From Sedimenticola thiotaurini (GTDB lineage Bacteria; Pseudomonadota; Gammaproteobacteria; Chromatiales; Chromatiaceae): a DNA stretch of 64,000 nt. The position numbers were made by a program, and so were the translations under genes. The stretch's first letter is position 1, and every line of letters begins with the position of its first letter. Below are positions 1 through 64,000 of the stretch, one piece after another. Location: positions 372,001 to 436,000 of the forward strand of contig VMRY01000003.1 in the NCBI GenBank assembly GCA_007713595.1. The letters are read 5' to 3'. The notes beneath the pieces were generated by a model. The model ran no database searches and was not told the origin of the DNA. It worked only from the letters and a program-made list of their open reading frames with translations.

Positions 1-459
1 TTCAGGGCCTGGAGCCAGGCAACAGGGGGTGAACTGATCATCCTGAGGGTTGCGGGTATCTACGGACCAGACAAGCTCCCTCTGGCGCGTCTAAAGCGCC
101 AGGAGCCGATGGTTAAAGAGTCCGAGGCACCCTACACCAATCGTATTCATATCACCGATCTGGTGCAGGTTTGTCTGGCGGCTATGGCCCGGGGGGGGAA
201 TGGCGAGATCTACAATGTCAGCGATGGCACACCGGGTAATATGACCGACTATTTCAATCAGGTCGCCGACTGGGCTGGACTGCCCCGGCCTGTACAGATC
301 TCTCTGCAAGCGGCTGGGAGTCAGCTATCCTCGGGCATGCTCTCTTACTTGCAGGAGTCCCGGCGTCTGGACAGCAGCAAACTGCAGCGGGAGCTGGGTG
401 TTGCGCTGGCATACCCAGATCTGCGGAGCGGCCTCCAGGCCTGCCGTTCAGAAAACTGA
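1..459 (+). CDS. SDR-family NAD(P)-dependent epimerase/oxidoreductase, C-terminal part
   Basis: The reading frame is open from base 1 and the start lies outside the window. The visible part contains RVAGIYGP, the conserved segment after the active-site region of extended short-chain dehydrogenases, and then NRIHITDLVQ and EIYNVSDG, which are typical of epimerase-like members that close over a nucleotide or sugar substrate. The N-terminal Rossmann glycine motif and the YxxxK catalytic pair are not visible because the gene is cut. Family membership is fairly safe, but the substrate cannot be told. The stop lies 3 bases from the stop of the convergent ParA gene. Confidence 0.75.
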   Translation, partial: FRAWSQATGGELIILRVAGIYGPDKLPLARLKRQEPMVKESEAPYTNRIHITDLVQVCLAAMARGGNGEIYNVSDGTPGNMTDYFNQVADWAGLPRPVQISLQAAGSQLSSGMLSYLQESRRLDSSKLQRELGVALAYPDLRSGLQACRSEN

Positions 460-462
460 GCG

Positions 463-1092
463 CTACTTTTTCTCCAACCACTCCAGTACGGGATCCCACA
501 GCTCGATATCCTGCCATACCTGCGAGGGGGCCATCTCAAAGATGCCCAGGCCACGCTCTGCGGCGCGGATATAGTTCTGGCTCTCCCGCAGGTGGGTCAG
601 GAAAGGAATTTCCAGATGGGCCAGGTACTCTTCCAGCTGTCGGTAGATCAGGGTGTTTTCCCGCGCCCGGTTGGCGACGATAGCGATGCGCGTCTGCTTT
701 TTTGAGACCCGGCCACTGCTTAAAAGCTCCTCGAGAAAACGTCGACAGGCACGCATGTCGATGGGGGACGGTAAGACGGGGATAATCAGGGATTGCACCT
801 GCTTCAGCATGGCATTGATCTCGGCACCGTGGGTGCCGGCCGGGGCGTCCATGATCAGATAGTCTGTTCCCTTGGCGGGTTTTACCGGACCGTGGATGCC
901 ATCGATGCCCTCAATGACCGGTATCCCTTCATAGTCACGGCGCGCATCCAGCCAGTCCAGCGAGGAGCCCTGCGGATCAAAATCAGCCAGGGCGACGGTG
1001 GCACCTTCATCGGCAAACCAGGTGGCGATATTGGTCGCCATGGTGGTTTTTCCGCAGCCCCCTTTGGCATTCATCAACATGATGGTCCGCAT
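463..1092 (-). CDS. ParA/MinD-family P-loop ATPase (orphan)
   Basis: A protein of about 209 residues with a deviant Walker A box KGGCGKTT near the N-terminus, a DFDPQGSS switch segment and IMDAPAGTHG as Walker B-like region, all hallmarks of the ParA family that uses ATP-driven dimerisation to position DNA or protein cargo. I chose the ATG at 1092 because AGGAGGA lies 6 bases upstream; a GTG at 1098 directly abuts that site and is less likely. No parB, parS-like array, chemotaxis or cellulose gene is adjacent, so the cargo is unknown. It is a short form without the extra N-terminal helix of plasmid ParA proteins. Confidence 0.85.
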   Translation of the reverse strand: MRTIMLMNAKGGCGKTTMATNIATWFADEGATVALADFDPQGSSLDWLDARRDYEGIPVIEGIDGIHGPVKPAKGTDYLIMDAPAGTHGAEINAMLKQVQSLIIPVLPSPIDMRACRRFLEELLSSGRVSKKQTRIAIVANRARENTLIYRQLEEYLAHLEIPFLTHLRESQNYIRAAERGLGIFEMAPSQVWQDIELWDPVLEWLEKK

Positions 1093-1158
1093 CTTCACTC
1101 CTCCTGATTTATTGTTTTTCAGTAGAACGCAATTATAGCCTTACACCCCTGGGGCGGT

Positions 1159-2637
1159 TCAATCACCTGGTAGCTGAATATCCAAGGTTTGCCAGATTTC
1201 GTCGACTCGCTGTTTAACCTTAGCATCCATTGTAATGGGTTGCCCCCATTCACGTTGTGTCTCTCCGGGCCATTTATTAGTGGCGTCAAAACCGACTTTG
1301 GAGCCGAGTCCCGATACCGGAGAGGCGAAGTCGAGGTAGTCGATCGGGGTGTTTTCGATCATCGTGGTGTCCCTGGCCGGGTCCATCCGGGTAGTCATGG
1401 CCCAGATCACATCGTTCCAGTCCCGTACATTGACATCATCATCCGTGACTATCACAAACTTGGTGTACATGAACTGCCGTAGAAAAGACCATATACCCAA
1501 CATCACCCGTTTGGCGTGACCGGGGTACTGTTTTTTCATTGATACGACTGCCATGCGATAGGAGCAGCCCTCGGGCGGCAGGTAGAAGTCGACAATCTCC
1601 GGGAACTGCTTCTGCAGGATGGGTACAAACACCTCGTTCAGTGCCACTCCCAGGATAGCGGGTTCATCCGGCGGCCGCCCGGTATAGGTGCTGTGATAGA
1701 TCGGCTCACGGCGATGGGTGATCCTTTCGATCGTGAAGACCGGGAAGCTGTCCACTTCATTGTAGTACCCGGTGTGATCGCCAAAGGGCCCTTCTGGCGC
1801 CGTGTCATCGGGGTAGAGATAACCTTCCAGCACGAATTCGGCAGATGCGGGGATCTGCAGGTCATTGGTCAGGCTGCGTGCCACTTCCGTGCGGCTGCCC
1901 CGAAGCAGTCCTGCAAAGGCGTATTCCGAGAGGCTGTCCGGTACCGGGGTGACGGCGGCCAGGATGGTGGCAGGATCTGCACCGAGTGCCACGCTGATTG
2001 GGAACGGTTCGCCGGGATGGCGCAGTTGCCAGTCACGAAAATCGAGTGCCCCGCCCCGGTGGGAGAGCCAACGCATGATGACCCGGTTTTTACCGATCAC
2101 CTGCATCCGGTAGATGCCCAGGTTTTGTCGGCTCTTTTCCGGACCGCGGGTGACCACAAGGCCCCAGGTGATCAGGGGACCGGCGTCACCTGGCCAACAG
2201 GTCTGTACCGGTAGCTTGGCCAGATTGACCCGGTCCTGCTCGATAACAGTTGCCTGACAGGCTGGATTCTTGATCTCTTTTGGTGCCATATCCAGCACCT
2301 TGCGGAACACCGGCAGCTTGGACCAGGCATCCTTCATCCCCTTGGGTGGTTCCGGCTCTTTCAGCATGGCCAGAAGTTTGCCAACCTCCCGCAGCGCCTC
2401 GACAGACTCCTCCCCCATGCCGAGGGCAACACGGCGGGGGGTGCCGAACAGGTTGCCGAGCAGCGGGTAGTCTGAGCCTTTGACATTTTCAAACAAGAGC
2501 GCGGGGCCACCGGCTCGTAGGGTGCGATCACAGATCTCAGTGATCTCCAGGTAGGGATCAACCTCGACAGAGACACGTTGCAGCTCGCCCTGGGCCTCAA
2601 GTTGCTGAATAAAGTCGCGCAGATCCGAATATTTCAT
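1159..2637 (-). CDS. ubiD: 4-hydroxy-3-polyprenylbenzoate decarboxylase UbiD
   Basis: A 492-residue protein of full UbiD length. It begins with the family's KYSDLRDFI segment, followed by LLFENVKG and LLGNLFGT, and has the central [10 protein letters not shown] region that carries acidic active-site residues. UbiD enzymes use prenylated FMN, made by UbiX, to remove the carboxyl group of 4-hydroxy-3-octaprenylbenzoate during ubiquinone biosynthesis. No ubiX is in the window. The gene lies downstream of the SH3 protein gene on the same strand with a 24-base gap, so it may be co-transcribed with prlC and that gene. The identification is firm; related non-ubiquinone decarboxylases are less likely given length and sequence. 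Confidence 0.95.
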
Positions 2638-2661
2638 AGTCGGGGTATCCGGGTTGCTGGA

Positions 2662-3492
2662 TTAGATTCGGAAGCCGCCATAGCGTTTTGCCAGGCGGTA
2701 GTTTTTAAAGGCAATGCCCCCGATAAAACTAAACAGCAGGGCGAGCAACAACACCGGCAGGTGCCAGGCATTGAGGCGAATACCCGCCGATTCGGCTGAA
2801 AGGGGGGCTGCCTCTGCGGTCGAGTGGGCCGCGCCGACAATCTTCGCAATCTGATCGAGCTGCTGCTGGAGTTGTTGGTTGGTCTGTTGAAGCGCCAGCA
2901 GCCGAGCATCCTCAGTCTGTTGTTCTCGAGCCTTTAGTGCAGACTTTTCTGCCTCATCCAGTGCCTTCTGCAGCTCACTGATCTGTTGTTTCAGGGCGCT
3001 CGTCTCCTCCTGTGGCGGAGAGGCCGCTGGGAGTGCTTCCCGTTTCAGTAGCTCGATCTCTGCCTTGGCATCCGCCAGCTGTCGTTTCAGCTCAGCAATC
3101 TCCGGGTCGGGTAGGGGATTGGCCGTCCCGGATGTCGCCTGGCCCAATGCCTGCAGCTCTTTATTGGCCTCCCGGAGTTTCTGTTGCAGCCCACTGTTTT
3201 TGACCTGCAGCTCCAGCAACATAATTCGAGCGGGCTTCTCGTCGGTGATGAAGCGACTCTCCACCCAGCCCTCTGTGCCGTCTCCCAATCTGACCCGGGT
3301 AAAATCACCCTGTTTTTCAAGCCGCTCAAGCGGGGTGTCGCTGGGCACGACCCGTGCGGGTGTAGTGGCTGCATCAGGTGACTCGTAGAGCCCGGCCAAC
3401 AGCTTGTCCGTGATGCGAGCGGCCTGGGCTGGGTTGATCAGCAGGCCAAGAATAAGCGCTACAAACAAGCGCCTTAATCCGTTGGCAGTCAT
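2662..3492 (-). CDS. TIGR04211-type SH3 domain protein, membrane-anchored
   Basis: A 276-residue protein with an N-terminal signal sequence (about 1-24), a bacterial SH3-like domain (about 28-88, ending GWVESRFI), a long glutamine- and lysine-rich coiled coil (about 93-225) and one transmembrane segment near residues 245-265. This order matches the TIGR04211/YgiM family of envelope proteins whose exact role is unsettled. The start codon overlaps the prlC stop by 4 bases (ATGA), so the two are translationally coupled. The SH3 domain should face the periplasm, with the C-terminal helix anchoring it in the inner membrane; this topology is inferred. Confidence 0.85.
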   Translation of the reverse strand: MTANGLRRLFVALILGLLINPAQAARITDKLLAGLYESPDAATTPARVVPSDTPLERLEKQGDFTRVRLGDGTEGWVESRFITDEKPARIMLLELQVKNSGLQQKLREANKELQALGQATSGTANPLPDPEIAELKRQLADAKAEIELLKREALPAASPPQEETSALKQQISELQKALDEAEKSALKAREQQTEDARLLALQQTNQQLQQQLDQIAKIVGAAHSTAEAAPLSAESAGIRLNAWHLPVLLLALLFSFIGGIAFKNYRLAKRYGGFRI

Positions 3493-5522
3493 GAGTTGAT
3501 TCCACTGTGTCGAAGCAGTGCATCCACCTGCGGTTCCCGTCCCCGGAAGGCGATAAACAGCTCCATGGCATCCTTCGATCCCCCCTGTTCCAGTACATTG
3601 TGCAGAAAGGATTCACCGGTCTTTCGGTCAAAGATGCCTTGCTCCTCAAACAGCGAGAAGGCATCAGCCGATAACACCTCGGCCCATTTGTAACTGTAGT
3701 AACCCGCCGCATAACCGCCGGCAAAGATGTGCGAGAAGCCGTGGGCGAAGCGGTTGAAGGCAGGTGGAATCAGTACCGCTACCTGGTCGCGCACTTCTGC
3801 CAGTATCTGGTAGATCCGGCCACCCTGCTTAGGGTCATACTCCCTGTGCATACGGAAGTCGAACAGGCTGAACTCCAACTGCCGGACCATCTGCATGCCG
3901 GACTGAAAGTTCTTGGCGGCCATCATTTTTTGATACAGCGTATCGGGCAGTTTTTCGCCCGTCTCATAGTGGGCTGCGAACAGATCAAGCGCCTCACGCT
4001 CCCAGCACCAGTTCTCCATGAACTGACTGGGCAGCTCAACCGCATCCCAGGCGACGCCGTTGATACCGGCTACACCGGGATAGTCGACCCGGGTCAGCAG
4101 GTGATGCAGGCCATGGCCGAACTCATGGAACAGAGTCTCGACCTCGTCATGGGTGAACAGGGCCGGTTTGTTGCCGACCGGGGGTGAGAAGTTACAGACC
4201 AGATAGGCGACCGGGATCTGGTCGCAGCGGGGCGTGAACATGCGCACGACACACTCATCCATCCAGGCACCGCCCCGTTTGTTCTGGCGGGCATAGGGGT
4301 CGAGGTAGAACTGGCCCTGTAGATGGCCTTGCGCATCCCGTATCTCAAAGAAGCGCACATCCGGGTGCCAACTGTCGAACTCCTCAACTTGGCTGATCTG
4401 GATGCCATAGAGTCGTTGTACCACGGCAAACATCCCCGAGAGTACCTGGTGCTCCGGGAAGTAGGGCTTCAGCTCTTCCTGGGTGATGGCGTAGCGGTGC
4501 TGGCGCAGCTTCTCGGCATAGAAGCCGATATCCCACGCCTCGAGTTCGTTGATGCCGAATTGCTCTTGGGCAAAGGCCTTCAGCTCCTCCAGCTCTTTCA
4601 GCGCCTGGGGCCGGGATTTTTCCGCCAGATCGGTCAGGAAGGTGACCACCAGGTCTGTGCTCGGAGCCATCTTGCGGGCCAGGGAGCGCTCCGCATAGTT
4701 GGCAAAGCCGAGTATCTGGGACTGTTCATGGCGCAGCTGAAGAATCTGCTCCATGATCTCGCTGTTATCCCACTTGCCGGCATCCGGCCCCTGGTCAGAG
4801 GCGCGGGTCGAGTAGGCCTCGTACATCTCCCGGCGCAGCTCACGGTTGTCGGCGTAGGTCATAACCGGCATGTAGGAGGGAAAGTCCAGGGTCAGCATCC
4901 AGCCGCTCTGCTCCCGCTGTTCGGCTATCTGAGCGGCGAGACCCAGGGCGCTCTCTGGCAGCCCGGCAAGTTCTGCTTCATCGGTAATCAGCTTGCTCCA
5001 GGCATTGGTGGCATCCAGCACATTTTCGCTGTACTTGCTGGTCAGGCTGGATAGGCTCTGGCTGATCTCCTTAAAGCGCTTTTTCTTATCATCCGGCAGA
5101 TCGACACCGGAGAGATGGAAGTCACGCAGGGCATTCTCCAGCATCTTACGTTGGGCGGCATCCAGTGTGGTGTCTGTCTCCGCTACGGCTTTATAGGCGG
5201 CATAGAGGGCGGCATTCTGTCCCATCTCAGTGCCGTAATCACTCAGCTTCGGCAGGCAGGCGTTGTAGGCCTCGCGTCGTTCATCACTGTTGACCACAGA
5301 GTTCATGTGGCTGACAGGCGACCAGGCACGGTTGATGCGGTCTTCCATAATCTCCAGCGGCTCCACCAGGTTTTCCCAGGTAAAGGGAGGCTTCTGGGCG
5401 AGCAGTTTTTCAGTCAGGGCGCGACTCTCAGCCAGTAACTGATCGATGGCCGCTTCGGCATGTTCAGGGCGGATTTTTGAGAAGGGCGGCAGGCCCTCCA
5501 GATGGAGCAGGGGATTATCCAT
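3489..5522 (-). CDS. prlC: Oligopeptidase A (M3 zinc metallopeptidase)
   Basis: A 677-residue protein matching the usual length of PrlC/OpdA. The zinc site is explicit: LFHEFGHGLHH supplies the HExxH pair and the glutamate in VELPSQFMENW the third ligand. The enzyme is a cytosolic endopeptidase that degrades short peptides, including signal peptides released from lipoproteins. It is the first gene of a minus-strand set prlC-SH3 protein-ubiD, overlapping the next gene by 4 bases. No strong Shine-Dalgarno sequence is visible in front of the ATG, but the MDNPLLHLEGLPPF start is the family's standard N-terminus. Confidence 0.96.
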   Translation of the reverse strand: MDNPLLHLEGLPPFSKIRPEHAEAAIDQLLAESRALTEKLLAQKPPFTWENLVEPLEIMEDRINRAWSPVSHMNSVVNSDERREAYNACLPKLSDYGTEMGQNAALYAAYKAVAETDTTLDAAQRKMLENALRDFHLSGVDLPDDKKKRFKEISQSLSSLTSKYSENVLDATNAWSKLITDEAELAGLPESALGLAAQIAEQREQSGWMLTLDFPSYMPVMTYADNRELRREMYEAYSTRASDQGPDAGKWDNSEIMEQILQLRHEQSQILGFANYAERSLARKMAPSTDLVVTFLTDLAEKSRPQALKELEELKAFAQEQFGINELEAWDIGFYAEKLRQHRYAITQEELKPYFPEHQVLSGMFAVVQRLYGIQISQVEEFDSWHPDVRFFEIRDAQGHLQGQFYLDPYARQNKRGGAWMDECVVRMFTPRCDQIPVAYLVCNFSPPVGNKPALFTHDEVETLFHEFGHGLHHLLTRVDYPGVAGINGVAWDAVELPSQFMENWCWEREALDLFAAHYETGEKLPDTLYQKMMAAKNFQSGMQMVRQLEFSLFDFRMHREYDPKQGGRIYQILAEVRDQVAVLIPPAFNRFAHGFSHIFAGGYAAGYYSYKWAEVLSADAFSLFEEQGIFDRKTGESFLHNVLEQGGSKDAMELFIAFRGREPQVDALLRHSGINS

Positions 5523-5793
5523 GTTGTACGGGTTCTCTAATGGGTTACAGCATTTAGCACCTATTCTGACATAAATCGGCAGAAGGTGGGGAGCATGGGT
5601 TGCTGCCTTTAGCAGCAGTCAGTCAGAGACACTCTGCGGGGACCAGTAACATTGCTGTGCGATCTCATTTAAAAGTTACCGAGCGCCGCCAGGGTGACAC
5701 ATAGCAAGAAATGGGTCGTTTTTGGTGAAAGAAGTCGGTAGCTTTAAATCATTCTGTAAAATCACGATTTAAAAAATGGTCGGAGAGTGTCTA

Positions 5794-6657
5794 GTGAGTC
5801 CTGTGATGCCAGAACAATCAGCCGATTATGAGCGAATAGCCCAAGCGATCAGCTATATTCAGCAGCATCGGTTGGAACAGCCCAATCTGGACCAGTTGGC
5901 TGCACATGTCGGATTGAGCCCCTACCACTTTCAGCGTCTGTTCGTGCGCTGGGCCGGTGTCTCACCCAAGCGCTTTCTCTCCTTTCTGACGGTAGAGCAT
6001 GCCAAGTTACTACTCAGGTCTGGGGACTCTATTCTGGATGTGTCGTTGAGTGTGGGTCTCTCCGGTGCCAGTCGTCTGCATGATCAGTTCATCACCCTGG
6101 AGGGGATGACGCCGGGTGAGTACAAACGGTCGGGGGCCGATCTGCAGATCCATTATGCCTTTCATCCCAGCCAATTTGGCCAACTACTGGTGTTGCAGAC
6201 CCGCCGGGGAGTTTGTGGTTTGCAGTTTATAGAGGCTGGAGCAGACGCCGAGGCTTTAGCTCTGAACGGGGCCAAAGCAGAGTGGCCGTTAAGTCAGTTT
6301 GTGCATGATCCAGAGTCTACACAAGCCGTGGTAACACGCTTGTTGCCGGCGGTTGCACCTCGCGAGCCTTTGCAACTGTTGCTGCGGGGAACGCCGTTTC
6401 AGACCAAGGTGTGGCAGGCACTGCTGTCTATTCCTGAAGGGAGGATCAGCAGCTATCAGGCAATAGCAAAGGCAATTGGACAAGAGAAGGCCTCGCGACC
6501 GGTGGGGAGCGCCATTGGTGCCAATCCCATTGCCGTACTGATCCCCTGTCACCGGGTGTTGCGAGGGACGGGCGAGATTGCCGGCTATCGTTGGGGAGTG
6601 GAGCGTAAGCTGGCGCTTTTAGGTTGGGAGGCCTCCCGTGCGGAGAGGGCCGGTTAA
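5794..6657 (+). CDS. AraC-type HTH fused to O6-methylguanine-DNA methyltransferase (shortened Ada)
   Basis: The N-terminal 100 or so residues form an AraC-type double helix-turn-helix (QLAAHVGLSPYHFQRLF). The C-terminal half is a methylated-DNA-protein cysteine methyltransferase with the acceptor site IPCHRV and the following GEIAGYRWG segment. It would repair O6-alkylguanine by transferring the alkyl group to its own cysteine. The N-terminal Ada zinc domain with the phosphotriester-accepting cysteine is absent, so the classical methylation switch for activating its own transcription cannot operate in the same way. The start is set at the GTG 6 bases after GGAGAG; an ATG at 5776 in the same frame has no such site. 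The gene stands alone, convergent with the GIDE-domain gene. Confidence 0.9.
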   Translation: MSPVMPEQSADYERIAQAISYIQQHRLEQPNLDQLAAHVGLSPYHFQRLFVRWAGVSPKRFLSFLTVEHAKLLLRSGDSILDVSLSVGLSGASRLHDQFITLEGMTPGEYKRSGADLQIHYAFHPSQFGQLLVLQTRRGVCGLQFIEAGADAEALALNGAKAEWPLSQFVHDPESTQAVVTRLLPAVAPREPLQLLLRGTPFQTKVWQALLSIPEGRISSYQAIAKAIGQEKASRPVGSAIGANPIAVLIPCHRVLRGTGEIAGYRWGVERKLALLGWEASRAERAG

Positions 6658-6663
6658 CAGTCC

Positions 6664-7620
6664 CTAGGATGCGAGACGCAGGTTGAGCAGCCAGACCGCT
6701 GCAATACCGGTAACAAAAAACAGGCTGATGGCGCCAATTGCCTTGAGTCGGTAACGGCGCACCAGGTCAAACTCCGCAAGGGTGGAGAGCAGGAAGGGGT
6801 AGCGGCTGGTTTCAGGTGATCCCAGTCGATGATGAATCAGATTAGCCTGCTGTTCGGCATGGCTCATTCGGGCCTGGGTTTCAGCTGCCTTACGGGCCAA
6901 TGCCCACTCCCGGGTATCAACCTGTCCATCGCCATTGAGGTCGAAGCGATTCAGCAGAGTGGTTCGGTCTTGCTTCCATTCCCGTAACAATTCGCGCATC
7001 AGTTCGGACTTATGCTGGCGGTGATCCAGTTCATCCAGGCTCTTGAAGAGACCGATGGCATAAAGCCGGTCCCCCGGATAGATGCGCTCCTCGCTGTAGC
7101 GATAGCGGCCGCCACCAATCTCCGTATTAAGTAAGCCGATCAACTTGAGCAGGGGGGTACGGCCTATCCGCTGCTTGTTTGGTTGGCGATTCATTGGATA
7201 GCGCTCATGGCCATACCAGACGCTACGGTCACTGGGTGTCACCTCAGCACCCTCCGGGTCCAGCAGACAGTGGTCGGTCTCATCTTCCAGCAGAAAGGTC
7301 TCGTCACTGGTGTCACTCTCAACGGTGCGCCAGTTCTTATCGCCACGCTTTTCTATCTTATAGCGGTACCAGCAGCACTCGGTGCCGGTAAGGGGTGCGC
7401 AGATGGGTTCGCCGGCCATGAGGCGGGCATTTCCCACCAGTTCCACATAGCCCTGCTGCGCCGAGCGGATTTTTGCTGTGGGTGCATCCTCGATCAGGCG
7501 TGCCCGGGTGAGCCAGCGAAAGGCGAAATAGAAACTGACAATAGCAGCCCCAGCGCAGAAGAGGGTGAGCGCCCAGAACTCCATCTGGGAGAGATGGCGA
7601 AACTGCTCGCTGATACTCAT
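6664..7620 (-). CDS. GIDE-domain membrane protein with an EF-hand
   Basis: A 318-residue protein with transmembrane helices near both ends (about 15-33 and 290-312). Its middle resembles the GIDE domain of the MUL1/E3-like family: a cysteine-containing GTECCWYRYKIEKR segment, later RIYPGDRLYAIG. Between these and the C-terminal helix sits a canonical calcium-binding EF-hand loop, DLNGDGQVDTREW. The bacterial family has no demonstrated ubiquitin-ligase activity and I see no RING-type cysteine cluster. The start overlaps the LemA stop by 4 bases, and LemA/GIDE gene pairs are a recurrent bacterial arrangement. Role probably envelope-related; the mechanism is unknown. Confidence 0.8.
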   Translation of the reverse strand: MSISEQFRHLSQMEFWALTLFCAGAAIVSFYFAFRWLTRARLIEDAPTAKIRSAQQGYVELVGNARLMAGEPICAPLTGTECCWYRYKIEKRGDKNWRTVESDTSDETFLLEDETDHCLLDPEGAEVTPSDRSVWYGHERYPMNRQPNKQRIGRTPLLKLIGLLNTEIGGGRYRYSEERIYPGDRLYAIGLFKSLDELDHRQHKSELMRELLREWKQDRTTLLNRFDLNGDGQVDTREWALARKAAETQARMSHAEQQANLIHHRLGSPETSRYPFLLSTLAEFDLVRRYRLKAIGAISLFFVTGIAAVWLLNLRLAS

Positions 7621-8192
7621 CCGTTAAACAGGGACTTCAGGTCTACATCCTTCTTCTCTTCATCGGCAAACTCCAGCAGTTCGGCTGCCTTGAAGTTGAA
7701 CATCCGGGCCAGGATCAGGTCGGGGAACTGCTCAATCCGGACGTTGTTGTTGTTAACGCTCTCGTTGTAGTACTCGCGCCGGTCGGCGATGCTGTTCTCC
7801 AGGCCGGAGATGCGTGTCTGCAGGTGCTGGAAGGTTTCGTTGGCTTTCAGGTCGGGATAGGCCTCGGCTACGGCGAAGAGATTACCCAGGCCCAGACGTA
7901 ACTGGCTCTCGGCACCACCCAGAGCACCGATATCCCCCTGCTCACGTGCACTGGATACAGCGGCCCGGGCCTGCATCACCCGCTCCAGTGTCTCCTGCTC
8001 ATACTGCATGTACTGTTTACAGGTCTCCACCAACTTGGGGAGTTCGTCATGGCGCTGTTTCAGCAGTACATCGATATTGGCCCACGCCTTGGTGACGCCA
8101 TGTTTAAGAGTGACGAGTCCGTTGTAGATAACTACCGCATAGACGGCGACAGCAACAATGATGCCCAGTGTGATGAGTGAGCTGATTTCCAT
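7617..8192 (-). CDS. LemA family protein
   Basis: A 191-residue protein with an N-terminal transmembrane helix (about 5-27), the family signature GVTKAWANIDVLLKQRHDELPKLV and a long helical body ending in the LemA-typical NNVRIEQFPDLILARMF segment. The topology is outside-in: a short periplasmic N-terminus with the helical domain in the cytoplasm is the usual prediction, but it is not shown here. The start is supported by GGAGAG 5 bases upstream. It is the upstream gene of a two-gene unit with the GIDE-domain protein. LemA proteins have no agreed biochemical function. Confidence 0.93.
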   Translation of the reverse strand: MEISSLITLGIIVAVAVYAVVIYNGLVTLKHGVTKAWANIDVLLKQRHDELPKLVETCKQYMQYEQETLERVMQARAAVSSAREQGDIGALGGAESQLRLGLGNLFAVAEAYPDLKANETFQHLQTRISGLENSIADRREYYNESVNNNNVRIEQFPDLILARMFNFKAAELLEFADEEKKDVDLKSLFNG

Positions 8193-8312
8193 TACGTCTC
8201 TCCAGTGGTGTCGGTTTGGTTAGCCGAAAACTATACCATTCAAATGGTTTTTTAAAGTGGCTTGCGGATAGCGTTTGAACCCGGCGTGATTCACAGAGCA
8301 GATTCGGGCTGA

Positions 8313-8789
8313 TTAATCCCGAGTGAGCCGCTTGTCGATCGGCTTGCCCAGTAGTCGTCCCAGCAGGATTTTTGAGCGCTCGGCAATCGAGGCGTGGCTC
8401 AGGCGCCGTTCTCTGAGCAGCAGGCTCTCCATCAGGAAGGACTCCTGGTAGAGGATATTCTCTTCTGGAGGGCTGTAGGGGGTGCCGATGGTGATACGGG
8501 CGATACGGCCCAGATTAATACCGCGACCATCATCCAGAAGTATCAGGTGGGGGGCAATGCCTTGGGCCGGGTCGGGTCGAGGGAAGTCGATGACATCGAC
8601 CAGTTCATAAGGGGTATCCGAGAAGCGGATACCCATATTGATCGCCTCGGGTTTCAACTCCACCAGAAATATCGGTTTGCCGATGGATTGCTTCAGGCGT
8701 TCTACCTGGCGACTGTAGCCGGCTGATGGCCAGATCCTGTCACCCTCCAGTTCCCGAAACTCGAGTCCCTGCGGTTTGTTTCGCGTCAT
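8313..8789 (-). CDS. Hypothetical protein, 158 residues
   Basis: I do not recognise this gene. It encodes a soluble protein without signal peptide or membrane helix, rich in beta-type residues in its middle (KPIFLVELKP, GIRFSDTP, APHLILLDDG, GRIARITIGTPY) and charged and helical at its C-terminus. The start is well supported: a purine run GGGGG lies 4 bases before the ATG, and the base composition is like its neighbours. It is on the same strand as lemA but separated from it by 120 bases, so linkage is weak. Confidence 0.7.
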   Translation of the reverse strand: MTRNKPQGLEFRELEGDRIWPSAGYSRQVERLKQSIGKPIFLVELKPEAINMGIRFSDTPYELVDVIDFPRPDPAQGIAPHLILLDDGRGINLGRIARITIGTPYSPPEENILYQESFLMESLLLRERRLSHASIAERSKILLGRLLGKPIDKRLTRD

Positions 8790-8971
8790 TCAACCCCCTT
8801 TGGCCATTTCAGGGAGATCACCTGAAACTGACTCCAGCATAGCCGGTTTGGTATGTCTGTTTCCAGCCTGTCAGAATTCCAAGTTAACAGATTGATATCA
8901 AGGTTTTGTTCCAGGGTGTGAGCCATTAGACTACTCCCACCCCTTTGCAAAGGTCTTAACAGGAGATCAGT

Positions 8972-9511
8972 ATGTCCAACATCCGTTCCTTTGACGGCAT
9001 GACGCCCAAGCTGGGTGAATCAGTCTGGGTAGATCCCACCGCAGTAGTCATTGGTGATGTGGAGATTGGTGATTACTCATCCATCTGGCCGCTGACCGCT
9101 ATCCGGGGGGATGTAAACCGTATCCGTATTGGCAGTCGAACTAACATACAGGACGGCAGTGTGTTGCATGTGACCCATGCCAATCCGGCCTCACCCAATG
9201 GCCATCCGCTCATTATCGGTAGCGATGTGACCGCTGGGCATAAGGTGTTGCTGCATGGTTGCACTATCGGTGATCGCTGTCTGATCGGCATGGGTTCGAT
9301 CGTCATGGATGGGGCTGAGCTGGCGTCGGATATTATCCTGGCGGCAGGTAGTCTGGTGACCGAGGGGAAGAAGCTGGAAGGTGGTTATCTCTGGTGTGGC
9401 TCGCCTGCCAAGCGATTACGTAAACTCTCTGATGAGGAGTTGGCGTTTCTGGCTTATGTGCCGGGGCACTATGTGAAACTGGCGGAGAAATATCGGCAAA
9501 GCCGGGTTTGA
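8972..9511 (+). CDS. Gamma-class carbonic anhydrase-like hexapeptide-repeat protein
   Basis: A 179-residue protein built of left-handed beta-helix hexapeptide repeats (VVIGDVEIGDYSSIWP, IRIGSRTNIQDGSVLHV). The gamma-carbonic anhydrase zinc histidines are visible in the segments LHVTH and TAGHKVLLHGC. It belongs to the YrdA/CaiE/PaaY branch, in which activity ranges from true CO2 hydration to uncharacterised roles. AGGAGA 5 bases before the ATG supports the start. It is a single gene, followed after 76 bases by the sensor kinase gene. Confidence 0.92.
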   Translation: MSNIRSFDGMTPKLGESVWVDPTAVVIGDVEIGDYSSIWPLTAIRGDVNRIRIGSRTNIQDGSVLHVTHANPASPNGHPLIIGSDVTAGHKVLLHGCTIGDRCLIGMGSIVMDGAELASDIILAAGSLVTEGKKLEGGYLWCGSPAKRLRKLSDEELAFLAYVPGHYVKLAEKYRQSRV

Positions 9512-9587
9512 AATTACGTTGCTATTAAGGCAGTGAAAAGCGTATCAATTGCCATTCAGAAGGGTTCAGTGTCATGCAGGAGATCAG

Positions 9588-12323
9588 GTGAATACCAGCG
9601 GTGAAAGAGATGATTTGCACCACCAGCTGCCTGTACTCACGCAAGCTATTGACCAACTCCATGCTGACCTTGAGCCTGATCAGCTTTTTCGTCTATTGGT
9701 AAAATTTGCGGTTGAGCTGACATCGGCTGACTCGGGTGCTGTCGGTTTGCTTCAAGATGAAGGGATATGCATCAATAAGATTTTTACTGCAAACAGCTGG
9801 CAGAAGGTAGACAGTCGATTTGAGCCTGATGAAGGTGTTGCTGGGTGGGTGTTGGAGCAGGCAGCGCTCTTCACCTGTCAGGACTGCCAGGATAATCCAC
9901 GTACTGTCTGGCAAAGGCTGCATATCCCTGGGGTCAAGTCACTGCTTGCTGTTCCCATCGTGGTCGGCCGAGAGGAAAAGCTGTTGGGCTGTCTTGAGCT
10001 CTATAGCCTGCAGAGTGAAGCCGGGTTTAGTGAGCGGGCGATAGATTTATTACGTCCATTGATCGCCAGCGCTGTCGGCGCACTGAAAAATATCCGGCGA
10101 CAAGAGGCCCATATTGACAAGCAGCATGATATGGAATCCTGCCTGGATCGCTTCATACTCAGTCAGCGGTTTTCCGATATTGGCACCTGGGAATGGAATA
10201 TTCAAACCGGTGAACTCTACTGGAGTGAGCGTATCGGATTGTTGTTCGGTCATCCCTCTGAAATGCCAGAGACAACATATGAAAATTTTCTGTCGGCAGT
10301 TCACCCGGGTGACCGACAGAGGGTTATTGATGCCACCAATAACTGTATTGAAAGCAGTAAACCCTACGAGATCGAACATCGCATCGTCTGGCCCGATGGC
10401 ACTGTCCGCTGGGTTATGGAGCGAGGTGATGTGCAGCGTGATGCGGCCGGTATGCCTCTGCGTATGCTGGGAGTCGTGCAGGATATTACACGTCGCATAG
10501 AGGCAGAGGCATCCTTGCGCGAACAGCGGGATTTTGCCGAAGTGGTGATTGAAACCGCCCAATCGATCGTGCTGGTGGTGGATACCGCTGGGCGTATTGT
10601 CCGGTTCAATCCCTATCTGGAGGAGATCAGCGGTTATTCCCTGGAAGAGGTTAAGGGACAAGACTGGTTTAAATGCTTCCTGCCGGTGAGCAAGCGGTTG
10701 AAGATGCATGACCTGTTTCAGGATGGGATTGAGAATATCCTCTCCCGGGGAAAGGTTGGCCCCATCTTTACCAAGAGTGGTGAATTTCGTGAGATTGACT
10801 GGTATTACAAGAGCCTGAAGGATCAGCAAGGCAACGTAATTGGCCTGTTGGCAACCGGTCAGGACATCACTCATCGACGGAGAACTGAGCGTGCGCTGCG
10901 TGAGAGTGAAACGCGCTTTCGTGGATTGGTGGAGAGCACCAGTGACTGGATCTGGGAAACAGACTCGCAGGGTCGATATACCTACGTCAGTCCGCAGGTG
11001 GAGCGCATACTGGGTTATAAGCCCGATTCACTGATCGGGAAAACACCCTTTGATCTGATGCCGCCAGTTGAACGTGTCCGCGTACAGCAGACGTTTTTAT
11101 CGCTGGTTAAACATCTGCAGCCAATCAGCCGTCTGGTCAATACCAACATACACGTTTCCGGTAGAGAGGTTATCCTGGAAACCAGCGGTGTTCCCTTTTA
11201 TGACAGTTATGGGCGTTTTGATGGTTATCGGGGCATTGATCGTGATATTACCGACCGCACGGTGGCCGAACAGGCATTGAAGGAGCAGACACTGCGCAAC
11301 CGGCTGATCCTGGAACACAGCCATGATGGACTTCTCATCGTGAACCTGGACGGTTCGATACGTGAAGTAAACGATGCCTACTGCAAGATGGTGGGCTATG
11401 AACGCGATACCCTCCTGAAGATGAGACTGACCGATCTGGAGGCAATCGAGTCACCTGTAGAGACAGCACAGCATATCAAATGGATCATGAATATTGGGCA
11501 TGACCATTTTGAATCGAGCCACCGATGCCATGATGGCCATTTGATTGATCTGGATGTCAGCGCCAGTCATGCAAGAAGTGGTAATGATGAATTTATCTTT
11601 GCTTTTTTCAGAGACATTACAGAGCGAAGACTAAGAGAACAAAAAAGACTTAATGAGGTGCAAAAGCAGCGCGATACCCTGGTGAAGGAGATCCATCACC
11701 GGATAAAGAATCATCTGCAGGGTATCGTGAATCTTCTGCGAAACCATGTACAGGATAGTCCGGAACTGGCAGAGGCGATGGAATCGGCAATCAGTCAGGT
11801 TGAGTCGATTGCGCTTGTGCATGGCCTGCAGAGCCGATTGGACAAATGGATGGTCCAACTGGGGGGGCTGCTGGAGATGATCTGCAAGGCGAGCAGTTTT
11901 CTGGCACCTGCTGGAATTCAGCTGGAGGTTGAATGTCCGGAGACAGACATAAGTAAATGTCCGGAGACAGACATAAGTATCAGACCGGATGATGCGGTAC
12001 CGTTGGCACTGATTATCAATGAGTTGCTACAGAATGCAGTCAAGCACAGTGATCTGTTGGATGCGTCGTTGCCAGGGATAAAGGCAACGCTTCAGTTGCA
12101 AGATGAGACAGTGATTCTGCAAATTAGCAATCCCAGTATCGAACCGCTACCGAGTAATTTTAATCTACAGCAGGGGGTTGGGTTAGGTACCGGGCTGACG
12201 TTGACAAGGGACCTGCTGCCGCATCGGGGTGCCAAACTTTCCATGCAATGGGAAGAGGGCCGGGTGATTGCCCGACTGACACTTATGAGTCCAGTGGTCA
12301 GTCTGGAAGAGAGATCAGATTGA
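9588..12323 (+). CDS. GAF-PAS(x4)-HisKA_2 sensor histidine kinase
   Basis: About 911 residues, soluble, with no membrane helix. In order: a GAF domain (about 25-165), four PAS domains (about 180-300, 310-430, 435-560, 565-680; several end in DITRR/DITDR-type linkers), a HisKA_2 dimerisation domain with the phospho-accepting histidine in VKEIHHRIKNHLQG (about residue 705) and a HATPase domain with LIINELLQNAVKHS and GVGLGTGLTL. The GTG at 9588 is preferred over an upstream TTG at 9549 because AGGAGA precedes it. HisKA_2 kinases often partner ANTAR regulators, and the convergent gene directly downstream encodes one. A perfect 24-base tandem duplication lies in the ATPase region. Confidence 0.92.
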   Translation: MNTSGERDDLHHQLPVLTQAIDQLHADLEPDQLFRLLVKFAVELTSADSGAVGLLQDEGICINKIFTANSWQKVDSRFEPDEGVAGWVLEQAALFTCQDCQDNPRTVWQRLHIPGVKSLLAVPIVVGREEKLLGCLELYSLQSEAGFSERAIDLLRPLIASAVGALKNIRRQEAHIDKQHDMESCLDRFILSQRFSDIGTWEWNIQTGELYWSERIGLLFGHPSEMPETTYENFLSAVHPGDRQRVIDATNNCIESSKPYEIEHRIVWPDGTVRWVMERGDVQRDAAGMPLRMLGVVQDITRRIEAEASLREQRDFAEVVIETAQSIVLVVDTAGRIVRFNPYLEEISGYSLEEVKGQDWFKCFLPVSKRLKMHDLFQDGIENILSRGKVGPIFTKSGEFREIDWYYKSLKDQQGNVIGLLATGQDITHRRRTERALRESETRFRGLVESTSDWIWETDSQGRYTYVSPQVERILGYKPDSLIGKTPFDLMPPVERVRVQQTFLSLVKHLQPISRLVNTNIHVSGREVILETSGVPFYDSYGRFDGYRGIDRDITDRTVAEQALKEQTLRNRLILEHSHDGLLIVNLDGSIREVNDAYCKMVGYERDTLLKMRLTDLEAIESPVETAQHIKWIMNIGHDHFESSHRCHDGHLIDLDVSASHARSGNDEFIFAFFRDITERRLREQKRLNEVQKQRDTLVKEIHHRIKNHLQGIVNLLRNHVQDSPELAEAMESAISQVESIALVHGLQSRLDKWMVQLGGLLEMICKASSFLAPAGIQLEVECPETDISKCPETDISIRPDDAVPLALIINELLQNAVKHSDLLDASLPGIKATLQLQDETVILQISNPSIEPLPSNFNLQQGVGLGTGLTLTRDLLPHRGAKLSMQWEEGRVIARLTLMSPVVSLEERSD
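11932..11979 (+). repeat. Perfect 24-bp tandem duplication inside the kinase gene
   Basis: Two identical 24-base units (11932-11955 and 11956-11979) lie head to tail. They add an in-frame repeat of eight residues: CPETDISK is followed by CPETDISI. The duplication falls just before the N-box of the HATPase domain. Perfect identity suggests a recent slippage event. Confidence 0.97.
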
Positions 12324-12917
12324 TCAAGCTTTTACGGATCCAAAACGATTAATGTAGTCTGTTGCATCAAGGATCTCGCGTGCTATCTCCTTTACTTTAC
12401 GACGCTCCGATCTGGCCTGATCGCGGATCAAGTCGAATGCCTGGTGTCTGTCTATGCGGTGCCGCTCGGAGATGATGCCAACGGCAAAGTTGACTACATT
12501 TGCCGTGTCCAGGGCCTGGTTTAATCGGCCTTCAGCTGCATGCAGCTGCCGAAGATCATCCGCCCGTTTGATAGCGGTTTCGATGGTGGGTATCGCCTTG
12601 GCAACATCGATCGGTTTCACCAGATAACCCAAAGCCCCCTGTACCAGGGCGCTATTCAGTGTCTCTGAATCATCGTAAGCCGAAAGATGGATCACCGGAA
12701 TTCCCAGTTCATAGAGTTGCATCGATAGATCAATGCCGGAAATTTCAGGCATGCGGATATCAAGAATGGCCAGATCTGGGTAGTCGCTTGAAGCCAGTTC
12801 CATTGCCTCCTCACCCGATGCGGCCACTACCACGGAGTAGCCGGCATCACGCAAGCCTCGACCAAAGGTTGCCAGTACCAGCGCATCATCATCGACCAGA
12901 AGAAGTTTCTTCGTCAT
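12324..12917 (-). CDS. ANTAR-domain response regulator (transcription antiterminator type)
   Basis: About 197 residues: an N-terminal receiver domain (KKLLLVDDDALVL; phosphorylation aspartate in PDLAILDIRMP, followed later by the K of YLVKP) and a C-terminal ANTAR domain of three helices (about 135-190, VVNFAVGIISERHRIDRHQAF and KEIAREI). ANTAR proteins bind paired hairpins in leader RNA and prevent premature termination, as AmiR, NasR and EutV do. The start at 12917 is chosen for GGGAGA 7 bases upstream; the longer ATG at 12932 lacks a site. Its stop directly touches the stop of the sensor kinase gene on the other strand. The kinase is the likely partner. The RNA targets are not identified. 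Confidence 0.92.
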   Translation of the reverse strand: MTKKLLLVDDDALVLATFGRGLRDAGYSVVVAASGEEAMELASSDYPDLAILDIRMPEISGIDLSMQLYELGIPVIHLSAYDDSETLNSALVQGALGYLVKPIDVAKAIPTIETAIKRADDLRQLHAAEGRLNQALDTANVVNFAVGIISERHRIDRHQAFDLIRDQARSERRKVKEIAREILDATDYINRFGSVKA

Positions 12918-12932
12918 TAGGTATTCTCCCAA

Positions 12933-13594
12933 ACTGCATATAGGGTGTTGAATAAATATGTCCTAATGATGATTCCATGAGTGCGGAGTATAGCCCTTCA
13001 TGTGTATCATTAAACTCTCTACATCATTAGCGGTAGTACTATCCCTGTTTGTCGTGAAAATGGAACATTAGTCTAAAAAGACCGTAAATCATCAATCGAT
13101 AAACCTTGTAGCTGGTTTAAGCTATCATTTTGCAGACCGCCTAAGCCTTGCCCCAAATCAATTCATATAGATAGTCATATTTTTCCTTACAAGGTGGCTA
13201 GCCGCATGTTCTGCAAATAAAAAAGAGATAGGGCCATTTTTTATTTCTGCTATATTATGATATAAGTCAATCGCAATAGAAACTTATTGCGCTGAACTAA
13301 TTGATAAAAAATGCTGGAGTAGTGCGCCATATAGCCGCGTCCGATTCAGCAAAGTAAAACCCGCCTTACCCTCGCGGAACCTGAGCATAGCCAGACGGAT
13401 GCCTTTGCATTTGGCAGTATGTTTAGCAGTCAGGCCCTTTCCCCGCCTTAAAAATAGTCGTCAGTATTTCTCGCTTTGATAGTCAGCTGATTAATGGCTC
13501 TCCTGGCGTCTGAAATGCCGTTTCTCAATTCAGTTTTGACAATTTAAGAACACGATCAAGCAGATGCTTTAAAATCTGCGCAGGAATTTTAACC
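12933..13594. other. 662-bp intergenic region with two small hairpins
   Basis: This AT-rich stretch separates the divergent ANTAR regulator and DUF3135 genes and should hold both promoters. Two short perfect hairpins are visible: CGCAATA/TATTGCG with a 6-base loop at 13272-13291, and GCAGAT/ATCTGC with an 8-base loop at 13560-13579, just upstream of the DUF3135 ribosome binding site. The 6-base loop does not fit the ANTAR target pattern (A at position 1, G at position 4) on either strand. A 58-codon open frame on the minus strand (13284-13460) lacks convincing coding signals. I see no recognised element. Confidence 0.5.
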
Positions 13595-13948
13595 ATGCAT
13601 TCAATTACTGAAGGATTTGATTTTGATGAGTGGGTTGAGCTGGCTAAAGATGACCCGGCGACCTTTGAAAAGCGGCGCACTGAATGGTTGGAGGCGGCAA
13701 TTCAGAAAGCCCCTGAAGATAATAAAACGCGCTTGAGGGGATTGCAGTTCCAGATTGATATGGTCAGAGAGAAGAACAAGCACCCCCTGGGTGCCTGTAT
13801 GAAACTGAGCAGCATGATGTTGGAAAGTATGTACAGGGAAGCCCCCTTGATTGCAGAGATACTTGAGCCTGACGAAAAAAAATCATCTGCCCAATCAGCT
13901 CGCTCTGCTGAGGTTATCGCGTTTTGTCCCCGGAATGAGCAGGCGTAA
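13595..13948 (+). CDS. DUF3135 domain-containing protein
   Basis: A 117-residue protein matching DUF3135: FDFDEWVELAKDDPATFEKRR at the N-terminus, then a helical segment LRGLQFQIDMVREKNKHPLGACMKLSSMM. The family is small, soluble and of unknown function, with a conserved arginine/lysine-rich middle. AGGAA precedes the ATG. The stop is 22 bases before the start of the GGDEF/EAL gene, so the two probably form one transcript; this could hint at a signalling role, but that is inference. Confidence 0.88.
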   Translation: MHSITEGFDFDEWVELAKDDPATFEKRRTEWLEAAIQKAPEDNKTRLRGLQFQIDMVREKNKHPLGACMKLSSMMLESMYREAPLIAEILEPDEKKSSAQSARSAEVIAFCPRNEQA

Positions 13949-13970
13949 ATATGTGCAGGAGGGGCGCGTG

Positions 13971-16268
13971 GTGAGTCGTCGCGATAAACAGGTCTTCATA
14001 GACGATTGCTATGTAGGCACGACTGAGATCGTGCCAAACAAGCAATGGCAGGAGTTTGACTCGCACAGGGCAGTGTATCTGGAAAATATCCTTAATGCCC
14101 CAACCACGATGGCAATCATTGCCATGGATCTCGATTTTGCAATCAGCTACTACAATCAATCTGCACAGAGGTTATTTCACTTTCAGTCATCTGATGTGGA
14201 TGGGAGGCGGCTCGGTGAAATTCCTGCGCTGGGACTGAGTGATGCCAATCGCTTCAAGGAGCTGGTTGCTACTGTCAAAAGTTCTGGAGAGTGCTACTAC
14301 TCTCTGGAGCGCGTTGTCCTGGGCAGTTATCGCCTGATCGAGGCTGTAGTATCAGGCATCTATGACCATCAGCAGCAGTTGATGGGATTTATCCTGAATG
14401 CTCAGGATGTCACTAGCCGCAGGCTGCAACAGGAGCGGAGCACCCGAAAGGCCGCTGAAGAGCAGTGCCTGGGAGTCTTGCTACGTCTTTCTCTCGATAA
14501 CATGGACGTGGAAACATTCTTGCAGCAGTCACTGGAATCGCTGCTTAAGTCGATACCCTGGCTCAACGTCCTACCCAAAGGTGCGATCTTTCTCACTGAA
14601 CAACATGAGCAAAAAAAGACCCTTAGGATGGCTGCCAAATACCAATTGAATAAGGCTGTGGAAGCATCCTGTAATCAGATAGCTTTTGGCTACTGTGTTT
14701 GCGGTCGTGTGGCTCTCCAGAAAGAGTTGCTCTTCATTGCCGACACGCATGACAACAGGCATGAGGTTCAATATTCAGGAATGGAGCCACATGGTCACTA
14801 TTCAGTTCCGCTGCTGTTGAGTAATGATCTCCTTGGTGTATTGACGCTCTATCTGCCGCCGGGTCATGGAGAGAAGGAGAGTGACAAGGCTTTTCTTAGG
14901 CGTATCGCTGATGTGTTGAGTATCGGAATCTCCAAGCGGCAGACGGAGAGTGCCTTGGAATACGAGGCGCAGTACGATGGACTGACCACACTACCGAACC
15001 GCAACCAGATAATCTTACATATTGATCGGGCGCTTGCCAGGGCCCGTCGTCATGGCCATATCGGTGCGGTGATGTTTATCGACCTGGACCATTTCAAAAA
15101 CATCAATGATTCGTTGGGACACAATATTGGCGATGAGGTGCTGCGCCAGGTGTCCAGGCGTCTTGTCGATACACTGCGCAAAGAGGATATGGTGGCACGC
15201 CTGGGTGGTGATGAATTTGTTGTGCTCCTCTCAGAAGAGGGTTTCAATCCACGAACAGTGGCCCAACAGGCTCAACTGGTGGCGGAAAAGATCCGTGATG
15301 CGGTGTCGCAGACTTATGTCGTCAGCAGCTATTTATTAAATGTCACGCCAAGTATAGGAATAGCCCTGTTCCCGGAGAACAATGAAACAACGACCGAGGT
15401 TCTACAGCAGGCAGATACGGCAATGTATCGGGCAAAGGCAGAAGGACGGAACTGTACTCGCTTTTTTCTGCCCGTGATGCAGATGCTGGCCAATGAGCGA
15501 CTGACGGTTGAACAGGATCTGCGTTGGGCCCTGGATGAAGGGAAATATCAGCTCTACTATCAGCCCCAGGTAGACTCTGTCGGGAGTATTGTCGGTGCCG
15601 AGGTGCTGCTACGCTGTCCAGGGCGGGATGGAAACTTTAATCGTATTGATCTCTGTATTGATGTGGCGGAGTCCACAGGGCTGATATTGCCTATTGGCGA
15701 GTGGATCCTGCGTGAAGCGTGTCAGAAGTTGAAGTACTGGTCAGACAACGGCATCGCCAAGTCATTGCAGCATCTCTGCATTAACATCAGCCCGAAGCAG
15801 TTTCTGCAGAGAGATTTTGTATCCCTGGTGCAGCGAGTCATTAATGAAACGAATGTAGATGCCCAGCGTATTGTGCTGGAGATTACCGAGAGTTCGTTGA
15901 TTGATGCAAAAATGGACGCAATTGAGACCATGAAGGCCCTGAAAGAGCTAGGGATTCGTGTTGCCATGGATGACTTTGGAACCGGTTACTCATCGCTCTC
16001 CTATATCACCCAATTGCCATTGGACATCCTTAAAATTGATCGGTCTTTTGTTTCTGGTATCAGCCATGACCATAAAAATGCAGCGGTAGTGGAAGCGCTC
16101 ATGGCAATGGCTCGTCAACTCGACCTCTATTTGATTGCCGAGGGCGTAGAAACTTCTGAGGATCTGGAATTTCTGGTGCAGAAAGGGTGTAAGTATTTTC
16201 AGGGGTTCCATTTCAGTCGACCACAATCGGTCAATGAGTTCACTGCCTACATGGAACGGCACTCCTAA
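13971..16268 (+). CDS. PAS-GAF-GGDEF-EAL cyclic-di-GMP turnover protein
   Basis: About 765 residues without membrane helices. In order: a PAS-like domain (about 30-160), a GAF domain (about 170-325), a GGDEF domain with intact ARLGGDEFVVLL, and an EAL domain in which the signature reads EVLLR and the loop-6 motif DDFGTGYSS is intact. The signature's alanine-to-valine change is a common functional variant. Both diguanylate cyclase and phosphodiesterase activity are therefore possible. The frame is open from 13851, but AGGAGGGG at 13957-13964 with a 6-base gap points to the GTG at 13971; an ATG at 13935 overlapping the DUF3135 stop is the alternative. Confidence 0.92.
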   Translation: MSRRDKQVFIDDCYVGTTEIVPNKQWQEFDSHRAVYLENILNAPTTMAIIAMDLDFAISYYNQSAQRLFHFQSSDVDGRRLGEIPALGLSDANRFKELVATVKSSGECYYSLERVVLGSYRLIEAVVSGIYDHQQQLMGFILNAQDVTSRRLQQERSTRKAAEEQCLGVLLRLSLDNMDVETFLQQSLESLLKSIPWLNVLPKGAIFLTEQHEQKKTLRMAAKYQLNKAVEASCNQIAFGYCVCGRVALQKELLFIADTHDNRHEVQYSGMEPHGHYSVPLLLSNDLLGVLTLYLPPGHGEKESDKAFLRRIADVLSIGISKRQTESALEYEAQYDGLTTLPNRNQIILHIDRALARARRHGHIGAVMFIDLDHFKNINDSLGHNIGDEVLRQVSRRLVDTLRKEDMVARLGGDEFVVLLSEEGFNPRTVAQQAQLVAEKIRDAVSQTYVVSSYLLNVTPSIGIALFPENNETTTEVLQQADTAMYRAKAEGRNCTRFFLPVMQMLANERLTVEQDLRWALDEGKYQLYYQPQVDSVGSIVGAEVLLRCPGRDGNFNRIDLCIDVAESTGLILPIGEWILREACQKLKYWSDNGIAKSLQHLCINISPKQFLQRDFVSLVQRVINETNVDAQRIVLEITESSLIDAKMDAIETMKALKELGIRVAMDDFGTGYSSLSYITQLPLDILKIDRSFVSGISHDHKNAAVVEALMAMARQLDLYLIAEGVETSEDLEFLVQKGCKYFQGFHFSRPQSVNEFTAYMERHS

Positions 16269-16344
16269 TAACTCCCAGGTATAGCCATTCCGTTTGGTTA
16301 ATCGGATAGGATTGGGTCCCTGCAAAATAATTGACTATTTCAGG

Positions 16345-16371
16345 TAAAGATATTTTTGCACTTGCCGATAC
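16345..16371 (+). promoter_or_regulatory. Candidate sigma-28 (FliA) promoter for the chemoreceptor gene
   Basis: TAAAG at 16345-16349 and GCCGATAC at 16364-16371 match the FliA consensus TAAA-N15-GCCGATAA with exact spacing and a single mismatch. It lies about 370 bases before the chemoreceptor start, so the leader would be long. Chemoreceptor genes are classic FliA targets. Confidence 0.6.
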
Positions 16372-16742
16372 GCTGGACAATGGCACATGCATCCTTAGAA
16401 ATCATGATGCATATGTTTCAGTTATCAGTGTCACCCTTCCCCCTGTGATGCTGGCCCGGTTGTTGAGCGGAGTTTTAATTCGATCATCAATTGGAAACTA
16501 ACAATTTTATTCTGTTTTCAGGCCCTCCCCCTGCCTATTGATAGCCCATGGCTATCGCGGTGATTGTCATCCCTGTTTCTGAGTGGGTTACGTATGGCGG
16601 TGGGTATTCTCTGTGCCTGCACATCTCCAAAAGAAACAGTTCTGACGCATTGTAGATGTCAGTCCATTGGTCAGTGGCTGATTCGTCACGCAAGCGTTGT
16701 AAATAATAAAAGCTGTAACGAAACCAAAATGGAGACGGCGAG

Positions 16743-18767
16743 ATGAAAGGCATTTTACTTCCAGCAATGTATCTGATGGAGCGGCTACGCTACCCATTAA
16801 AATTCGGGCTGATTTTCTTAGTTGTTCTGGTGCCGCTTGTAGTGCTTTCAATCAATCTGATCGCCCACATAGATGAAGGGCTTGAGATTGTGCAGAATGA
16901 GCGGCAGGGGTTGACTTATATAAAAGCCATTCGCCAACCGATCGAACAGATACAGCAGCATCGTGGTATGACCAGTGCCTATCTGAATGGCGCCGATAAT
17001 TTTCGTGATCGAATTATGAGCAAGCGGATAGACGTGGATCAGAAGATGGCTGCGTTGCTGGTGGTGGATAAAGAGCTGGGAGCAGCGCTGGGTACGGCGG
17101 GCAAGCTCAATCTGCTGATGCAGAAGTGGGAGAATATCAAGGCCTCTTCCATGAATGAGCAGGCGGCTGCTGCGATCAAGGCGCATACCGAGCTTTTGAA
17201 CGATTTGATCGGACTGATGAGTAGCGTAGCTGATGCTTCAGAGATTACGCTGGACCCGAAGTTGGACACCTACTATCTGGGTGACGCTGTAGTAAACAAT
17301 CTGATTAATTTGACCGAAAACATGGGACAGGCGCGGGCGGTTGGTTCTGGGGTGGCGGCCAAGGGAATGCATACACAGCAGTCTTTCATCAAGCTATCCG
17401 TATTGGCAAATAATATTAATGCCTATGCAAAGCGATCCGATGCGGGGCTGGATGCAGCAATTCATGCCAATACGAACATTAGTGAAAAACTGGGTTCAGC
17501 GGTAGCGACCAATAATCGGGCGATTGCTGAAATGCAATCACTCCTGGATAAGGTGCTGCAGGATGCGAGTCAGGTTACCGTTAATGAAAAAACGGTATTT
17601 GATACGGCGACTGTGGCTATTAGCGGTTCTTACCAACTTTACGATGCTATTGCCGAACAACTGGAGATACTGTTCCAGGAGCGAATTGCATCGGAGACCG
17701 CGATCAAGAACACAACGATGGCAATTGTGATAGCAGTATTGGTGCTGGTGATCTACCTGTTTGCTGGTCTCTATTATTCAGTAGTGGGGAGTATCAATCT
17801 GATTGGTGAAGCAACCCGTGAGATGGCTCAGGGCAAACTGAACACCCGCTTGACCCTGAATACCCGGGATGAGCTGCAGCGGGTGGCGACTGATTTCAAT
17901 GAGATGGGGGCAGCGTTCCAGGAGGTGATCATCCAGATCGCCCAAGCCACCACGCAACTCGCCACGATGGCAGAAGAGACCTCGGTGGTAACGGAGCAGA
18001 CCAATCAGGCGCTGCAGAGTCAGTTGAGTGAAACCACTCAGGTGGCTACTGCAATGAATGAGATGAGTGCAACAGTGCAAGAGGTGGCATCCAGTACCAG
18101 TAGGACATCCCAGGCAGCCAATGAGGTCAATAGCCAGGCATCTGAAGGTCAGCGTGCGATGCAGGACACCATTGTTCAGATCCAGCAACTCTCGGAAACC
18201 GTGGAGGGTGCGGGGTCGGTTATTAAGCAACTGGAGCAGCACAGTGTTGATATCGGCAGTATTCTGGATGTGATCAAAGGGATTGCAGAACAGACTAATC
18301 TATTGGCATTGAATGCGGCGATTGAAGCGGCTCGGGCTGGAGAGCAGGGTAGGGGATTTGCTGTTGTTGCGGATGAAGTACGTAATCTGGCGAGCAAGAC
18401 CCAGGTCTCAACGGAGGAGATCAATCAGATGATCGAGAAGTTGCAGTCCGGTTCTGCCCAGGCAGTGGCGGCTGTGGACAGCAGTCAGAAGCTGGCCCGA
18501 TCAGCTGTGGAACAAGCCTCAAAAACCGGTGATGCACTCACCAATATCAGTAGCTCGATCGAGCGGGTCAATGATATGAGCACGCAGATAGCCAGTGCTG
18601 CCGAAGAGCAGAGTGCCGTGACCGAAGAGATCAACCGGAATATTGTGCAGATTAACGAGATGACCGAGCAGACGGCGGTTGGCGCCAAACAGACTTCGGC
18701 CGCCAATAGCGACCAGACGCGTCTGGCGGCGGAACTGCAGGGGCTGGTGGGACGCTTTAAGGTTTAA
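16743..18767 (+). CDS. Methyl-accepting chemotaxis protein
   Basis: A 674-residue transducer. It has a transmembrane helix near residues 20-42, a periplasmic sensor region of about 280 residues that is mostly helical (nitrate/NIT-like or four-helix type; the ligand is unclear), a second helix near 325-345, a HAMP domain (about 347-400) and the signalling tip [32 protein letters not shown]. It would report ligand binding to the CheA/CheW array at the cell pole. No NWETF-type CheR-docking tail is visible at the C-terminus. GGAG lies 8 bases before the ATG. The gene stands alone, with a 474-base upstream region holding a FliA-like promoter and no gene. Confidence 0.94.
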
Positions 18768-18978
18768 CGGTTGGTTGACGAGAGACATGGATGTCTGAAA
18801 ATTTAATGCGCATGGATTGATTTGTTGAGTGCCGGAAATAAAAGGAGTTGTTTCCGGTGAGCGTGTTTTGTAGTGGTATTTATTGAAAGCTATTTTCACC
18901 GGCCTTCTGCCTTTGTGACCAGCCAGTTGGAATTTTTAATCGCGAGGCGATACAAAACGAACCAAAGAGAATAAAACG

Positions 18979-19797
18979 TCAACGGCTCCGTAATTGCCGA
19001 ATCACCTCTGCCGTCTCCGGCCTCACCCTTCGCCACAAAAAGAACGACTCTGCCGCTTGCTCAACCAACATCCCCAGCCCATCCAATGCCTTATCGGCTC
19101 GATGCTGTTTGCCCCAGCTGACAAAGGCGGTGGGTTCAGTCGCGTACATCATGTCATAGGTCCAGCCGCCGGGGGCCAGCAGGTTATCTGGAAGCGCAGG
19201 CACCTCTCCTTTTAATCCGGCTGCCGTGCCGTTGATGATCAGATCAAACTGCTGACCATCCAGCTCATCCAGACCGCATCCTTCGACGGAACCGAGTTGC
19301 TGAAGCGTATTGGCAACCGCTTGGGCCTTGCTGGCGGTGCGGTTGGCGATAACCAGTTTTTCAGGGCCACACTCCAGTAAGGGGCGCACCACGCCTTTGG
19401 AGGCACCGCCGGCTCCCAACAGGAGGATGCGGCAGCCACTTAGCAGATAACCGTGATTAATAGAGAGATCTCGTACCAGTCCTGTACCGTCGGTGTTATC
19501 CCCGCGAATCTGGCCATCATCCAGCAGAATCAATGTATTGACGGCACCGGCACTCTCAGCCTGCGGGCTTCTTTGATTCGCCAGTGTCCAGGCCTGTTCC
19601 TTGAAGGGGACGGTCACGTTTAGTCCGCGGCCCCCGTTGCTGAAGAAGTTTTTCACGTCCTCCTTGAAATGATCCAGTCGGCCGAGCAGTCGTTCGTAGG
19701 TGATGGGTTCACCGGTCTGCCGGGCGAAGGCCGTGTGGATCAGTGGTGACTTGCTGTGCTCAATGGGGTTGCCGATGACGGCATATCTGTCAGTCAT
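18979..19797 (-). CDS. aroE: Shikimate dehydrogenase
   Basis: A 272-residue protein. Substrate-binding segments NPIEHSKSPLIH and LNVTVPFKE (with the catalytic lysine) are present, as is the NADP-binding GAGGASKGV. It reduces 3-dehydroshikimate to shikimate in aromatic amino acid synthesis. Length and motifs match AroE rather than YdiB or the fused plant enzyme. It lies 75 bases downstream of hemB on the same strand, and the two may be co-transcribed. Confidence 0.97.
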   Translation of the reverse strand: MTDRYAVIGNPIEHSKSPLIHTAFARQTGEPITYERLLGRLDHFKEDVKNFFSNGGRGLNVTVPFKEQAWTLANQRSPQAESAGAVNTLILLDDGQIRGDNTDGTGLVRDLSINHGYLLSGCRILLLGAGGASKGVVRPLLECGPEKLVIANRTASKAQAVANTLQQLGSVEGCGLDELDGQQFDLIINGTAAGLKGEVPALPDNLLAPGGWTYDMMYATEPTAFVSWGKQHRADKALDGLGMLVEQAAESFFLWRRVRPETAEVIRQLRSR

Positions 19798-19872
19798 GAT
19801 CTGCTTTTTGTTGGCGTGTTTTCGTATTCAAATGGGTTGCAGTCCGTATTGACTCTGACCCCAGTAGGGTAG

Positions 19873-21389
<1,517 letters not shown>

Positions 21390-21657
21390 CAAGGGGCTAG
21401 CTTTCATTTTCACATCTTTCTGAAAATTCCTACAAACAGCTAGGGGATTGGTACGGGTCGAATCCCTAACGTGAGACTAGACTTACGATTCTTACACCTT
21501 GATATTTGTAGTTCAGAGAAGCCCATTCTGATTCGGTAATTCCCTAGAAAAAGTGCTTCAGTTAATCGGGGTGGCAACCGATACAGGGTTCATGGTTCAG
21601 CTAAAATTTACTTTAAAGCCCTGCAGAGGGAGTTACAGGGACAACGGAGATAATCAA

Positions 21658-22320
21658 ATGGGAAAAATAGGTTTGTTTTCAACAAAAAGACGCCAGTTTT
21701 TAATGCTGATATGCCTGCTGTTTACGTCGCTCTCAACCATGGCGGCGGAACAACTTGCCGGGCCACAGCAGGTGATTCAGCGCATCTCTGATGAGCTGCA
21801 AACGATTCTCGTTCAGAACCAGGATAGGTTGAAGGAAGACCCTGCATTTGTCTATCAGTTGGCCAATGATGTGCTCATACCGCATGTGGATTTTGGCCAT
21901 GTCTCCAGTTTAGTGCTGGGTAAATACTGGCGCAGGGCTACAGATGAGCAGAAGCAGGAATTTTCCCATCAGTTTCAGCGTCTCTTAGTTAGGACATACT
22001 CCACAGCTTTCAAAGAACTGCAAGGTTGGGATATTAGCTATACCCCACTGCGTATGAACGTGGGCGATGAAGATGTGGCTGTTCATACACAGGTCAATCG
22101 TACCGGTGCTCCGCCAGTTGATGTGGTCTATCAGATGCACATTAAGGATGGCGACTGGAAGGCGTATGACGTGAAGATAGAGGGTATCAGCCTGGTGACA
22201 AACTATCGCAGCAGTTTTGCCAAAGAGGTGCGGCGTAGTGGTATGCGGGGTCTGATTGAGCGGATAACCGAGCTTAATGATCGACGTGCAAAACAAATTG
22301 TCGCGACTAACCAGAGCTAG
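21658..22320 (+). CDS. MlaC/Ttg2D-family ABC transporter auxiliary protein
   Basis: A 220-residue protein with a signal peptide (about 1-32, ending TMAAE) and the MlaC fold segments VLIPHVDFGHVSSLVLGKYWRRAT and WDISYTPLRM, with the typical DVKIEGISLVTNYRSSF near the end. MlaC is the periplasmic lipid shuttle of the Mla phospholipid transport system. No mlaA, B, D, E or F is adjacent, so this is an orphan copy that may serve a distant transporter or another lipid task. The ATG at 21658 has GGAGA 7 bases upstream; the open frame from 21553 is longer but has no support. The 268 bases before it hold a small hairpin and no gene. Confidence 0.88.
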   Translation: MGKIGLFSTKRRQFLMLICLLFTSLSTMAAEQLAGPQQVIQRISDELQTILVQNQDRLKEDPAFVYQLANDVLIPHVDFGHVSSLVLGKYWRRATDEQKQEFSHQFQRLLVRTYSTAFKELQGWDISYTPLRMNVGDEDVAVHTQVNRTGAPPVDVVYQMHIKDGDWKAYDVKIEGISLVTNYRSSFAKEVRRSGMRGLIERITELNDRRAKQIVATNQS

Positions 22321-22441
22321 CTTGGACTTTTGGTGTCAATAAAACAGAAAAAGTCAAAAAAACGTCTACAGTTTTAATAAAGGCAGCCGTTAAATAGAGT
22401 GAAGGTTAAGCCTGCTTCATAGATGAATCGGGCATGGCAAA

Positions 22442-22571
22442 GGGTATATCGTGGCATAGGGATGACGGTTGATTGAGTTTGCTTCACTTGACCGTCCTTC
22501 GTTGCAACTCCTCCGGCGCTTACACGGCGCTTTCCGGACTCATCACCTCCCCAGATGAGTCCGTTTTTTTT
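22442..22571 (+). ncRNA. Candidate small RNA or structured 3' region ending in a terminator
   Basis: Three hairpins can be drawn in series on the plus strand: GACGGT/ACCGTC near 22463-22495, a bulged CCGG/CCGG with a GCGC core near 22513-22537, and the terminator described separately. No convincing reading frame fits on the plus strand, and no promoter is obvious. It may be the 3' end of the MlaC-like transcript or an independent small RNA. I do not recognise the family. Confidence 0.35.
22535..22571 (+). terminator. Strong Rho-independent terminator
   Basis: Arms CGGACTCATC (22535-22544) and GATGAGTCCG (22554-22563) pair perfectly over 10 bp around a 9-base loop, followed directly by eight T residues. 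There is no T tract on the minus-strand side, so it acts on plus-strand transcription, from the MlaC-like gene or a small RNA. Confidence 0.93.
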
Positions 22572-22603
22572 ATTCTGACGCAATTCAAATGCGTGCTTTT
22601 TAG

Positions 22604-23170
22604 TTAGCCCCGAATCACCCGGCCGGTTACGGCATCGCGAATCGTTGACGGTGATCGGTTGTTGCCGAGTGGTGCATTGATGATGCAGTCCACGCCATCA
22701 CCCAACTGTCTCCTCACTTGCAAGGCTGATTTAGCGGGATGTTGCCCGGAAAGATTGGCACTGGTAGAGACAATGGGGGAGTCGCAGGCCTGGCAGAGTG
22801 CCGCTGCAACAGGGTGATCAGTGACCCGAACGGCGAGTGTGCTGTGATTGCCAGTTAGCCAGAAAGGCAGGTTGTCAGCGGCAGGCAGCAGCCAGGTATT
22901 TGGCCCTGGCCAACTGGCAAAAACCATTTCCATGCATCTGTTATTCAATGGCTTGATGAAGGGTAGCAACTGCTCAAAATCAGCCGCAATCAGAATAACC
23001 CCTTTTTCCATCGGTCGCTGTTTCAGCGCAAGCAGCAGTTCCATGCTCCGCTGATTCAGTGGGTCGCAACCGAGGCCATAGACGGCCTCGGTTGGATAGG
23101 CAATGAGGCCCCCGTGATTAAAACATCGGACCGCCTCGCGTAACTTCCAGGGAGTGAGCGCTGTTTCCAT
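22604..23170 (-). CDS. tsaC: Sua5/YciO/YrdC-type threonylcarbamoyl-AMP synthase
   Basis: A 188-residue single YrdC domain. Signature GGLIAYPTEAVYGLGCDP binds nucleotide and bicarbonate, and SPIVSTSANLSG is the second conserved block. The enzyme makes threonylcarbamoyl-AMP from threonine, bicarbonate and ATP for the t6A modification of ANN-decoding tRNAs. The short length matches TsaC rather than the longer Sua5. It follows purE by 12 bases on the same strand and is surely co-transcribed with it. Confidence 0.95.
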   Translation of the reverse strand: METALTPWKLREAVRCFNHGGLIAYPTEAVYGLGCDPLNQRSMELLLALKQRPMEKGVILIAADFEQLLPFIKPLNNRCMEMVFASWPGPNTWLLPAADNLPFWLTGNHSTLAVRVTDHPVAAALCQACDSPIVSTSANLSGQHPAKSALQVRRQLGDGVDCIINAPLGNNRSPSTIRDAVTGRVIRG

Positions 23171-23182
23171 CCGGTCCAGGGA

Positions 23183-23683
23183 TTACAAAGATGCCTGTAG
23201 CTTGGCGTCCTTTTCAATCACGCTGGCTGCATTGGCCTCACGATCCGCTTTAATGCGGGCCGCCAGATCAGTATCTGAGAGCGCCAGAATCTGTGCCGCC
23301 AGATAGCCGGCATTCTTGGCACCTGCCTTGCCTACGGCAACAGTTGCAACAGGAATTCCACCCGGCATCTGTACGGTAGAAAGCAGTGCATCCATTCCCT
23401 GCAAGGGGCCGGCATCCAGAGGTATGCCTATAACCGGTTTCAAGGTTAAACCTGCCACGGTTCCAGCCAAATGGGCGGCGAGACCAGCAGCACAAATGAA
23501 GGCAGCGCAACCGCGGGAATCAGCATCCTTCACATAACGGTGAGTTGCATCGGGTGTGCGGTGTGCGGAGGTTATTTTAGCTTCAAACGGAATGCCGAGG
23601 GACTTGAGAACATCCATCGTGGATTGCAGAACAGGTAAGTCTGAATCAGATCCCATCAGGACTGCGACAAAAGGTTTACTCAT
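23183..23683 (-). CDS. purE: N5-carboxyaminoimidazole ribonucleotide mutase
   Basis: A 166-residue class I PurE with the phosphate-binding MGSDSDLP and the active-site SAHRTPD, plus [11 protein letters not shown]. It converts N5-CAIR to CAIR in purine synthesis. No purK adjoins it; tsaC follows instead. The start is the family's usual one although no strong ribosome site precedes it. Confidence 0.97.
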
Positions 23684-23897
23684 GGTTCACTACCCAAAAT
23701 CTTTATAAAAAATGAGCAAGTCACAATACCCGAAATATTTTTATCAATCCACTTTTTGATCTTAGGCTAGAAACAGAAAGAATTATTATCCTGATGATTT
23801 ATCAATGCATCAGTTCGCTGTCTCTGGTCGTATAGGTATCCAGTATGGGTGGCTATATCTGAGGCTTCCTGTCGTGACAGTTTGAGAGGAAGTGGTG

Positions 23898-25613
23898 ATG
23901 GTACAAATTGTTATTCGAAACTTTCATGTGGCATCCCGATTGCTGAGTCTGCTTTTGCTCGGTCTAGTCACAGGATTAAATGTTCAGGCGTCTGGTGAAG
24001 TGGAGCTTGGGATATCTGAATATGCTGATACCAGCAGCGCACATCTTAAATCAATTAATGATTCTCCGATTAAGATTAGAGTCAGCAGTTCTACTGCGGA
24101 TCACTCTGAATTCAAGGAGTTGCAGGGACCTTTCAGCAGTGGCCCGGAAGTGACCGAAGCCTGCCTGAGTTGTCATAACAAGGCAGGCCATCAGTTTATG
24201 AAAGGCATTCACTGGACCTGGGAGTACAAGCATCCTGTGACCGGCCAGACACTGGGTAAGAAAAATCTGGTGAATAATTTCTGCACCAATTCTCGTGGCA
24301 ACGAGGGTATGTGTGCCCAGTGTCATGCGGGTTATGGCTGGAAGGATGAAACTTTTGATTTTAGCGACCAGAACAAGATTGATTGTCTGGTCTGTCATGA
24401 TGCTACTGGAAGTTACTACCGTACACCGACCTCAAAAGGTAATGCCGCCTGTTCAATCATGTTTGAAGGCAAGAAACCGATTGAATGGGCGACTGTTGCA
24501 CAGAGTGTGGCGTTGCCAACGCGATCAAACTGCGGTACGTGCCACTTCTATGGGGGCGGTGGTGACGGGGTCAAGCACGGAGATCTTGATTCTTCCCTGA
24601 AGCATCCAGATAGGGCACTGGATGTTCACATGGATGCAGAGGGCTTGAACTTCAGCTGTACAGAGTGTCACCAGGGTGAAGGGCATAAATGGTCTGGCAG
24701 TCGGTATAACATGGCGGCAAAAGATGTTGAGGGTATAGGTAAGCCAGGCCAACGTCGGCAAGTGGCTACTTGCGAAAGTTGTCATGGTAATACACCTCAT
24801 CCCGGTAACAATCTCAAGGCAATCAAGTTGAATGGGCATACCGATCGCGTTGCCTGTCAAACCTGCCACATTCCTACATTTGCACGTGGTGGTGTCGCCA
24901 CGAAAGTGGATTGGGATTGGCGCACAGCGGGCAAACTGAAAAATGGTGAAGGCTTCAACATAAAAGAGTACACCCAAGGTAATGGTGAGCATCGCGCAAC
25001 CTATAAATCAATAAAAGGTGATTTCAAATACGGCGAAAACATGCAGCCAAGCTATGCCTGGTTTGATGGCGTGATGAACTACACCACTATCGATACCAAA
25101 TTCGATCCAGCAAATGGACCAGTGGAAATCAATAGTTTTAATGGCGCCTATGATGATCAGAACTCACGTATCTGGCCATTCAAAAAGATGCACACCACAC
25201 AGCCCTACGATAAGGGAAACAATACCCTGGTCTATATGCATCTCTGGGGTAATGATGAAAATGCCTTTTGGGGAAACTACGATTTTGCTAAAGCGATCAA
25301 GGTTGGTATGGAGAAGAATGGAAAACCCTATTCTGGTGAATTTGGTTTTGTGGAAACCTACTCCTATTGGCCGATAACGCACATGGTTGCGCCAAAGGAT
25401 GAAGCCCTTTCATGCAGTGAGTGCCATGCCAAGAAGGGTAGGCTAAGTGGACTGAAAGGCTTTTATATGCCAGGACGAGACGGCTTTGGTTGGTTGGATA
25501 TAGTCGGCTATCTGGCTGTAATTGCCGCAATACTTATTGCATTCGTACACGGCATTGTTCGATTTGTTATGTGCAAAAAGCAAGTGACAGAACACTGCAA
25601 GGGAGAGGAGTAA
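23898..25613 (+). CDS. Octaheme c-type cytochrome (tetrathionate reductase family)
   Basis: About 571 residues with a signal peptide (about 1-33) and exactly eight CXXCH heme sites in order: CLSCH, CAQCH, CLVCH, CGTCH, CTECH, CESCH, CQTCH and CSECH. A single transmembrane helix lies near residues 533-560, after the last heme. Number and spacing fit the octaheme tetrathionate reductase (OTR) family, whose known members reduce tetrathionate, nitrite or hydroxylamine in vitro. The actual substrate here is not settled. Unlike the soluble Shewanella enzyme, this protein is tethered to the membrane, and the next gene encodes a cytochrome b that could feed it electrons from quinol. The ATG at 23898 is preferred over an in-frame GTG pair upstream because GAGGA lies 7 bases ahead. 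Confidence 0.92.
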   Translation: MVQIVIRNFHVASRLLSLLLLGLVTGLNVQASGEVELGISEYADTSSAHLKSINDSPIKIRVSSSTADHSEFKELQGPFSSGPEVTEACLSCHNKAGHQFMKGIHWTWEYKHPVTGQTLGKKNLVNNFCTNSRGNEGMCAQCHAGYGWKDETFDFSDQNKIDCLVCHDATGSYYRTPTSKGNAACSIMFEGKKPIEWATVAQSVALPTRSNCGTCHFYGGGGDGVKHGDLDSSLKHPDRALDVHMDAEGLNFSCTECHQGEGHKWSGSRYNMAAKDVEGIGKPGQRRQVATCESCHGNTPHPGNNLKAIKLNGHTDRVACQTCHIPTFARGGVATKVDWDWRTAGKLKNGEGFNIKEYTQGNGEHRATYKSIKGDFKYGENMQPSYAWFDGVMNYTTIDTKFDPANGPVEINSFNGAYDDQNSRIWPFKKMHTTQPYDKGNNTLVYMHLWGNDENAFWGNYDFAKAIKVGMEKNGKPYSGEFGFVETYSYWPITHMVAPKDEALSCSECHAKKGRLSGLKGFYMPGRDGFGWLDIVGYLAVIAAILIAFVHGIVRFVMCKKQVTEHCKGEE

Positions 25614-25618
25614 TCGAC

Positions 25619-26287
25619 ATGATCAAGAGAGAGAAACACGCGGTTACTATCTATACTCGTTATGAGCGTTTCTGGCACTGGTCTCAAGCAGTATTGATCT
25701 TTATGCTTGCCTTTACCGGGTTCGGCCTGCACGGCACCCATGATCTATTGCCCTTTCAACAAGCAGTGATGCTGCACACCTTCTCTGCGATAGCGCTGAT
25801 TCTTCTATGGATCTTCACTACCTTCTGGAATTTCACGACAGGTAACTGGCGACAATTTCTTCCCAATACAAAAGGGTTGTTTGCCGTTATCCGGTATTAT
25901 GCATGGGGCATTCTGTTTGGTGAGGATCATCCCCATAAAAAAACCTTAAGACGAAAACAGAATGCATTGCAGGGTTTGGCCTATCTGACATTCATGGTCA
26001 TTATCGGGCCCGCACTTTGGATAACTGGCATTGTCTATATTCTTTATGATCTCTGGAATGAAATTCCAGGTGCAGCAGATGGCCTTTTTATAGTTGCATT
26101 TCTGCATACAGCGGCTGCTTTCCTGATGGTCACCTTTGTGATCATTCATATCTATATGACTACCACGGGGAAGACCCCGCTGCATTATATTAAGACCATG
26201 ATTACAGGTGTTGAAAATGTCGAGTTAACCGAAGTAGAAAGGGCCTACTTGCAAGAGGAGCATCCAGACCGGTTACGTGATGGCTAG
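25619..26287 (+). CDS. Cytochrome b (thiosulfate reductase/hydrogenase b-subunit type)
   Basis: A 222-residue integral membrane protein with four predicted helices and histidines suited to two b hemes (RFWHWSQ in helix 1, MLHTFSA in helix 2, AFLHTAAAF and VIIHIYM in the last helices). It resembles the cytochrome b561-type subunits that pass electrons between quinone and a periplasmic redox enzyme. GGGAGAGGAG stands 8 bases before the ATG, overlapping the end of the octaheme gene, so the two form an operon. A terminator follows 31 bases downstream. Confidence 0.92.
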   Translation: MIKREKHAVTIYTRYERFWHWSQAVLIFMLAFTGFGLHGTHDLLPFQQAVMLHTFSAIALILLWIFTTFWNFTTGNWRQFLPNTKGLFAVIRYYAWGILFGEDHPHKKTLRRKQNALQGLAYLTFMVIIGPALWITGIVYILYDLWNEIPGAADGLFIVAFLHTAAAFLMVTFVIIHIYMTTTGKTPLHYIKTMITGVENVELTEVERAYLQEEHPDRLRDG

Positions 26288-26318
26288 CAGCCTTTCAGTA
26301 AAGATGAATTTTGCGGAG

Positions 26319-26356
26319 GCGCGCTATACTGAAATATGTCTGTATAGCGCGCTTTT
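26319..26356 (+). terminator. Rho-independent terminator of the octaheme operon
   Basis: Arms GCGCGCTATAC (26319-26329) and GTATAGCGCGC (26342-26352) form a perfect 11-bp stem with a 12-base loop, followed by four T residues. It ends transcription after the cytochrome b gene. Confidence 0.92.
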
Positions 26357-26445
26357 GGTTTGAAGAAAACTGGAAATACCCACGGCAGCGTCAATTACTG
26401 ATAAAATGGCATTCACACAAATGACTCTATTTGAGGAGTGGGGCT

Positions 26446-26769
26446 TTGCCGGATTTGAAACTAAAGAGGCTCTGTGACATTGCTACCGAAGCGCACACGC
26501 GTATTCAACAGGACTTCAAGGATATTAATCCCATTGTCGGGGTGAGTCAGCATATGCGTAAAAATGGCGTGCCTGCAGATGCTATGACCATTGAATGCCT
26601 GAAGAGTGGTAAGCGTATTATTTTGGTACTACATGATCAGGTGCCAGACCTGATCAGTTATCAACTAACATATAAAGATGAAGATCCGGGTAAAGAGTTT
26701 GTTCGTATTGAATTCAAAGAGATGACGACTGATAGAATGTACGAATTGATGAAAGGCTATTTTTCCTGA
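26446..26769 (+). CDS. Hypothetical protein, about 107 residues, TTG start
   Basis: I do not recognise this protein. It is soluble, with an N-terminal amphipathic helix (LKRLCDIATEAHTRIQQDF), a middle with ADAMTIECLKSGKRIILVLHDQ and a C-terminal EFVRIEFKEMTTDRMYELMKGYF. The best ribosome site, GAGGAG ending at 26438, sits 7 bases before a TTG at 26446, so a TTG start is proposed; no ATG fits in this part of the frame. It is convergent with the TIR gene, with 3 bases between their stops, and lies just after a strong terminator, so it has its own promoter. Confidence 0.65.
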   Translation: MPDLKLKRLCDIATEAHTRIQQDFKDINPIVGVSQHMRKNGVPADAMTIECLKSGKRIILVLHDQVPDLISYQLTYKDEDPGKEFVRIEFKEMTTDRMYELMKGYFS

Positions 26770-26772
26770 TGT

Positions 26773-27756
26773 CTAAATGGCTTTGCCGCACTGAATACAA
26801 AATTTGTTCCCCGGGATAATCGCTTCGCCGCAATAAATACAGTATTTAACAGACTGTGTCCGTTTTTCAGGACCGGGAGAAAGGGTTTGATTGAGTTCCG
26901 TGATTAATCGATCAACACCCGCATGAAAATAGGGCTCCGCCGGTATGGGTATAGCGTTTCGAAAGGCTAATGGCTTTATACTCTCTGGGAGTTGAGCTTC
27001 ATCGGGCATCACGCCATTTTTTACCAGCACAGGTATGATCGGAATCTCTTTTTTCAGTGCCATCTCTATTTCGACTTTTACGGGATCACTGTCGAGTTCC
27101 AGCCGACGCTGTCCTGCGTTATTTTTTGCCTCAATCCATTGCGCGCCGATGACAATAAGAAAGGCACTGCATCCCTCAATGGTTTTACTGATGTGATTGC
27201 GATAATCGACCCCGGCGGGTATGGAGTCAACATCTCTGAAGATTGTCTCCTTGCCATATTCGTTATTTAACCTGTCACAAATACGCCCCGTGATCTCACG
27301 GCTGTCGTCCCGTCGATAAGAGATAAAGATTGACCCCATTGATTTGGCTTTGCTGGGTGACGTTATCTTTTCTGTGGTTTTCTCTTTTTTCAGGGGTGAT
27401 GGGGATTGTTTGCCAGTCATTTTGACATAGAGGTACTGGCTGGGTTTGATGATCGAGTTGATGGATTTTTCAAGGCCCTTGAAGGTGAAAGCTTCTCTGA
27501 TGGTTTCAGGCGCGCGATCACCACACTCCAGATGTATATTGTCATCTGTGTTCAGGTCTATCTGGAGTTGTTCACTTTTATAAAAATCGAGCTTGATGCC
27601 AATAGCATGTTTACCGCAGGATAATCTGAACTGCTTGACTTGGCCGGCCTGAATCTTGCCGACCACCTTATTGTCCACCGTAATGGCAAACTGCCGCAGT
27701 TGATTGGAACTGGTTTTGTTTCTTTTTAACGTGATAAAGGCAGATGATTGCGTCAT
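26773..27756 (-). CDS. TIR-domain protein with C-terminal zinc ribbon
   Basis: 327 residues in three parts. Residues 1-115 form a beta-rich domain I cannot name. Residues 141-275 are a TIR domain: IFISYRRDDS, FRDVDSIPAG, CSAFLIVIGAQWIEA, and a DPVKVEIEMAL helix whose glutamate 229 aligns by eye with the catalytic glutamate of NAD-cleaving TIR domains such as SARM1. Residues 306-323 form a zinc ribbon (CIYC...FCIQC). It could cleave NAD+ on receiving a signal; whether it does is not shown. It sits 23 bases after a small membrane protein with the same kind of zinc ribbon, and probably shares its transcript. No membrane helix is visible in this protein. Confidence 0.88.
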   Translation of the reverse strand: MTQSSAFITLKRNKTSSNQLRQFAITVDNKVVGKIQAGQVKQFRLSCGKHAIGIKLDFYKSEQLQIDLNTDDNIHLECGDRAPETIREAFTFKGLEKSINSIIKPSQYLYVKMTGKQSPSPLKKEKTTEKITSPSKAKSMGSIFISYRRDDSREITGRICDRLNNEYGKETIFRDVDSIPAGVDYRNHISKTIEGCSAFLIVIGAQWIEAKNNAGQRRLELDSDPVKVEIEMALKKEIPIIPVLVKNGVMPDEAQLPESIKPLAFRNAIPIPAEPYFHAGVDRLITELNQTLSPGPEKRTQSVKYCIYCGEAIIPGNKFCIQCGKAI

Positions 27757-27779
27757 TGGGCTAACCTTTGCAGACGTGT

Positions 27780-28109
27780 CTACATATCACTGCTGATGAT
27801 GAAGTAGACCAGCATGATGCCCAGGCTGCCATAGAGCCACAATTTACCGACATCCTTTTTCTCTTCTGACTCATTTTGGGCAAGATAGATAATACCCATT
27901 ATCAGACCAATAAACGGGATGAATACGGATGCAGCCAGGATGCCATATTTCATGCTGTCCGAAATGCCGGTTTGCCCGTTATCGATTTCTACCACATCGT
28001 CAATACGGTTATGAATGGGATCCTTCGTTGAAGTGCTCATCTCGTAGCGACAATTTCCGCAGAATTTTGCGCCATCCGGATTCTCTGTTCCACACTCTGG
28101 GCAAAACAT
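27780..28109 (-). CDS. Zinc-ribbon membrane protein
   Basis: About 109 residues. The N-terminus is a zinc ribbon (FCPECGTENPDGAKFCGNC, two CxxC pairs), followed by a polar linker and two transmembrane helices (about 57-78 and 90-106). The start at 28109 has AGGAGGGA 7 bases upstream; the longer open frame from 28175 has none. It is the upstream gene of a two-gene unit with the TIR protein, and the ribbons of the two are alike, which suggests a shared partner. Function unknown. Confidence 0.8.
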   Translation of the reverse strand: MFCPECGTENPDGAKFCGNCRYEMSTSTKDPIHNRIDDVVEIDNGQTGISDSMKYGILAASVFIPFIGLIMGIIYLAQNESEEKKDVGKLWLYGSLGIMLVYFIISSDM

Positions 28110-28373
28110 ATTGAGTCCCTCCTGTCGAGCCAAGCCTTTATTATCCCATAGCCAGCATCGGTACTGATAAGCCAAACGTTAATCAGTTACCTGTCTACAC
28201 TATAAATACTAGACTACTGGTGTGATTACAACAGTAGCCAGCGGAGTATAAAGAGGATCAAAGTGATTGTGACTATGGTCGTGTGAATCATCCCTAGCAA
28301 TATGCGCGTTGGCTATACTGGTCGATAAGGATGGATGCCCGGCAGTGATTGCAGTGTAGGGTGGGGGAGAAAA

Positions 28374-31091
28374 ATGGATAAGCGTAAGGAGAAGACAGAG
28401 GTCCTGGTCAAAGAGGTCCGCGCCGTTTTGAATGGCCAGTCGCTGGATGCAGGTCTGGCCGATATCTTGGCTCGAAAACTGATTGATCTGGACATCCATT
28501 ACTGGGCACGCCAGCTGCTGCTAAAGCTACTTGGCCGTACCGATCTGCAACGCCCTCAGCGAATTCGTCTGGTGCAGGCATTGGCACTGGCCACATACAA
28601 AGACACTACGCTGCTGCAAGTGGAAGCCTTTGACAAGGCCCAGGAGTTACTCGCTGCAGAGTTTGATCTAAAGACGACAAAGGATCAGGAGACACTGGGT
28701 CTGGTTGGGGCGCTCTACAAACGACGCTGGCGATTGGGTCATCGGAAACTGTGGCTGGAACAATCTCTACACTATTACCGACGCGGGTTTGACTGCGGGG
28801 TCATCGGCGATGCCGGGTATACAGCCATTAATGCCGCCTATATTCAGGATCTCCTTGCCTACATAGAGAGTCAGCCTGATAACTCGGTCGGTTCCAGAGA
28901 AGGTACTGAACTGCGCCGTGCAGATGCCCAGTTTATACGCCAGCAGGTCATTACCAGATTGAGCCCGGACCTGCCGGATAAAAATGCTACAGAAGAAGAA
29001 TATTATTGGCTTCTTGTGACAATGGCAGAGGCCTATCTGGGTATGGGTGATAATGCACAGGCCAGTGTTTTACTGAAGCAGGCGGCAGAGCTGGATGATA
29101 TTCCTGACTGGTGGAAAAAAAGTACGGTTGAACAGTTGATTCATCTGATACAGGTGCAATCACCTGATCAGGATGCAACACCGCTCAGTGAATCGGCATC
29201 CTGGTCAGCGGTTAATTATCTGTTGGGTGATGCGTCGGTAAAGGCGGCGGAAACACTGTTTTCCGGCAAGGTGGGGTTGGCACTTTCTGGTGGTGGCTTT
29301 CGCGCATCCTTTTATCACTTGGGTGTGCTGGCAAAATTAGCTGAGTTGGATATGCTGCGCCATATTGAAGTGCTCTCCTGTGTTTCCGGCGGCTCCATTG
29401 TTGGCGCGCACTACTATCTTGAGTTGCGCCGGATGATGCAATTTTCTAGCAGGGATTCTGAACAGAAAAATTACGGGTTGAGTGATGAGGCAATCACGCA
29501 AGATGACTATCTGGCACTTGTCGCGACCCTTATAGATGACTTCCTTGATGGTGTACAGAAAAATATTCGCATGCGCGTACTGGCAAGCCCGATTGCCAAT
29601 CTGAAAATGCTCTTCCTGCCCACTTATTCACGCACTGAATATCTGGGGGAGTTGTATGAAAAATTCCTTTATAGCCGCGTCAAAGACAATCCGAAAAGTG
29701 ACTCAGAAAAAACGGCACCGCGTCTGTTGAGAGAGATGATTATTCAACCGCCCGATGAAGTGGCAGGCTTCCGTCCTGACAATGTGAACTGGCGTCGCTG
29801 TAATAAGATTCCGCAACTGGTGCTGAACTCTACAACATTAAATACAGGACATGTGTGGCAGTTTACAGTGACCTGGATGGGGGAGTCCCCGAACCTGATC
29901 AATCGTGCGATTGATAAAAACCCGCGCTTACGACGACTCTATTATCAGGAGGCACCTGAAGTGCGGTATCAGAATTTTCGCCTCGGTCATGCAGTGGCAG
30001 CCTCCTCCTGTGTGCCAGGGCTGTTTGAACCGATAGAGCTGCCTCAGCTCTATCCTGAAAAAAACATTCGTCTGGTGGATGGGGGTGTGTTTGATAATCA
30101 GGGCTACGCCTCACTCCTGGAACAGGATTGCAAGGTGATGATAATCAGTGATGCCAGTGGTCAGCTCACTGCAGATGATGATCCAGCCGGAGGTGTACTG
30201 GGACCTGTCTTACGCAGTAACTCCGTGATGATGGAGCGTATACGCTGGAGTGGTTATGAGGATCTCCATGCGCGTCGCCGTAGTAGTCTTCTGAAGGGAT
30301 TGACCTATGTGCACTTGACCCAGGGATTGGAAGGAAAGGAGATTGACTGGAAAAAAGAGACAGGGAGTGCTGTAGTGAATCCGATGGTCGAACCAAACAC
30401 CGGATACGGAATCAGGCGAGAGGTGCAACATCGACTGGCGAGTATACGCACGGACCTGGATTCGTTTAACGATATCGAAGCACTTGCCCTTATGAACAGT
30501 GGTTATTATGCAATGGCAGAGGTTGCCGGCAATCTTGATGACTTTCCGCTGGTTAAAGATGTCAGGCATAACTGGATTTTTCAGCAACTTGATGAGGCAA
30601 TGCAATCGACACAAGATTCAAACAGTAAGATCTCTGCAAAGAAACTGGATAACCAGTTGAAGATTTCCCATATGAAGTTTTTCAAGGTCTGGCGGTTAAA
30701 CAGCACTTTGTATGGATTTGCGATTGCGGTTGCTGCAATCTGTCTAATCGGGCTGGGGTACTGGACCATTAACGCCCTCATTACTGATCCGACGATGAGC
30801 ATAATGGCGACGGCTCCAGCTCAGTCACTCATCAGTAGTTTGACTGCGATTCTGACACTGCAGAATCTGGTCGCGGGTCTCTTTTTCCTGTTGCTCGGTT
30901 ATGGGCTTTTAGCGCTGTTTGGTAAACGTGTGGGGAAACGCCTTATGCAGTTCCTCAAGCCACGTTCAGCAATGCAGCGGGTAACCATTGGACTTGGGAT
31001 TGGGCTGATAGGTTGGATCTTTCCGCGCCTGCACCTGATGCTGTTTGATCGTATTTATCTTAAGATGGGCCGTGTGCGTGAGAGTAAATAA
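28374..31091 (+). CDS. Patatin-like phospholipase with TRAFs-binding-like N-terminus and membrane C-terminus
   Basis: About 905 residues. An N-terminal helical region (about 60-250; LGLVGALYKRRW, LHYYRRGFDCG, YTAINAAYIQDLL) resembles the TRAFs-binding/DUF4071 helical-repeat domain. A patatin domain follows (about 290-640): ALSGGGFRASFYHLG is the oxyanion loop, SCVSGGSIVG carries the nucleophile near residue 336 (C in place of the first G of GxSxG, a known variant) and VDGGVFDNQG gives the DG motif near 568. Three transmembrane helices lie at the C-terminus (about 773-800, 815-845, 865-890). It should act on membrane lipids at the cytoplasmic face. GGGGGAGA precedes the ATG. Divergent from the zinc-ribbon/TIR pair, with about 264 bases between. 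Confidence 0.9.
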   Translation: MDKRKEKTEVLVKEVRAVLNGQSLDAGLADILARKLIDLDIHYWARQLLLKLLGRTDLQRPQRIRLVQALALATYKDTTLLQVEAFDKAQELLAAEFDLKTTKDQETLGLVGALYKRRWRLGHRKLWLEQSLHYYRRGFDCGVIGDAGYTAINAAYIQDLLAYIESQPDNSVGSREGTELRRADAQFIRQQVITRLSPDLPDKNATEEEYYWLLVTMAEAYLGMGDNAQASVLLKQAAELDDIPDWWKKSTVEQLIHLIQVQSPDQDATPLSESASWSAVNYLLGDASVKAAETLFSGKVGLALSGGGFRASFYHLGVLAKLAELDMLRHIEVLSCVSGGSIVGAHYYLELRRMMQFSSRDSEQKNYGLSDEAITQDDYLALVATLIDDFLDGVQKNIRMRVLASPIANLKMLFLPTYSRTEYLGELYEKFLYSRVKDNPKSDSEKTAPRLLREMIIQPPDEVAGFRPDNVNWRRCNKIPQLVLNSTTLNTGHVWQFTVTWMGESPNLINRAIDKNPRLRRLYYQEAPEVRYQNFRLGHAVAASSCVPGLFEPIELPQLYPEKNIRLVDGGVFDNQGYASLLEQDCKVMIISDASGQLTADDDPAGGVLGPVLRSNSVMMERIRWSGYEDLHARRRSSLLKGLTYVHLTQGLEGKEIDWKKETGSAVVNPMVEPNTGYGIRREVQHRLASIRTDLDSFNDIEALALMNSGYYAMAEVAGNLDDFPLVKDVRHNWIFQQLDEAMQSTQDSNSKISAKKLDNQLKISHMKFFKVWRLNSTLYGFAIAVAAICLIGLGYWTINALITDPTMSIMATAPAQSLISSLTAILTLQNLVAGLFFLLLGYGLLALFGKRVGKRLMQFLKPRSAMQRVTIGLGIGLIGWIFPRLHLMLFDRIYLKMGRVRESK

Positions 31092-31104
31092 GGGTGCGTG
31101 TCTT

Positions 31105-32088
31105 TTACATTAAGAGGCGAAACTCGCGAAACCAGCGAGCGAGTTGCTCATGGTAGAGGTGGGCAGCATATTGAGGACCGTTGTAAAAGCGTGCGACTTT
31201 TCGAAAATCTTCCGTTGTTGGATCTCCTTTTCTGGTTTGTGATTCTCTTGGCTTTAAAAATTCGCCAACAAAGATAACCTGCTTCTCGACAGGGGCTGTA
31301 AATAATGCTGTGGCATTGCTGGCACCCACTGCCTGATAATTTGTACCCATAATTTGACCAAGGCCGAGGCTCATGGATTGCATGCGCAATTCAGGCAGTG
31401 ATTGTTCGGGATGATTTCTATTGAGTCGCGAGAGATAGTGCTGTTCAAATCGGGGGCGAATTACCCCGGCCGTCTCCTGGCGAATGATGGCCAGTATCCA
31501 TTCGGCTCTGACGGTAATCCCCTCCTGCTCACGAATTCCTTCAGATGCCGTTTGTGCCGATTGACCATAGTGTTCTAGGATTTCCCGGCAGTTGAGAAAG
31601 CGCCGACGATGCAGCGCATTAAGATGGAACAGGGCACTCTCTAGCTCTCCAGTCATGATCTGCTTATTCTTGCAGCGCTCTTTTGCAACGCTCAGCATGG
31701 CAGTGAGTGTTGGCTCTGTTAATGTGGCTTCGGGTACGCTGGTGATGAGTTTTTTGGCTGTATTCCACTGGCAGGGATAGCAGAGATCCTTCCTTGAAAT
31801 GGTAGATGAAAGTTGATGTTCAAACTGAAATTGCGCAACAGCGCGATTGGTTCCACGCCCAAAGTCCCCATCAATGCTGAACGCACCACTGGCCGATGTT
31901 GAATAGCCTAAAAAGATAAGAAGTCGTTGTACTGCACTGATGGCCAACTCACCAACGGAGCGCCGGGTCAGTCTGATATCATGCTCAAGGAAGCGCTGTA
32001 GGTCACTCTGCCAGGTGACCGTATCATCATCGGGGTGGGTGACAATTTTGCGAATAATCGGATCGTTCACGAGTGCTGCAACGTCCAT
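31105..32088 (-). CDS. Peptidoglycan-binding N-acetylmuramidase-like protein
   Basis: 327 residues. A PG_binding_1 domain is visible near residues 45-95 (VQRLLIFLGY, IDGDFGRGTNRAVAQFQ). The C-terminal half (about 165-325) resembles the DUF3380 N-acetylmuramidase domain: AIIRQETAGVIRPRFEQHYL with a glutamate as catalytic candidate, then SMSLGLGQIMGTNYQAVG and KVARFYNG. No signal peptide or membrane helix is seen, so export would need another route such as a secretion system or lysis, or the substrate lies elsewhere. It is the last gene of a three-gene unit, convergent with the patatin gene (13 bases between stops). Confidence 0.78.
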   Translation of the reverse strand: MDVAALVNDPIIRKIVTHPDDDTVTWQSDLQRFLEHDIRLTRRSVGELAISAVQRLLIFLGYSTSASGAFSIDGDFGRGTNRAVAQFQFEHQLSSTISRKDLCYPCQWNTAKKLITSVPEATLTEPTLTAMLSVAKERCKNKQIMTGELESALFHLNALHRRRFLNCREILEHYGQSAQTASEGIREQEGITVRAEWILAIIRQETAGVIRPRFEQHYLSRLNRNHPEQSLPELRMQSMSLGLGQIMGTNYQAVGASNATALFTAPVEKQVIFVGEFLKPRESQTRKGDPTTEDFRKVARFYNGPQYAAHLYHEQLARWFREFRLLM

Positions 32089-32126
32089 CTCACCATACCC
32101 TCAACTCAGAATTAATTAGAGTTTCC

Positions 32127-32312
32127 CTAATCCTTGTTTGTCGTTTCGCCTATCAGTTTCTGTCGATACTCCTTGATACAATCACTGCAGATAAAAGCAT
32201 CAGGGCCCTGAATCATCTTCTTTACCTGGTTAGTGCCTTTGCCACAGAAAGAGCAGAAAGGAGGTTCCGGTTTTCTGTTTGAGGGTATTGTATTGCTATT
32301 CATCGGGTTCAT
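32127..32312 (-). CDS. Stand-alone ClpX-type C4 zinc-finger protein
   Basis: A 61-residue protein consisting almost only of a zf-C4_ClpX domain: cysteines 20, 23, 42 and 45 in CSFCGK and FICSDC, with [12 protein letters not shown] between, just like the N-terminus of ClpX. There is no AAA+ part, so it cannot unfold proteins, but the domain alone dimerises and binds ClpX substrates or adaptors. Its start lies inside the 3' end of the preceding gene (17-base overlap, different frame), pointing to coupled translation. Confidence 0.85.
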
Positions 32313-32685
32313 ACATCGCTAGAAAAAGTGTTTCCGCTACAGGATAGCCGTCTGTCCTGTCCGGATGGTTGAAAACAATAAAGTCACCCGCCTGATATTC
32401 CGACTCACCCTCTTTGGTTTTGATGCGCCCATTTGTATGAGCCTTTTCTGCCCAGACGGGGGTTGTCTTTAGATAGCGGCCCGGTTCAATTTTCTGGTAG
32501 GTTTTTTTAAAGGAGTCTGCATCAATCGAGTAGACATCACCGCCGTTATCTACCAGCCAGTCACCGGGCTTGCAGTGTTGCTCCGCGCCCCACTTGTTAT
32601 AGTGTAGTCCCGGAGTATCCAGGGTGAGCCGTATAGCGGTAACGGCTTGATCAGGGCGCTTTCGATAGCGTTGCAGTGTGCTCAT
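32296..32685 (-). CDS. PGDYG-like domain protein
   Basis: 129 residues with [26 protein letters not shown] and a second [13 protein letters not shown], resembling the small PGDYG family, which has no known function. Soluble and without signal peptide. First gene of a minus-strand unit that continues into the ClpX-type zinc finger (overlapping by 17 bases) and the muramidase-like gene. No recognised promoter is visible upstream, where 194 bases separate it from the porin gene. Confidence 0.72.
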
Positions 32686-32845
32686 AACCTGAATGTAGCA
32701 CGAATTTGTCAGGTTAAATAAATGAGGCTATCTACCAATGGTTTGTGAAGGAAATATGTTAATACCAAGATAGCCAGTTGGCTGGTATCAGAGACTCTTC
32801 ATATTCCAGGATTTTAATATGGGGGCGCGCTACTTTCAGGTAAAT

Positions 32846-32872
32846 GGATGAGCCGAAAAACACGGCTCATCC
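32846..32872 (-). terminator. Terminator-like hairpin after the porin gene
   Basis: Arms GGATGAGCCG (32846-32855) and CGGCTCATCC (32863-32872) form a 10-bp stem with an A-rich 7-base loop, 7 bases beyond the porin stop on the minus strand. The tail read on the minus strand (ATTTACC) is only weakly T-rich. Confidence 0.68.
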
Positions 32873-32879
32873 TGTATCT

Positions 32880-33524
32880 TTAAAAGCTTTTTGAAATCGT
32901 GAATATCCCCCGTCCATCGGCCAAGTGGTTGTTGCTGATATCCGTGTCCGTGTAGGCCAGCTCAAAATCAAGACCCGCATAGGATTTACTTAACCCTATT
33001 TTCCAGTCCGTTACCTCACTGCCGGTGTCTGGGTCGTTGTAGCCAAGATGCAGGCCAAGGCCGAAACCTTCAGGCAATTCAAAGTCGGCACCAGCCTCCC
33101 AGTAGGTATTCTCATGCTCAGGATCGTAGGAGACTTTTGCATTAATAAAACCATAACCAATCCCAAGATAGACCTCATTGAAATCACTGCTCCCCTGGCC
33201 GGGATAGTCATAATGAATCACACCTACATCATAGCTAAAACCACTTTCGAGTTCGTTGCTGTATCCAGCGTAAAGATCAATCTCAACATTTGCGGTGTCG
33301 TTAAAATCAACATTCGAACCCCAAACGCCAAGATAGAAGCCGCTCGCATGGGCGTAGTCTAGGCCGCCCTGAATGGCGATACCGTTATCGGTCTGTGATG
33401 TTCCGCGCCAGATATAATCTGATGTCAATGCGATGTTTGCACTGATGGGGCTCTCTGCGTGTGCGAGAGTGGGGAGTGTTGAGAGTGCGACAGCTCCCAT
33501 GAGTAGAGAATTACGGATCTTCAT
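32880..33524 (-). CDS. TorF-family outer-membrane porin-like protein
   Basis: A 214-residue protein with a signal peptide (about 1-23, ending AHAES) and alternating beta-strand segments: NIALTSDYIWRGTSQTD, the signature of the TorF/TIGR02001 family, and a terminal phenylalanine (TISKSF) typical of proteins inserted by the BAM complex. TorF-like proteins are putative porins often found with transporters or anaerobic respiration genes. AAGGAG lies 6 bases ahead of the ATG. A hairpin follows the stop, and an FNR-like site lies about 100 bases upstream, so it is probably monocistronic. Confidence 0.9.
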   Translation of the reverse strand: MKIRNSLLMGAVALSTLPTLAHAESPISANIALTSDYIWRGTSQTDNGIAIQGGLDYAHASGFYLGVWGSNVDFNDTANVEIDLYAGYSNELESGFSYDVGVIHYDYPGQGSSDFNEVYLGIGYGFINAKVSYDPEHENTYWEAGADFELPEGFGLGLHLGYNDPDTGSEVTDWKIGLSKSYAGLDFELAYTDTDISNNHLADGRGIFTISKSF

Positions 33525-33624
33525 TGCATACTCCTTAAAATGATAACAATTTGGCCGTGCTTAAATGATCAACCAGTTGATGGATTTGATAACTCTGTAG
33601 CAGGAGGTGTGCCAAAGATTATTA

Positions 33625-33638
33625 ATGATATTAATCAA
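33625..33638. promoter_or_regulatory. FNR/Anr-like binding site
   Basis: ATGAT-ATTA-ATCAA matches the FNR consensus TTGAT-N4-ATCAA at 9 of 10 positions. The centre lies about 107 bases before the porin start on the minus strand and about 145 bases before the VOC gene on the plus strand, so it could serve either. Confidence 0.45.
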
Positions 33639-33775
33639 TGGCTTGCCTGATGGTGTTTGGCGGGAGCGCAATGTTCCGCACTCTCTTGATGCTGGAGTTG
33701 AGTGGTGTGCATGCTTATGGTGCGTGCGGATGGTTTTGCCGGCCAGTCTGCGGTGGTAATGAAAAAGGAGCGGGT

Positions 33776-34186
33776 ATGAAACCAAGAATCAGTATGATTA
33801 CGCTCGGTGTTGATGATATTGAGCGCGCGGTGGCATTTTATGAGAACGGTCTTGGCTTTCCCCGAATGGAATCCCCGCCAACAGTCGCCTTTTTTACTCT
33901 CAATGGCAGTTGGCTTGGACTGTACGGCAGGGAGGCGCTTGCCGAAGATGCGCAGATCTCCGCTGACGGCGGTGGTTTTAACAGCTTTGCACTGGCGCAT
34001 AACGTAGAATCGGAAGCCGAAGTGGATGCTGTATTGGCGCAAGCGGTTGAGGCAGGAGCGACTCTGGTTAAAGCTGGACAGAGAGTATTCTGGGGTGGTT
34101 ATTCGGGTTATTTTAAAGATCCCGATGGCCATCTATGGGAAGTTGCTTACAATCCACACTTCTGGATTGGTCCGGAAGATAAATAA
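33776..34186 (+). CDS. VOC-family (glyoxalase/dioxygenase superfamily) protein
   Basis: 136 residues forming two beta-alpha-beta-beta-beta modules: ISMITLGVDDIERAVAFYENGLGF and the closing FKDPDGHLWEVAYNP with the metal-ligand glutamate. It has the layout of the vicinal-oxygen-chelate fold, but substrate and reaction cannot be told; it is not GloA, which is elsewhere in the window. The ATG at 33776 is preceded by AAGGAG about 5 bases away. MaoC follows after 35 bases on the same strand. Confidence 0.9.
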   Translation: MKPRISMITLGVDDIERAVAFYENGLGFPRMESPPTVAFFTLNGSWLGLYGREALAEDAQISADGGGFNSFALAHNVESEAEVDAVLAQAVEAGATLVKAGQRVFWGGYSGYFKDPDGHLWEVAYNPHFWIGPEDK

Positions 34187-34221
34187 ACCCATTTATCGTA
34201 TAACTAAACAGAGGTGGATTA

Positions 34222-34692
34222 ATGTTTCAATCTGATGGCAATACATATCCCGAGTTAGTCTGGTTTGAAGACTTCGCTGTTGGTCAGCGGTTCAATTATG
34301 GTGCCTGGCATATGACCAAGTCCGAGATGATTGATTTTGCAACGCTGTATGATCCAGAGCCGTTTCATCTGGATGAGGCAGCCGCCATTGCGCAGGGCTG
34401 GGGTGGCTTGATTGCCTCCGGTCCACAGGTTGCATCAATCTGGCGACGACTGAGTAAGGAGGCGTTCCCCAATGCTCAGAGTGTGATATCTCCGGGCTGG
34501 GAAAATATTCGTTGGATGAAGCCGGTTTTTGCTGGAGACAGTTTGTATGCGCGGACTGAGATAGGCGATATGCGTCGCCTGGAGAGTCGGCCTGGTGAGG
34601 GAATGATCAAGCTCCAGAACACTATTTATCGACAGGAAGAGGATGTTGTTTCCACATTGAGCTCAACCTGGTTTGTGCGCTGCCACCCCTGA
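34222..34692 (+). CDS. MaoC-family hot-dog dehydratase
   Basis: 156 residues with the single hot-dog fold of MaoC-type (R)-specific enoyl hydratases: DFAVGQRFNYG at the start, then FATLYDPEPFHLDEAAA, in which the D and H are the catalytic pair, and GLIASGPQV. It hydrates trans-2-enoyl-thioesters or a related compound; the particular pathway is unknown. AGAGGTGG lies ahead of the ATG. It may share a transcript with the VOC gene. Confidence 0.9.
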   Translation: MFQSDGNTYPELVWFEDFAVGQRFNYGAWHMTKSEMIDFATLYDPEPFHLDEAAAIAQGWGGLIASGPQVASIWRRLSKEAFPNAQSVISPGWENIRWMKPVFAGDSLYARTEIGDMRRLESRPGEGMIKLQNTIYRQEEDVVSTLSSTWFVRCHP

Positions 34693-34779
34693 GGAGCTGA
34701 ATTATGGGTGTGTAACGGATCGAAACGGTTGTTTATTTGTCTGAGTTATTACTGCGATAAAATTGCAACAGGTGAGCCC

Positions 34780-35238
34780 ATGTTAAACATGCAACCAATA
34801 CTCAGTTTTCTGTTAATCCCCCTGCTGCTGACGGGTTGCATGTCGGCCCAGTCTCTGCGTGATGAACGCATCGAAACTGAGCAGGCCCTGTTTGATAGTT
34901 ATCCACCCGACATACAGGAGCAGGTTCGATTGGGGCAGATCGATATTGGTTACAGCAAAGATATGGTGCGACTTGCCTGGGGCCCACCCGACCAGATTTT
35001 CAGGCGCACCACGCGCGCCAAGCAGTCCGTTGTCTGGAGCTATACCCAGTTACGAAGTTATCCCCGCCTGGATCGAATGAGTGTACCCATCTATTACATT
35101 GATAGCAGCGGTCGGCAGCAGTTCAGTTATCACAGTGTCTGGGTCAATCGTGATACACAGGAACAATTCACTGTGGCGCGGGTTGAGTTTGTCCAGGGCT
35201 TGGTAACGGCCATTGAGCAACTCAACGGTGATCAGTAG
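34780..35238 (+). CDS. Predicted lipoprotein of unknown function
   Basis: About 152 residues with a lipobox LLTGC at residues 17-21, so the mature N-terminus would be a diacylated cysteine. The rest includes VRLGQIDIGYSKDMVRLAWGPPDQIFRRTT, resembling the BamE/SmpA-like turn where GxP segments form beta-hairpins, and WSYTQLRSYP. I cannot assign it. The ATG at 34780 has GGTGAG ahead; a second in-frame ATG at 34789 would also keep the lipobox. The open frame from 34708 is longer but unsupported. Confidence 0.78.
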   Translation: MLNMQPILSFLLIPLLLTGCMSAQSLRDERIETEQALFDSYPPDIQEQVRLGQIDIGYSKDMVRLAWGPPDQIFRRTTRAKQSVVWSYTQLRSYPRLDRMSVPIYYIDSSGRQQFSYHSVWVNRDTQEQFTVARVEFVQGLVTAIEQLNGDQ

Positions 35239-35291
35239 AGATGGTAAGCCTTGTTGAATTGTGTATATAAAAATTAGCCGGATGGGCTTAA

Positions 35292-35672
35292 TTATTTTCC
35301 AATAAGCTCTATTGGATAGCCATCTGGATCCTCGACGAAGGCAATTATCGTTGTGCCTGCATTCATCGGTCCGGCCTCACGCAGGATTTTTCCACCACTG
35401 GCCTTAATCCGGTCTGCGGCCTGGTAGACGTCATCTACCTCAATCGCTATATGACCATAGGCATTGCCCATCTCATACTGTTCAACACCCCAGTTGTAGG
35501 TCAGTTCAATCACCGTTTGATCCGACTCTTTGCCGTAGCCGAGAAAGGCCAGGGTGAATTTACCGTCGGGGTACTCCTTTTGCCGGAGCAGTGTCATGCC
35601 CAGTACCTGGGTATAAAAGTCAATGGAGCGTTGCAGGTTGCCGGTTCGCAACATGGTGTGAAGCATTCTCAT
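35292..35672 (-). CDS. gloA: Lactoylglutathione lyase (glyoxalase I)
   Basis: 126 residues from the ATG at 35672. [20 protein letters not shown] is the standard start, and the metal ligands sit in [21 protein letters not shown] and [10 protein letters not shown]. It isomerises the hemithioacetal of methylglyoxal and glutathione to S-lactoylglutathione. The frame is open to 35702, but the extra ten residues are absent from the family. Not linked to gloB here. Confidence 0.96.
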
Positions 35673-35716
35673 GGTATATGCGGTCCTTTTACAGTGGGAC
35701 AAGTTTCAGGTTAGCG

Positions 35717-36352
35717 CTATTCATCAGCAGAAGGCAAGGAATCCTCCTGCTCTTCACGCAGTCGAATGGGGGTGGCATTGTCTGGGTGGCGGCCGGCAGT
35801 ATCTGCATAGTAGGCACGGATCTGATCCATATCGGCCTTGATGTTTCCTGTTGGGAAAAGCGCTAGGCCGATGCGGGCGGTCCTGGTAGGAAAATCCAAT
35901 GAGCCACACACGATGGGCACGTTGGCGGCTTGGGCGATCCGGTAAAAACCGGATTTCCAGTAGTCTCTTCTGCCCCGGGTTCCAGAAGGGGTGATCAGTA
36001 ATACCTGCCGTTCTGCATCTGCAAGCTGCTTGGCCAGTTGCTTAGCTATTCCACCGGGGTTGGCCCGGTCAACAGCAATTCCGCCCAGCCAGCGCATAAA
36101 ACTACCGAATGGCCATCTGAAGAGTGTGTCTTTGCCGACCCAGGATATCCGCAGTCGGAACACATAGAGAGTGGCGAGCCCAATTGGGAAGTCCCAGTTG
36201 CTGGTGTGGTGTGCGCCGATCATGAGGAATTTTTTATCGGCTGGCAGTTGCCCCTCTACTTTCCAGCCAAGCAGTTTCAGGAGAGCACGGCCCACCCAGT
36301 ATCTGATCAGGCCAGAGGGATCACTGTGGTGGGTTATACTGGGGCTTGGCAT
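35717..36352 (-). CDS. Lysophospholipid acyltransferase-like protein
   Basis: 211 residues of the PlsC superfamily. The acyltransferase HX4D motif is visible as HHTSNWDF near residue 48, and VGKDTLFRWPFGSFMRWLGG and IAVDR form the next blocks. It probably transfers an acyl chain to a lysolipid or glycolipid at the inner membrane, though the acceptor is unknown. The gene begins directly after the stop of the DUF1285 gene with no gap. A GAAGAG lies inside that gene's end. Confidence 0.88.
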   Translation of the reverse strand: MPSPSITHHSDPSGLIRYWVGRALLKLLGWKVEGQLPADKKFLMIGAHHTSNWDFPIGLATLYVFRLRISWVGKDTLFRWPFGSFMRWLGGIAVDRANPGGIAKQLAKQLADAERQVLLITPSGTRGRRDYWKSGFYRIAQAANVPIVCGSLDFPTRTARIGLALFPTGNIKADMDQIRAYYADTAGRHPDNATPIRLREEQEDSLPSADE

Positions 36353-36913
36353 CTACTCTTCGACCGAGCCAAGATCAAATTGTACGCCCTGGCTACTGAC
36401 ACCCAGATGCTGATTTCCGTCTTTCTCAAAAAGCTCGCCAATACTTACCAGCTCCATATAGACCGTTCGATTGATAAGGGCATCCAGATTATCCCGGCAA
36501 TGGATGTAGGGGCGCGGCTCACCAGTTGCGTGGTCAAATTCGACCCGGATAGGGTGATGGACATCGGCTATGACCTGCTCGCCAATATTGGTAGTGAATA
36601 GTAGCGTGGATTGCTCTTTTTCGAAAATCTGCTCCATCTGAGTGACAACAAAAGGGGCGTCATCAACTTGTATCCGCAGCTTTTCCGCAGGTGTCAGCAG
36701 ATAGAACTCACCATCAGACTCTTTTCTTAGAACGGTGGAAAAAAGTTTTACCAGACTGGCGCGCTGGAACGGACGCCCTTCATGGAACCAGGCGCCATCG
36801 GCTGCAATACGGATATCGATCTCCCCGCAGTTTTGTGGGTTCCAGGATTTCTTTGCTGTGCTGCCAGCTTCCCTGGACTGGATCTCTGATAACAGGTTTT
36901 CAACTCTGGGCAT
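36353..36913 (-). CDS. DUF1285 domain protein
   Basis: 186 residues matching DUF1285: the conserved IDIRIAADGAWFHEGRPFQRASLVKLFSTVLRK and EFYLLTPAEKLRIQVDDAPFVV. Members share a two-domain soluble fold and have no known function. It lies directly upstream of the acyltransferase-like gene and is likely co-transcribed with it. The start is the first ATG of the frame with no strong ribosome site. Confidence 0.9.
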   Translation of the reverse strand: MPRVENLLSEIQSREAGSTAKKSWNPQNCGEIDIRIAADGAWFHEGRPFQRASLVKLFSTVLRKESDGEFYLLTPAEKLRIQVDDAPFVVTQMEQIFEKEQSTLLFTTNIGEQVIADVHHPIRVEFDHATGEPRPYIHCRDNLDALINRTVYMELVSIGELFEKDGNQHLGVSSQGVQFDLGSVEE

Positions 36914-37003
36914 AATTTTCGTATCTTCTGCAACTAAAGTAGTTGGGCGGCTTATATCATAAAAGCGTAGTTGAGAATCCCTTCCGGGATAACCATAGTA
37001 AAG

Positions 37004-37435
37004 TTATGTGTTCAGCTCCTTGCACATAATGGTGGCACTTGCTGGGCAGATATGAGAGAACTCATCTGTTGCCTTGATCGCTTCAGGTGTTTCGTCCCGG
37101 CTGATGGAGTGAAAACCTTGTTGTAAGAAGTAATTGCTTGCGGTTGTTGTGAGCAGGTAGAGTCGCAATGCACCCTGTCTGCGGGCCGTCTGTTGAATAT
37201 GGTTGACCAATTCGCGGCCTAAACCCTGATCCCGATACGCAGGTTTTACCATGAGGGAGCGAAGCAGGGCTTCCTTTTGGAAGCACTCCATACCAATCAG
37301 GCCAATAACCTCGGATTGATGTTCGACCAGATAGAAAAGGGCAGATGAGTCCTCATCGATATCGTCTGTTGGTAACCCTACGGAAGCCAGCAGTTGTTTG
37401 ATCTGTACTCTATTATGGGCAGGTATAATCTTCAT
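37004..37435 (-). CDS. GNAT acetyltransferase, ArsN2-like
   Basis: 143 residues with a GNAT fold. LLRSLMVKPAYRDQGLG is the acetyl-CoA loop, and LYLLTTTASNYFLQQGF and the tail TDEFSHICPASATIM resemble the ArsN2 group, found in arsenic operons and thought to acetylate amino acid or arsenical targets. No ars gene is visible beside it, so an arsenic role is only suggested. Divergent from the MATE gene over a region carrying a long palindrome. Confidence 0.82.
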   Translation of the reverse strand: MKIIPAHNRVQIKQLLASVGLPTDDIDEDSSALFYLVEHQSEVIGLIGMECFQKEALLRSLMVKPAYRDQGLGRELVNHIQQTARRQGALRLYLLTTTASNYFLQQGFHSISRDETPEAIKATDEFSHICPASATIMCKELNT

Positions 37436-37474
37436 CTGTAAACCCAGTTACTGTTATTCGGGATAGTAGCCTAT

Positions 37475-37527
37475 CTAGGGTCTGTTAACACTATGCTGGG
37501 CATCCGCATAGTGCTAACAGGCCCTAG
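37475..37527. repeat. 53-bp imperfect palindrome between divergent genes
   Basis: A 22-base arm starting CTAGGG (37475-37496) pairs with a 22-base arm ending CCCTAG (37506-37527) at 20 of 22 positions around a 9-base loop. It lies between the starts of two divergent genes, so a terminator role is unlikely. If the outer TA pairs are a target duplication, the core would be a 2-bp TA-flanked MITE-like element; this is inference. Confidence 0.7.
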
Positions 37528-37571
37528 ACTCCAACGGCATACATTCAGATATTAATTTAAGAGTTTTCGTT

Positions 37572-38924
37572 ATGTCTCTCCGCGTGCTGTTATGGAAAAA
37601 AGAGGCTGTTGCTACGCTGCTGCTGGCGGGCCCACTGATTGTGGCACAGCTGTTACAAGTGGGTATGGGATTTATCGATACCGTGATGGCGGGGCGCATG
37701 GGGGCCGCTGAACTCGCCGCAGTTGGTTTGGGCTCCTCACTCTGGGCGTTGATGCTGCTAGGCTGTCTCGGTGCTGTGATGGCCATCGCGCCACTGGTGG
37801 CCCATCTGAATGGCGCGGGTAAAGATGCAGCGATTGCGGGTGAATTTCACCAGGGGCTCTGGGTAGCCATTCTGGTTGGCAGTGTAGCGGTACCTATTAC
37901 CTATGCGATTGCCGCGCTGCTGCTTGTACTGGGTGTCGACCCGGAGATTGCGCCACTGGCTCGTGATTATCTTGAGGTAAGTGCCTGGGGTATGCCGGGG
38001 CTCTGTCTCTATCTTGCGCCGCGTTATCTGAACGAAGGTCTGAGTAATACCAAGCCCGTGATGTTGATACAGTTTCTGTTGCTGCCGCTGAATATCCTGG
38101 GCAACTATCTGTTCATGTACGGAAACTGGGGCTTCCCCGCCATGGGTGCGGCAGGTGCGGCGCTCTCCACAGCGATCGGACTATGGCTGGGAGCAGCCAT
38201 GATGTTTGGTTATCTGCGCTCTTCCAGGCGCTTTCAATCACTGGCACTGTTCAGTCGTTACCATGCCCCGAATCCGAAAGAGATCTGGCGCATCCTCAAG
38301 CTGGGTCTACCTATAGCGGTCTCCATTATTATGGAAGTGGGTATGTTCAGCTCCGTCGCCGTATTGATGGGCACCCTGGGGAAGGTAGAGATGGCGGCGC
38401 ACCAGATTGCGGTGAATTATGCGGGCCTGATGTTTATGCTGCCGTTGAGTATCTCCCAGGCCATTACTATTAGGGTGGGTCATGCCGCTGGTGCGGGCGA
38501 TATGCAACTTGCGATTACACGTGGCCGGCTTGGAGTGGTGATCTCAGGTGTCATCATGGCACTCTCTGCAACTTTTCTGCTTGTCTTTCCGAGTCAGATT
38601 GTCGCCCTTTATACGCAGGATGCAGATGTCACGGCTATGGCGATATCGCTGTTATTTGCCGCCGCTTTGTTTCAGTTTTCAGATGGATTGCAGGTGTCCG
38701 CGTCTGGTGCCTTGCGCGGATTGAAGGACACCGCCATGCCGATGTTGATTACCGTAGTGGTTTATTGGGCCGTGGGCTTTCCTGTTGCCTGGCTGGTAGG
38801 TATCGAGTGGGGTGTTGGTCCGCAGGGACTCTGGGGTGGGTTGGTCGTTGGACTAACGGGCGCAGCTATTCTGTTGAATCTGCGTTTCTATATTCTCAGC
38901 AGGCGGATGATGCTTGTCAAATAA
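37572..38924 (+). CDS. MATE-family multidrug/sodium efflux transporter (NorM type)
   Basis: 450 residues with twelve transmembrane helices in two six-helix halves. PLIVAQLLQVGMGFIDTVMAGRMGAAELAAVGLG is typical of the NorM branch, and VEMAAHQIAVNYAGL heads the second half. It exports cationic drugs in exchange for sodium or protons. A single gene followed by the DUF4124 gene after 58 bases. No regulator is adjacent. Confidence 0.94.
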   Translation: MSLRVLLWKKEAVATLLLAGPLIVAQLLQVGMGFIDTVMAGRMGAAELAAVGLGSSLWALMLLGCLGAVMAIAPLVAHLNGAGKDAAIAGEFHQGLWVAILVGSVAVPITYAIAALLLVLGVDPEIAPLARDYLEVSAWGMPGLCLYLAPRYLNEGLSNTKPVMLIQFLLLPLNILGNYLFMYGNWGFPAMGAAGAALSTAIGLWLGAAMMFGYLRSSRRFQSLALFSRYHAPNPKEIWRILKLGLPIAVSIIMEVGMFSSVAVLMGTLGKVEMAAHQIAVNYAGLMFMLPLSISQAITIRVGHAAGAGDMQLAITRGRLGVVISGVIMALSATFLLVFPSQIVALYTQDADVTAMAISLLFAAALFQFSDGLQVSASGALRGLKDTAMPMLITVVVYWAVGFPVAWLVGIEWGVGPQGLWGGLVVGLTGAAILLNLRFYILSRRMMLVK

Positions 38925-38982
38925 CGTTCAAAGCGATAGGGTAAAATCCAAATAGGACTTAGTTTACATACTGCAGGGAAGC

Positions 38983-39504
38983 ATGCGAGTCTATCCAACA
39001 ATCTTCTTTTTTCCCCTTATGGTCATTTATGCAACGTCCCAGGCTGAAATATATAGATGTCCTGGAGTTGATGGGACGCTGGTTTTTGCTGATAAGCCTT
39101 GTAATGCGATAGATACGAAGGAAAAGTGGATTAGCCTTGAGGAAGCTGATCGGATAGATGCAGAAAATAGAGAACGGATTGCCAAGGAACGTGAAAAAGA
39201 AAGACAGATGATGACGGAAAAGAAGAAAAAAGAAGCTGTTTCTGTAGTGTCTCCGCGAAGGGAGTTGCCCCCAAAAAGCGAGGCTTTTTTCTTATCCTTT
39301 GAAGATTGTTTGGCAAGAAAAACTCAAGTGATTGCATCTCTGGGTATTCATCCACAAAATTTGATGCCCATTGTTAATACTGGAATTTTGACAATCGATA
39401 GGGTCTGTACGGTTGATGGTAGTGTTCTAATAACCTGCAGTAAACTGGATAGGAAAATGATTATTACAACATCATCACACAATCAAGATGTCGGCTGCCG
39501 CTGA
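38983..39504 (+). CDS. Secreted DUF4124 domain protein
   Basis: 173 residues with a signal peptide (about 1-22, ending SQAEI), the DUF4124 start IYRCPGVDGTLVFADKPC with two cysteines likely joined by a disulfide, a charged lysine/glutamate-rich linker of about 50 residues and a C-terminal part with four further cysteines. The family is periplasmic and of unknown function. The base composition is AT-richer than its neighbours, and it lies directly next to the RAYT element. The downstream REP begins 23 bases after the stop. Confidence 0.78.
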   Translation: MRVYPTIFFFPLMVIYATSQAEIYRCPGVDGTLVFADKPCNAIDTKEKWISLEEADRIDAENRERIAKEREKERQMMTEKKKKEAVSVVSPRRELPPKSEAFFLSFEDCLARKTQVIASLGIHPQNLMPIVNTGILTIDRVCTVDGSVLITCSKLDRKMIITTSSHNQDVGCR

Positions 39505-39527
39505 AACTTTTAATATATAACCAATCA

Positions 39528-39558
39528 GTAGGGCGCAATAACCGAAGGGCATTGCGCC
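39528..39558 (+). repeat. REP sequence, left copy
   Basis: A 31-base unit beginning GTAGGGCGCAATAACC folds into a stem GGCGCAAT/ATTGCGCC after a GTAG head, the usual REP design. An inverted copy with one mismatch lies at 40120-40150 on the other side of the transposase gene. Confidence 0.93.
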
Positions 39559-39564
39559 TGTAAT

Positions 39565-40095
39565 TCAGTCATTGTATTTCAGTTCATCATTATCACTTCC
39601 AGCCCAATTGTGCGGGTAGATGCCTTGTTGGACAAGACGGTGGAAGGTTGAAAATGGCCAGTCAGATACATGCCTAACTAAGCCGTGCTTTACTGGGTTA
39701 ATATGCACATAGTCCATGTGTGCTTTATAGTCTCTTATGTCACGTATTAGATGTTCCCAGAATCGACGCTGCCATATTCCCCTTTCCCCTCGCTTCAATC
39801 TTGTGGCTGATCGTCGCTCGTTAGCCGGCTGCGTTTTTGAGAATGCCATCTTTATTAGACGCCAGCGTGTGGAAAAATCCTGGTCATTTGTTGGTAGTTC
39901 GATAACACAATGGAGGTGATCGGGTAGTACTACCCAGCCATGAATTATAAATGGGTGGCGCTTTTTTACCGATCTGACCACCTGTCTCAGATTATCAATC
40001 TCCTGAACAAGTAATTGGGTGTTGTTCTCTCTTAATAGGTTAACGGTGAAGAAATAGGTGCCGCCAGGTTGCCATACTCTCCGGTAGTTAGACAT
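39565..40095 (-). CDS. REP-associated tyrosine transposase (RAYT)
   Basis: 176 residues of the Y1/RAYT family. The HUH motif is DHLHC within VLPDHLHCVIELP and the catalytic tyrosine is in HMDYVHINPVKHGLV; RGIWQRRFWEHLIRD lies between. Such single-strand endonucleases cleave at REP hairpins and are thought to spread them through the genome as chromosomal, not selfish, elements. Two inverted REP copies frame the gene at 6 and 24 bases, as in other RAYT loci. The gene is complete and should be active. Confidence 0.95.
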   Translation of the reverse strand: MSNYRRVWQPGGTYFFTVNLLRENNTQLLVQEIDNLRQVVRSVKKRHPFIIHGWVVLPDHLHCVIELPTNDQDFSTRWRLIKMAFSKTQPANERRSATRLKRGERGIWQRRFWEHLIRDIRDYKAHMDYVHINPVKHGLVRHVSDWPFSTFHRLVQQGIYPHNWAGSDNDELKYND

Positions 40096-40119
40096 AGTGA
40101 GTACTTGCCTGATAAAAAC

Positions 40120-40150
40120 GGCGCAATGCCCTTTGGTTATTGCGCCCTAC
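40120..40150 (-). repeat. REP sequence, right copy (inverted)
   Basis: The reverse complement begins GTAGGGCGCAATAACC and differs from the left copy at one position in the loop. With the left copy it forms an inverted pair around the RAYT gene. Confidence 0.93.
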
Positions 40151-40282
40151 GTTGAGGAGAGTCTTTCGGATTGTTATTGTTAAAGAAAAAATAAGGTGCA
40201 TCAGTGTCATCCTTGACGAGGTTGTTGATTGCCTGGTTATGCTAAGTCATTAAAATCATCCGATCAATGCAGCAACTCACAA

Positions 40283-40636
40283 TCAGAGGCTTTTACCATC
40301 AAAGATAGTGGTTTCAAGTGAAAAAGAATCCACCTCATCGAGACAGCCGAGGTTGACTCTGAAATGTCCCGGCATGCGCAGGGTCTCATGGAATGGATAG
40401 ATGCCGCACTGTTTACAGAAGTAGTGCTTGGCTAAGCCACTGCCAAACTGATACAGACCGAGCCCGCCAGGTTTTGCATCAATCACCAGATCTTTTGCTG
40501 CCAGGGTAAAAGTGGACATGACGGCTCCTTTCCTTCTGCAGATGGAGCAGTTACAGCGAAGACCGGTGTGGATCTCGTCATGCTCAAATGTGAAGTGGAT
40601 ATCACCGCAGTGGCAACTGCCGTTATAGGTGGTCAT
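40283..40636 (-). CDS. GFA-family (glutathione-dependent formaldehyde-activating enzyme-like) protein
   Basis: 117 residues with the zinc-binding cysteines of the GFA fold: GSCHCGDIHFTF, CNCSICRRKG and YFCKQCGIYPFH. Family members bind one structural and sometimes one catalytic zinc; the name comes from a formaldehyde-glutathione condensing enzyme, but most copies are uncharacterised. AAGGAG 6 bases ahead of the ATG at 40636 sets the start; the frame runs further up to 40672 without support. Stands alone. Confidence 0.9.
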   Translation of the reverse strand: MTTYNGSCHCGDIHFTFEHDEIHTGLRCNCSICRRKGAVMSTFTLAAKDLVIDAKPGGLGLYQFGSGLAKHYFCKQCGIYPFHETLRMPGHFRVNLGCLDEVDSFSLETTIFDGKSL

Positions 40637-40884
40637 GTTATCTCCTTCTCCTGAACTAATCGGTAACTTCACCGAGTAGAGTTATCTATTGATTAACTGA
40701 ATGGCACTCTAACTGTACCAGATCAAACCCGGTTTGAAATCCATATGCTAAAGTTACCTCTGTAGGGCTCCTTCGCGAGTAATTTTAGGGAGATATCCGC
40801 ACAGGCATATTATTCGCCTTTGCTGAATCTCCTTTATGCTGGGGATGAGGGTTATTGCTGTAAATCGTTGTGGAGTATTGCACG

Positions 40885-41238
40885 ATGTCCGAGCGTGTAA
40901 ATGGTGAGCGTGACAAAGTCATCGCCGCATTGAGCTTTCCCCGGTTGCTGATGGAACGGGAAATGAAAGAGCAGTCTTGTGATCAGCATTACCAATTTAA
41001 CGAGCATATTGATGAGTGCAATGACTGTCTCTATGCATTGGAGTGCCAGTCCAACAGTGACAGACTATCCGTTGAAAATCTGCGGAATGCCTCCGCCGCT
41101 GAATTGAATAAACTCCTGGCCTTCGGCTATGAGTATGTGAGCTATCAGCCATCGCGTGATGACCATGAGACGGAGCTGTGTGACTGTCAGTCTTGTGGTT
41201 GGATCAGGGATGTAACGCCACTGCTGGAATCAGTTTGA
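40885..41238 (+). CDS. Cysteine-rich hypothetical protein
   Basis: 117 residues with nine or so cysteines arranged in pairs, CNDCLYALEC and LCDCQSCGW, plus a CDQHYQFNEH segment, suggestive of metal binding. I do not recognise the family. It starts with a predicted soluble helical part (MSERVNGERDKVIAAL). GGAG precedes the ATG at 40885 by 9 bases. Its 3' end overlaps the 3' end of the convergent MOSC gene by 9 bases. Confidence 0.7.
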   Translation: MSERVNGERDKVIAALSFPRLLMEREMKEQSCDQHYQFNEHIDECNDCLYALECQSNSDRLSVENLRNASAAELNKLLAFGYEYVSYQPSRDDHETELCDCQSCGWIRDVTPLLESV

Positions 41239-41931
41239 GCTGCTGATCTGATTAAACAGACGCCGACTCCAGTCGTCCGCCCTTGCGTTATTTAGCCAAT
41301 TGGAGGCGTGCTGCCTCCAGCCTTCTGAGAGTGCGGGATGATCGGTCAGCCGGCGGAGATTTTCTTCGCTGTACGGTTGGTTGTAGAGTGTATCCAGACA
41401 CCCTCTTACACTGAGTCTGGTAGGTTCCTCTTCCTGTAGTTTTAAAGTATCACCCGCATTCACTTTCCCTGGTTGGAGAACACGAAACAGCCAGCCTGTT
41501 TTTCCAGTGGTCTGCATGACCAGGGACATCTGGGGATAACCAAAGCGGATATTTAACTTGAAACAGGGTGAACGTGGCTGGCTGATCTGTATCACGGCCT
41601 CACCCAGTGTAAAGATATCGCCGATATGAACCTGATCTTCAAGCAAGCCTGTATCGGAGAGGTTCTCACCAAAGGCAGCGGGTTTGAAAGGTGTGGCGGG
41701 GGTTGATAATCCCATGGCCTGCCAAAAAGATTTCCAATAGATAAAGTGCTCCTGGGGATAGTAGTGCAGGGCACGCTCTCTACCGCCATGATGTCGTCGG
41801 TCGGCCTGTTGATCGCCAGCCAACCCTTCAAACGTGCACTCCACTGACCCGCTGATAGGCTGCTTATTTATTGCGCTGGTGATTCCAGTATCAAGTGGGG
41901 CTATAGAGCCTGACAGGATAAGTGTACTCAT
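41230..41931 (-). CDS. MOSC-domain protein (YiiM type)
   Basis: 233 residues. The MOSC beta-barrel is visible in EGLAGDQQADRRHHGGRERA and AFGENLSD, with the molybdenum-binding cysteine in QPRSPCFKLNIRF, and a three-helix C-terminal extension typical of YiiM. Such proteins transfer sulfur to the molybdenum cofactor or reduce N-hydroxylated compounds. Start at 41931, the conserved MSTLILSG; the open frame to 42000 overlaps the NlpC gene and is not used. It lies 37 bases after the NlpC/P60 gene. Confidence 0.88.
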   Translation of the reverse strand: MSTLILSGSIAPLDTGITSAINKQPISGSVECTFEGLAGDQQADRRHHGGRERALHYYPQEHFIYWKSFWQAMGLSTPATPFKPAAFGENLSDTGLLEDQVHIGDIFTLGEAVIQISQPRSPCFKLNIRFGYPQMSLVMQTTGKTGWLFRVLQPGKVNAGDTLKLQEEEPTRLSVRGCLDTLYNQPYSEENLRRLTDHPALSEGWRQHASNWLNNARADDWSRRLFNQISSSN

Positions 41932-41968
41932 ATTAACGATGGGCCGTACGACTGGTAAGTTGTCTATC

Positions 41969-42460
41969 TTACAAGATGCGCTTGGCTTTCCAATAGGCAC
42001 TTTGCCAATAAGTGCTATCCAGCTCAGAGATCATTACACCGCTACTCTTGGAGGCATGCAGAAATCTGTTTTTATCCAGATAGATGCCTACATGACGCGT
42101 GGTTCCGTTGATTTTAAAGAAGATCAGATCACCTGTGTGCAACTGAGTTTGACTGACGGGGTGTCCGACAGCGGCTTGCCGTTCGGTGGTGCGGGGCAGT
42201 GAGATGCCCAGTTTTCGCTGATAGGTCAACTGGACAAAACCGGAACAGTCAATGCCCCGCTTGCTCTGCCCGCCCATTCGATAGGGTGTTCCATGCCACT
42301 CTTCATGTTGCTGGTAGAGCGCCTCAAGGATGTCACGCTCCTCCGCATTCAGTGTTGCAGTATCAATCTGAGGGCTGGGAGAATAGTGTGTCTGTCTCTC
42401 CACTGTTGTGCAGGCAGTTAGTGATATGACAAGCAGTATGCCCACGATCTCTCTTAGCAT
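41969..42460 (-). CDS. NlpC/P60-family cell-wall peptidase lipoprotein
   Basis: 163 residues with a lipobox LTAC at about residue 17, then the NlpC/P60 domain: the catalytic cysteine in GIDCSGFVQ, the histidine in RHVGIYL and the third polar residue near FLHAS. It resembles Spr/MepS-type murein endopeptidases that cut D-Glu-meso-DAP or DAP-DAP links during wall growth. AAGG lies ahead of the ATG. It is between wbuC and the MOSC gene on the same strand. Confidence 0.93.
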   Translation of the reverse strand: MLREIVGILLVISLTACTTVERQTHYSPSPQIDTATLNAEERDILEALYQQHEEWHGTPYRMGGQSKRGIDCSGFVQLTYQRKLGISLPRTTERQAAVGHPVSQTQLHTGDLIFFKINGTTRHVGIYLDKNRFLHASKSSGVMISELDSTYWQSAYWKAKRIL

Positions 42461-42535
42461 GATCCATGACCTTTTAGATTCATAACATCAGCATAGCAAT
42501 GATTTGCTGGTTTTGAAGGCGAGTATGAAGTCTGT

Positions 42536-43024
42536 TTAGCAAAATGATGAACCCGTCTCAGCGTGATGCAACCACTGTAAAAACAGCACTGACTCTGGCT
42601 CTGATTCCTCCGGTGCCCAGTCAGCAAAGACGGCTGCAAAATCCGGATTATAGGGACCCTGCTTGATTTCAAGGATGATCGACTGTTTATTTACAGGATA
42701 GAGGGTATGCCAGGTTCCGGGTGGCAACTCGATGCCCTGGGTGTGGCTTCGCTCAGAGAGCATAAAGCGCTGGGTAATTGTGCCGGACGGGTCAAATAGG
42801 ATCAGGCAGGTTTCACCTTGCAGACCCAGGATCAATTCCCACTGATGGGCTTGCCTATGGGCGTGAGGCCTCACATAGGTGCCGCTAAGGAGGCCGATAC
42901 AGACACGCTGTACAGGCTCATCATAGGATTGGTGCAAGTTATGATGAGCCCGTCTTCTGGGATTCACTTCTGCTTGTTCGATCAGCTGATCATAGAGTGA
43001 CTGATCAATCAGCTGGCTCATCAT
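42536..43024 (-). CDS. WbuC-family cupin metalloprotein
   Basis: About 162 residues with a cupin fold: RPHAHRQAHQWELILGLQGE (metal histidines and glutamate) and GIELPPGTWHTLYPV. WbuC genes usually sit in O-antigen loci but their function is unproved. This copy is not in one. The start at 43024 overlaps the end of the methyltransferase gene by 20 bases, indicating coupled translation; the frame is open to 43081. Two ATGs stand in tandem (43024, 43021). Confidence 0.85.
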   Translation of the reverse strand: MMSQLIDQSLYDQLIEQAEVNPRRRAHHNLHQSYDEPVQRVCIGLLSGTYVRPHAHRQAHQWELILGLQGETCLILFDPSGTITQRFMLSERSHTQGIELPPGTWHTLYPVNKQSIILEIKQGPYNPDFAAVFADWAPEESEPESVLFLQWLHHAETGSSFC

Positions 43025-43829
43025 CTTCTGTGCTATCTGCCGGTTTAGAAACCTGACCTTTGATTGCCCAGGCTCGGGCACGAAGCTTTATCGAACCATC
43101 TGCCGCGATGGGCAGGCGAGAATGGAGTAGATCGCGCAGGGCAATCTGTTCCTCTTTACTTTGTGAGAGCAGATAGGTGGGGGCGGTACCCTGACCTGCC
43201 AGGAAGGGGGTCCAGAACTGCTCAAAGTCGGTGAATTGCTGACTGACTTCGATTGAGGTGATTGAGATCTCCTCAAGTCCACCGTCTGTGAAAAGCTGTC
43301 GTAACCCTGGTTTGTCGGAATCTGCATAGCGCTTCCCTTCATGCATTACATCTGCCATCAGGTTGAGTTCTGCCGCCGCTTCCCAGAAATATTGCAACAT
43401 CTCCATTCCGCCAGAATAGTCCCAGACGTAGGCCGCAACTGTCCCTCCATTGACGGTAACGCGAACCATCTCTTTGAGGGCAAGATCCGGCTCGGGAGGG
43501 ATGTTTAATAGCAGACCAGAGACTGCAATATCCACGCTATCATCTTCAAGTGGAAGATCCATGGCATTGCCTACCTGGAGTTGTATATCCTTGCGCAAGC
43601 GCATCTGAGCCGTTTTTATGAAGCCCTCAGACTGGTCTACTGCATACATCGCGGCGGGTTTGTAGTGATTGAGAATAAGATCGCTCAGCGTGCCGGTGCC
43701 AATGCCTACATCAAGCCACCTCAGCCCCTCTCCGGGATTGACCCATTCGAGGAACTCCTGAGCAACGAGTCGACTCCACCGACCCATATAGAGTTCATAG
43801 GCATCAGCTGACTCCCAGGTAACTTTCAT
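43005..43829 (-). CDS. Class I SAM-dependent methyltransferase
   Basis: 274 residues with the Rossmann-like motif I LDVGIGTGTLS, motif post-I AVDQSEGF and DSVDIAVSGLLLNI as motif II/III, followed by a C-terminal cap. The acceptor is unknown; the sequence type resembles UbiE/COQ5-like small-molecule methyltransferases. GGAG lies 10 bases ahead of the ATG. First gene of a minus-strand set methyltransferase-wbuC-nlpC-MOSC. Confidence 0.9.
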   Translation of the reverse strand: MKVTWESADAYELYMGRWSRLVAQEFLEWVNPGEGLRWLDVGIGTGTLSDLILNHYKPAAMYAVDQSEGFIKTAQMRLRKDIQLQVGNAMDLPLEDDSVDIAVSGLLLNIPPEPDLALKEMVRVTVNGGTVAAYVWDYSGGMEMLQYFWEAAAELNLMADVMHEGKRYADSDKPGLRQLFTDGGLEEISITSIEVSQQFTDFEQFWTPFLAGQGTAPTYLLSQSKEEQIALRDLLHSRLPIAADGSIKLRARAWAIKGQVSKPADSTEDDEPAD

Positions 43830-43956
43830 ATCCGTTCAACTCCAGAGTGAAACTTCTCTATGTCCTAAGTTTGTACTAACCCCGGCATTTGTGGAAGTCC
43901 ATTGTTCTGTTGGATATAGATGCCAGCGGTATCGTGTTCAATTTTCGCTGCCTGCA

Positions 43957-46900
43957 CTAGGCCTCTTCTCCCTCAAGTATTGCCAGCTCTTTCGCCGTTG
44001 TCGATACACCCAGGTCGTGCAATATGCTGAATAGCGCTGGAACCAGCAGCAGTACCAGGAGAGTGGTGGTCAGCAGACCAAATACAATGCTGACCGCCAG
44101 CGGGATAAGTACTTGTGCCTGCATGCTTTTTTCTAATAAAAGCGGGACCAGTCCGGCAATTGTGGTAATTGAGGTTAATAGAACGGCCCGGAAGCGGTCA
44201 CGACTGGCCATCTTGGCAGCCTCGATGATGTGGTGGCCCTCCTTGACACGGAGCTTGAGAAATTCCACTAACAGGATGGAGTCATTGACCACAATGCCTG
44301 CCAGTGATGTAAAGCCGATGATACCGGGCATGGTGAGGCTGAGGCCCATCAGCAGGTGCCCCCAGATGACGCCGATCAATGCCAGAGGGATGATGGACAT
44401 TACCACCAGCGGCTCCACATAACTGCGAAACTGGAAGCTGAGCAGAATAAAGATTCCCACCAGGCCTATGCCAAAGCCACGTAACATGGATTGGCCGGTT
44501 TTGGCACTCTCTTTGGATTCACCTTCCACTGCGACCTCAATCCCCGGATAGCGGGATAGTAGCTCGGGGAGGAAGTTGGCCCGGGTGTGATTGATGATCT
44601 CCCGGGCATTTGCCAGGCGTGTATCGAGGTCACCCTGAATAGTTACAGTACGCACACCATTTACCCGCTGAATGCGAGAGAAACCACGGGAATTCTGGAT
44701 AACGGCTACCGTATTCAGTGGTACCTGATCGCCATTCGCTGTGGTGATTCGGAACGCCTCCAGGTCGGTCAGTGTGGTACGGTCGGTTGCGGCCAGACGT
44801 ATGTCGATCTCATAGGCTTCTGCCCCTACCTGAATCTCGCTGGCTGTAGTGCCATAGAAAGCGGCCCTGAGTTGTGAGGCGATGGTGGAGGCATCCAGCC
44901 CCAGGGATAGCGCTCCATCTCGCAGACGCAAACGGAGTTCCGGTTTTCCCGGGCGTAGATTGTCTGACAGATCGAACGCCCCCCGGTAGCGGCCAAGCCA
45001 GCTCTGTAACTCTGTTGAGGCCTGCTTGAGTTGGTTCAAATCGGGGCCAGTCAGGCGCAGTTCCAGTGGGATGCCGCCGGGTCCTATGGTGGGTTCCTTG
45101 AAGTTGAGTGCCACTAGATCGGGTATCTCACCAACCGTTTCGCGCCAGAAGTTGATGAAATCATCCAGTGTCCCATTCCGGGCCTCCGCTGTAAGCAGGT
45201 CTACGGTGATGGTTGCCAAGTGGGGGCCGGTTTCATTGGCATCCAGGTTGCTGTTAAAGCGTACCTGAATATTACGTACCAGCCGGCTGTTGTCCGGTTG
45301 CATGGGGGAGAAGTGATCGTCCATTACCTTAATGGCGTCTGTAATCTGGCCAACAACCATCTCTGTGCGTGATAGGGGGGTTCCCTGCGGAAGCAGGATG
45401 CGGGCTTCAATGATGTCGCCTTCGATATCGGGAAATGACTGGAATTTCAGTTTTCCGCCAACCAGCATACCGATACTGAGCATAAACAACGCAATGATGA
45501 TACCGACAAACCAGTAGCGCTGATGTATGGCCCAGTCCACCAGGTGGCCGACGGTATTGTCACGGAAGTGAATTAACCGGGCATCAAAGGCCTGGCGAAA
45601 TCGACTGGACTCCTGTTCGTGATGCTTCAGCGAATGGGCCAGGTGATGGGGCAGAATCAGGAATGCCTCAATGAGACTGACTGCAAGCACCAACAGCAGC
45701 ACCATGGGAATGAATTGCAATACCTTGCCCATATTGCCGGAGAGAAAGGCGAGTGGGCCAAATACCGACACAGTTGTAAGAAAAGAGGAGATTACTCCTG
45801 GGGAGACCTGACTGGAGCCCTCAATGGCGGCCTGCATTGCCCCCTTCCCGTTGCGGAGCTTGGTGGCAATGTTTTCAGCGATCACAATGGCATCGTCCAT
45901 TAGCAGGCCGGTGGCGATGAGCAGGGCGACCATGGTGATCATATTGATGGTCAGGCCAAGGATGCTCATAAAGAACAGGCCGCCAAGGAAGGATATGGGC
46001 AGACCCATAGCCACCCAGAAGGCAAAGCGACCCTGAAAAAACAGCCACATCACCAGAAAGACCAATATCAGCCCCTGGCCGCCATTTTTCAGCAACAGGC
46101 TGAGGCGATCCCTGACAATGGATGAACGATCTTGGGTAATATGAAAAGCGACCCCTTGGGGTGCTGTCGGACGCAGCTCGGAGTCAATGAAGTGCGATAT
46201 AGCATCCATCACCCTGAGTGTGTCCTGCTGCTTGGTTTTGATCACCTGGAGCAGGGCAGCACGCTCTCCGTTGAACAGGATTTTCTCCTCATCCAGCTCA
46301 AATCGGTCCTGGATAGTGGCGATGTCGCCAAGTCTGATCTCAGCGCCTGAGTTAGCGCTTACTACGATCAAATTAGCCAGTTCTTCTGGTGTTCGTCGCA
46401 AATCAGTGAAGCGAATCAGCATGTCGTGATCGGCGGTTTCCAGTGATCCGGCAGGCAGGTCGATGCCCTGTCGCTTCACACTGTTCGCTACATCGGACAT
46501 GCTGATGCCGTATTGGCGCAGGGCCCTGGCAGGGACTTCAATCCGCAGTTGGTGGTCTGAGAAGCCGTTCACTTCAACCTGTGAGACCTGTGGTAACCGT
46601 TGCAGCCGGTTCTTGCTCTGCTCGGCGAAGGCCTTCAAGTCGTTGGTGGACATGGGGCCGGTGATGGCGATTGCAACAACGTTCGAGGTGCGTCCGAGCT
46701 CTTTGATTACCGGCAGTTCGGTCTCTTCTGGAAAGCTGTTAATGGCATCTACTTCGCTTTTGACATCATCCATGAAACGGGCAATATCACCCCCCTCAAC
46801 CATCTCAACAACCGAGATACTGACCCCTTCGCGGGCCTCACATTGCATCTCTGCTACATCGCTGACACCGTCAATGGCATCTTCCAGTCGCTGGCAGATG

Positions 46901-47079
46901 GCCTCCTCCACATCTTCTGCGCTGGCACCGGGATAGGCGACGGTGATCTGAAGCTGCTGGGCGGCAAAGTCAGGAAAGGTTTCACGCTGTAATCCTGGCA
47001 GTGCTGAGAGGCCCAGGACCGCCAGGAACAGCATCAGCAGGTTGCCAGCGGTTGGATGCCGGGCAAAAAAGGCGATCAT
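43957..47079 (-). CDS. RND efflux transporter permease subunit
   Basis: 1040 residues, the usual length of the HAE1/AcrB-type family. Twelve transmembrane helices are predicted in two sets, each with a large periplasmic loop. The proton-relay aspartates lie in TM4 (GLLMDDAIVIAENI). YPGASAEDVEEAICQRLEDAI is the standard porter-domain start. It forms a tripartite pump with the adaptor next to it and an outer-membrane channel not present here. The start overlaps the adaptor stop by 4 bases. Confidence 0.96.
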   Translation of the reverse strand: MIAFFARHPTAGNLLMLFLAVLGLSALPGLQRETFPDFAAQQLQITVAYPGASAEDVEEAICQRLEDAIDGVSDVAEMQCEAREGVSISVVEMVEGGDIARFMDDVKSEVDAINSFPEETELPVIKELGRTSNVVAIAITGPMSTNDLKAFAEQSKNRLQRLPQVSQVEVNGFSDHQLRIEVPARALRQYGISMSDVANSVKRQGIDLPAGSLETADHDMLIRFTDLRRTPEELANLIVVSANSGAEIRLGDIATIQDRFELDEEKILFNGERAALLQVIKTKQQDTLRVMDAISHFIDSELRPTAPQGVAFHITQDRSSIVRDRLSLLLKNGGQGLILVFLVMWLFFQGRFAFWVAMGLPISFLGGLFFMSILGLTINMITMVALLIATGLLMDDAIVIAENIATKLRNGKGAMQAAIEGSSQVSPGVISSFLTTVSVFGPLAFLSGNMGKVLQFIPMVLLLVLAVSLIEAFLILPHHLAHSLKHHEQESSRFRQAFDARLIHFRDNTVGHLVDWAIHQRYWFVGIIIALFMLSIGMLVGGKLKFQSFPDIEGDIIEARILLPQGTPLSRTEMVVGQITDAIKVMDDHFSPMQPDNSRLVRNIQVRFNSNLDANETGPHLATITVDLLTAEARNGTLDDFINFWRETVGEIPDLVALNFKEPTIGPGGIPLELRLTGPDLNQLKQASTELQSWLGRYRGAFDLSDNLRPGKPELRLRLRDGALSLGLDASTIASQLRAAFYGTTASEIQVGAEAYEIDIRLAATDRTTLTDLEAFRITTANGDQVPLNTVAVIQNSRGFSRIQRVNGVRTVTIQGDLDTRLANAREIINHTRANFLPELLSRYPGIEVAVEGESKESAKTGQSMLRGFGIGLVGIFILLSFQFRSYVEPLVVMSIIPLALIGVIWGHLLMGLSLTMPGIIGFTSLAGIVVNDSILLVEFLKLRVKEGHHIIEAAKMASRDRFRAVLLTSITTIAGLVPLLLEKSMQAQVLIPLAVSIVFGLLTTTLLVLLLVPALFSILHDLGVSTTAKELAILEGEEA

Positions 47080-48428
47080 AGCGCGGGGCCTCCGGTGGCG
47101 GCGTTCACCAGCTGATCCTGACTGGCTGGATCAGGCACGGGTTTCAGCAGCATGCCCTCCACCGCAGGGATAAGATCAGAGACGATGACCTGCTCACCCG
47201 GTTTGAGTGCCTTGTTGATAGTGACATATTCTGCCTGCTGCATAATCGGCTGTACTGTTCTGATCTCTAGACGTTGTTCCTTATTCACAACATAGAGCCT
47301 GTTTTCATGCAGTGCGGCACGGGGTATGACCAAGCTGTCAGGCTGTGGTTTTCCGGCAATGACAACCTGAACAAACAGCCCCTTAACCAGCGGCGGCCGC
47401 TTTCCTGGAATCACATTGGCATAGGGTTTATCCACTTCGACAATCACGCCGACGGTGCGTGTCTTGGGGTCAAGCGTGTCGCTCAGACGGGCAAAGCGGG
47501 CATCCCAGCTGGCGATTACACCATTCTCCTGCAGAGTTGCCTGGGCCGTGAGGCCAATCTCCTGCTGGGTTTCAGCGGGATTCAGATTGAGTATATCGAT
47601 GGTGCGGTTGGAGCTGAGCAGGTTACTCATCTGGTTGATCGGTATCTGAACCTCAATCTCTGCACGGTCGAGATCATCGGCGATAACCAGAACACTGCCT
47701 TCCCTGACGTATTGATCCTGCTCGAAATTCACTTCCGCAATACGACTGGTAAAGGGGAGGCGTATCTCTGTGTGAGCCAGGTTGCGCTGTGCGGTAGCCA
47801 GGGTGGCATTGTGGCGGGCCAGTTGTGCCTCGAGCAGGGCCTTCTGACTGGGGAACAGGTTCAGCGTATTTATCTGCCCCTGGACACTCTGTTTCTGACT
47901 CAGCAGTGAACGCTCCTGACTCTCCAGATCAGACCGGCTGATACCACCTTTGCCGACCAACTGGCGTTTGCGCTCCAGCTCTTTCTGATTGAGTACCAGT
48001 GCGGCCTGCTCAATCTTCAGGGAGGCCTGTGTGTTCACTGCCTTCGCTTGCAGTTCATCAAGCTGAGCCCGGGTTGCCTGAATATCGGCCTCTGCCTGGG
48101 CAATGGCGAGCTCATAATCGGCTGGATCAATCTTCAGGATCAGTGTCCCGGACTCGAGGATAGCGCCTTTTTGCAGCCTGGGATGTTTCTGGGCAATCTT
48201 TCCCTTTATCTCGGCAACGGCATCCCATGTGCGGCTTGGTCTGACCGTGCCATGGCCGGTTGCCTTTGGAATGACCGTCAGTTGGGGTACCTCAATCACC
48301 CGGACCAGGGTTGCCTGCTCCTGTCGCTCCTCCTGAACAGGGGGGAGGCTGTTTTTTTTCAGCACAATCAGGCCGGCGATGCCGATGATCACAGGGATGA
48401 GGATGACCCACTTTCGAGTTGTGGCCAT
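47076..48428 (-). CDS. RND efflux periplasmic adaptor (membrane fusion protein)
   Basis: 450 residues with an N-terminal membrane helix (about 9-26), two lipoyl-type halves split by a coiled-coil hairpin (about 100-200, rich in glutamine and leucine) and a beta-barrel domain. It links the inner-membrane RND permease to an outer-membrane TolC-like channel. GGAG lies 9 bases ahead of the ATG. Upstream gene of the pump operon, divergent from the MerR gene over 351 bases that carry an FNR-like site. Confidence 0.94.
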   Translation of the reverse strand: MATTRKWVILIPVIIGIAGLIVLKKNSLPPVQEERQEQATLVRVIEVPQLTVIPKATGHGTVRPSRTWDAVAEIKGKIAQKHPRLQKGAILESGTLILKIDPADYELAIAQAEADIQATRAQLDELQAKAVNTQASLKIEQAALVLNQKELERKRQLVGKGGISRSDLESQERSLLSQKQSVQGQINTLNLFPSQKALLEAQLARHNATLATAQRNLAHTEIRLPFTSRIAEVNFEQDQYVREGSVLVIADDLDRAEIEVQIPINQMSNLLSSNRTIDILNLNPAETQQEIGLTAQATLQENGVIASWDARFARLSDTLDPKTRTVGVIVEVDKPYANVIPGKRPPLVKGLFVQVVIAGKPQPDSLVIPRAALHENRLYVVNKEQRLEIRTVQPIMQQAEYVTINKALKPGEQVIVSDLIPAVEGMLLKPVPDPASQDQLVNAATGGPAL

Positions 48429-48596
48429 AGTTAAGGGCTCCGGTAACGAGAGGAAGTTGTTATTTGGTCACCTCTGATGCCGATATCACAGAGAGGTTCC
48501 TTTATTAGACTAAGGTTGAGTGTAAGGGATAGATTGAATGAAGTGCGATGCGATATATCAAAAACCGCCACAGGATTTCAGGGGTACATTGATTTA

Positions 48597-48610
48597 TTGA
48601 TATTAGTCAA
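48597..48610. promoter_or_regulatory. FNR-like site in the efflux/merR divergent region
   Basis: TTGAT-ATTA-GTCAA matches TTGAT-N4-ATCAA at 9 of 10 positions. The distance is about 170 bases to each of the flanking starts. Single sites of this quality occur by chance, so support is modest. Confidence 0.4.
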
Positions 48611-48701
48611 AGATTAATTTGCATGGGTGCGAATGACTTCCATTCCAGGTGAGCGTGATTAAAAAGATCTATAAGAACGGTTGATGCAGGGTTAAATTGA
48701 G

Positions 48702-48732
48702 TTGACCTTGCAGGTGGTTTAGGCCTTAGAGT
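48702..48732 (+). promoter_or_regulatory. Candidate MerR-type promoter with a 19-bp spacer
   Basis: TTGACC (48702-48707) and TAGAGT (48727-48732) are spaced 19 bp apart, the over-long spacing that MerR-family activators correct by DNA distortion. An imperfect dyad of the type GACCTTGC...AGAGTC spans the spacer. It is about 48 bases before merR and would be autoregulatory. The -10 is a poor match. Confidence 0.45.
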
Positions 48733-48779
48733 CGAATTATTACAGAGTCTTTAAGGTAAAGATTTCTACAAGGAGTTAC

Positions 48780-49187
48780 ATGGACGAGGTATTGACAATC
48801 GGTCAGCTTGCCAGACAGGCTGGAATGGGTGTCTCAGCTATTCGCTTTTATGAACAGAAGGGGCTGATAGAGGGGCCTCCACGAAATAAGTCAGGCTACC
48901 GGCTCTATTCGCCGAAAATGGTGGAGAAAGTCAGGTTCATCAAGAACTGCCGGGATCTGGGGTTCTCCCTGCGTACCATTGCCGATCTGCTGAAACTCTG
49001 TTTCACAAATAACGAGGCTGTTGATTGCGCCAGCGTGCAGGCGCGTATCAAAAAACAGCATGACGCGATCCAAAAGCAGTATGAGGTCTTGAATCAACAG
49101 CGTGAGAAGCTGGAGCAGCTGCTTGCGGCATGTCCTGTGGAAAACGATTCAGAGCAGTGTACGTTCATACAGGTGATGCTCGACTAG
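48780..49187 (+). CDS. MerR-family transcriptional regulator
   Basis: 135 residues. The N-terminal winged helix LTIGQLARQAGMGVSAIRFYEQKGLI and the wing SGYRLYSPKMV are typical; a dimerisation coiled coil follows (about 78-115) and a short C-terminal part with cysteines in CPVENDSEQC that might bind a metal or sense redox state. AAGGAG lies 4 bases ahead of the ATG. It is divergent from the RND pump operon and could control it, but the inducer is unknown. Confidence 0.9.
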   Translation: MDEVLTIGQLARQAGMGVSAIRFYEQKGLIEGPPRNKSGYRLYSPKMVEKVRFIKNCRDLGFSLRTIADLLKLCFTNNEAVDCASVQARIKKQHDAIQKQYEVLNQQREKLEQLLAACPVENDSEQCTFIQVMLD

Positions 49188-49227
49188 AGATAAACTGCAT
49201 CTCACTTAGATTAAAGCCGCTTGGGAG

Positions 49228-50739
49228 ATGAACTACTCCTCCCTGGCCAGGATGCGTCAGAGTGGTAACATGGAAACAGAGGCATCAATCGCGATAAATC
49301 CAGTCTGGAACAGGCTGTTCATTGCCAGCAGAAAAAACTTCACGCTTGTCCTATTCTCTATCTTGCTCTGTAGCCTGATTTATTACCTGTTGGGGCTTCT
49401 GAGTTTTCATTACAGCTCTCAGGTGCACGGTGTCCCTGCAATCTGGCTGCCATCCGGCCTGGCGCTGTTTATGGTCCTCCTGGGTGGCTATCGATTTGTC
49501 CTTGTGCCCCTGTTGGGCATGACCCTGCTGGTTATTCAGCAGCAGTATCCTTTACCCTTGGCGCTGGGTGCTGTTGCAGGTGCCACACTGGAATCTTTTT
49601 TGCCGGTCCTGCTGCTAAGAATGCTGGGATTTGAGCCGAGATTAGAGCGAATCCGGGATGTGATGCTGTTTGTGGCTTTTGGCACAGTGCTGGGGCCGCT
49701 GTTGGCGGCTTCGGCTGGTGTTCTTGGACTGAGTTTTTACGCACCTCCTGACCTCCTGTCATGGTCCGACTCCTGGCTCGCCTGGTGGCTCGCCGGCAGT
49801 GTGGGTTGCCTCGTGCTGGCTGGCCTTCTGTTGGTTTGGGCGACCTCTATTTCAGATGGAGTTACGGCAAGATGTCGTTTGTTTCTGTTTTCACTGCTTA
49901 GCGGTGTTGCCCTGGCCAGCATGCTCAGTCTGTTCGATGCAGCGGCCGGTCGACTCAGTCTGATCCAGTTCGCCGTGGTTCCGCTGGTTGTAATTGCCGC
50001 TACTTACTGCGGGCGTCAGGGTTCTGTGTTGCTTGGGGCTGGGGCCTTGGCGGCCCTGCTGGTCACTATGCAATATGTCTCGCCTGGGGCACAGGGATTG
50101 TCAGGGCACAGTCTCATGACGCTTAATCTGGCCTTAATTTGGGTGGCATCTTTCACTGGTCTGGTGGTGGCATCTGCCTACTCTGAGCGTGGTGCGGGGG
50201 CTTTGTATGCATACCAGGCGAAGCACGATGGGCTCACCCGTCTGATTAACCGGCCGACCTTTGAGCGTCGGCTGGAGCGCGCCATAGTGTCAGCACGGCA
50301 GGCTGGTAGGAGTCAGGTCCATGCACTGATGTTTATTGATCTGGATGATTTTAAACGGGTCAACGATCAGTTCGGTCATGCCACGGGTGATCTGGTTTTG
50401 CGAAAGCTCGCGGAATTGCTTGAATCGCAGGTACGTAACCGGGACACGGTTGCGCGCTTGGGTGGTGATGAGTTCGTCGTATTGTTGGAAAACTGCTCGC
50501 GCGACAGCTCCCGGCAGATGGCGGTGCGTATAGGATCCAAAGTCAGGGGGCTGTTGATACCCGTCGGGACAGCGAACTGTCAGGTGACCGCCAGTATCGG
50601 TGTGGTGCCTATTGGCGCCGATACTGGCGGGCTTGATTCAATCCTTTCTGCCGCTGATGAGGCTCATTACAGAGCCAAAAGCGGTGGAAAGAATCAGGTT
50701 CACTACGGCTATTCGGAAGGTGTCAGTGAGGAGTGCTGA
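49228..50739 (+). CDS. MASE1-GGDEF diguanylate cyclase
   Basis: 503 residues. The first 315 residues form the MASE1 membrane sensor, with about eight to ten helices and the signature VPAIWLPSGLALFM, followed by a GGDEF domain (about 330-490) with intact ARLGGDEFVVLLE. It would make cyclic-di-GMP in response to a membrane-sensed signal. Start is uncertain: ATG at 49228 gives the full frame, but ATGs at 49252 and 49270 also fit and none has a strong site. Convergent with topA, with 4 bases between stops. Confidence 0.9.
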   Translation: MNYSSLARMRQSGNMETEASIAINPVWNRLFIASRKNFTLVLFSILLCSLIYYLLGLLSFHYSSQVHGVPAIWLPSGLALFMVLLGGYRFVLVPLLGMTLLVIQQQYPLPLALGAVAGATLESFLPVLLLRMLGFEPRLERIRDVMLFVAFGTVLGPLLAASAGVLGLSFYAPPDLLSWSDSWLAWWLAGSVGCLVLAGLLLVWATSISDGVTARCRLFLFSLLSGVALASMLSLFDAAAGRLSLIQFAVVPLVVIAATYCGRQGSVLLGAGALAALLVTMQYVSPGAQGLSGHSLMTLNLALIWVASFTGLVVASAYSERGAGALYAYQAKHDGLTRLINRPTFERRLERAIVSARQAGRSQVHALMFIDLDDFKRVNDQFGHATGDLVLRKLAELLESQVRNRDTVARLGGDEFVVLLENCSRDSSRQMAVRIGSKVRGLLIPVGTANCQVTASIGVVPIGADTGGLDSILSAADEAHYRAKSGGKNQVHYGYSEGVSEEC

Positions 50740-50743
50740 CGGG

Positions 50744-53023
50744 TTACTCCTCCTCTACCGGTTCAGCGAATGAGCACTCCTTCTGCGGACAGACCTTTTC
50801 GGTCCCTTTCCGCTTGGTCGTCTTGATTGTGAGAACAGGCCAGCCACAGCTTGGACAGGGTTCTGCAATCGGCTCATTCCATGTTGCGTAGTCACAATCC
50901 GGATAGGTTGAGCAGGAGTAGAATATCTTGCCCCGGCGGGACTTCCGCTTCATCAGTGTGCCTTTGGCACATTTTGGGCAGTCGACGCCCGTGTCTTCCG
51001 GCTTTTCCAACGGTTCGATATGACGGCATGTCGGGTAGCCGGTACAGCCTATGAATTTGCCGTATTTTCCGCGCTTGATAACCAGGTCAGAGTTACATTC
51101 CGGGCATTTTCTACCCTCGACAATCTCTGGCTCATCCTGCTCTTTCTTATCGCCGTTGATGTCCCGGGTGTAATCACACTCTGGATAATTGGTACAGCCG
51201 ATGAAACGTCCGTGGCGCCCGAGTCGGATAGAGAGCGGCTTGCCGCAGGTCGGACAGGCTTCTTCCAGCGCCTCATGGGTCACATCGCTGCGCTTGACGT
51301 TTTCTTCGGTGTGATCAATGCGCTGTTTGAAGGGCGTCCAGAACTGCCTTAGCAGAGGAATCCACTCCTCCTCACCGCGGGAGATGGCGTCCAGTTCATC
51401 TTCCAGTTTGGCGGTGAAATCATAATCCACGTATTGGGTGAAATACTGGGTCAGGAACTTTTTCACTACCCGGCCGACGTCCGTAGGATAGAAGCGTTTC
51501 TTATCCAGCTGAACGTATTCCCGGTCCTGCAGGGTTGAGATGATCGATGCATAGGTGGAGGGGCGACCGATACCATGCTCCTCCAGTGACTTGACCAGGC
51601 TCGCCTCGCTATAGCGGGGTGGGGGTTCGGTGAAGTGCTGCTCTGGGCGTATCTTGCTCAGCGTGATCTGCTCGCCTTCAATCAGCGGTGGCAGTATTTT
51701 TTCATCGCTGTCCCCCTTCTTGGCATCATCCACACTTTCCATATAGACCGCCATGAAGCCGGGATTGGCGACAGTGGAGCCGTTGGCCCGGAAATTATTA
51801 CCTTCTCCACAGGAGAGATCAGCCGCCACAGTATCGATAGTGGCATGGATCATCTGGCAGGCAATGGTGCGTTTCCAGATCAATTCGTAAAGCCGATGCT
51901 GATCCTTGGTCAAATGCGCTTTCAGTTCGTCGGGCATGCGCAGGATTGAGGTGGTACGTATTGCTTCGTGCGCCTCCTGGGCGTTCTTTGACTTGGTCTT
52001 GAACAGCCTGGGCTGCTTGGGGAGCTGGTCGGCGCCGTATTGCTGCTCAATGAAGGTGCGCAGTTCCGCTACCGCATCTTCTGACAGGTTGACAGAATCA
52101 GTACGCATATAGGTGATCAGGCCCGTGGCACCGCTTCCGGTGTCGATACCCTCATACAGCTGCTGCGCGGTGCGCATGGTTCTTTGTGCAGTGAAACCCA
52201 GCTTGCGTGAGGCCTCCTGCTGCAGTGTCGAGGTGGTAAACGGCGCTGCTGGATTGCGCTTGCGCTGTTTTTTCTGAACTTTCTCTACCGTCAATAGGCC
52301 GTTGGCCTTCTCCAGCAGTAACTGCTCAGCCGCTGTGGCCGTGTCACTGTTGTTGATGTCGAACTGATCCAGCTTGTCGCCCTGGTAGCGCGTCAGTTTG
52401 GCCGTGAATGGCTGTTCTTCCTTGAGCAGGTCGGCCTCGATGGTCCAGTATTCACGGGCTATAAATGCCTCAATCTCCTCTTCGCGCTCGACGATCATGC
52501 GCAACGCCGGACTCTGTACCCGACCGGCAGAGAGGCCGCGGCGTATCTTCTTCCAGAGTAGGGGGGAGAGATTGAAGCCCACCAGGTAATCCAGCGCCCG
52601 CCGTGCCTGCTGGGCATTGACCAGATCCATGGAGAGGTCCCGAGGTTTGGTTACCGCCTCCTGCAGGGCCTTTTTGGTGATCTCGTTGAATACAACGCGC
52701 TGTACTTCTTTGTCTTTCAGGAGTTTGCGGTTCTTCAGCAACTCGTAGAGATGCCATGAAATCGCTTCTCCTTCGCGATCCGGGTCAGTGGCCAGGATCA
52801 GGGTATCGGACTTCTTGAGTGCCTTTGCGATGGCCTGTACATGCCGGTCATTGCGTTCAATAACCTGGTATTTCATGCTGAAGTCGTTGGCTGGGTCAAC
52901 GGCACCTTCTTTCGGTACCAGGTCCCTGACATGGCCATAGGAGGCCAGGACCTCGTATTCAGAGCCCAGGTATTTTTTAATTGTCTTACACTTGGCAGGT
53001 GATTCTACAATAACCAGCTTCAT
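50744..53023 (-). CDS. topA: DNA topoisomerase I
   Basis: 759 residues. The N-terminal Toprim domain holds EGEAISWH, the active-site tyrosine lies in GLITYMRTDS, and the C-terminus carries four zinc-ribbon modules, each with a CPxC-type start and a CTN/CTG/CST..C close (the first is CPTCGKPL). The enzyme relaxes negative supercoils. The length and four zinc modules are usual for gammaproteobacteria. Last gene of a minus-strand group LysM-dprA-smg-topA. Confidence 0.97.
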   Translation of the reverse strand: MKLVIVESPAKCKTIKKYLGSEYEVLASYGHVRDLVPKEGAVDPANDFSMKYQVIERNDRHVQAIAKALKKSDTLILATDPDREGEAISWHLYELLKNRKLLKDKEVQRVVFNEITKKALQEAVTKPRDLSMDLVNAQQARRALDYLVGFNLSPLLWKKIRRGLSAGRVQSPALRMIVEREEEIEAFIAREYWTIEADLLKEEQPFTAKLTRYQGDKLDQFDINNSDTATAAEQLLLEKANGLLTVEKVQKKQRKRNPAAPFTTSTLQQEASRKLGFTAQRTMRTAQQLYEGIDTGSGATGLITYMRTDSVNLSEDAVAELRTFIEQQYGADQLPKQPRLFKTKSKNAQEAHEAIRTTSILRMPDELKAHLTKDQHRLYELIWKRTIACQMIHATIDTVAADLSCGEGNNFRANGSTVANPGFMAVYMESVDDAKKGDSDEKILPPLIEGEQITLSKIRPEQHFTEPPPRYSEASLVKSLEEHGIGRPSTYASIISTLQDREYVQLDKKRFYPTDVGRVVKKFLTQYFTQYVDYDFTAKLEDELDAISRGEEEWIPLLRQFWTPFKQRIDHTEENVKRSDVTHEALEEACPTCGKPLSIRLGRHGRFIGCTNYPECDYTRDINGDKKEQDEPEIVEGRKCPECNSDLVIKRGKYGKFIGCTGYPTCRHIEPLEKPEDTGVDCPKCAKGTLMKRKSRRGKIFYSCSTYPDCDYATWNEPIAEPCPSCGWPVLTIKTTKRKGTEKVCPQKECSFAEPVEEE

Positions 53024-53141
53024 TGGATTTGTTCAGTAAGTTGTTAGCTAAATTTATCAGTACGGGCAGCGCATTATCTGTCCGCTATGGTTTCAAGCAA
53101 TCGGTGTGTATGTGCGCCGATTACCCCGTTTATGGGGGGTA

Positions 53142-53618
53142 TCAGTGCAGATAGGCAGGGATGTCGTTGTACACTAACTCTTCCATCTGTGCAAAAGCGG
53201 TCTCCTGACCTGGCTGATTTATCAACACCATCAATACGACCCACTTGAGCTCTTCAACGCCAATAGTGGGCGTGCCAAGCGCAATCGCGCGATCAATAAC
53301 CAGCTCCCGGCCTGCTGGATTGAGTATGCTGTTCTGCTCCAGAAACAGCAGCAGCCCCCGCGAGTCAGTGTCAATGCGCCGTTGCTCCTCACCTGTATAG
53401 ATGCGGGTTGAGCCTTGTGGGTGATGTTGAAAATGCTCTGGAGTCTGGCGCAAAGCCAGTTCATCCATCCACTGAAAGGCCTTGTTGACCTCCTGCTCAG
53501 GGAATCCGGCCTGGATCAACTCTTCATGGATCTGGCTCTGATCAGAAACAGGGTCCTGATCGTTATCCATGTAGTTCTCATAGAGGTATATGAGGATGTC
53601 GACGACGTTTTCGTTCAT
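53142..53618 (-). CDS. smg: Smg family protein (DUF494)
   Basis: 158 residues of DUF494: VVDILIYLYENYMD at the start and a conserved C-terminal GVEELKWVVLMVLINQPGQE. The family is soluble, helical, of unknown function and usually sits between dprA and topA, as here. AAGGA lies 6 bases ahead of the ATG. Confidence 0.95.
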   Translation of the reverse strand: MNENVVDILIYLYENYMDNDQDPVSDQSQIHEELIQAGFPEQEVNKAFQWMDELALRQTPEHFQHHPQGSTRIYTGEEQRRIDTDSRGLLLFLEQNSILNPAGRELVIDRAIALGTPTIGVEELKWVVLMVLINQPGQETAFAQMEELVYNDIPAYLH

Positions 53619-53684
53619 GCTGCGTCCTTCACTTGTCTTGCCAGTAAATGTCGGTAAAAACCGAGAAAATCTATAAAACTTTGG

Positions 53685-54866
53685 CTATTTGGCGCTCATC
53701 TTTCCGGCTCGACAATAGCGTCCGCCAGGCGCAGCTGAGACGAAACCCTCAAGCTCAAGTAGCAGAAGCATGGAGGAAACCGCGTCTGCGGTCAATCCGC
53801 TGCGCTGAATGAGCAGGTCAATCGGGGTTGGGTCGTAGTCCAGTGCAGCCATTAATTGCTCGTAATCCTGGTCCCATTGGCGCGGTGAATCGACCAGTTC
53901 AGTCTCACCTTTTCGGGGTGCTCTGAGTACTGTACCCAGTAAGGGGGCGAGCTCTTCGAGTATATCGCCGGCGGTCTCGACCAGCTTGGCTCCTTGCCGG
54001 ATCAGGGTATGACAACCCCGGGCCAGCGGATTATGTATCGAGCCAGGGATGGCGAAGACCTCGCGCCCTTGCTCTGTAGCCAGCCTGGCGGTGATCAGCG
54101 ACCCACTTTTCTGTGCCGCCTCTACCACCAGTGTGCCAAGGCTGAGACCGCTTATAATACGATTTCGCCGGGGAAAGTTGGACGGTATGGGCGGTGTTCC
54201 TGGCGGTAGTTCGGAGATCAGTGCTCCCTGTTCGGCAATCTGGTGTGCCAGGTTGCGATGCTTGGCGGGATAGACCCGGTCAAGGCCGGTACCGGTTACG
54301 GCGATGGTTGGGGTAGAGGTTTTCAATGCCCCCTGGTGGGCGGCTCCATCTATCCCGTCGGCCAGTCCGCTGGTGACCGAGAGACCGGCTTCAGAGAGAT
54401 AGCGGGCGAAATCGGTTGCTGTTTCACGGCCGCTGGCAGAGGGGTTGCGTGATCCAACGATTGCGATCTGTGGTGCGCTCAGAATATTCGGGTTGCCCTG
54501 AATAAAAAGCAGGGGTGGGGCATCTTCAATCTCTGCCAGAAGTGAAGGATAGCGGCTGTCCTGGGGTGTCAGCAGATGACGGTTTTCACCCTCCAGCCAG
54601 CGCAGATCGTCCTCGACTGGCTCCCAGGGGGGATTTCTAAGGTAGTCAACGGACGGCTGCTTGAGTCCTTTATGGGCGGGGTGCTGGTTGGTAAACAGCG
54701 GTCGTGGATCACCGCCGGTCAAACCCAGCAGTCGCCGTATGCCGCGACTGCCAAGTCCTGGCGCACGATTCAGGGCCAGCCAATAACGGAGGGTGGCAAC
54801 ATGTTCCTGGCAGTTCTCTTCCTTGATCTGCTGAGTGGCGATTTCACTCGCTTCCTGTTTTTGCAT
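53685..54866 (-). CDS. dprA: DNA-processing protein DprA
   Basis: 393 residues. The N-terminal SAM-like region includes LALNRAPGLGSRGIRRLLG, and the Rossmann-like DprA core includes IAIVGSRNPSASG, SGLADGIDGAAHQG and PRRNRIISGLS. A winged-helix C-terminus lies near residues 320-385. DprA loads RecA onto incoming single-stranded DNA in transformation. The start is the first ATG; a polyproline-like tail does not support an earlier one. Between the LysM gene and smg. Confidence 0.96.
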   Translation of the reverse strand: MQKQEASEIATQQIKEENCQEHVATLRYWLALNRAPGLGSRGIRRLLGLTGGDPRPLFTNQHPAHKGLKQPSVDYLRNPPWEPVEDDLRWLEGENRHLLTPQDSRYPSLLAEIEDAPPLLFIQGNPNILSAPQIAIVGSRNPSASGRETATDFARYLSEAGLSVTSGLADGIDGAAHQGALKTSTPTIAVTGTGLDRVYPAKHRNLAHQIAEQGALISELPPGTPPIPSNFPRRNRIISGLSLGTLVVEAAQKSGSLITARLATEQGREVFAIPGSIHNPLARGCHTLIRQGAKLVETAGDILEELAPLLGTVLRAPRKGETELVDSPRQWDQDYEQLMAALDYDPTPIDLLIQRSGLTADAVSSMLLLLELEGFVSAAPGGRYCRAGKMSAK

Positions 54867-54900
54867 CTGCCGCGCTGGGTAGCCCCCTCCGTTGTTGGCC

Positions 54901-55938
54901 TTATGGATTGTGAACCCGATCCTTTACATGGATGGCACGGGATGCGTCCATCACCAGGGCAAAACTAACCTTCTCGAAGGTGCGGAATACCATCAGGGTG
55001 CCGGCCTCTTCATCTGGCAGGGTCACCTTGTCCGTAGGATCCTTGGATACGATGTCGCGAATCGACTCGCCGCGATGGTCAATCGTGAGGACGCTACCCG
55101 GCTCAAGGCCGTCACGGGCACCCCGGTCCAGAACCACTACATTATATTGGCCAATCTGAGACACGCCATTCAGTACCGAGATGATGCTGCCGCTTACTTC
55201 ACGACTGGGAGCGGCTGGGTAAAACGCGTTGAGTGGGGTATCCTCTGCAACCGGCAGGAGGCGATCGCCTTTAACTGCCTCCAGCTCCATATTGGAGATG
55301 AGCAGGGTAGCGGGATCGCCGGTCTTCTGAAGCTCACTGCTGCTGATGTAGAGCGCCTCGTAACCCAAAACCTCACCAGTCTCGGCATCTTTGTAGGCAT
55401 CACCTGGTCGAACTACATCAAACGTTTTGTTGTCTCTGTTTTCGATGGCTCTGACATAGGCCCTGATGTCATTGCTTCCGAGGATGTGCTCATCAGCAAA
55501 GGCGACGATGTAAGGTGCGCTATCCAGGTCGTTTTGCTCCAGCACATAGGGTCGGGTGAGGAATTGGTGGATGGCGTCGATTGGAATCGCCGGGATCGCA
55601 CCACTGAGTTGGGTGGAGCGAACCTGAGGTGACAGTTTTACCAATGATCCACGCTCCAGCCCCAGGCGCGGCTGACCATTCACATAAGTCATTGTGATAA
55701 TATCGCCGGGGTAGATCAGGTGCGGATTGGCTATTTGCGGGTTAACATACCACACATCTGGCCAACGCCAGGGGTCCCGGAGGAAGCGACCTGATATATC
55801 CCAGAGGGTGTCTCCCTTGACCACCACATATCGATCTGGATGGTTGGGGTTGACGGCGACTGTATCGGCAGCCAGTGCTCCCCATGAGATGAGCAGGCCG
55901 AATATCAGGCAGGCGAGCTTGTTGCTAGACGTAAACAT
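54901..55938 (-). CDS. LysM peptidoglycan-binding protein
   Basis: 345 residues with a signal peptide (about 1-23, ending ALAADT), one LysM domain (about 32-85; YVVVKGDTLWDISGRFLRDPWRWPDVWYVNP) and a long beta-rich C-terminal part. The type is common upstream of dprA in gammaproteobacteria, and the role is unknown. AAGG precedes the ATG. It is divergent from def, with about 130 bases between the two starts. Confidence 0.93.
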   Translation of the reverse strand: MFTSSNKLACLIFGLLISWGALAADTVAVNPNHPDRYVVVKGDTLWDISGRFLRDPWRWPDVWYVNPQIANPHLIYPGDIITMTYVNGQPRLGLERGSLVKLSPQVRSTQLSGAIPAIPIDAIHQFLTRPYVLEQNDLDSAPYIVAFADEHILGSNDIRAYVRAIENRDNKTFDVVRPGDAYKDAETGEVLGYEALYISSSELQKTGDPATLLISNMELEAVKGDRLLPVAEDTPLNAFYPAAPSREVSGSIISVLNGVSQIGQYNVVVLDRGARDGLEPGSVLTIDHRGESIRDIVSKDPTDKVTLPDEEAGTLMVFRTFEKVSFALVMDASRAIHVKDRVHNP

Positions 55939-56071
55939 GGCGATCCCTTTGCGTTGACTGTTTTATTCCGGGTTACCAGGAAATCTGGCCAGATTGACAG
56001 TCCAGAATCCTGTATCATCATAATGTTAGCGAATTATTTTAGCTTTGTACTATAGATTGACGGAAAACCCA

Positions 56072-56599
56072 ATGGCAATTCTGAACATACTTCATTTTCC
56101 TGACCCCAGATTGCGTAATAAAGCACAGGTTGTGAAATCTTTTGACGATAATTTACGAAAACTGGCGGCCGATATGCTTGAAACCATGTACCAGGCTCCT
56201 GGTGTCGGCTTGGCGTCAACCCAGGTCAACGATCTGCGTCGATTGGTGGTAATTGACGTGTCTGAATCCCATGATGATCCACTCTGTCTGGTTAATCCAG
56301 AAATCCTTGAAAAACATGGGGAACATAAGATGGAGGAGGGGTGTCTCTCGGTACCAGGCGTCTATGAGCCGGTCACCAGGGCAACGGATATTAAGGTTCG
56401 GGCGCAGAACCTTGAAGGCGAAACGATTGAGTTTGAGGCGGATGACCTGCTGGCGGTCTGTATTCAGCATGAGCTGGATCACTTGGATGGTAAGCTGTTT
56501 ATCGACAATCTCTCCAATCTGAAGCGTCAGCGTATTCGCAAAAAGTTGGAAAAAGAGGAGCGCCAGGCGCAACCAGAACCTATCGGACAGGCGCTTTAG
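56072..56599 (+). CDS. def: Peptide deformylase
   Basis: 175 residues with all three metal-site motifs: [16 protein letters not shown] and QHELDHLDG. It removes the formyl group from new N-terminal methionines. The start is the conserved [14 protein letters not shown]; an earlier in-frame ATG at 56045 is not used by the family. It is the head of the def-fmt-rsmB set. Confidence 0.98.
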
Positions 56600-56675
56600 G
56601 CGTCTGTGCTGAGTTGCCAACGGACTGTGTCGCCACCACGCTATAACTTAGATGGTGCCGGCAGTGAGAAGAATA

Positions 56676-57614
56676 ATGAATGACGCGCTAAAGATTATCT
56701 TTGCTGGAACCCCAGATTTTTCCGTCCCCCCTCTGCGTGAGCTGATCGCCTCGCCGCATCAGGTGGTGGCAGTTTATACGCAGCCCGACCGACCGGCTGG
56801 CAGAGGTCGCAAGCTTACTGCCAGCCCGGTTAAACAGCTGGCCCTTGAGCACGCAATTCCCGTTTATCAGCCGGCCAATTTTCGCCAGGAAGAGGCTATT
56901 GCCGAGCTGGAATCATTGGGCGCAGATCTGATGGTGGTGGTGGCCTACGGCCTGATTCTACCGCCGCGTGTCCTGGAGGCTCCCAGGCTCGGCTGTATAA
57001 ATATTCATGCCTCACTGCTGCCGCGCTGGCGCGGGGCAGCGCCGATTCAGCGGGCGGTATTGGCTGGAGATCGATCCACTGGTATCACCATCATGGAGAT
57101 GGAGGCAGGGCTGGATACCGGCCCCATGCTACTGAAGCGGGAGACAGAGATCGGCGAGAGAGAAACTGGTGGTGCCTTGCACGACAGGCTTTCAGAGTTG
57201 GGTGCTGAGGCGCTGATGGCGGCATTGCCCGGGGTTATCGATGGCTCACTCAAGGCAGAGCCACAGGATGACGCGCACGCCAACTATGCCAGCAAACTAC
57301 AGAAGGCCGAGGCATTAATCGATTGGCAGACTGATGCCTGCTCAATTGATCGACAGGTGCGGGCCTTCAACCCCTGGCCCGTGGCGCAGACACTGATGAA
57401 TGGGCAGATACTGCGCATTTGGGAGAGTGAATGGGTTGCGACAGACGTATCGGGTGAGCCTGGAGCCATTGTTGCCTGTGATCGGTCCGGGATCGACGTG
57501 ATGACCCGTGATGGCCTGCTTCGGATCAAGTCGCTGCAGTTGCCGGGAAAGCGCGCGATGTGTGCCGCTGATTTCCTTAATGCGCATAATCCGCTGGGAG
57601 TGGTTCTTGGATAA
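56676..57614 (+). CDS. fmt: Methionyl-tRNA formyltransferase
   Basis: 312 residues. The N-terminal FAGTPDFSVPPL starts the formyltransferase fold; NIHASLLPRWRGAAPIQ holds the active-site asparagine and histidine. It formylates the initiator methionyl-tRNA, complementing deformylase upstream. Starts at the ATG of MNDALK, 24 bases inside the open frame. Confidence 0.98.
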   Translation: MNDALKIIFAGTPDFSVPPLRELIASPHQVVAVYTQPDRPAGRGRKLTASPVKQLALEHAIPVYQPANFRQEEAIAELESLGADLMVVVAYGLILPPRVLEAPRLGCINIHASLLPRWRGAAPIQRAVLAGDRSTGITIMEMEAGLDTGPMLLKRETEIGERETGGALHDRLSELGAEALMAALPGVIDGSLKAEPQDDAHANYASKLQKAEALIDWQTDACSIDRQVRAFNPWPVAQTLMNGQILRIWESEWVATDVSGEPGAIVACDRSGIDVMTRDGLLRIKSLQLPGKRAMCAADFLNAHNPLGVVLG

Positions 57615-57632
57615 CGTGGCGGATAGCGCTTC

Positions 57633-58946
57633 ATGGGTATGAAGCCCGGGGCCAAATCAAACCCGCGGGTGGTAGCCGCTCAGCTACTGCGTCAACTAGC
57701 GAATGGCCGCTCCATTTCCGATCTGCTCGAGCAGGGGCTTGGTAATATCACGGCGCGTGACCGGGGCCTGGTGAAAGAGTTCTGTTTCGGTGTGGCGCGT
57801 TGGCGTCCCCGGCTGGAGGCGATCGCCAGTAAGCTGATGAGTAAACCGATTAAAGCCAAGGAGGGAGAGGTTCAGGCTTTGATTCTGCTGGGGATCTATC
57901 AACTGGCCTATATGCGGGTGGCACCGCATGCCGCGGTGGCCGAGACAGTTGAGGCCGCCAGACTGTTGGATAAACGTTGGGCCGTTGGCCTCATTAATGC
58001 TCTGTTAAGACGATTTCAGCGAGAGCGGGAGGCACTGCTGTCGATGGCAGATGCTGATCCCGTAAGTCGCTACGCCATGCCTGGCTGGTTACTGAAGCGA
58101 ATTCGAACCGATTGGCCCGAGCAGTGGGAGTCAATACTGCAAGCGTACAACCAGCACCCGCCCATGACGCTGCGTGTTAACCTGAGTCTGCAAAGCCGAG
58201 CTGACTATCTTGCCTTGCTGGCCGCATCGGGTATCCAGGCCACACCGGTTGATGCTGTCGCATCAGCTGTGATCCTTGAGCAACCGGTCGATGTGGATCA
58301 GTTGCCAGGCTTTTCCAGTGGCGCAGTCTCAGTTCAGGATGCGGGGGCACAGCTTGCAGCTGTCTTGCTGGAGAGCCAGCCCGGTATGCAGGTGCTGGAT
58401 GCCTGCGCGGCTCCTGGTGGTAAGAGTGGCCATATCCTGGAATCGACGCCAGAGATCCAACTCACTGCCCTGGATCTGGATGAGGCGAGATTGGCCCGGG
58501 TGCACGAGAATCTCCGGCGTCTGAACCAATCGGCAGCGGTTGTCCTTGGTGATGCAGCCAATCCACAGGGAGAGTGGGCCTCGCGACAATATGATCGCAT
58601 CCTGCTGGATGTACCCTGTTCTGCAACTGGCGTGATACGTCGCCATCCTGACATTAAGCTGTTGCGTAGATCAGAGGATATTGCCAAGCTGGCGAAGACC
58701 CAGGGTGAGATCCTGCGGGCAATCTGGCCCATGCTGAAACCGGGCGGGCGACTGCTGTATGCCACCTGTTCGCTGTTTTCGCAAGAGAATGAGGCGCAGG
58801 TGCAGGCCTTCCTGGGTATCCAGGCCGATGCGCGTGAAAGGGTTATTGAAGCCAAGTGGGGGCATCCAAGGTCGGTCGGTCGCCAGACGTTGCCGGGTGA
58901 GGCGAGTATGGACGGCTTTTACTATGCCTGTCTGGAGCGGATGTAA
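57633..58946 (+). CDS. rsmB: 16S rRNA (cytosine(967)-C(5))-methyltransferase
   Basis: 437 residues. The N-terminal third is a NusB-like RNA-binding domain; then the Rossmann SAM domain with LDACAAPGGKSGHIL and the two catalytic cysteines in LLDVPCSATG and YATCSLF. It methylates C967 of 16S rRNA. The start is the first of two ATGs six bases apart, 18 bases after fmt. Confidence 0.97.
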   Translation: MGMKPGAKSNPRVVAAQLLRQLANGRSISDLLEQGLGNITARDRGLVKEFCFGVARWRPRLEAIASKLMSKPIKAKEGEVQALILLGIYQLAYMRVAPHAAVAETVEAARLLDKRWAVGLINALLRRFQREREALLSMADADPVSRYAMPGWLLKRIRTDWPEQWESILQAYNQHPPMTLRVNLSLQSRADYLALLAASGIQATPVDAVASAVILEQPVDVDQLPGFSSGAVSVQDAGAQLAAVLLESQPGMQVLDACAAPGGKSGHILESTPEIQLTALDLDEARLARVHENLRRLNQSAAVVLGDAANPQGEWASRQYDRILLDVPCSATGVIRRHPDIKLLRRSEDIAKLAKTQGEILRAIWPMLKPGGRLLYATCSLFSQENEAQVQAFLGIQADARERVIEAKWGHPRSVGRQTLPGEASMDGFYYACLERM

Positions 58947-58952
58947 TAGTAG

Positions 58953-59546
58953 ATGCGATTACCTGAACGAGACATGAGAGAACAGGGTGCCAGGCTGGCA
59001 TGCGCACTACTGCTGTTTCTACTCTCTGCAGTGCTACCACTGCAAACCGTCCAGGCGGATGAGTTTCTTATAGAGGGCCTGCAGGCTCGCGCGGTCGATG
59101 GGATCTACCTGATGGATGCCGCGGTGGACTACCGGTTCTCCGATGAGGCGTTTGAAGCCCTGGCAAGTGGCGTGCCTCTCACGCTGGAACTGCATGTGCA
59201 GCTGCGTCGGGATGGGGCCTGGATCTGGGAGTCTGATCTGGTGGAGGCCCGTTTACGCTTTCAGATCCTCCATCAGGCGTTGCATGGCCTGTATCAGGTG
59301 ACCGATCTGTCGAGTGGGACGCAGCACTATTATGCCACCCGTAAGGCGGCGCTGACGGCCCTCGGGCGAATCAGTGATGTTCAGCTTATCCAGGCAGATA
59401 AACTGGAGAAGGGAGAGCGCTACCGGCTCTCAATGCGCGCGCGCCTGGATATCGAGGCGTTGCCCTTACCGCTAAGGCCGATGGCCTATCTCAGCCCGGC
59501 TTGGAATCTTTCCAGTGAGTGGAGTGTATGGTACCTGCAACCCTGA
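58953..59546 (+). CDS. DUF4390 protein
   Basis: 197 residues with a signal peptide (about 8-35, ending TVQADEF) and a C-terminal region of beta strands (GVPLTLELHVQLRRDGAWIWE). DUF4390 proteins sit between rsmB and the ntrY-like kinase in many gammaproteobacteria, as here; function unknown. A second ATG at 58974 is an alternative start. Overlaps the next gene by 19 bases. Confidence 0.92.
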   Translation: MRLPERDMREQGARLACALLLFLLSAVLPLQTVQADEFLIEGLQARAVDGIYLMDAAVDYRFSDEAFEALASGVPLTLELHVQLRRDGAWIWESDLVEARLRFQILHQALHGLYQVTDLSSGTQHYYATRKAALTALGRISDVQLIQADKLEKGERYRLSMRARLDIEALPLPLRPMAYLSPAWNLSSEWSVWYLQP

Positions 59547-61756
59547 AGCGGCTTTCCAGTGGTGCCCTGCCGGTGATGGCACTGCTGATACTGGTGTTGA
59601 TCTCGCTTCACCTCATGAGTGGTGCACTGCAGAATACTGAAGAGTTGAGCCGGCTGTTTATTCCACTCCTGGTTACCAGTGTTCTTGGCCTGTTTGCCAT
59701 GGTCATTGTCGTTGGTGTCAATATTGTCCAGCTGATCGGCCGTTATCGGCGCCAGGCAGCGGGCTCCAGGTTGGCATTAAGGCTGGTGGTGGTGTTTGTG
59801 GCCCTCTCACTGGCCCCGGTAGCGGTGGTCTACTACTACTCACAGCAATTTTTACTGCAGGGTATCGACAGCTGGTTTGATGTGCATATCGACCAATCTA
59901 TGGACGATGCCCTGAGTCTTGGTCGAGCCTCACTGGATTTGCACAAGCTGGAGCGCGTGAAGATCACTCAGTTGCTATTGGATGAGCTTACGGGCACATC
60001 CGTCGCGGGCCTGAGCTTGAGCCTGGAAGAGCTCCGAGAGCAGTTTGGTGCCAATGAGCTGGTGTTGATGGATGCCAGCGGCAAGGCGATCACCAGTGTC
60101 AATGCGGACCCGAGTATCCTGATAACCAGCAAACCGGATGGGGCCATTCTGCAGCAGATTAGATCCGGAGAGGACTTTGTCGGGGTCGAGCCTTCCCCCA
60201 ATGCAGAGGGGCAGATGGAGGTTCGCGTAGTAGTGGCTGATCGTGTTCGCGCCCGTCTGTTGCTGGCGCGCTACCCCATATCCCGCGCCATTGCTGAGCT
60301 GACGACCAAGGTAGAAGGGAGTTACAGCCGCTATAAAGAGTTGGCATTTTTACGTAAAAGCCTGAAAAGCACATTTACCCTGTCACTGGCTATGGTGCTG
60401 CTCTTCAGTCTGCTGGCAGCGATCTGGGCGGCTTTTTTTACTGCCCGGCGTCTGGTCAAGCCGGTGGCGGGGATTGCCGAAGGCACCCGGGCGGTGGCAG
60501 AAGGTAACTATGGTATGCAGTTGCCGGTCCCCAAATCCCGGGATGAGCTGGGTTTTCTGGTGGACTCATTTAACTCGATGTCACGGCGTATTGCCCGCTC
60601 CCGGGATGAGACCGCTCGCACTCAGCGTCAGGTGGAGGCACAGCGAACCTACCTGGAGACGGTATTGGGTCGTCTCTCCTCCGGTGTTATATCACTGGAT
60701 GCGGCGGGTCGTCTGCAGACGGCTAATCAGGCCGCGGGGGAGATTCTCAAGGTGGATGTGGCACTGTTACTGGGCCAGGATATCAATGGTATTGCGGCGA
60801 TTTCACCCCGGCTCAGGCAATTCATCGAGGCGGTACGTGAGGCGGTGGAGCAGGAGCAGCGGGACTGGCGTGGTCAGATCAGCCTGATCGGTGGAGAGGG
60901 GCGCCAGGCGCTGCTTTGTCGGGGTACACCGCTGGCCCAGCCGGATGATGAGTCGATGGGTTACGGGCTGGTGTTTGATGATATTACTAACCTGATCAAG
61001 GCGCAGCGGGATGCGGCCTGGGGAGAGGTGGCGCGCCGGCTGGCACATGAGATCAAGAATCCCTTGACGCCTATCCAGCTCTCCGCGGAGCGTCTGCGAC
61101 ACAAGTATTTGAAAAAGATGGAGGGCAAGGATGCAGACGTGTTGGATCGGGCCACGCATACCATTGTATCTCAGGTAGAGGCGATGAAAGAGATGGTCAA
61201 CGCCTTCTCGGATTATGCCCGCCCCTCACAGATTAACCCGCAACCGGTGCATCTGGATGATCTGGTTAGTGAGGTGCTTGATCTCTATCGGAGTGCCGGG
61301 TTTGAGGCGGGACTGAATATTCAGTTGGACGCCGGCGAAACCCGCGTTGAGGCGGACCCAGTCAGATTGCGTCAAGTGGTGCATAATCTAATTAAAAACG
61401 CCCAGGAAGCCACAGCTGTGGAAATAAACCCTAAAATAGACGTTAAAACAGAAGTAAAAGTGGATAATGACTGTCGATATGTCGAGTTGAGCGTAACTGA
61501 TAACGGCCCCGGATTTGATGCAGAGATACTTGCCCACCTGTTTGAACCCTATGTCACCACCAAAACCAGGGGAACCGGCCTGGGATTGGCCGTGGTGAAG
61601 AAAATCGCCGAAGAGCATGGGGGTAATATCTGGGCCGAAAATCGCCCTGAAGGGGGTGCTCATCTTGTCCTCCGGTTGCCAACGATCACGCCTGATAATC
61701 CACTGGCAGACTGTTCCCAATTACCTGACCCAACCGTGAGGAGTAATACTGAATGA
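59528..61756 (+). CDS. ntrY: NtrY-type sensor histidine kinase
   Basis: About 742 residues. Several N-terminal membrane helices (about 15-35, 45-68, 85-105) precede a periplasmic region; another helix lies near 282-305, then HAMP (about 305-360), PAS (about 375-470), the HisKA domain with RLAHEIKNPLTPIQLS, and HATPase with N-box LIKNAQEA and GTGLGLAVVKK. It phosphorylates the downstream NtrX. The ATG at 59528 overlaps the DUF4390 stop. The signal is not known; NtrY homologues answer redox, nitrogen or envelope cues. Confidence 0.94.
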   Translation: MVPATLKRLSSGALPVMALLILVLISLHLMSGALQNTEELSRLFIPLLVTSVLGLFAMVIVVGVNIVQLIGRYRRQAAGSRLALRLVVVFVALSLAPVAVVYYYSQQFLLQGIDSWFDVHIDQSMDDALSLGRASLDLHKLERVKITQLLLDELTGTSVAGLSLSLEELREQFGANELVLMDASGKAITSVNADPSILITSKPDGAILQQIRSGEDFVGVEPSPNAEGQMEVRVVVADRVRARLLLARYPISRAIAELTTKVEGSYSRYKELAFLRKSLKSTFTLSLAMVLLFSLLAAIWAAFFTARRLVKPVAGIAEGTRAVAEGNYGMQLPVPKSRDELGFLVDSFNSMSRRIARSRDETARTQRQVEAQRTYLETVLGRLSSGVISLDAAGRLQTANQAAGEILKVDVALLLGQDINGIAAISPRLRQFIEAVREAVEQEQRDWRGQISLIGGEGRQALLCRGTPLAQPDDESMGYGLVFDDITNLIKAQRDAAWGEVARRLAHEIKNPLTPIQLSAERLRHKYLKKMEGKDADVLDRATHTIVSQVEAMKEMVNAFSDYARPSQINPQPVHLDDLVSEVLDLYRSAGFEAGLNIQLDAGETRVEADPVRLRQVVHNLIKNAQEATAVEINPKIDVKTEVKVDNDCRYVELSVTDNGPGFDAEILAHLFEPYVTTKTRGTGLGLAVVKKIAEEHGGNIWAENRPEGGAHLVLRLPTITPDNPLADCSQLPDPTVRSNTE

Positions 61757-63120
61757 GTGCGCCCTATATCCTGGTGGTGGATGATGAGCCTGATATCCGC
61801 TCACTGGTTAAGGAGATCCTGGAGGATGAGGGCTACGATGTCGTCATGGCGGAGAATGGCAGCACGGCACGCAAGGCACTGCGGGACAGGCGACCTGATC
61901 TGGTATTGCTGGATATCTGGATGCCGGATGTGGATGGTATCTCGCTATTGAAGGAGTGGTCAGAGGGTGACGGTCTTCCGTGCCCGGTGATTATGATGTC
62001 CGGCCATGGCACGGTAGAGACGGCCGTTGAGGCGACCCGGCTGGGTGCCTATGATTTTCTGGAGAAGCCACTCTCCCTCGCCAAGCTGCTGGTTACGGTT
62101 GAACGGGCGCTGGAGGTGGATAAACTTCAGCAGGAGAATATCGGACTGCGCCGGCAGACCCAGCATGTGGTGGAGCCTACCGGAAAAAGCGCAGTGATAC
62201 AGCGCCTGCGTGAACAGGTAAAGCGGATCGCACAGCATGATACCTGGGTGTTGATCACCGGTGAGCCAGGAACCGGGCGCGAGACCTTCGCCCGTTATCT
62301 CCACTCCCAAAGTGTGCGCCGGGATCGTCCCTTTATTGATGTCGGTGTCTCCTCCATCTCCAAGGGCAACTCGGCCCGGGAGCTGTTTGGCAGTGAAGAG
62401 GGCGGTCAGATCCATTACGGCGCACTGGAGCAGGCCCGAGGCGGTACACTGTTCCTTGATGAGGTCGCCGATATGGATATCGAGGCACAGTCACAGCTGC
62501 TGGGTGCGTTGGATGGCGGCTCTTTCATGCGGGTGGGTGGCTCTGAGCCGGTACATATTGATGTGCGCATCATTGCAGCGACCCAGCGGAATCTTGAGGA
62601 TGAAGTGCAGGCGGGTAATTTTCGTGAGGATCTGTTCTATCATCTGAATGTTGTTCCGCTGAATATCCCACCGCTGCGCGAGCATCGGGAGGATGTTCCA
62701 GAACTACTCAACTATTATGTGGACAGTTATGTGGCGCATGAAAAACTGCCCTATCGGCGGTTTGATATGCGGGCACAGAACTATCTCCGCAATCACAGTT
62801 GGCATGGCAATGTTCGTGAGCTGAAGAACTTGGTTCAGCGGCTGCTGATTCTCGGGGCTGGTGACGATATTACCCAGGATGAGGTGGAGGCGGCGCTTGG
62901 AAGTGTCGGGTTGGCGCTGGATAGTGGGGCCCGTTTCCCGGTCTCCTTTGATCAGCCACTGCGCCAGGCCAGAGAGGCATTCGAAAAGGCCTATCTGGTG
63001 TACCAGTTGGAGAAGCATGCAGGAAATGTCAGCCAGATCGCAGTGGAGTCAGGGATGGAACGGACGCATCTTTATCGTAAATTGAAATCGCTAGGCATTG
63101 ATGTGAAGGACAAACGGTAG
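61753..63120 (+). CDS. ntrX: NtrX-type response regulator with a degenerate sigma-54 activator domain
   Basis: 455 residues. A receiver domain with phosphorylation aspartate 54 (LVLLDIWMPD); an AAA+ domain with Walker A GEPGTGRET (arginine where lysine is usual) and Walker B GGTLFLDEV; and a Fis-type helix-turn-helix at the C-terminus (NVSQIAVESGMERTHLYRKL). The GAFTGA loop is absent: the sequence runs ELFGSEEGGQIHYGALEQARGG, about ten residues short of the normal spacing. It therefore probably binds DNA without opening sigma-54 promoters. The start overlaps ntrY by 4 bases (ATGA). Confidence 0.94.
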   Translation: MSAPYILVVDDEPDIRSLVKEILEDEGYDVVMAENGSTARKALRDRRPDLVLLDIWMPDVDGISLLKEWSEGDGLPCPVIMMSGHGTVETAVEATRLGAYDFLEKPLSLAKLLVTVERALEVDKLQQENIGLRRQTQHVVEPTGKSAVIQRLREQVKRIAQHDTWVLITGEPGTGRETFARYLHSQSVRRDRPFIDVGVSSISKGNSARELFGSEEGGQIHYGALEQARGGTLFLDEVADMDIEAQSQLLGALDGGSFMRVGGSEPVHIDVRIIAATQRNLEDEVQAGNFREDLFYHLNVVPLNIPPLREHREDVPELLNYYVDSYVAHEKLPYRRFDMRAQNYLRNHSWHGNVRELKNLVQRLLILGAGDDITQDEVEAALGSVGLALDSGARFPVSFDQPLRQAREAFEKAYLVYQLEKHAGNVSQIAVESGMERTHLYRKLKSLGIDVKDKR

Positions 63121-63127
63121 TAAGTTC

Positions 63128-63165
63128 GCGGCTTTGAGCCGCACAGCCCTATCCGGATAGGGCTG
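63128..63165. repeat. Two adjacent palindromes between ntrX and trkA
   Basis: GCGGCT-TTG-AGCCGC (63128-63142) is followed at once by a perfect 22-base palindrome centred on TCCGGA (63144-63165). Neither has a T tract. They could be a repeat element, an operator or a transcript-end structure. Confidence 0.7.
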
Positions 63166-63204
63166 ATGATCGAATCAACCCGGAAAGCGACAGATTATAA
63201 AAAA

Positions 63205-64000
63205 ATGAAAATTATTATCTTAGGTGCCGGGCAGGTAGGGACATCAGTCGCCAATAATCTCGCCTCTGAAGCCAATGATATAACAGTGGTGGATCAGGAT
63301 GCCGATCTGCTACGGGATCTTCAGGATCGCCTTGATCTGGGCACTGTGCAGGGGCACGCTGCCCACCCGGAGGTTCTGATGCGGGCCGGCGCGGAAGACG
63401 CTGATATGATTCTCGCGGTTACCAATAGTGATGAGACCAATATGGTGGCCTGTCAGGTTGCCTACAGCCTGTTTCGCACTCCTACTAAGATCGCACGCGT
63501 ACGTGCCCTCGGTTTTACCAAGTATCCCCAACTGTTTTCGCCAGAAGCGATGCCGATTGATGTACTGATCAGTCCTGAGCAGTTGGTGACTGACTATATT
63601 ATGCGCTTGATTGAGAACCCAGGGGCACTTCAGGTGCTGGACTTTGCCGGGGGGCGGGTGCGGCTGGTGGCTGTACGGGCCTATTATGGCGGACCACTGG
63701 TGGGTAATGAGCTGCGTACACTTTATGACCACATGCCCAATATCGAGGCACGTGTAGCAGCAGTCTATCGTCAGGGTCGTGCCATTCAGCCGGAAGGGAA
63801 TACCATTATCGAGGCGGATGATGAGGTGTTCTTTATCGCTGCCAAAGAGAACATCCGGGCAGTAATGAGTGAGCTGCGGCGTCTTGATAAGCCGTTCAAG
63901 CGGCTGATCTTTGCTGGCGGCGGTAATATCGGTATGCGCCTGGCCCATGCCCTGGAGCGGGATTATCAGGTCAAGTTGATTGAGCGCGATCGTGATCGTG
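63205..64000 (+). CDS. trkA: Trk potassium uptake regulator TrkA, N-terminal part
   Basis: The frame runs from the ATG at 63205 off the end of the window (265 codons visible). It shows the nucleotide-binding [18 protein letters not shown], an [11 protein letters not shown] segment and, near the end, a second [13 protein letters not shown], so the usual double RCK/TrkA_N arrangement is present. TrkA binds NAD(H) or ATP and gates the TrkH/TrkG potassium channel. It is downstream of ntrX, over a gap with two palindromes, as in other gammaproteobacteria. Confidence 0.96.

Follow-up and report, generated by a model that had tools for sequence, protein, structure and literature searches.

A zinc-ribbon TIR operon divergent from a TPR-S-patatin gene in Sedimenticola is, by composition, a candidate new variant of TIR-effector signaling

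On the chromosome of a Sedimenticola species, an operon encoding a small zinc-ribbon membrane protein (ZnR-TM) and a TIR-domain protein lies divergent to the gene for a 905-aa patatin, and by its composition this locus is a candidate new variant of TIR-effector signaling. No defense-system library recognizes it (the Thoeris, CBASS, and PADLOC models give no full-length match), and all three genes are present where a sequence-only reading of the window (the whole 64,000-nucleotide stretch of DNA that was analyzed) had placed them. The pairing of TIR protein and patatin is real, conserved, and probably functional. More tentatively, and with confidence falling just short of even, we favor a Thoeris-like system of two modules, in which the TIR protein would make an NAD+-derived signal and the membrane-bound TPR-S-patatin would answer it by hydrolyzing lipids.

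Genes and proteins of the locus

The first gene of the operon encodes ZnR-TM (positions 27780-28109, minus strand; 109 aa counted from the ATG), and because only 23 nt separate its stop from the start of the TIR gene on the same strand (26773-27756; 327 aa), the two are taken to form an operon. The patatin gene (28374-31091, plus strand) diverges from ZnR-TM across 264 nt, an arrangement that rules out coupling of TIR protein and patatin through a single operon, and stands tail-to-tail, with 13 nt between, with a gene for an endolysin-like muramidase bearing PG_binding_1 and Muramidase (PF11860) domains (31105-32088, minus strand). A PGDYG-like protein of 129 aa (32296-32685, minus strand), which is a weak candidate associate, is encoded beside the muramidase in Sedimenticola and divergent to ZnR-TM in genome G022. 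Read by eye, the surroundings in the window are ordinary chromosomal (core) genes with no obvious mobile elements; positions 23892-26287 encode a cytochrome of the octaheme tetrathionate-reductase family and, after it, a cytochrome b561-type protein.

The TIR protein comprises an N-terminal beta-rich domain (residues 1-112), a SARM1-like TIR domain (143-290), and a C-terminal CxxC-CxxC zinc ribbon (306-324). Pfam's TIR_2 family matches residues 143-267 (E 2e-12, 48 bits), and the ribbon, at residues 305-326, scores 24.6 bits, slightly below the Pfam cut-off of 25. The best fold match of a structure model built from seven sequences (mean pLDDT 71) is the human SARM1 TIR (TMt 0.82-0.85; among the matches, entry 7cm7 bears the title E642A), and a profile search with the orthologues, independent of the fold match, also finds SARM1 as well as C. 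elegans TIR-1. That profile aligns E229, which sits in VEIEMAL, with the Glu of SARM1 HKEIVTAL, the catalytic residue of SARM1. Across 13 TIR orthologues at 41-78% identity, neither E229 nor any of the four ribbon cysteines varies; the preserved catalytic glutamate proposed in the sequence-only reading is thus upheld, and a search for its substitution in close homologues returned none. Having the SARM1-like fold and the aligned catalytic Glu of SARM1-type TIR NADases, the protein is probably an NAD-cutting enzyme. It differs from SARM1 and TIR-1, its closest solved folds, in lacking ARM and SAM domains and in that its gene shares an operon with just one other, for a zinc-ribbon membrane protein. 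Full-length relatives were found only in Sedimenticola's family within a sample of the class, and the N-terminal domain stands alone as proteins of 100-142 aa in a few other gammaproteobacteria (L259, L260, and L261). The organism's own genome holds three TIR_2 matches in 3.86 Mb.

ZnR-TM matches the Pfam family Zn_Ribbon_1 (E 5e-8), carries two hydrophobic helices (~58-76 and ~89-107 in P0002 numbering), and has four cysteines that are invariant across 13 aligned loci, which bears out the description of a small membrane protein preceding the TIR gene, with a zinc ribbon in each; the further suggestion of zinc-ribbon partners at the locus holds for the TIR protein and ZnR-TM but not for the patatin, which has no ribbon. 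Among 210 genomes of Sedimenticola's order, ZnR-TM lies directly upstream of TIR in 18 of the 18 loci with a full or contig-truncated TIR orthologue, and in a 19th ZnR-TM genome (G128) the gene is cut at the contig end. As it always accompanies TIR and shares its type of ribbon, ZnR-TM appears best placed to be the sensor of the trigger or the anchor of the TIR protein.

Upstream of the operon, at positions 28205-28217 on the minus strand, lies the element GTAGTCTAGTATT, whose consensus, from a comparison of the regions upstream of ZnR-TM in loci L084-L098, is KTRGTCTASWATT; relatives carry GGTCTACAATT. In eight Sedimenticola loci, as in four of the six g47 loci, the consensus element precedes ZnR-TM by ~106-129 nt; in L091 the distance is 61 nt, and a close variant occurs ~40 nt upstream in G022. 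Because the four genomes searched hold at most two occurrences each (none in G126), no regulon is seen. The element is a putative promoter or operator.

The patatin protein combines an N-terminal TPR-S domain (57-156, E 8e-15), a Patatin domain (302-575, E 3e-15), and three C-terminal hydrophobic segments, in agreement with the earlier description of a divergent 905-residue patatin with a membrane C-terminus. Its N-terminus scores 55.7 bits against Pfam's TPR-S ("Tetratricopeptide Repeats-Sensor"; cut-off 27.6); a candidate sensor is therefore present, fused to the effector, and the earlier statement that no known sensor stands beside the TIR and patatin genes had missed it. TPR-S is reportedly predicted to sense NAD+-derived signals. 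The features of Patatin/cPLA2 phospholipases, namely a Ser in VSGGS, an Asp in DGG, and the Gly-rich GGGFR, are all found, and S338, D569, and GGGFRAS are invariant in 36 homologues. A model of the protein (mean pLDDT 81.5, 36 sequences) matches cPLA2 and the central regulatory region of ASK1, matches that inform on fold class only because the whole-chain TM-scores are low (about 0.2-0.4). The closest named relatives are all from Sedimenticola, and the protein looks like a membrane phospholipase with a candidate-sensor front end. ASK signalosome components trace back to bacterial conflict systems (PMC8195603).

Conservation of the pairing and its counterparts elsewhere

In all nine sampled Sedimenticola genomes, which make up the whole sampled genus and represent one lineage, the patatin gene is divergent and adjacent to the ZnR-TM/TIR pair. 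The left flank of TIR differs between Sedimenticola subclades, with a breakpoint at the 3' end of the TIR gene, and the three genes are intact in 9/9 genomes despite this rearrangement; since the right flank is syntenic more widely than the left, the breakpoint argues for a unit without proving one. The neighborhood search accordingly found a genus-wide association rather than none, but the three-gene association that had been proposed does not extend outside the genus, where nine other ZnR-TM/TIR loci (six g47 loci together with G022, G188, and G191) have other surroundings and no adjacent patatin. With the pair lacking a neighboring patatin in 9/18 loci, an obligatory three-gene association is ruled out outside Sedimenticola. 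Inheritance of the locus is vertical, in core-gene surroundings and outside any defense island, so that stress is as conceivable a trigger as phage.

The muramidase, which resembles phage endolysins and in which no signal peptide, hydrophobic N-terminal segment, or TM segment was seen, adjoins the patatin in eight of the nine Sedimenticola genomes and is degraded near it in the ninth. It also occurs near TPR-S-patatins in three mutually related Methylococcales loci (63% identity), and in g36 and g5 it stands without a patatin in its short flanks. These last occurrences weaken the case for the muramidase as a fixed component and leave lysis of membrane and then wall possible but not established; its association with the patatin locus is accordingly graded as possible. 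In Methylococcaceae, genes for a GH46-family protein and an LprI-like protein (lysozyme inhibitor) lie directly upstream of a TPR-S-patatin (L150:6755-7939 and L121:1004-2176).

A genome-wide scan for TPR-S-patatins yielded 80 loci from many phyla. A Pfam scan of the 287 neighbors within three genes, at loci outside Sedimenticola, gave TPR-S (21) and TIR_2 (18) as the commonest specific families, making TIR the commonest unrelated neighbor family. By local HMM, TIR lies within four genes of the TPR-S-patatin in 20/64 loci, while local profiles place a DrHyd-like/TPR-S neighbor in 19/64 and a SLOG-like neighbor in 8/64; one of these three kinds of neighbor is present in 34/64. The DrHyd-like and SLOG-like labels were presumptively assigned, by eye; of the DrHyd-like protein, the TPR-S part alone has Pfam confirmation. 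TIR genes are denser near the TPR-S-patatins (20/290) than far from them (5/254) within the same loci, with a p-value (p=0.007) that is only indicative because the loci share ancestry, and about two thirds of the TPR-S-patatin loci have no adjacent TIR. One 1580-aa ORF (L138:353-6350), located beside a TIR gene, is a TPR-S-patatin with an N-terminal region that by eye resembles a ParA-like ATPase.

Within the order, a TPR-S protein above cut-off occurs in 18/19 ZnR-TM genomes vs 56/191 others, a comparison uncorrected for phylogeny, and some TPR-S proteins of the ZnR-TM genomes also contain a CHAT-like or a trypsin-like domain (the latter by eye). In g47 genomes, a CHAT-TPR-S protein adjoins another TIR; two such loci (L251:1636-6097 and L252:1051-5513), which hold an MBL-fold-like protein, CHAT-TPR-S, and a fusion of TIR with a hydrolase-like domain, next to a protein designated F35, are another case of TIR paired with TPR-S, here with an effector of protease type. 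F35, a conserved protein of ~380-410 aa (L098:8728-9864, L103:4334-5563, L251:360-1556, and L252:5589-6737), adjoins ZnR-TM/TIR in G022, a TPR-S-patatin in G016, and TIR/CHAT-TPR-S in g47; it was read by eye as a wall hydrolase, and as Pfam, PDB, and profile comparisons gave no match in favor of that reading, it was dropped as evidence.

Known systems, candidate mechanism, and alternatives

The locus resembles Thoeris in that a TIR-domain protein with a catalytic Glu (ThsB-like) is encoded beside a gene joining candidate ligand-binding and killing domains, and it may well work in a similar manner. In Thoeris, however, ThsA is SIR2-SLOG, TM-macro, or caspase-like, and no such effector was found at this locus, where the adjacent effector is the TPR-S-patatin-TM protein, with TPR-S as the would-be receptor and patatin as the would-be killer; lacking ThsA, the locus falls outside Thoeris. 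The TIR protein gives no more than weak partial matches to the ThsB model and to that of ThcB4, the latter far below its cut-off, and PADLOC returned no match for the patatin or its neighbors except the TIR protein. In Thoeris I, II, and IV, the TIR producer and receptor-effector share one operon (PMC12847820). A patatin phospholipase as cell-killing effector also recalls CapV-type CBASS, from which the locus differs in the TPR-S N-terminus and membrane C-terminus of its patatin and in that no CD-NTase was seen nearby: no cyclase was noticed among the proteins read at ~22-36 kb, and PADLOC gave no cyclase match for six of these proteins. The sequence-only reading likewise found neither ThsA nor a cyclase beside these genes. 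The locus also resembles the TPR-S conflict systems, which Burroughs and Aravind reportedly predicted in 2020 and in which an effector carries a fused TPR-S domain and has TIR, DrHyd-like, or SLOG-like proteins as neighbors. Here, TPR-S likewise exceeds its Pfam cut-off and is fused to an effector, and the divergent adjacent TIR operon supplies a predicted NAD/nucleotide-processing enzyme nearby; unlike in those systems, the partner is a zinc-ribbon TIR protein together with a zinc-ribbon membrane protein, a combination not found outside the order in the genomes sampled.

In the mechanism we favor, ZnR-TM would sense a trigger at the envelope, or anchor the TIR protein there, and would assemble or release its zinc-ribbon partner. 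The assembled TIR protein would then cleave NAD+ by means of E229 to give an ADP-ribose-type product, whose binding to TPR-S might free the cPLA2-like catalytic domain of the patatin at the inner membrane. Hydrolysis of phospholipids would in turn permeabilize the membrane and kill or arrest the cell.

A somewhat unlikely alternative is that the modules are independent and their linkage inherited but functionless, the ZnR-TM/TIR NADase depleting NAD+ directly and the patatin answering some other input. The loci in which ZnR-TM/TIR has no adjacent patatin (9/18), the absence of adjacent TIR genes at most other patatin loci, and the divergent promoters in place of a single operon are all consistent with this; the persistence of the trio in 9/9 Sedimenticola across a rearranged TIR left flank and the repeated finding, in unrelated bacteria, of TIR genes next to those for TPR-S-patatins nevertheless argue for a connection. 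The adaptor role, by which a non-catalytic TIR protein would recruit partners through TIR and zinc-ribbon contacts, is highly improbable: TIR domains can act as scaffolds, and the ribbons of both partner proteins suggest physical contact, but the catalytic Glu is invariant over the whole range of orthologue identity and the closest fold is that of an NADase, SARM1.

The same proteins could also serve something other than phage defense, namely a vertically inherited module for envelope stress or programmed lysis, in which the patatin would attack the membrane and the muramidase the wall. Presence in every genus member (9/9), core-gene surroundings without obvious mobile elements, the conserved locus-specific upstream element, and the signal-less muramidase beside the patatin, in 8/9 Sedimenticola and the three Methylococcales loci, point this way, yet the muramidase stands alone in g36 and g5, those Methylococcales loci are interrelated, and TIR, CHAT, and STAND neighbors elsewhere point to conflict systems, so that we consider this unlikely. 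Quite improbable, finally, is a more elaborate form of the favored mechanism, in which ZnR-TM gates the TIR protein, the TIR product activates the TPR-S-patatin, and the breached membrane admits the cytosolic muramidase to the wall, as a host analogue of holin and endolysin under the control of an NAD+ signal. If that form were true, it would provide the first receptor role for the TPR scaffold that is shared with animal ASK kinases.

Should the two-module signaling that we favor prove true, one more class of receptor, TPR-S, and one more way of killing, by phospholipase, would be added to those known for TIR-made signals in bacteria. TPR-S is a scaffold that the human stress kinase ASK1 also contains, and a compact locus of three genes would then allow its proposed ligand to be tested directly.
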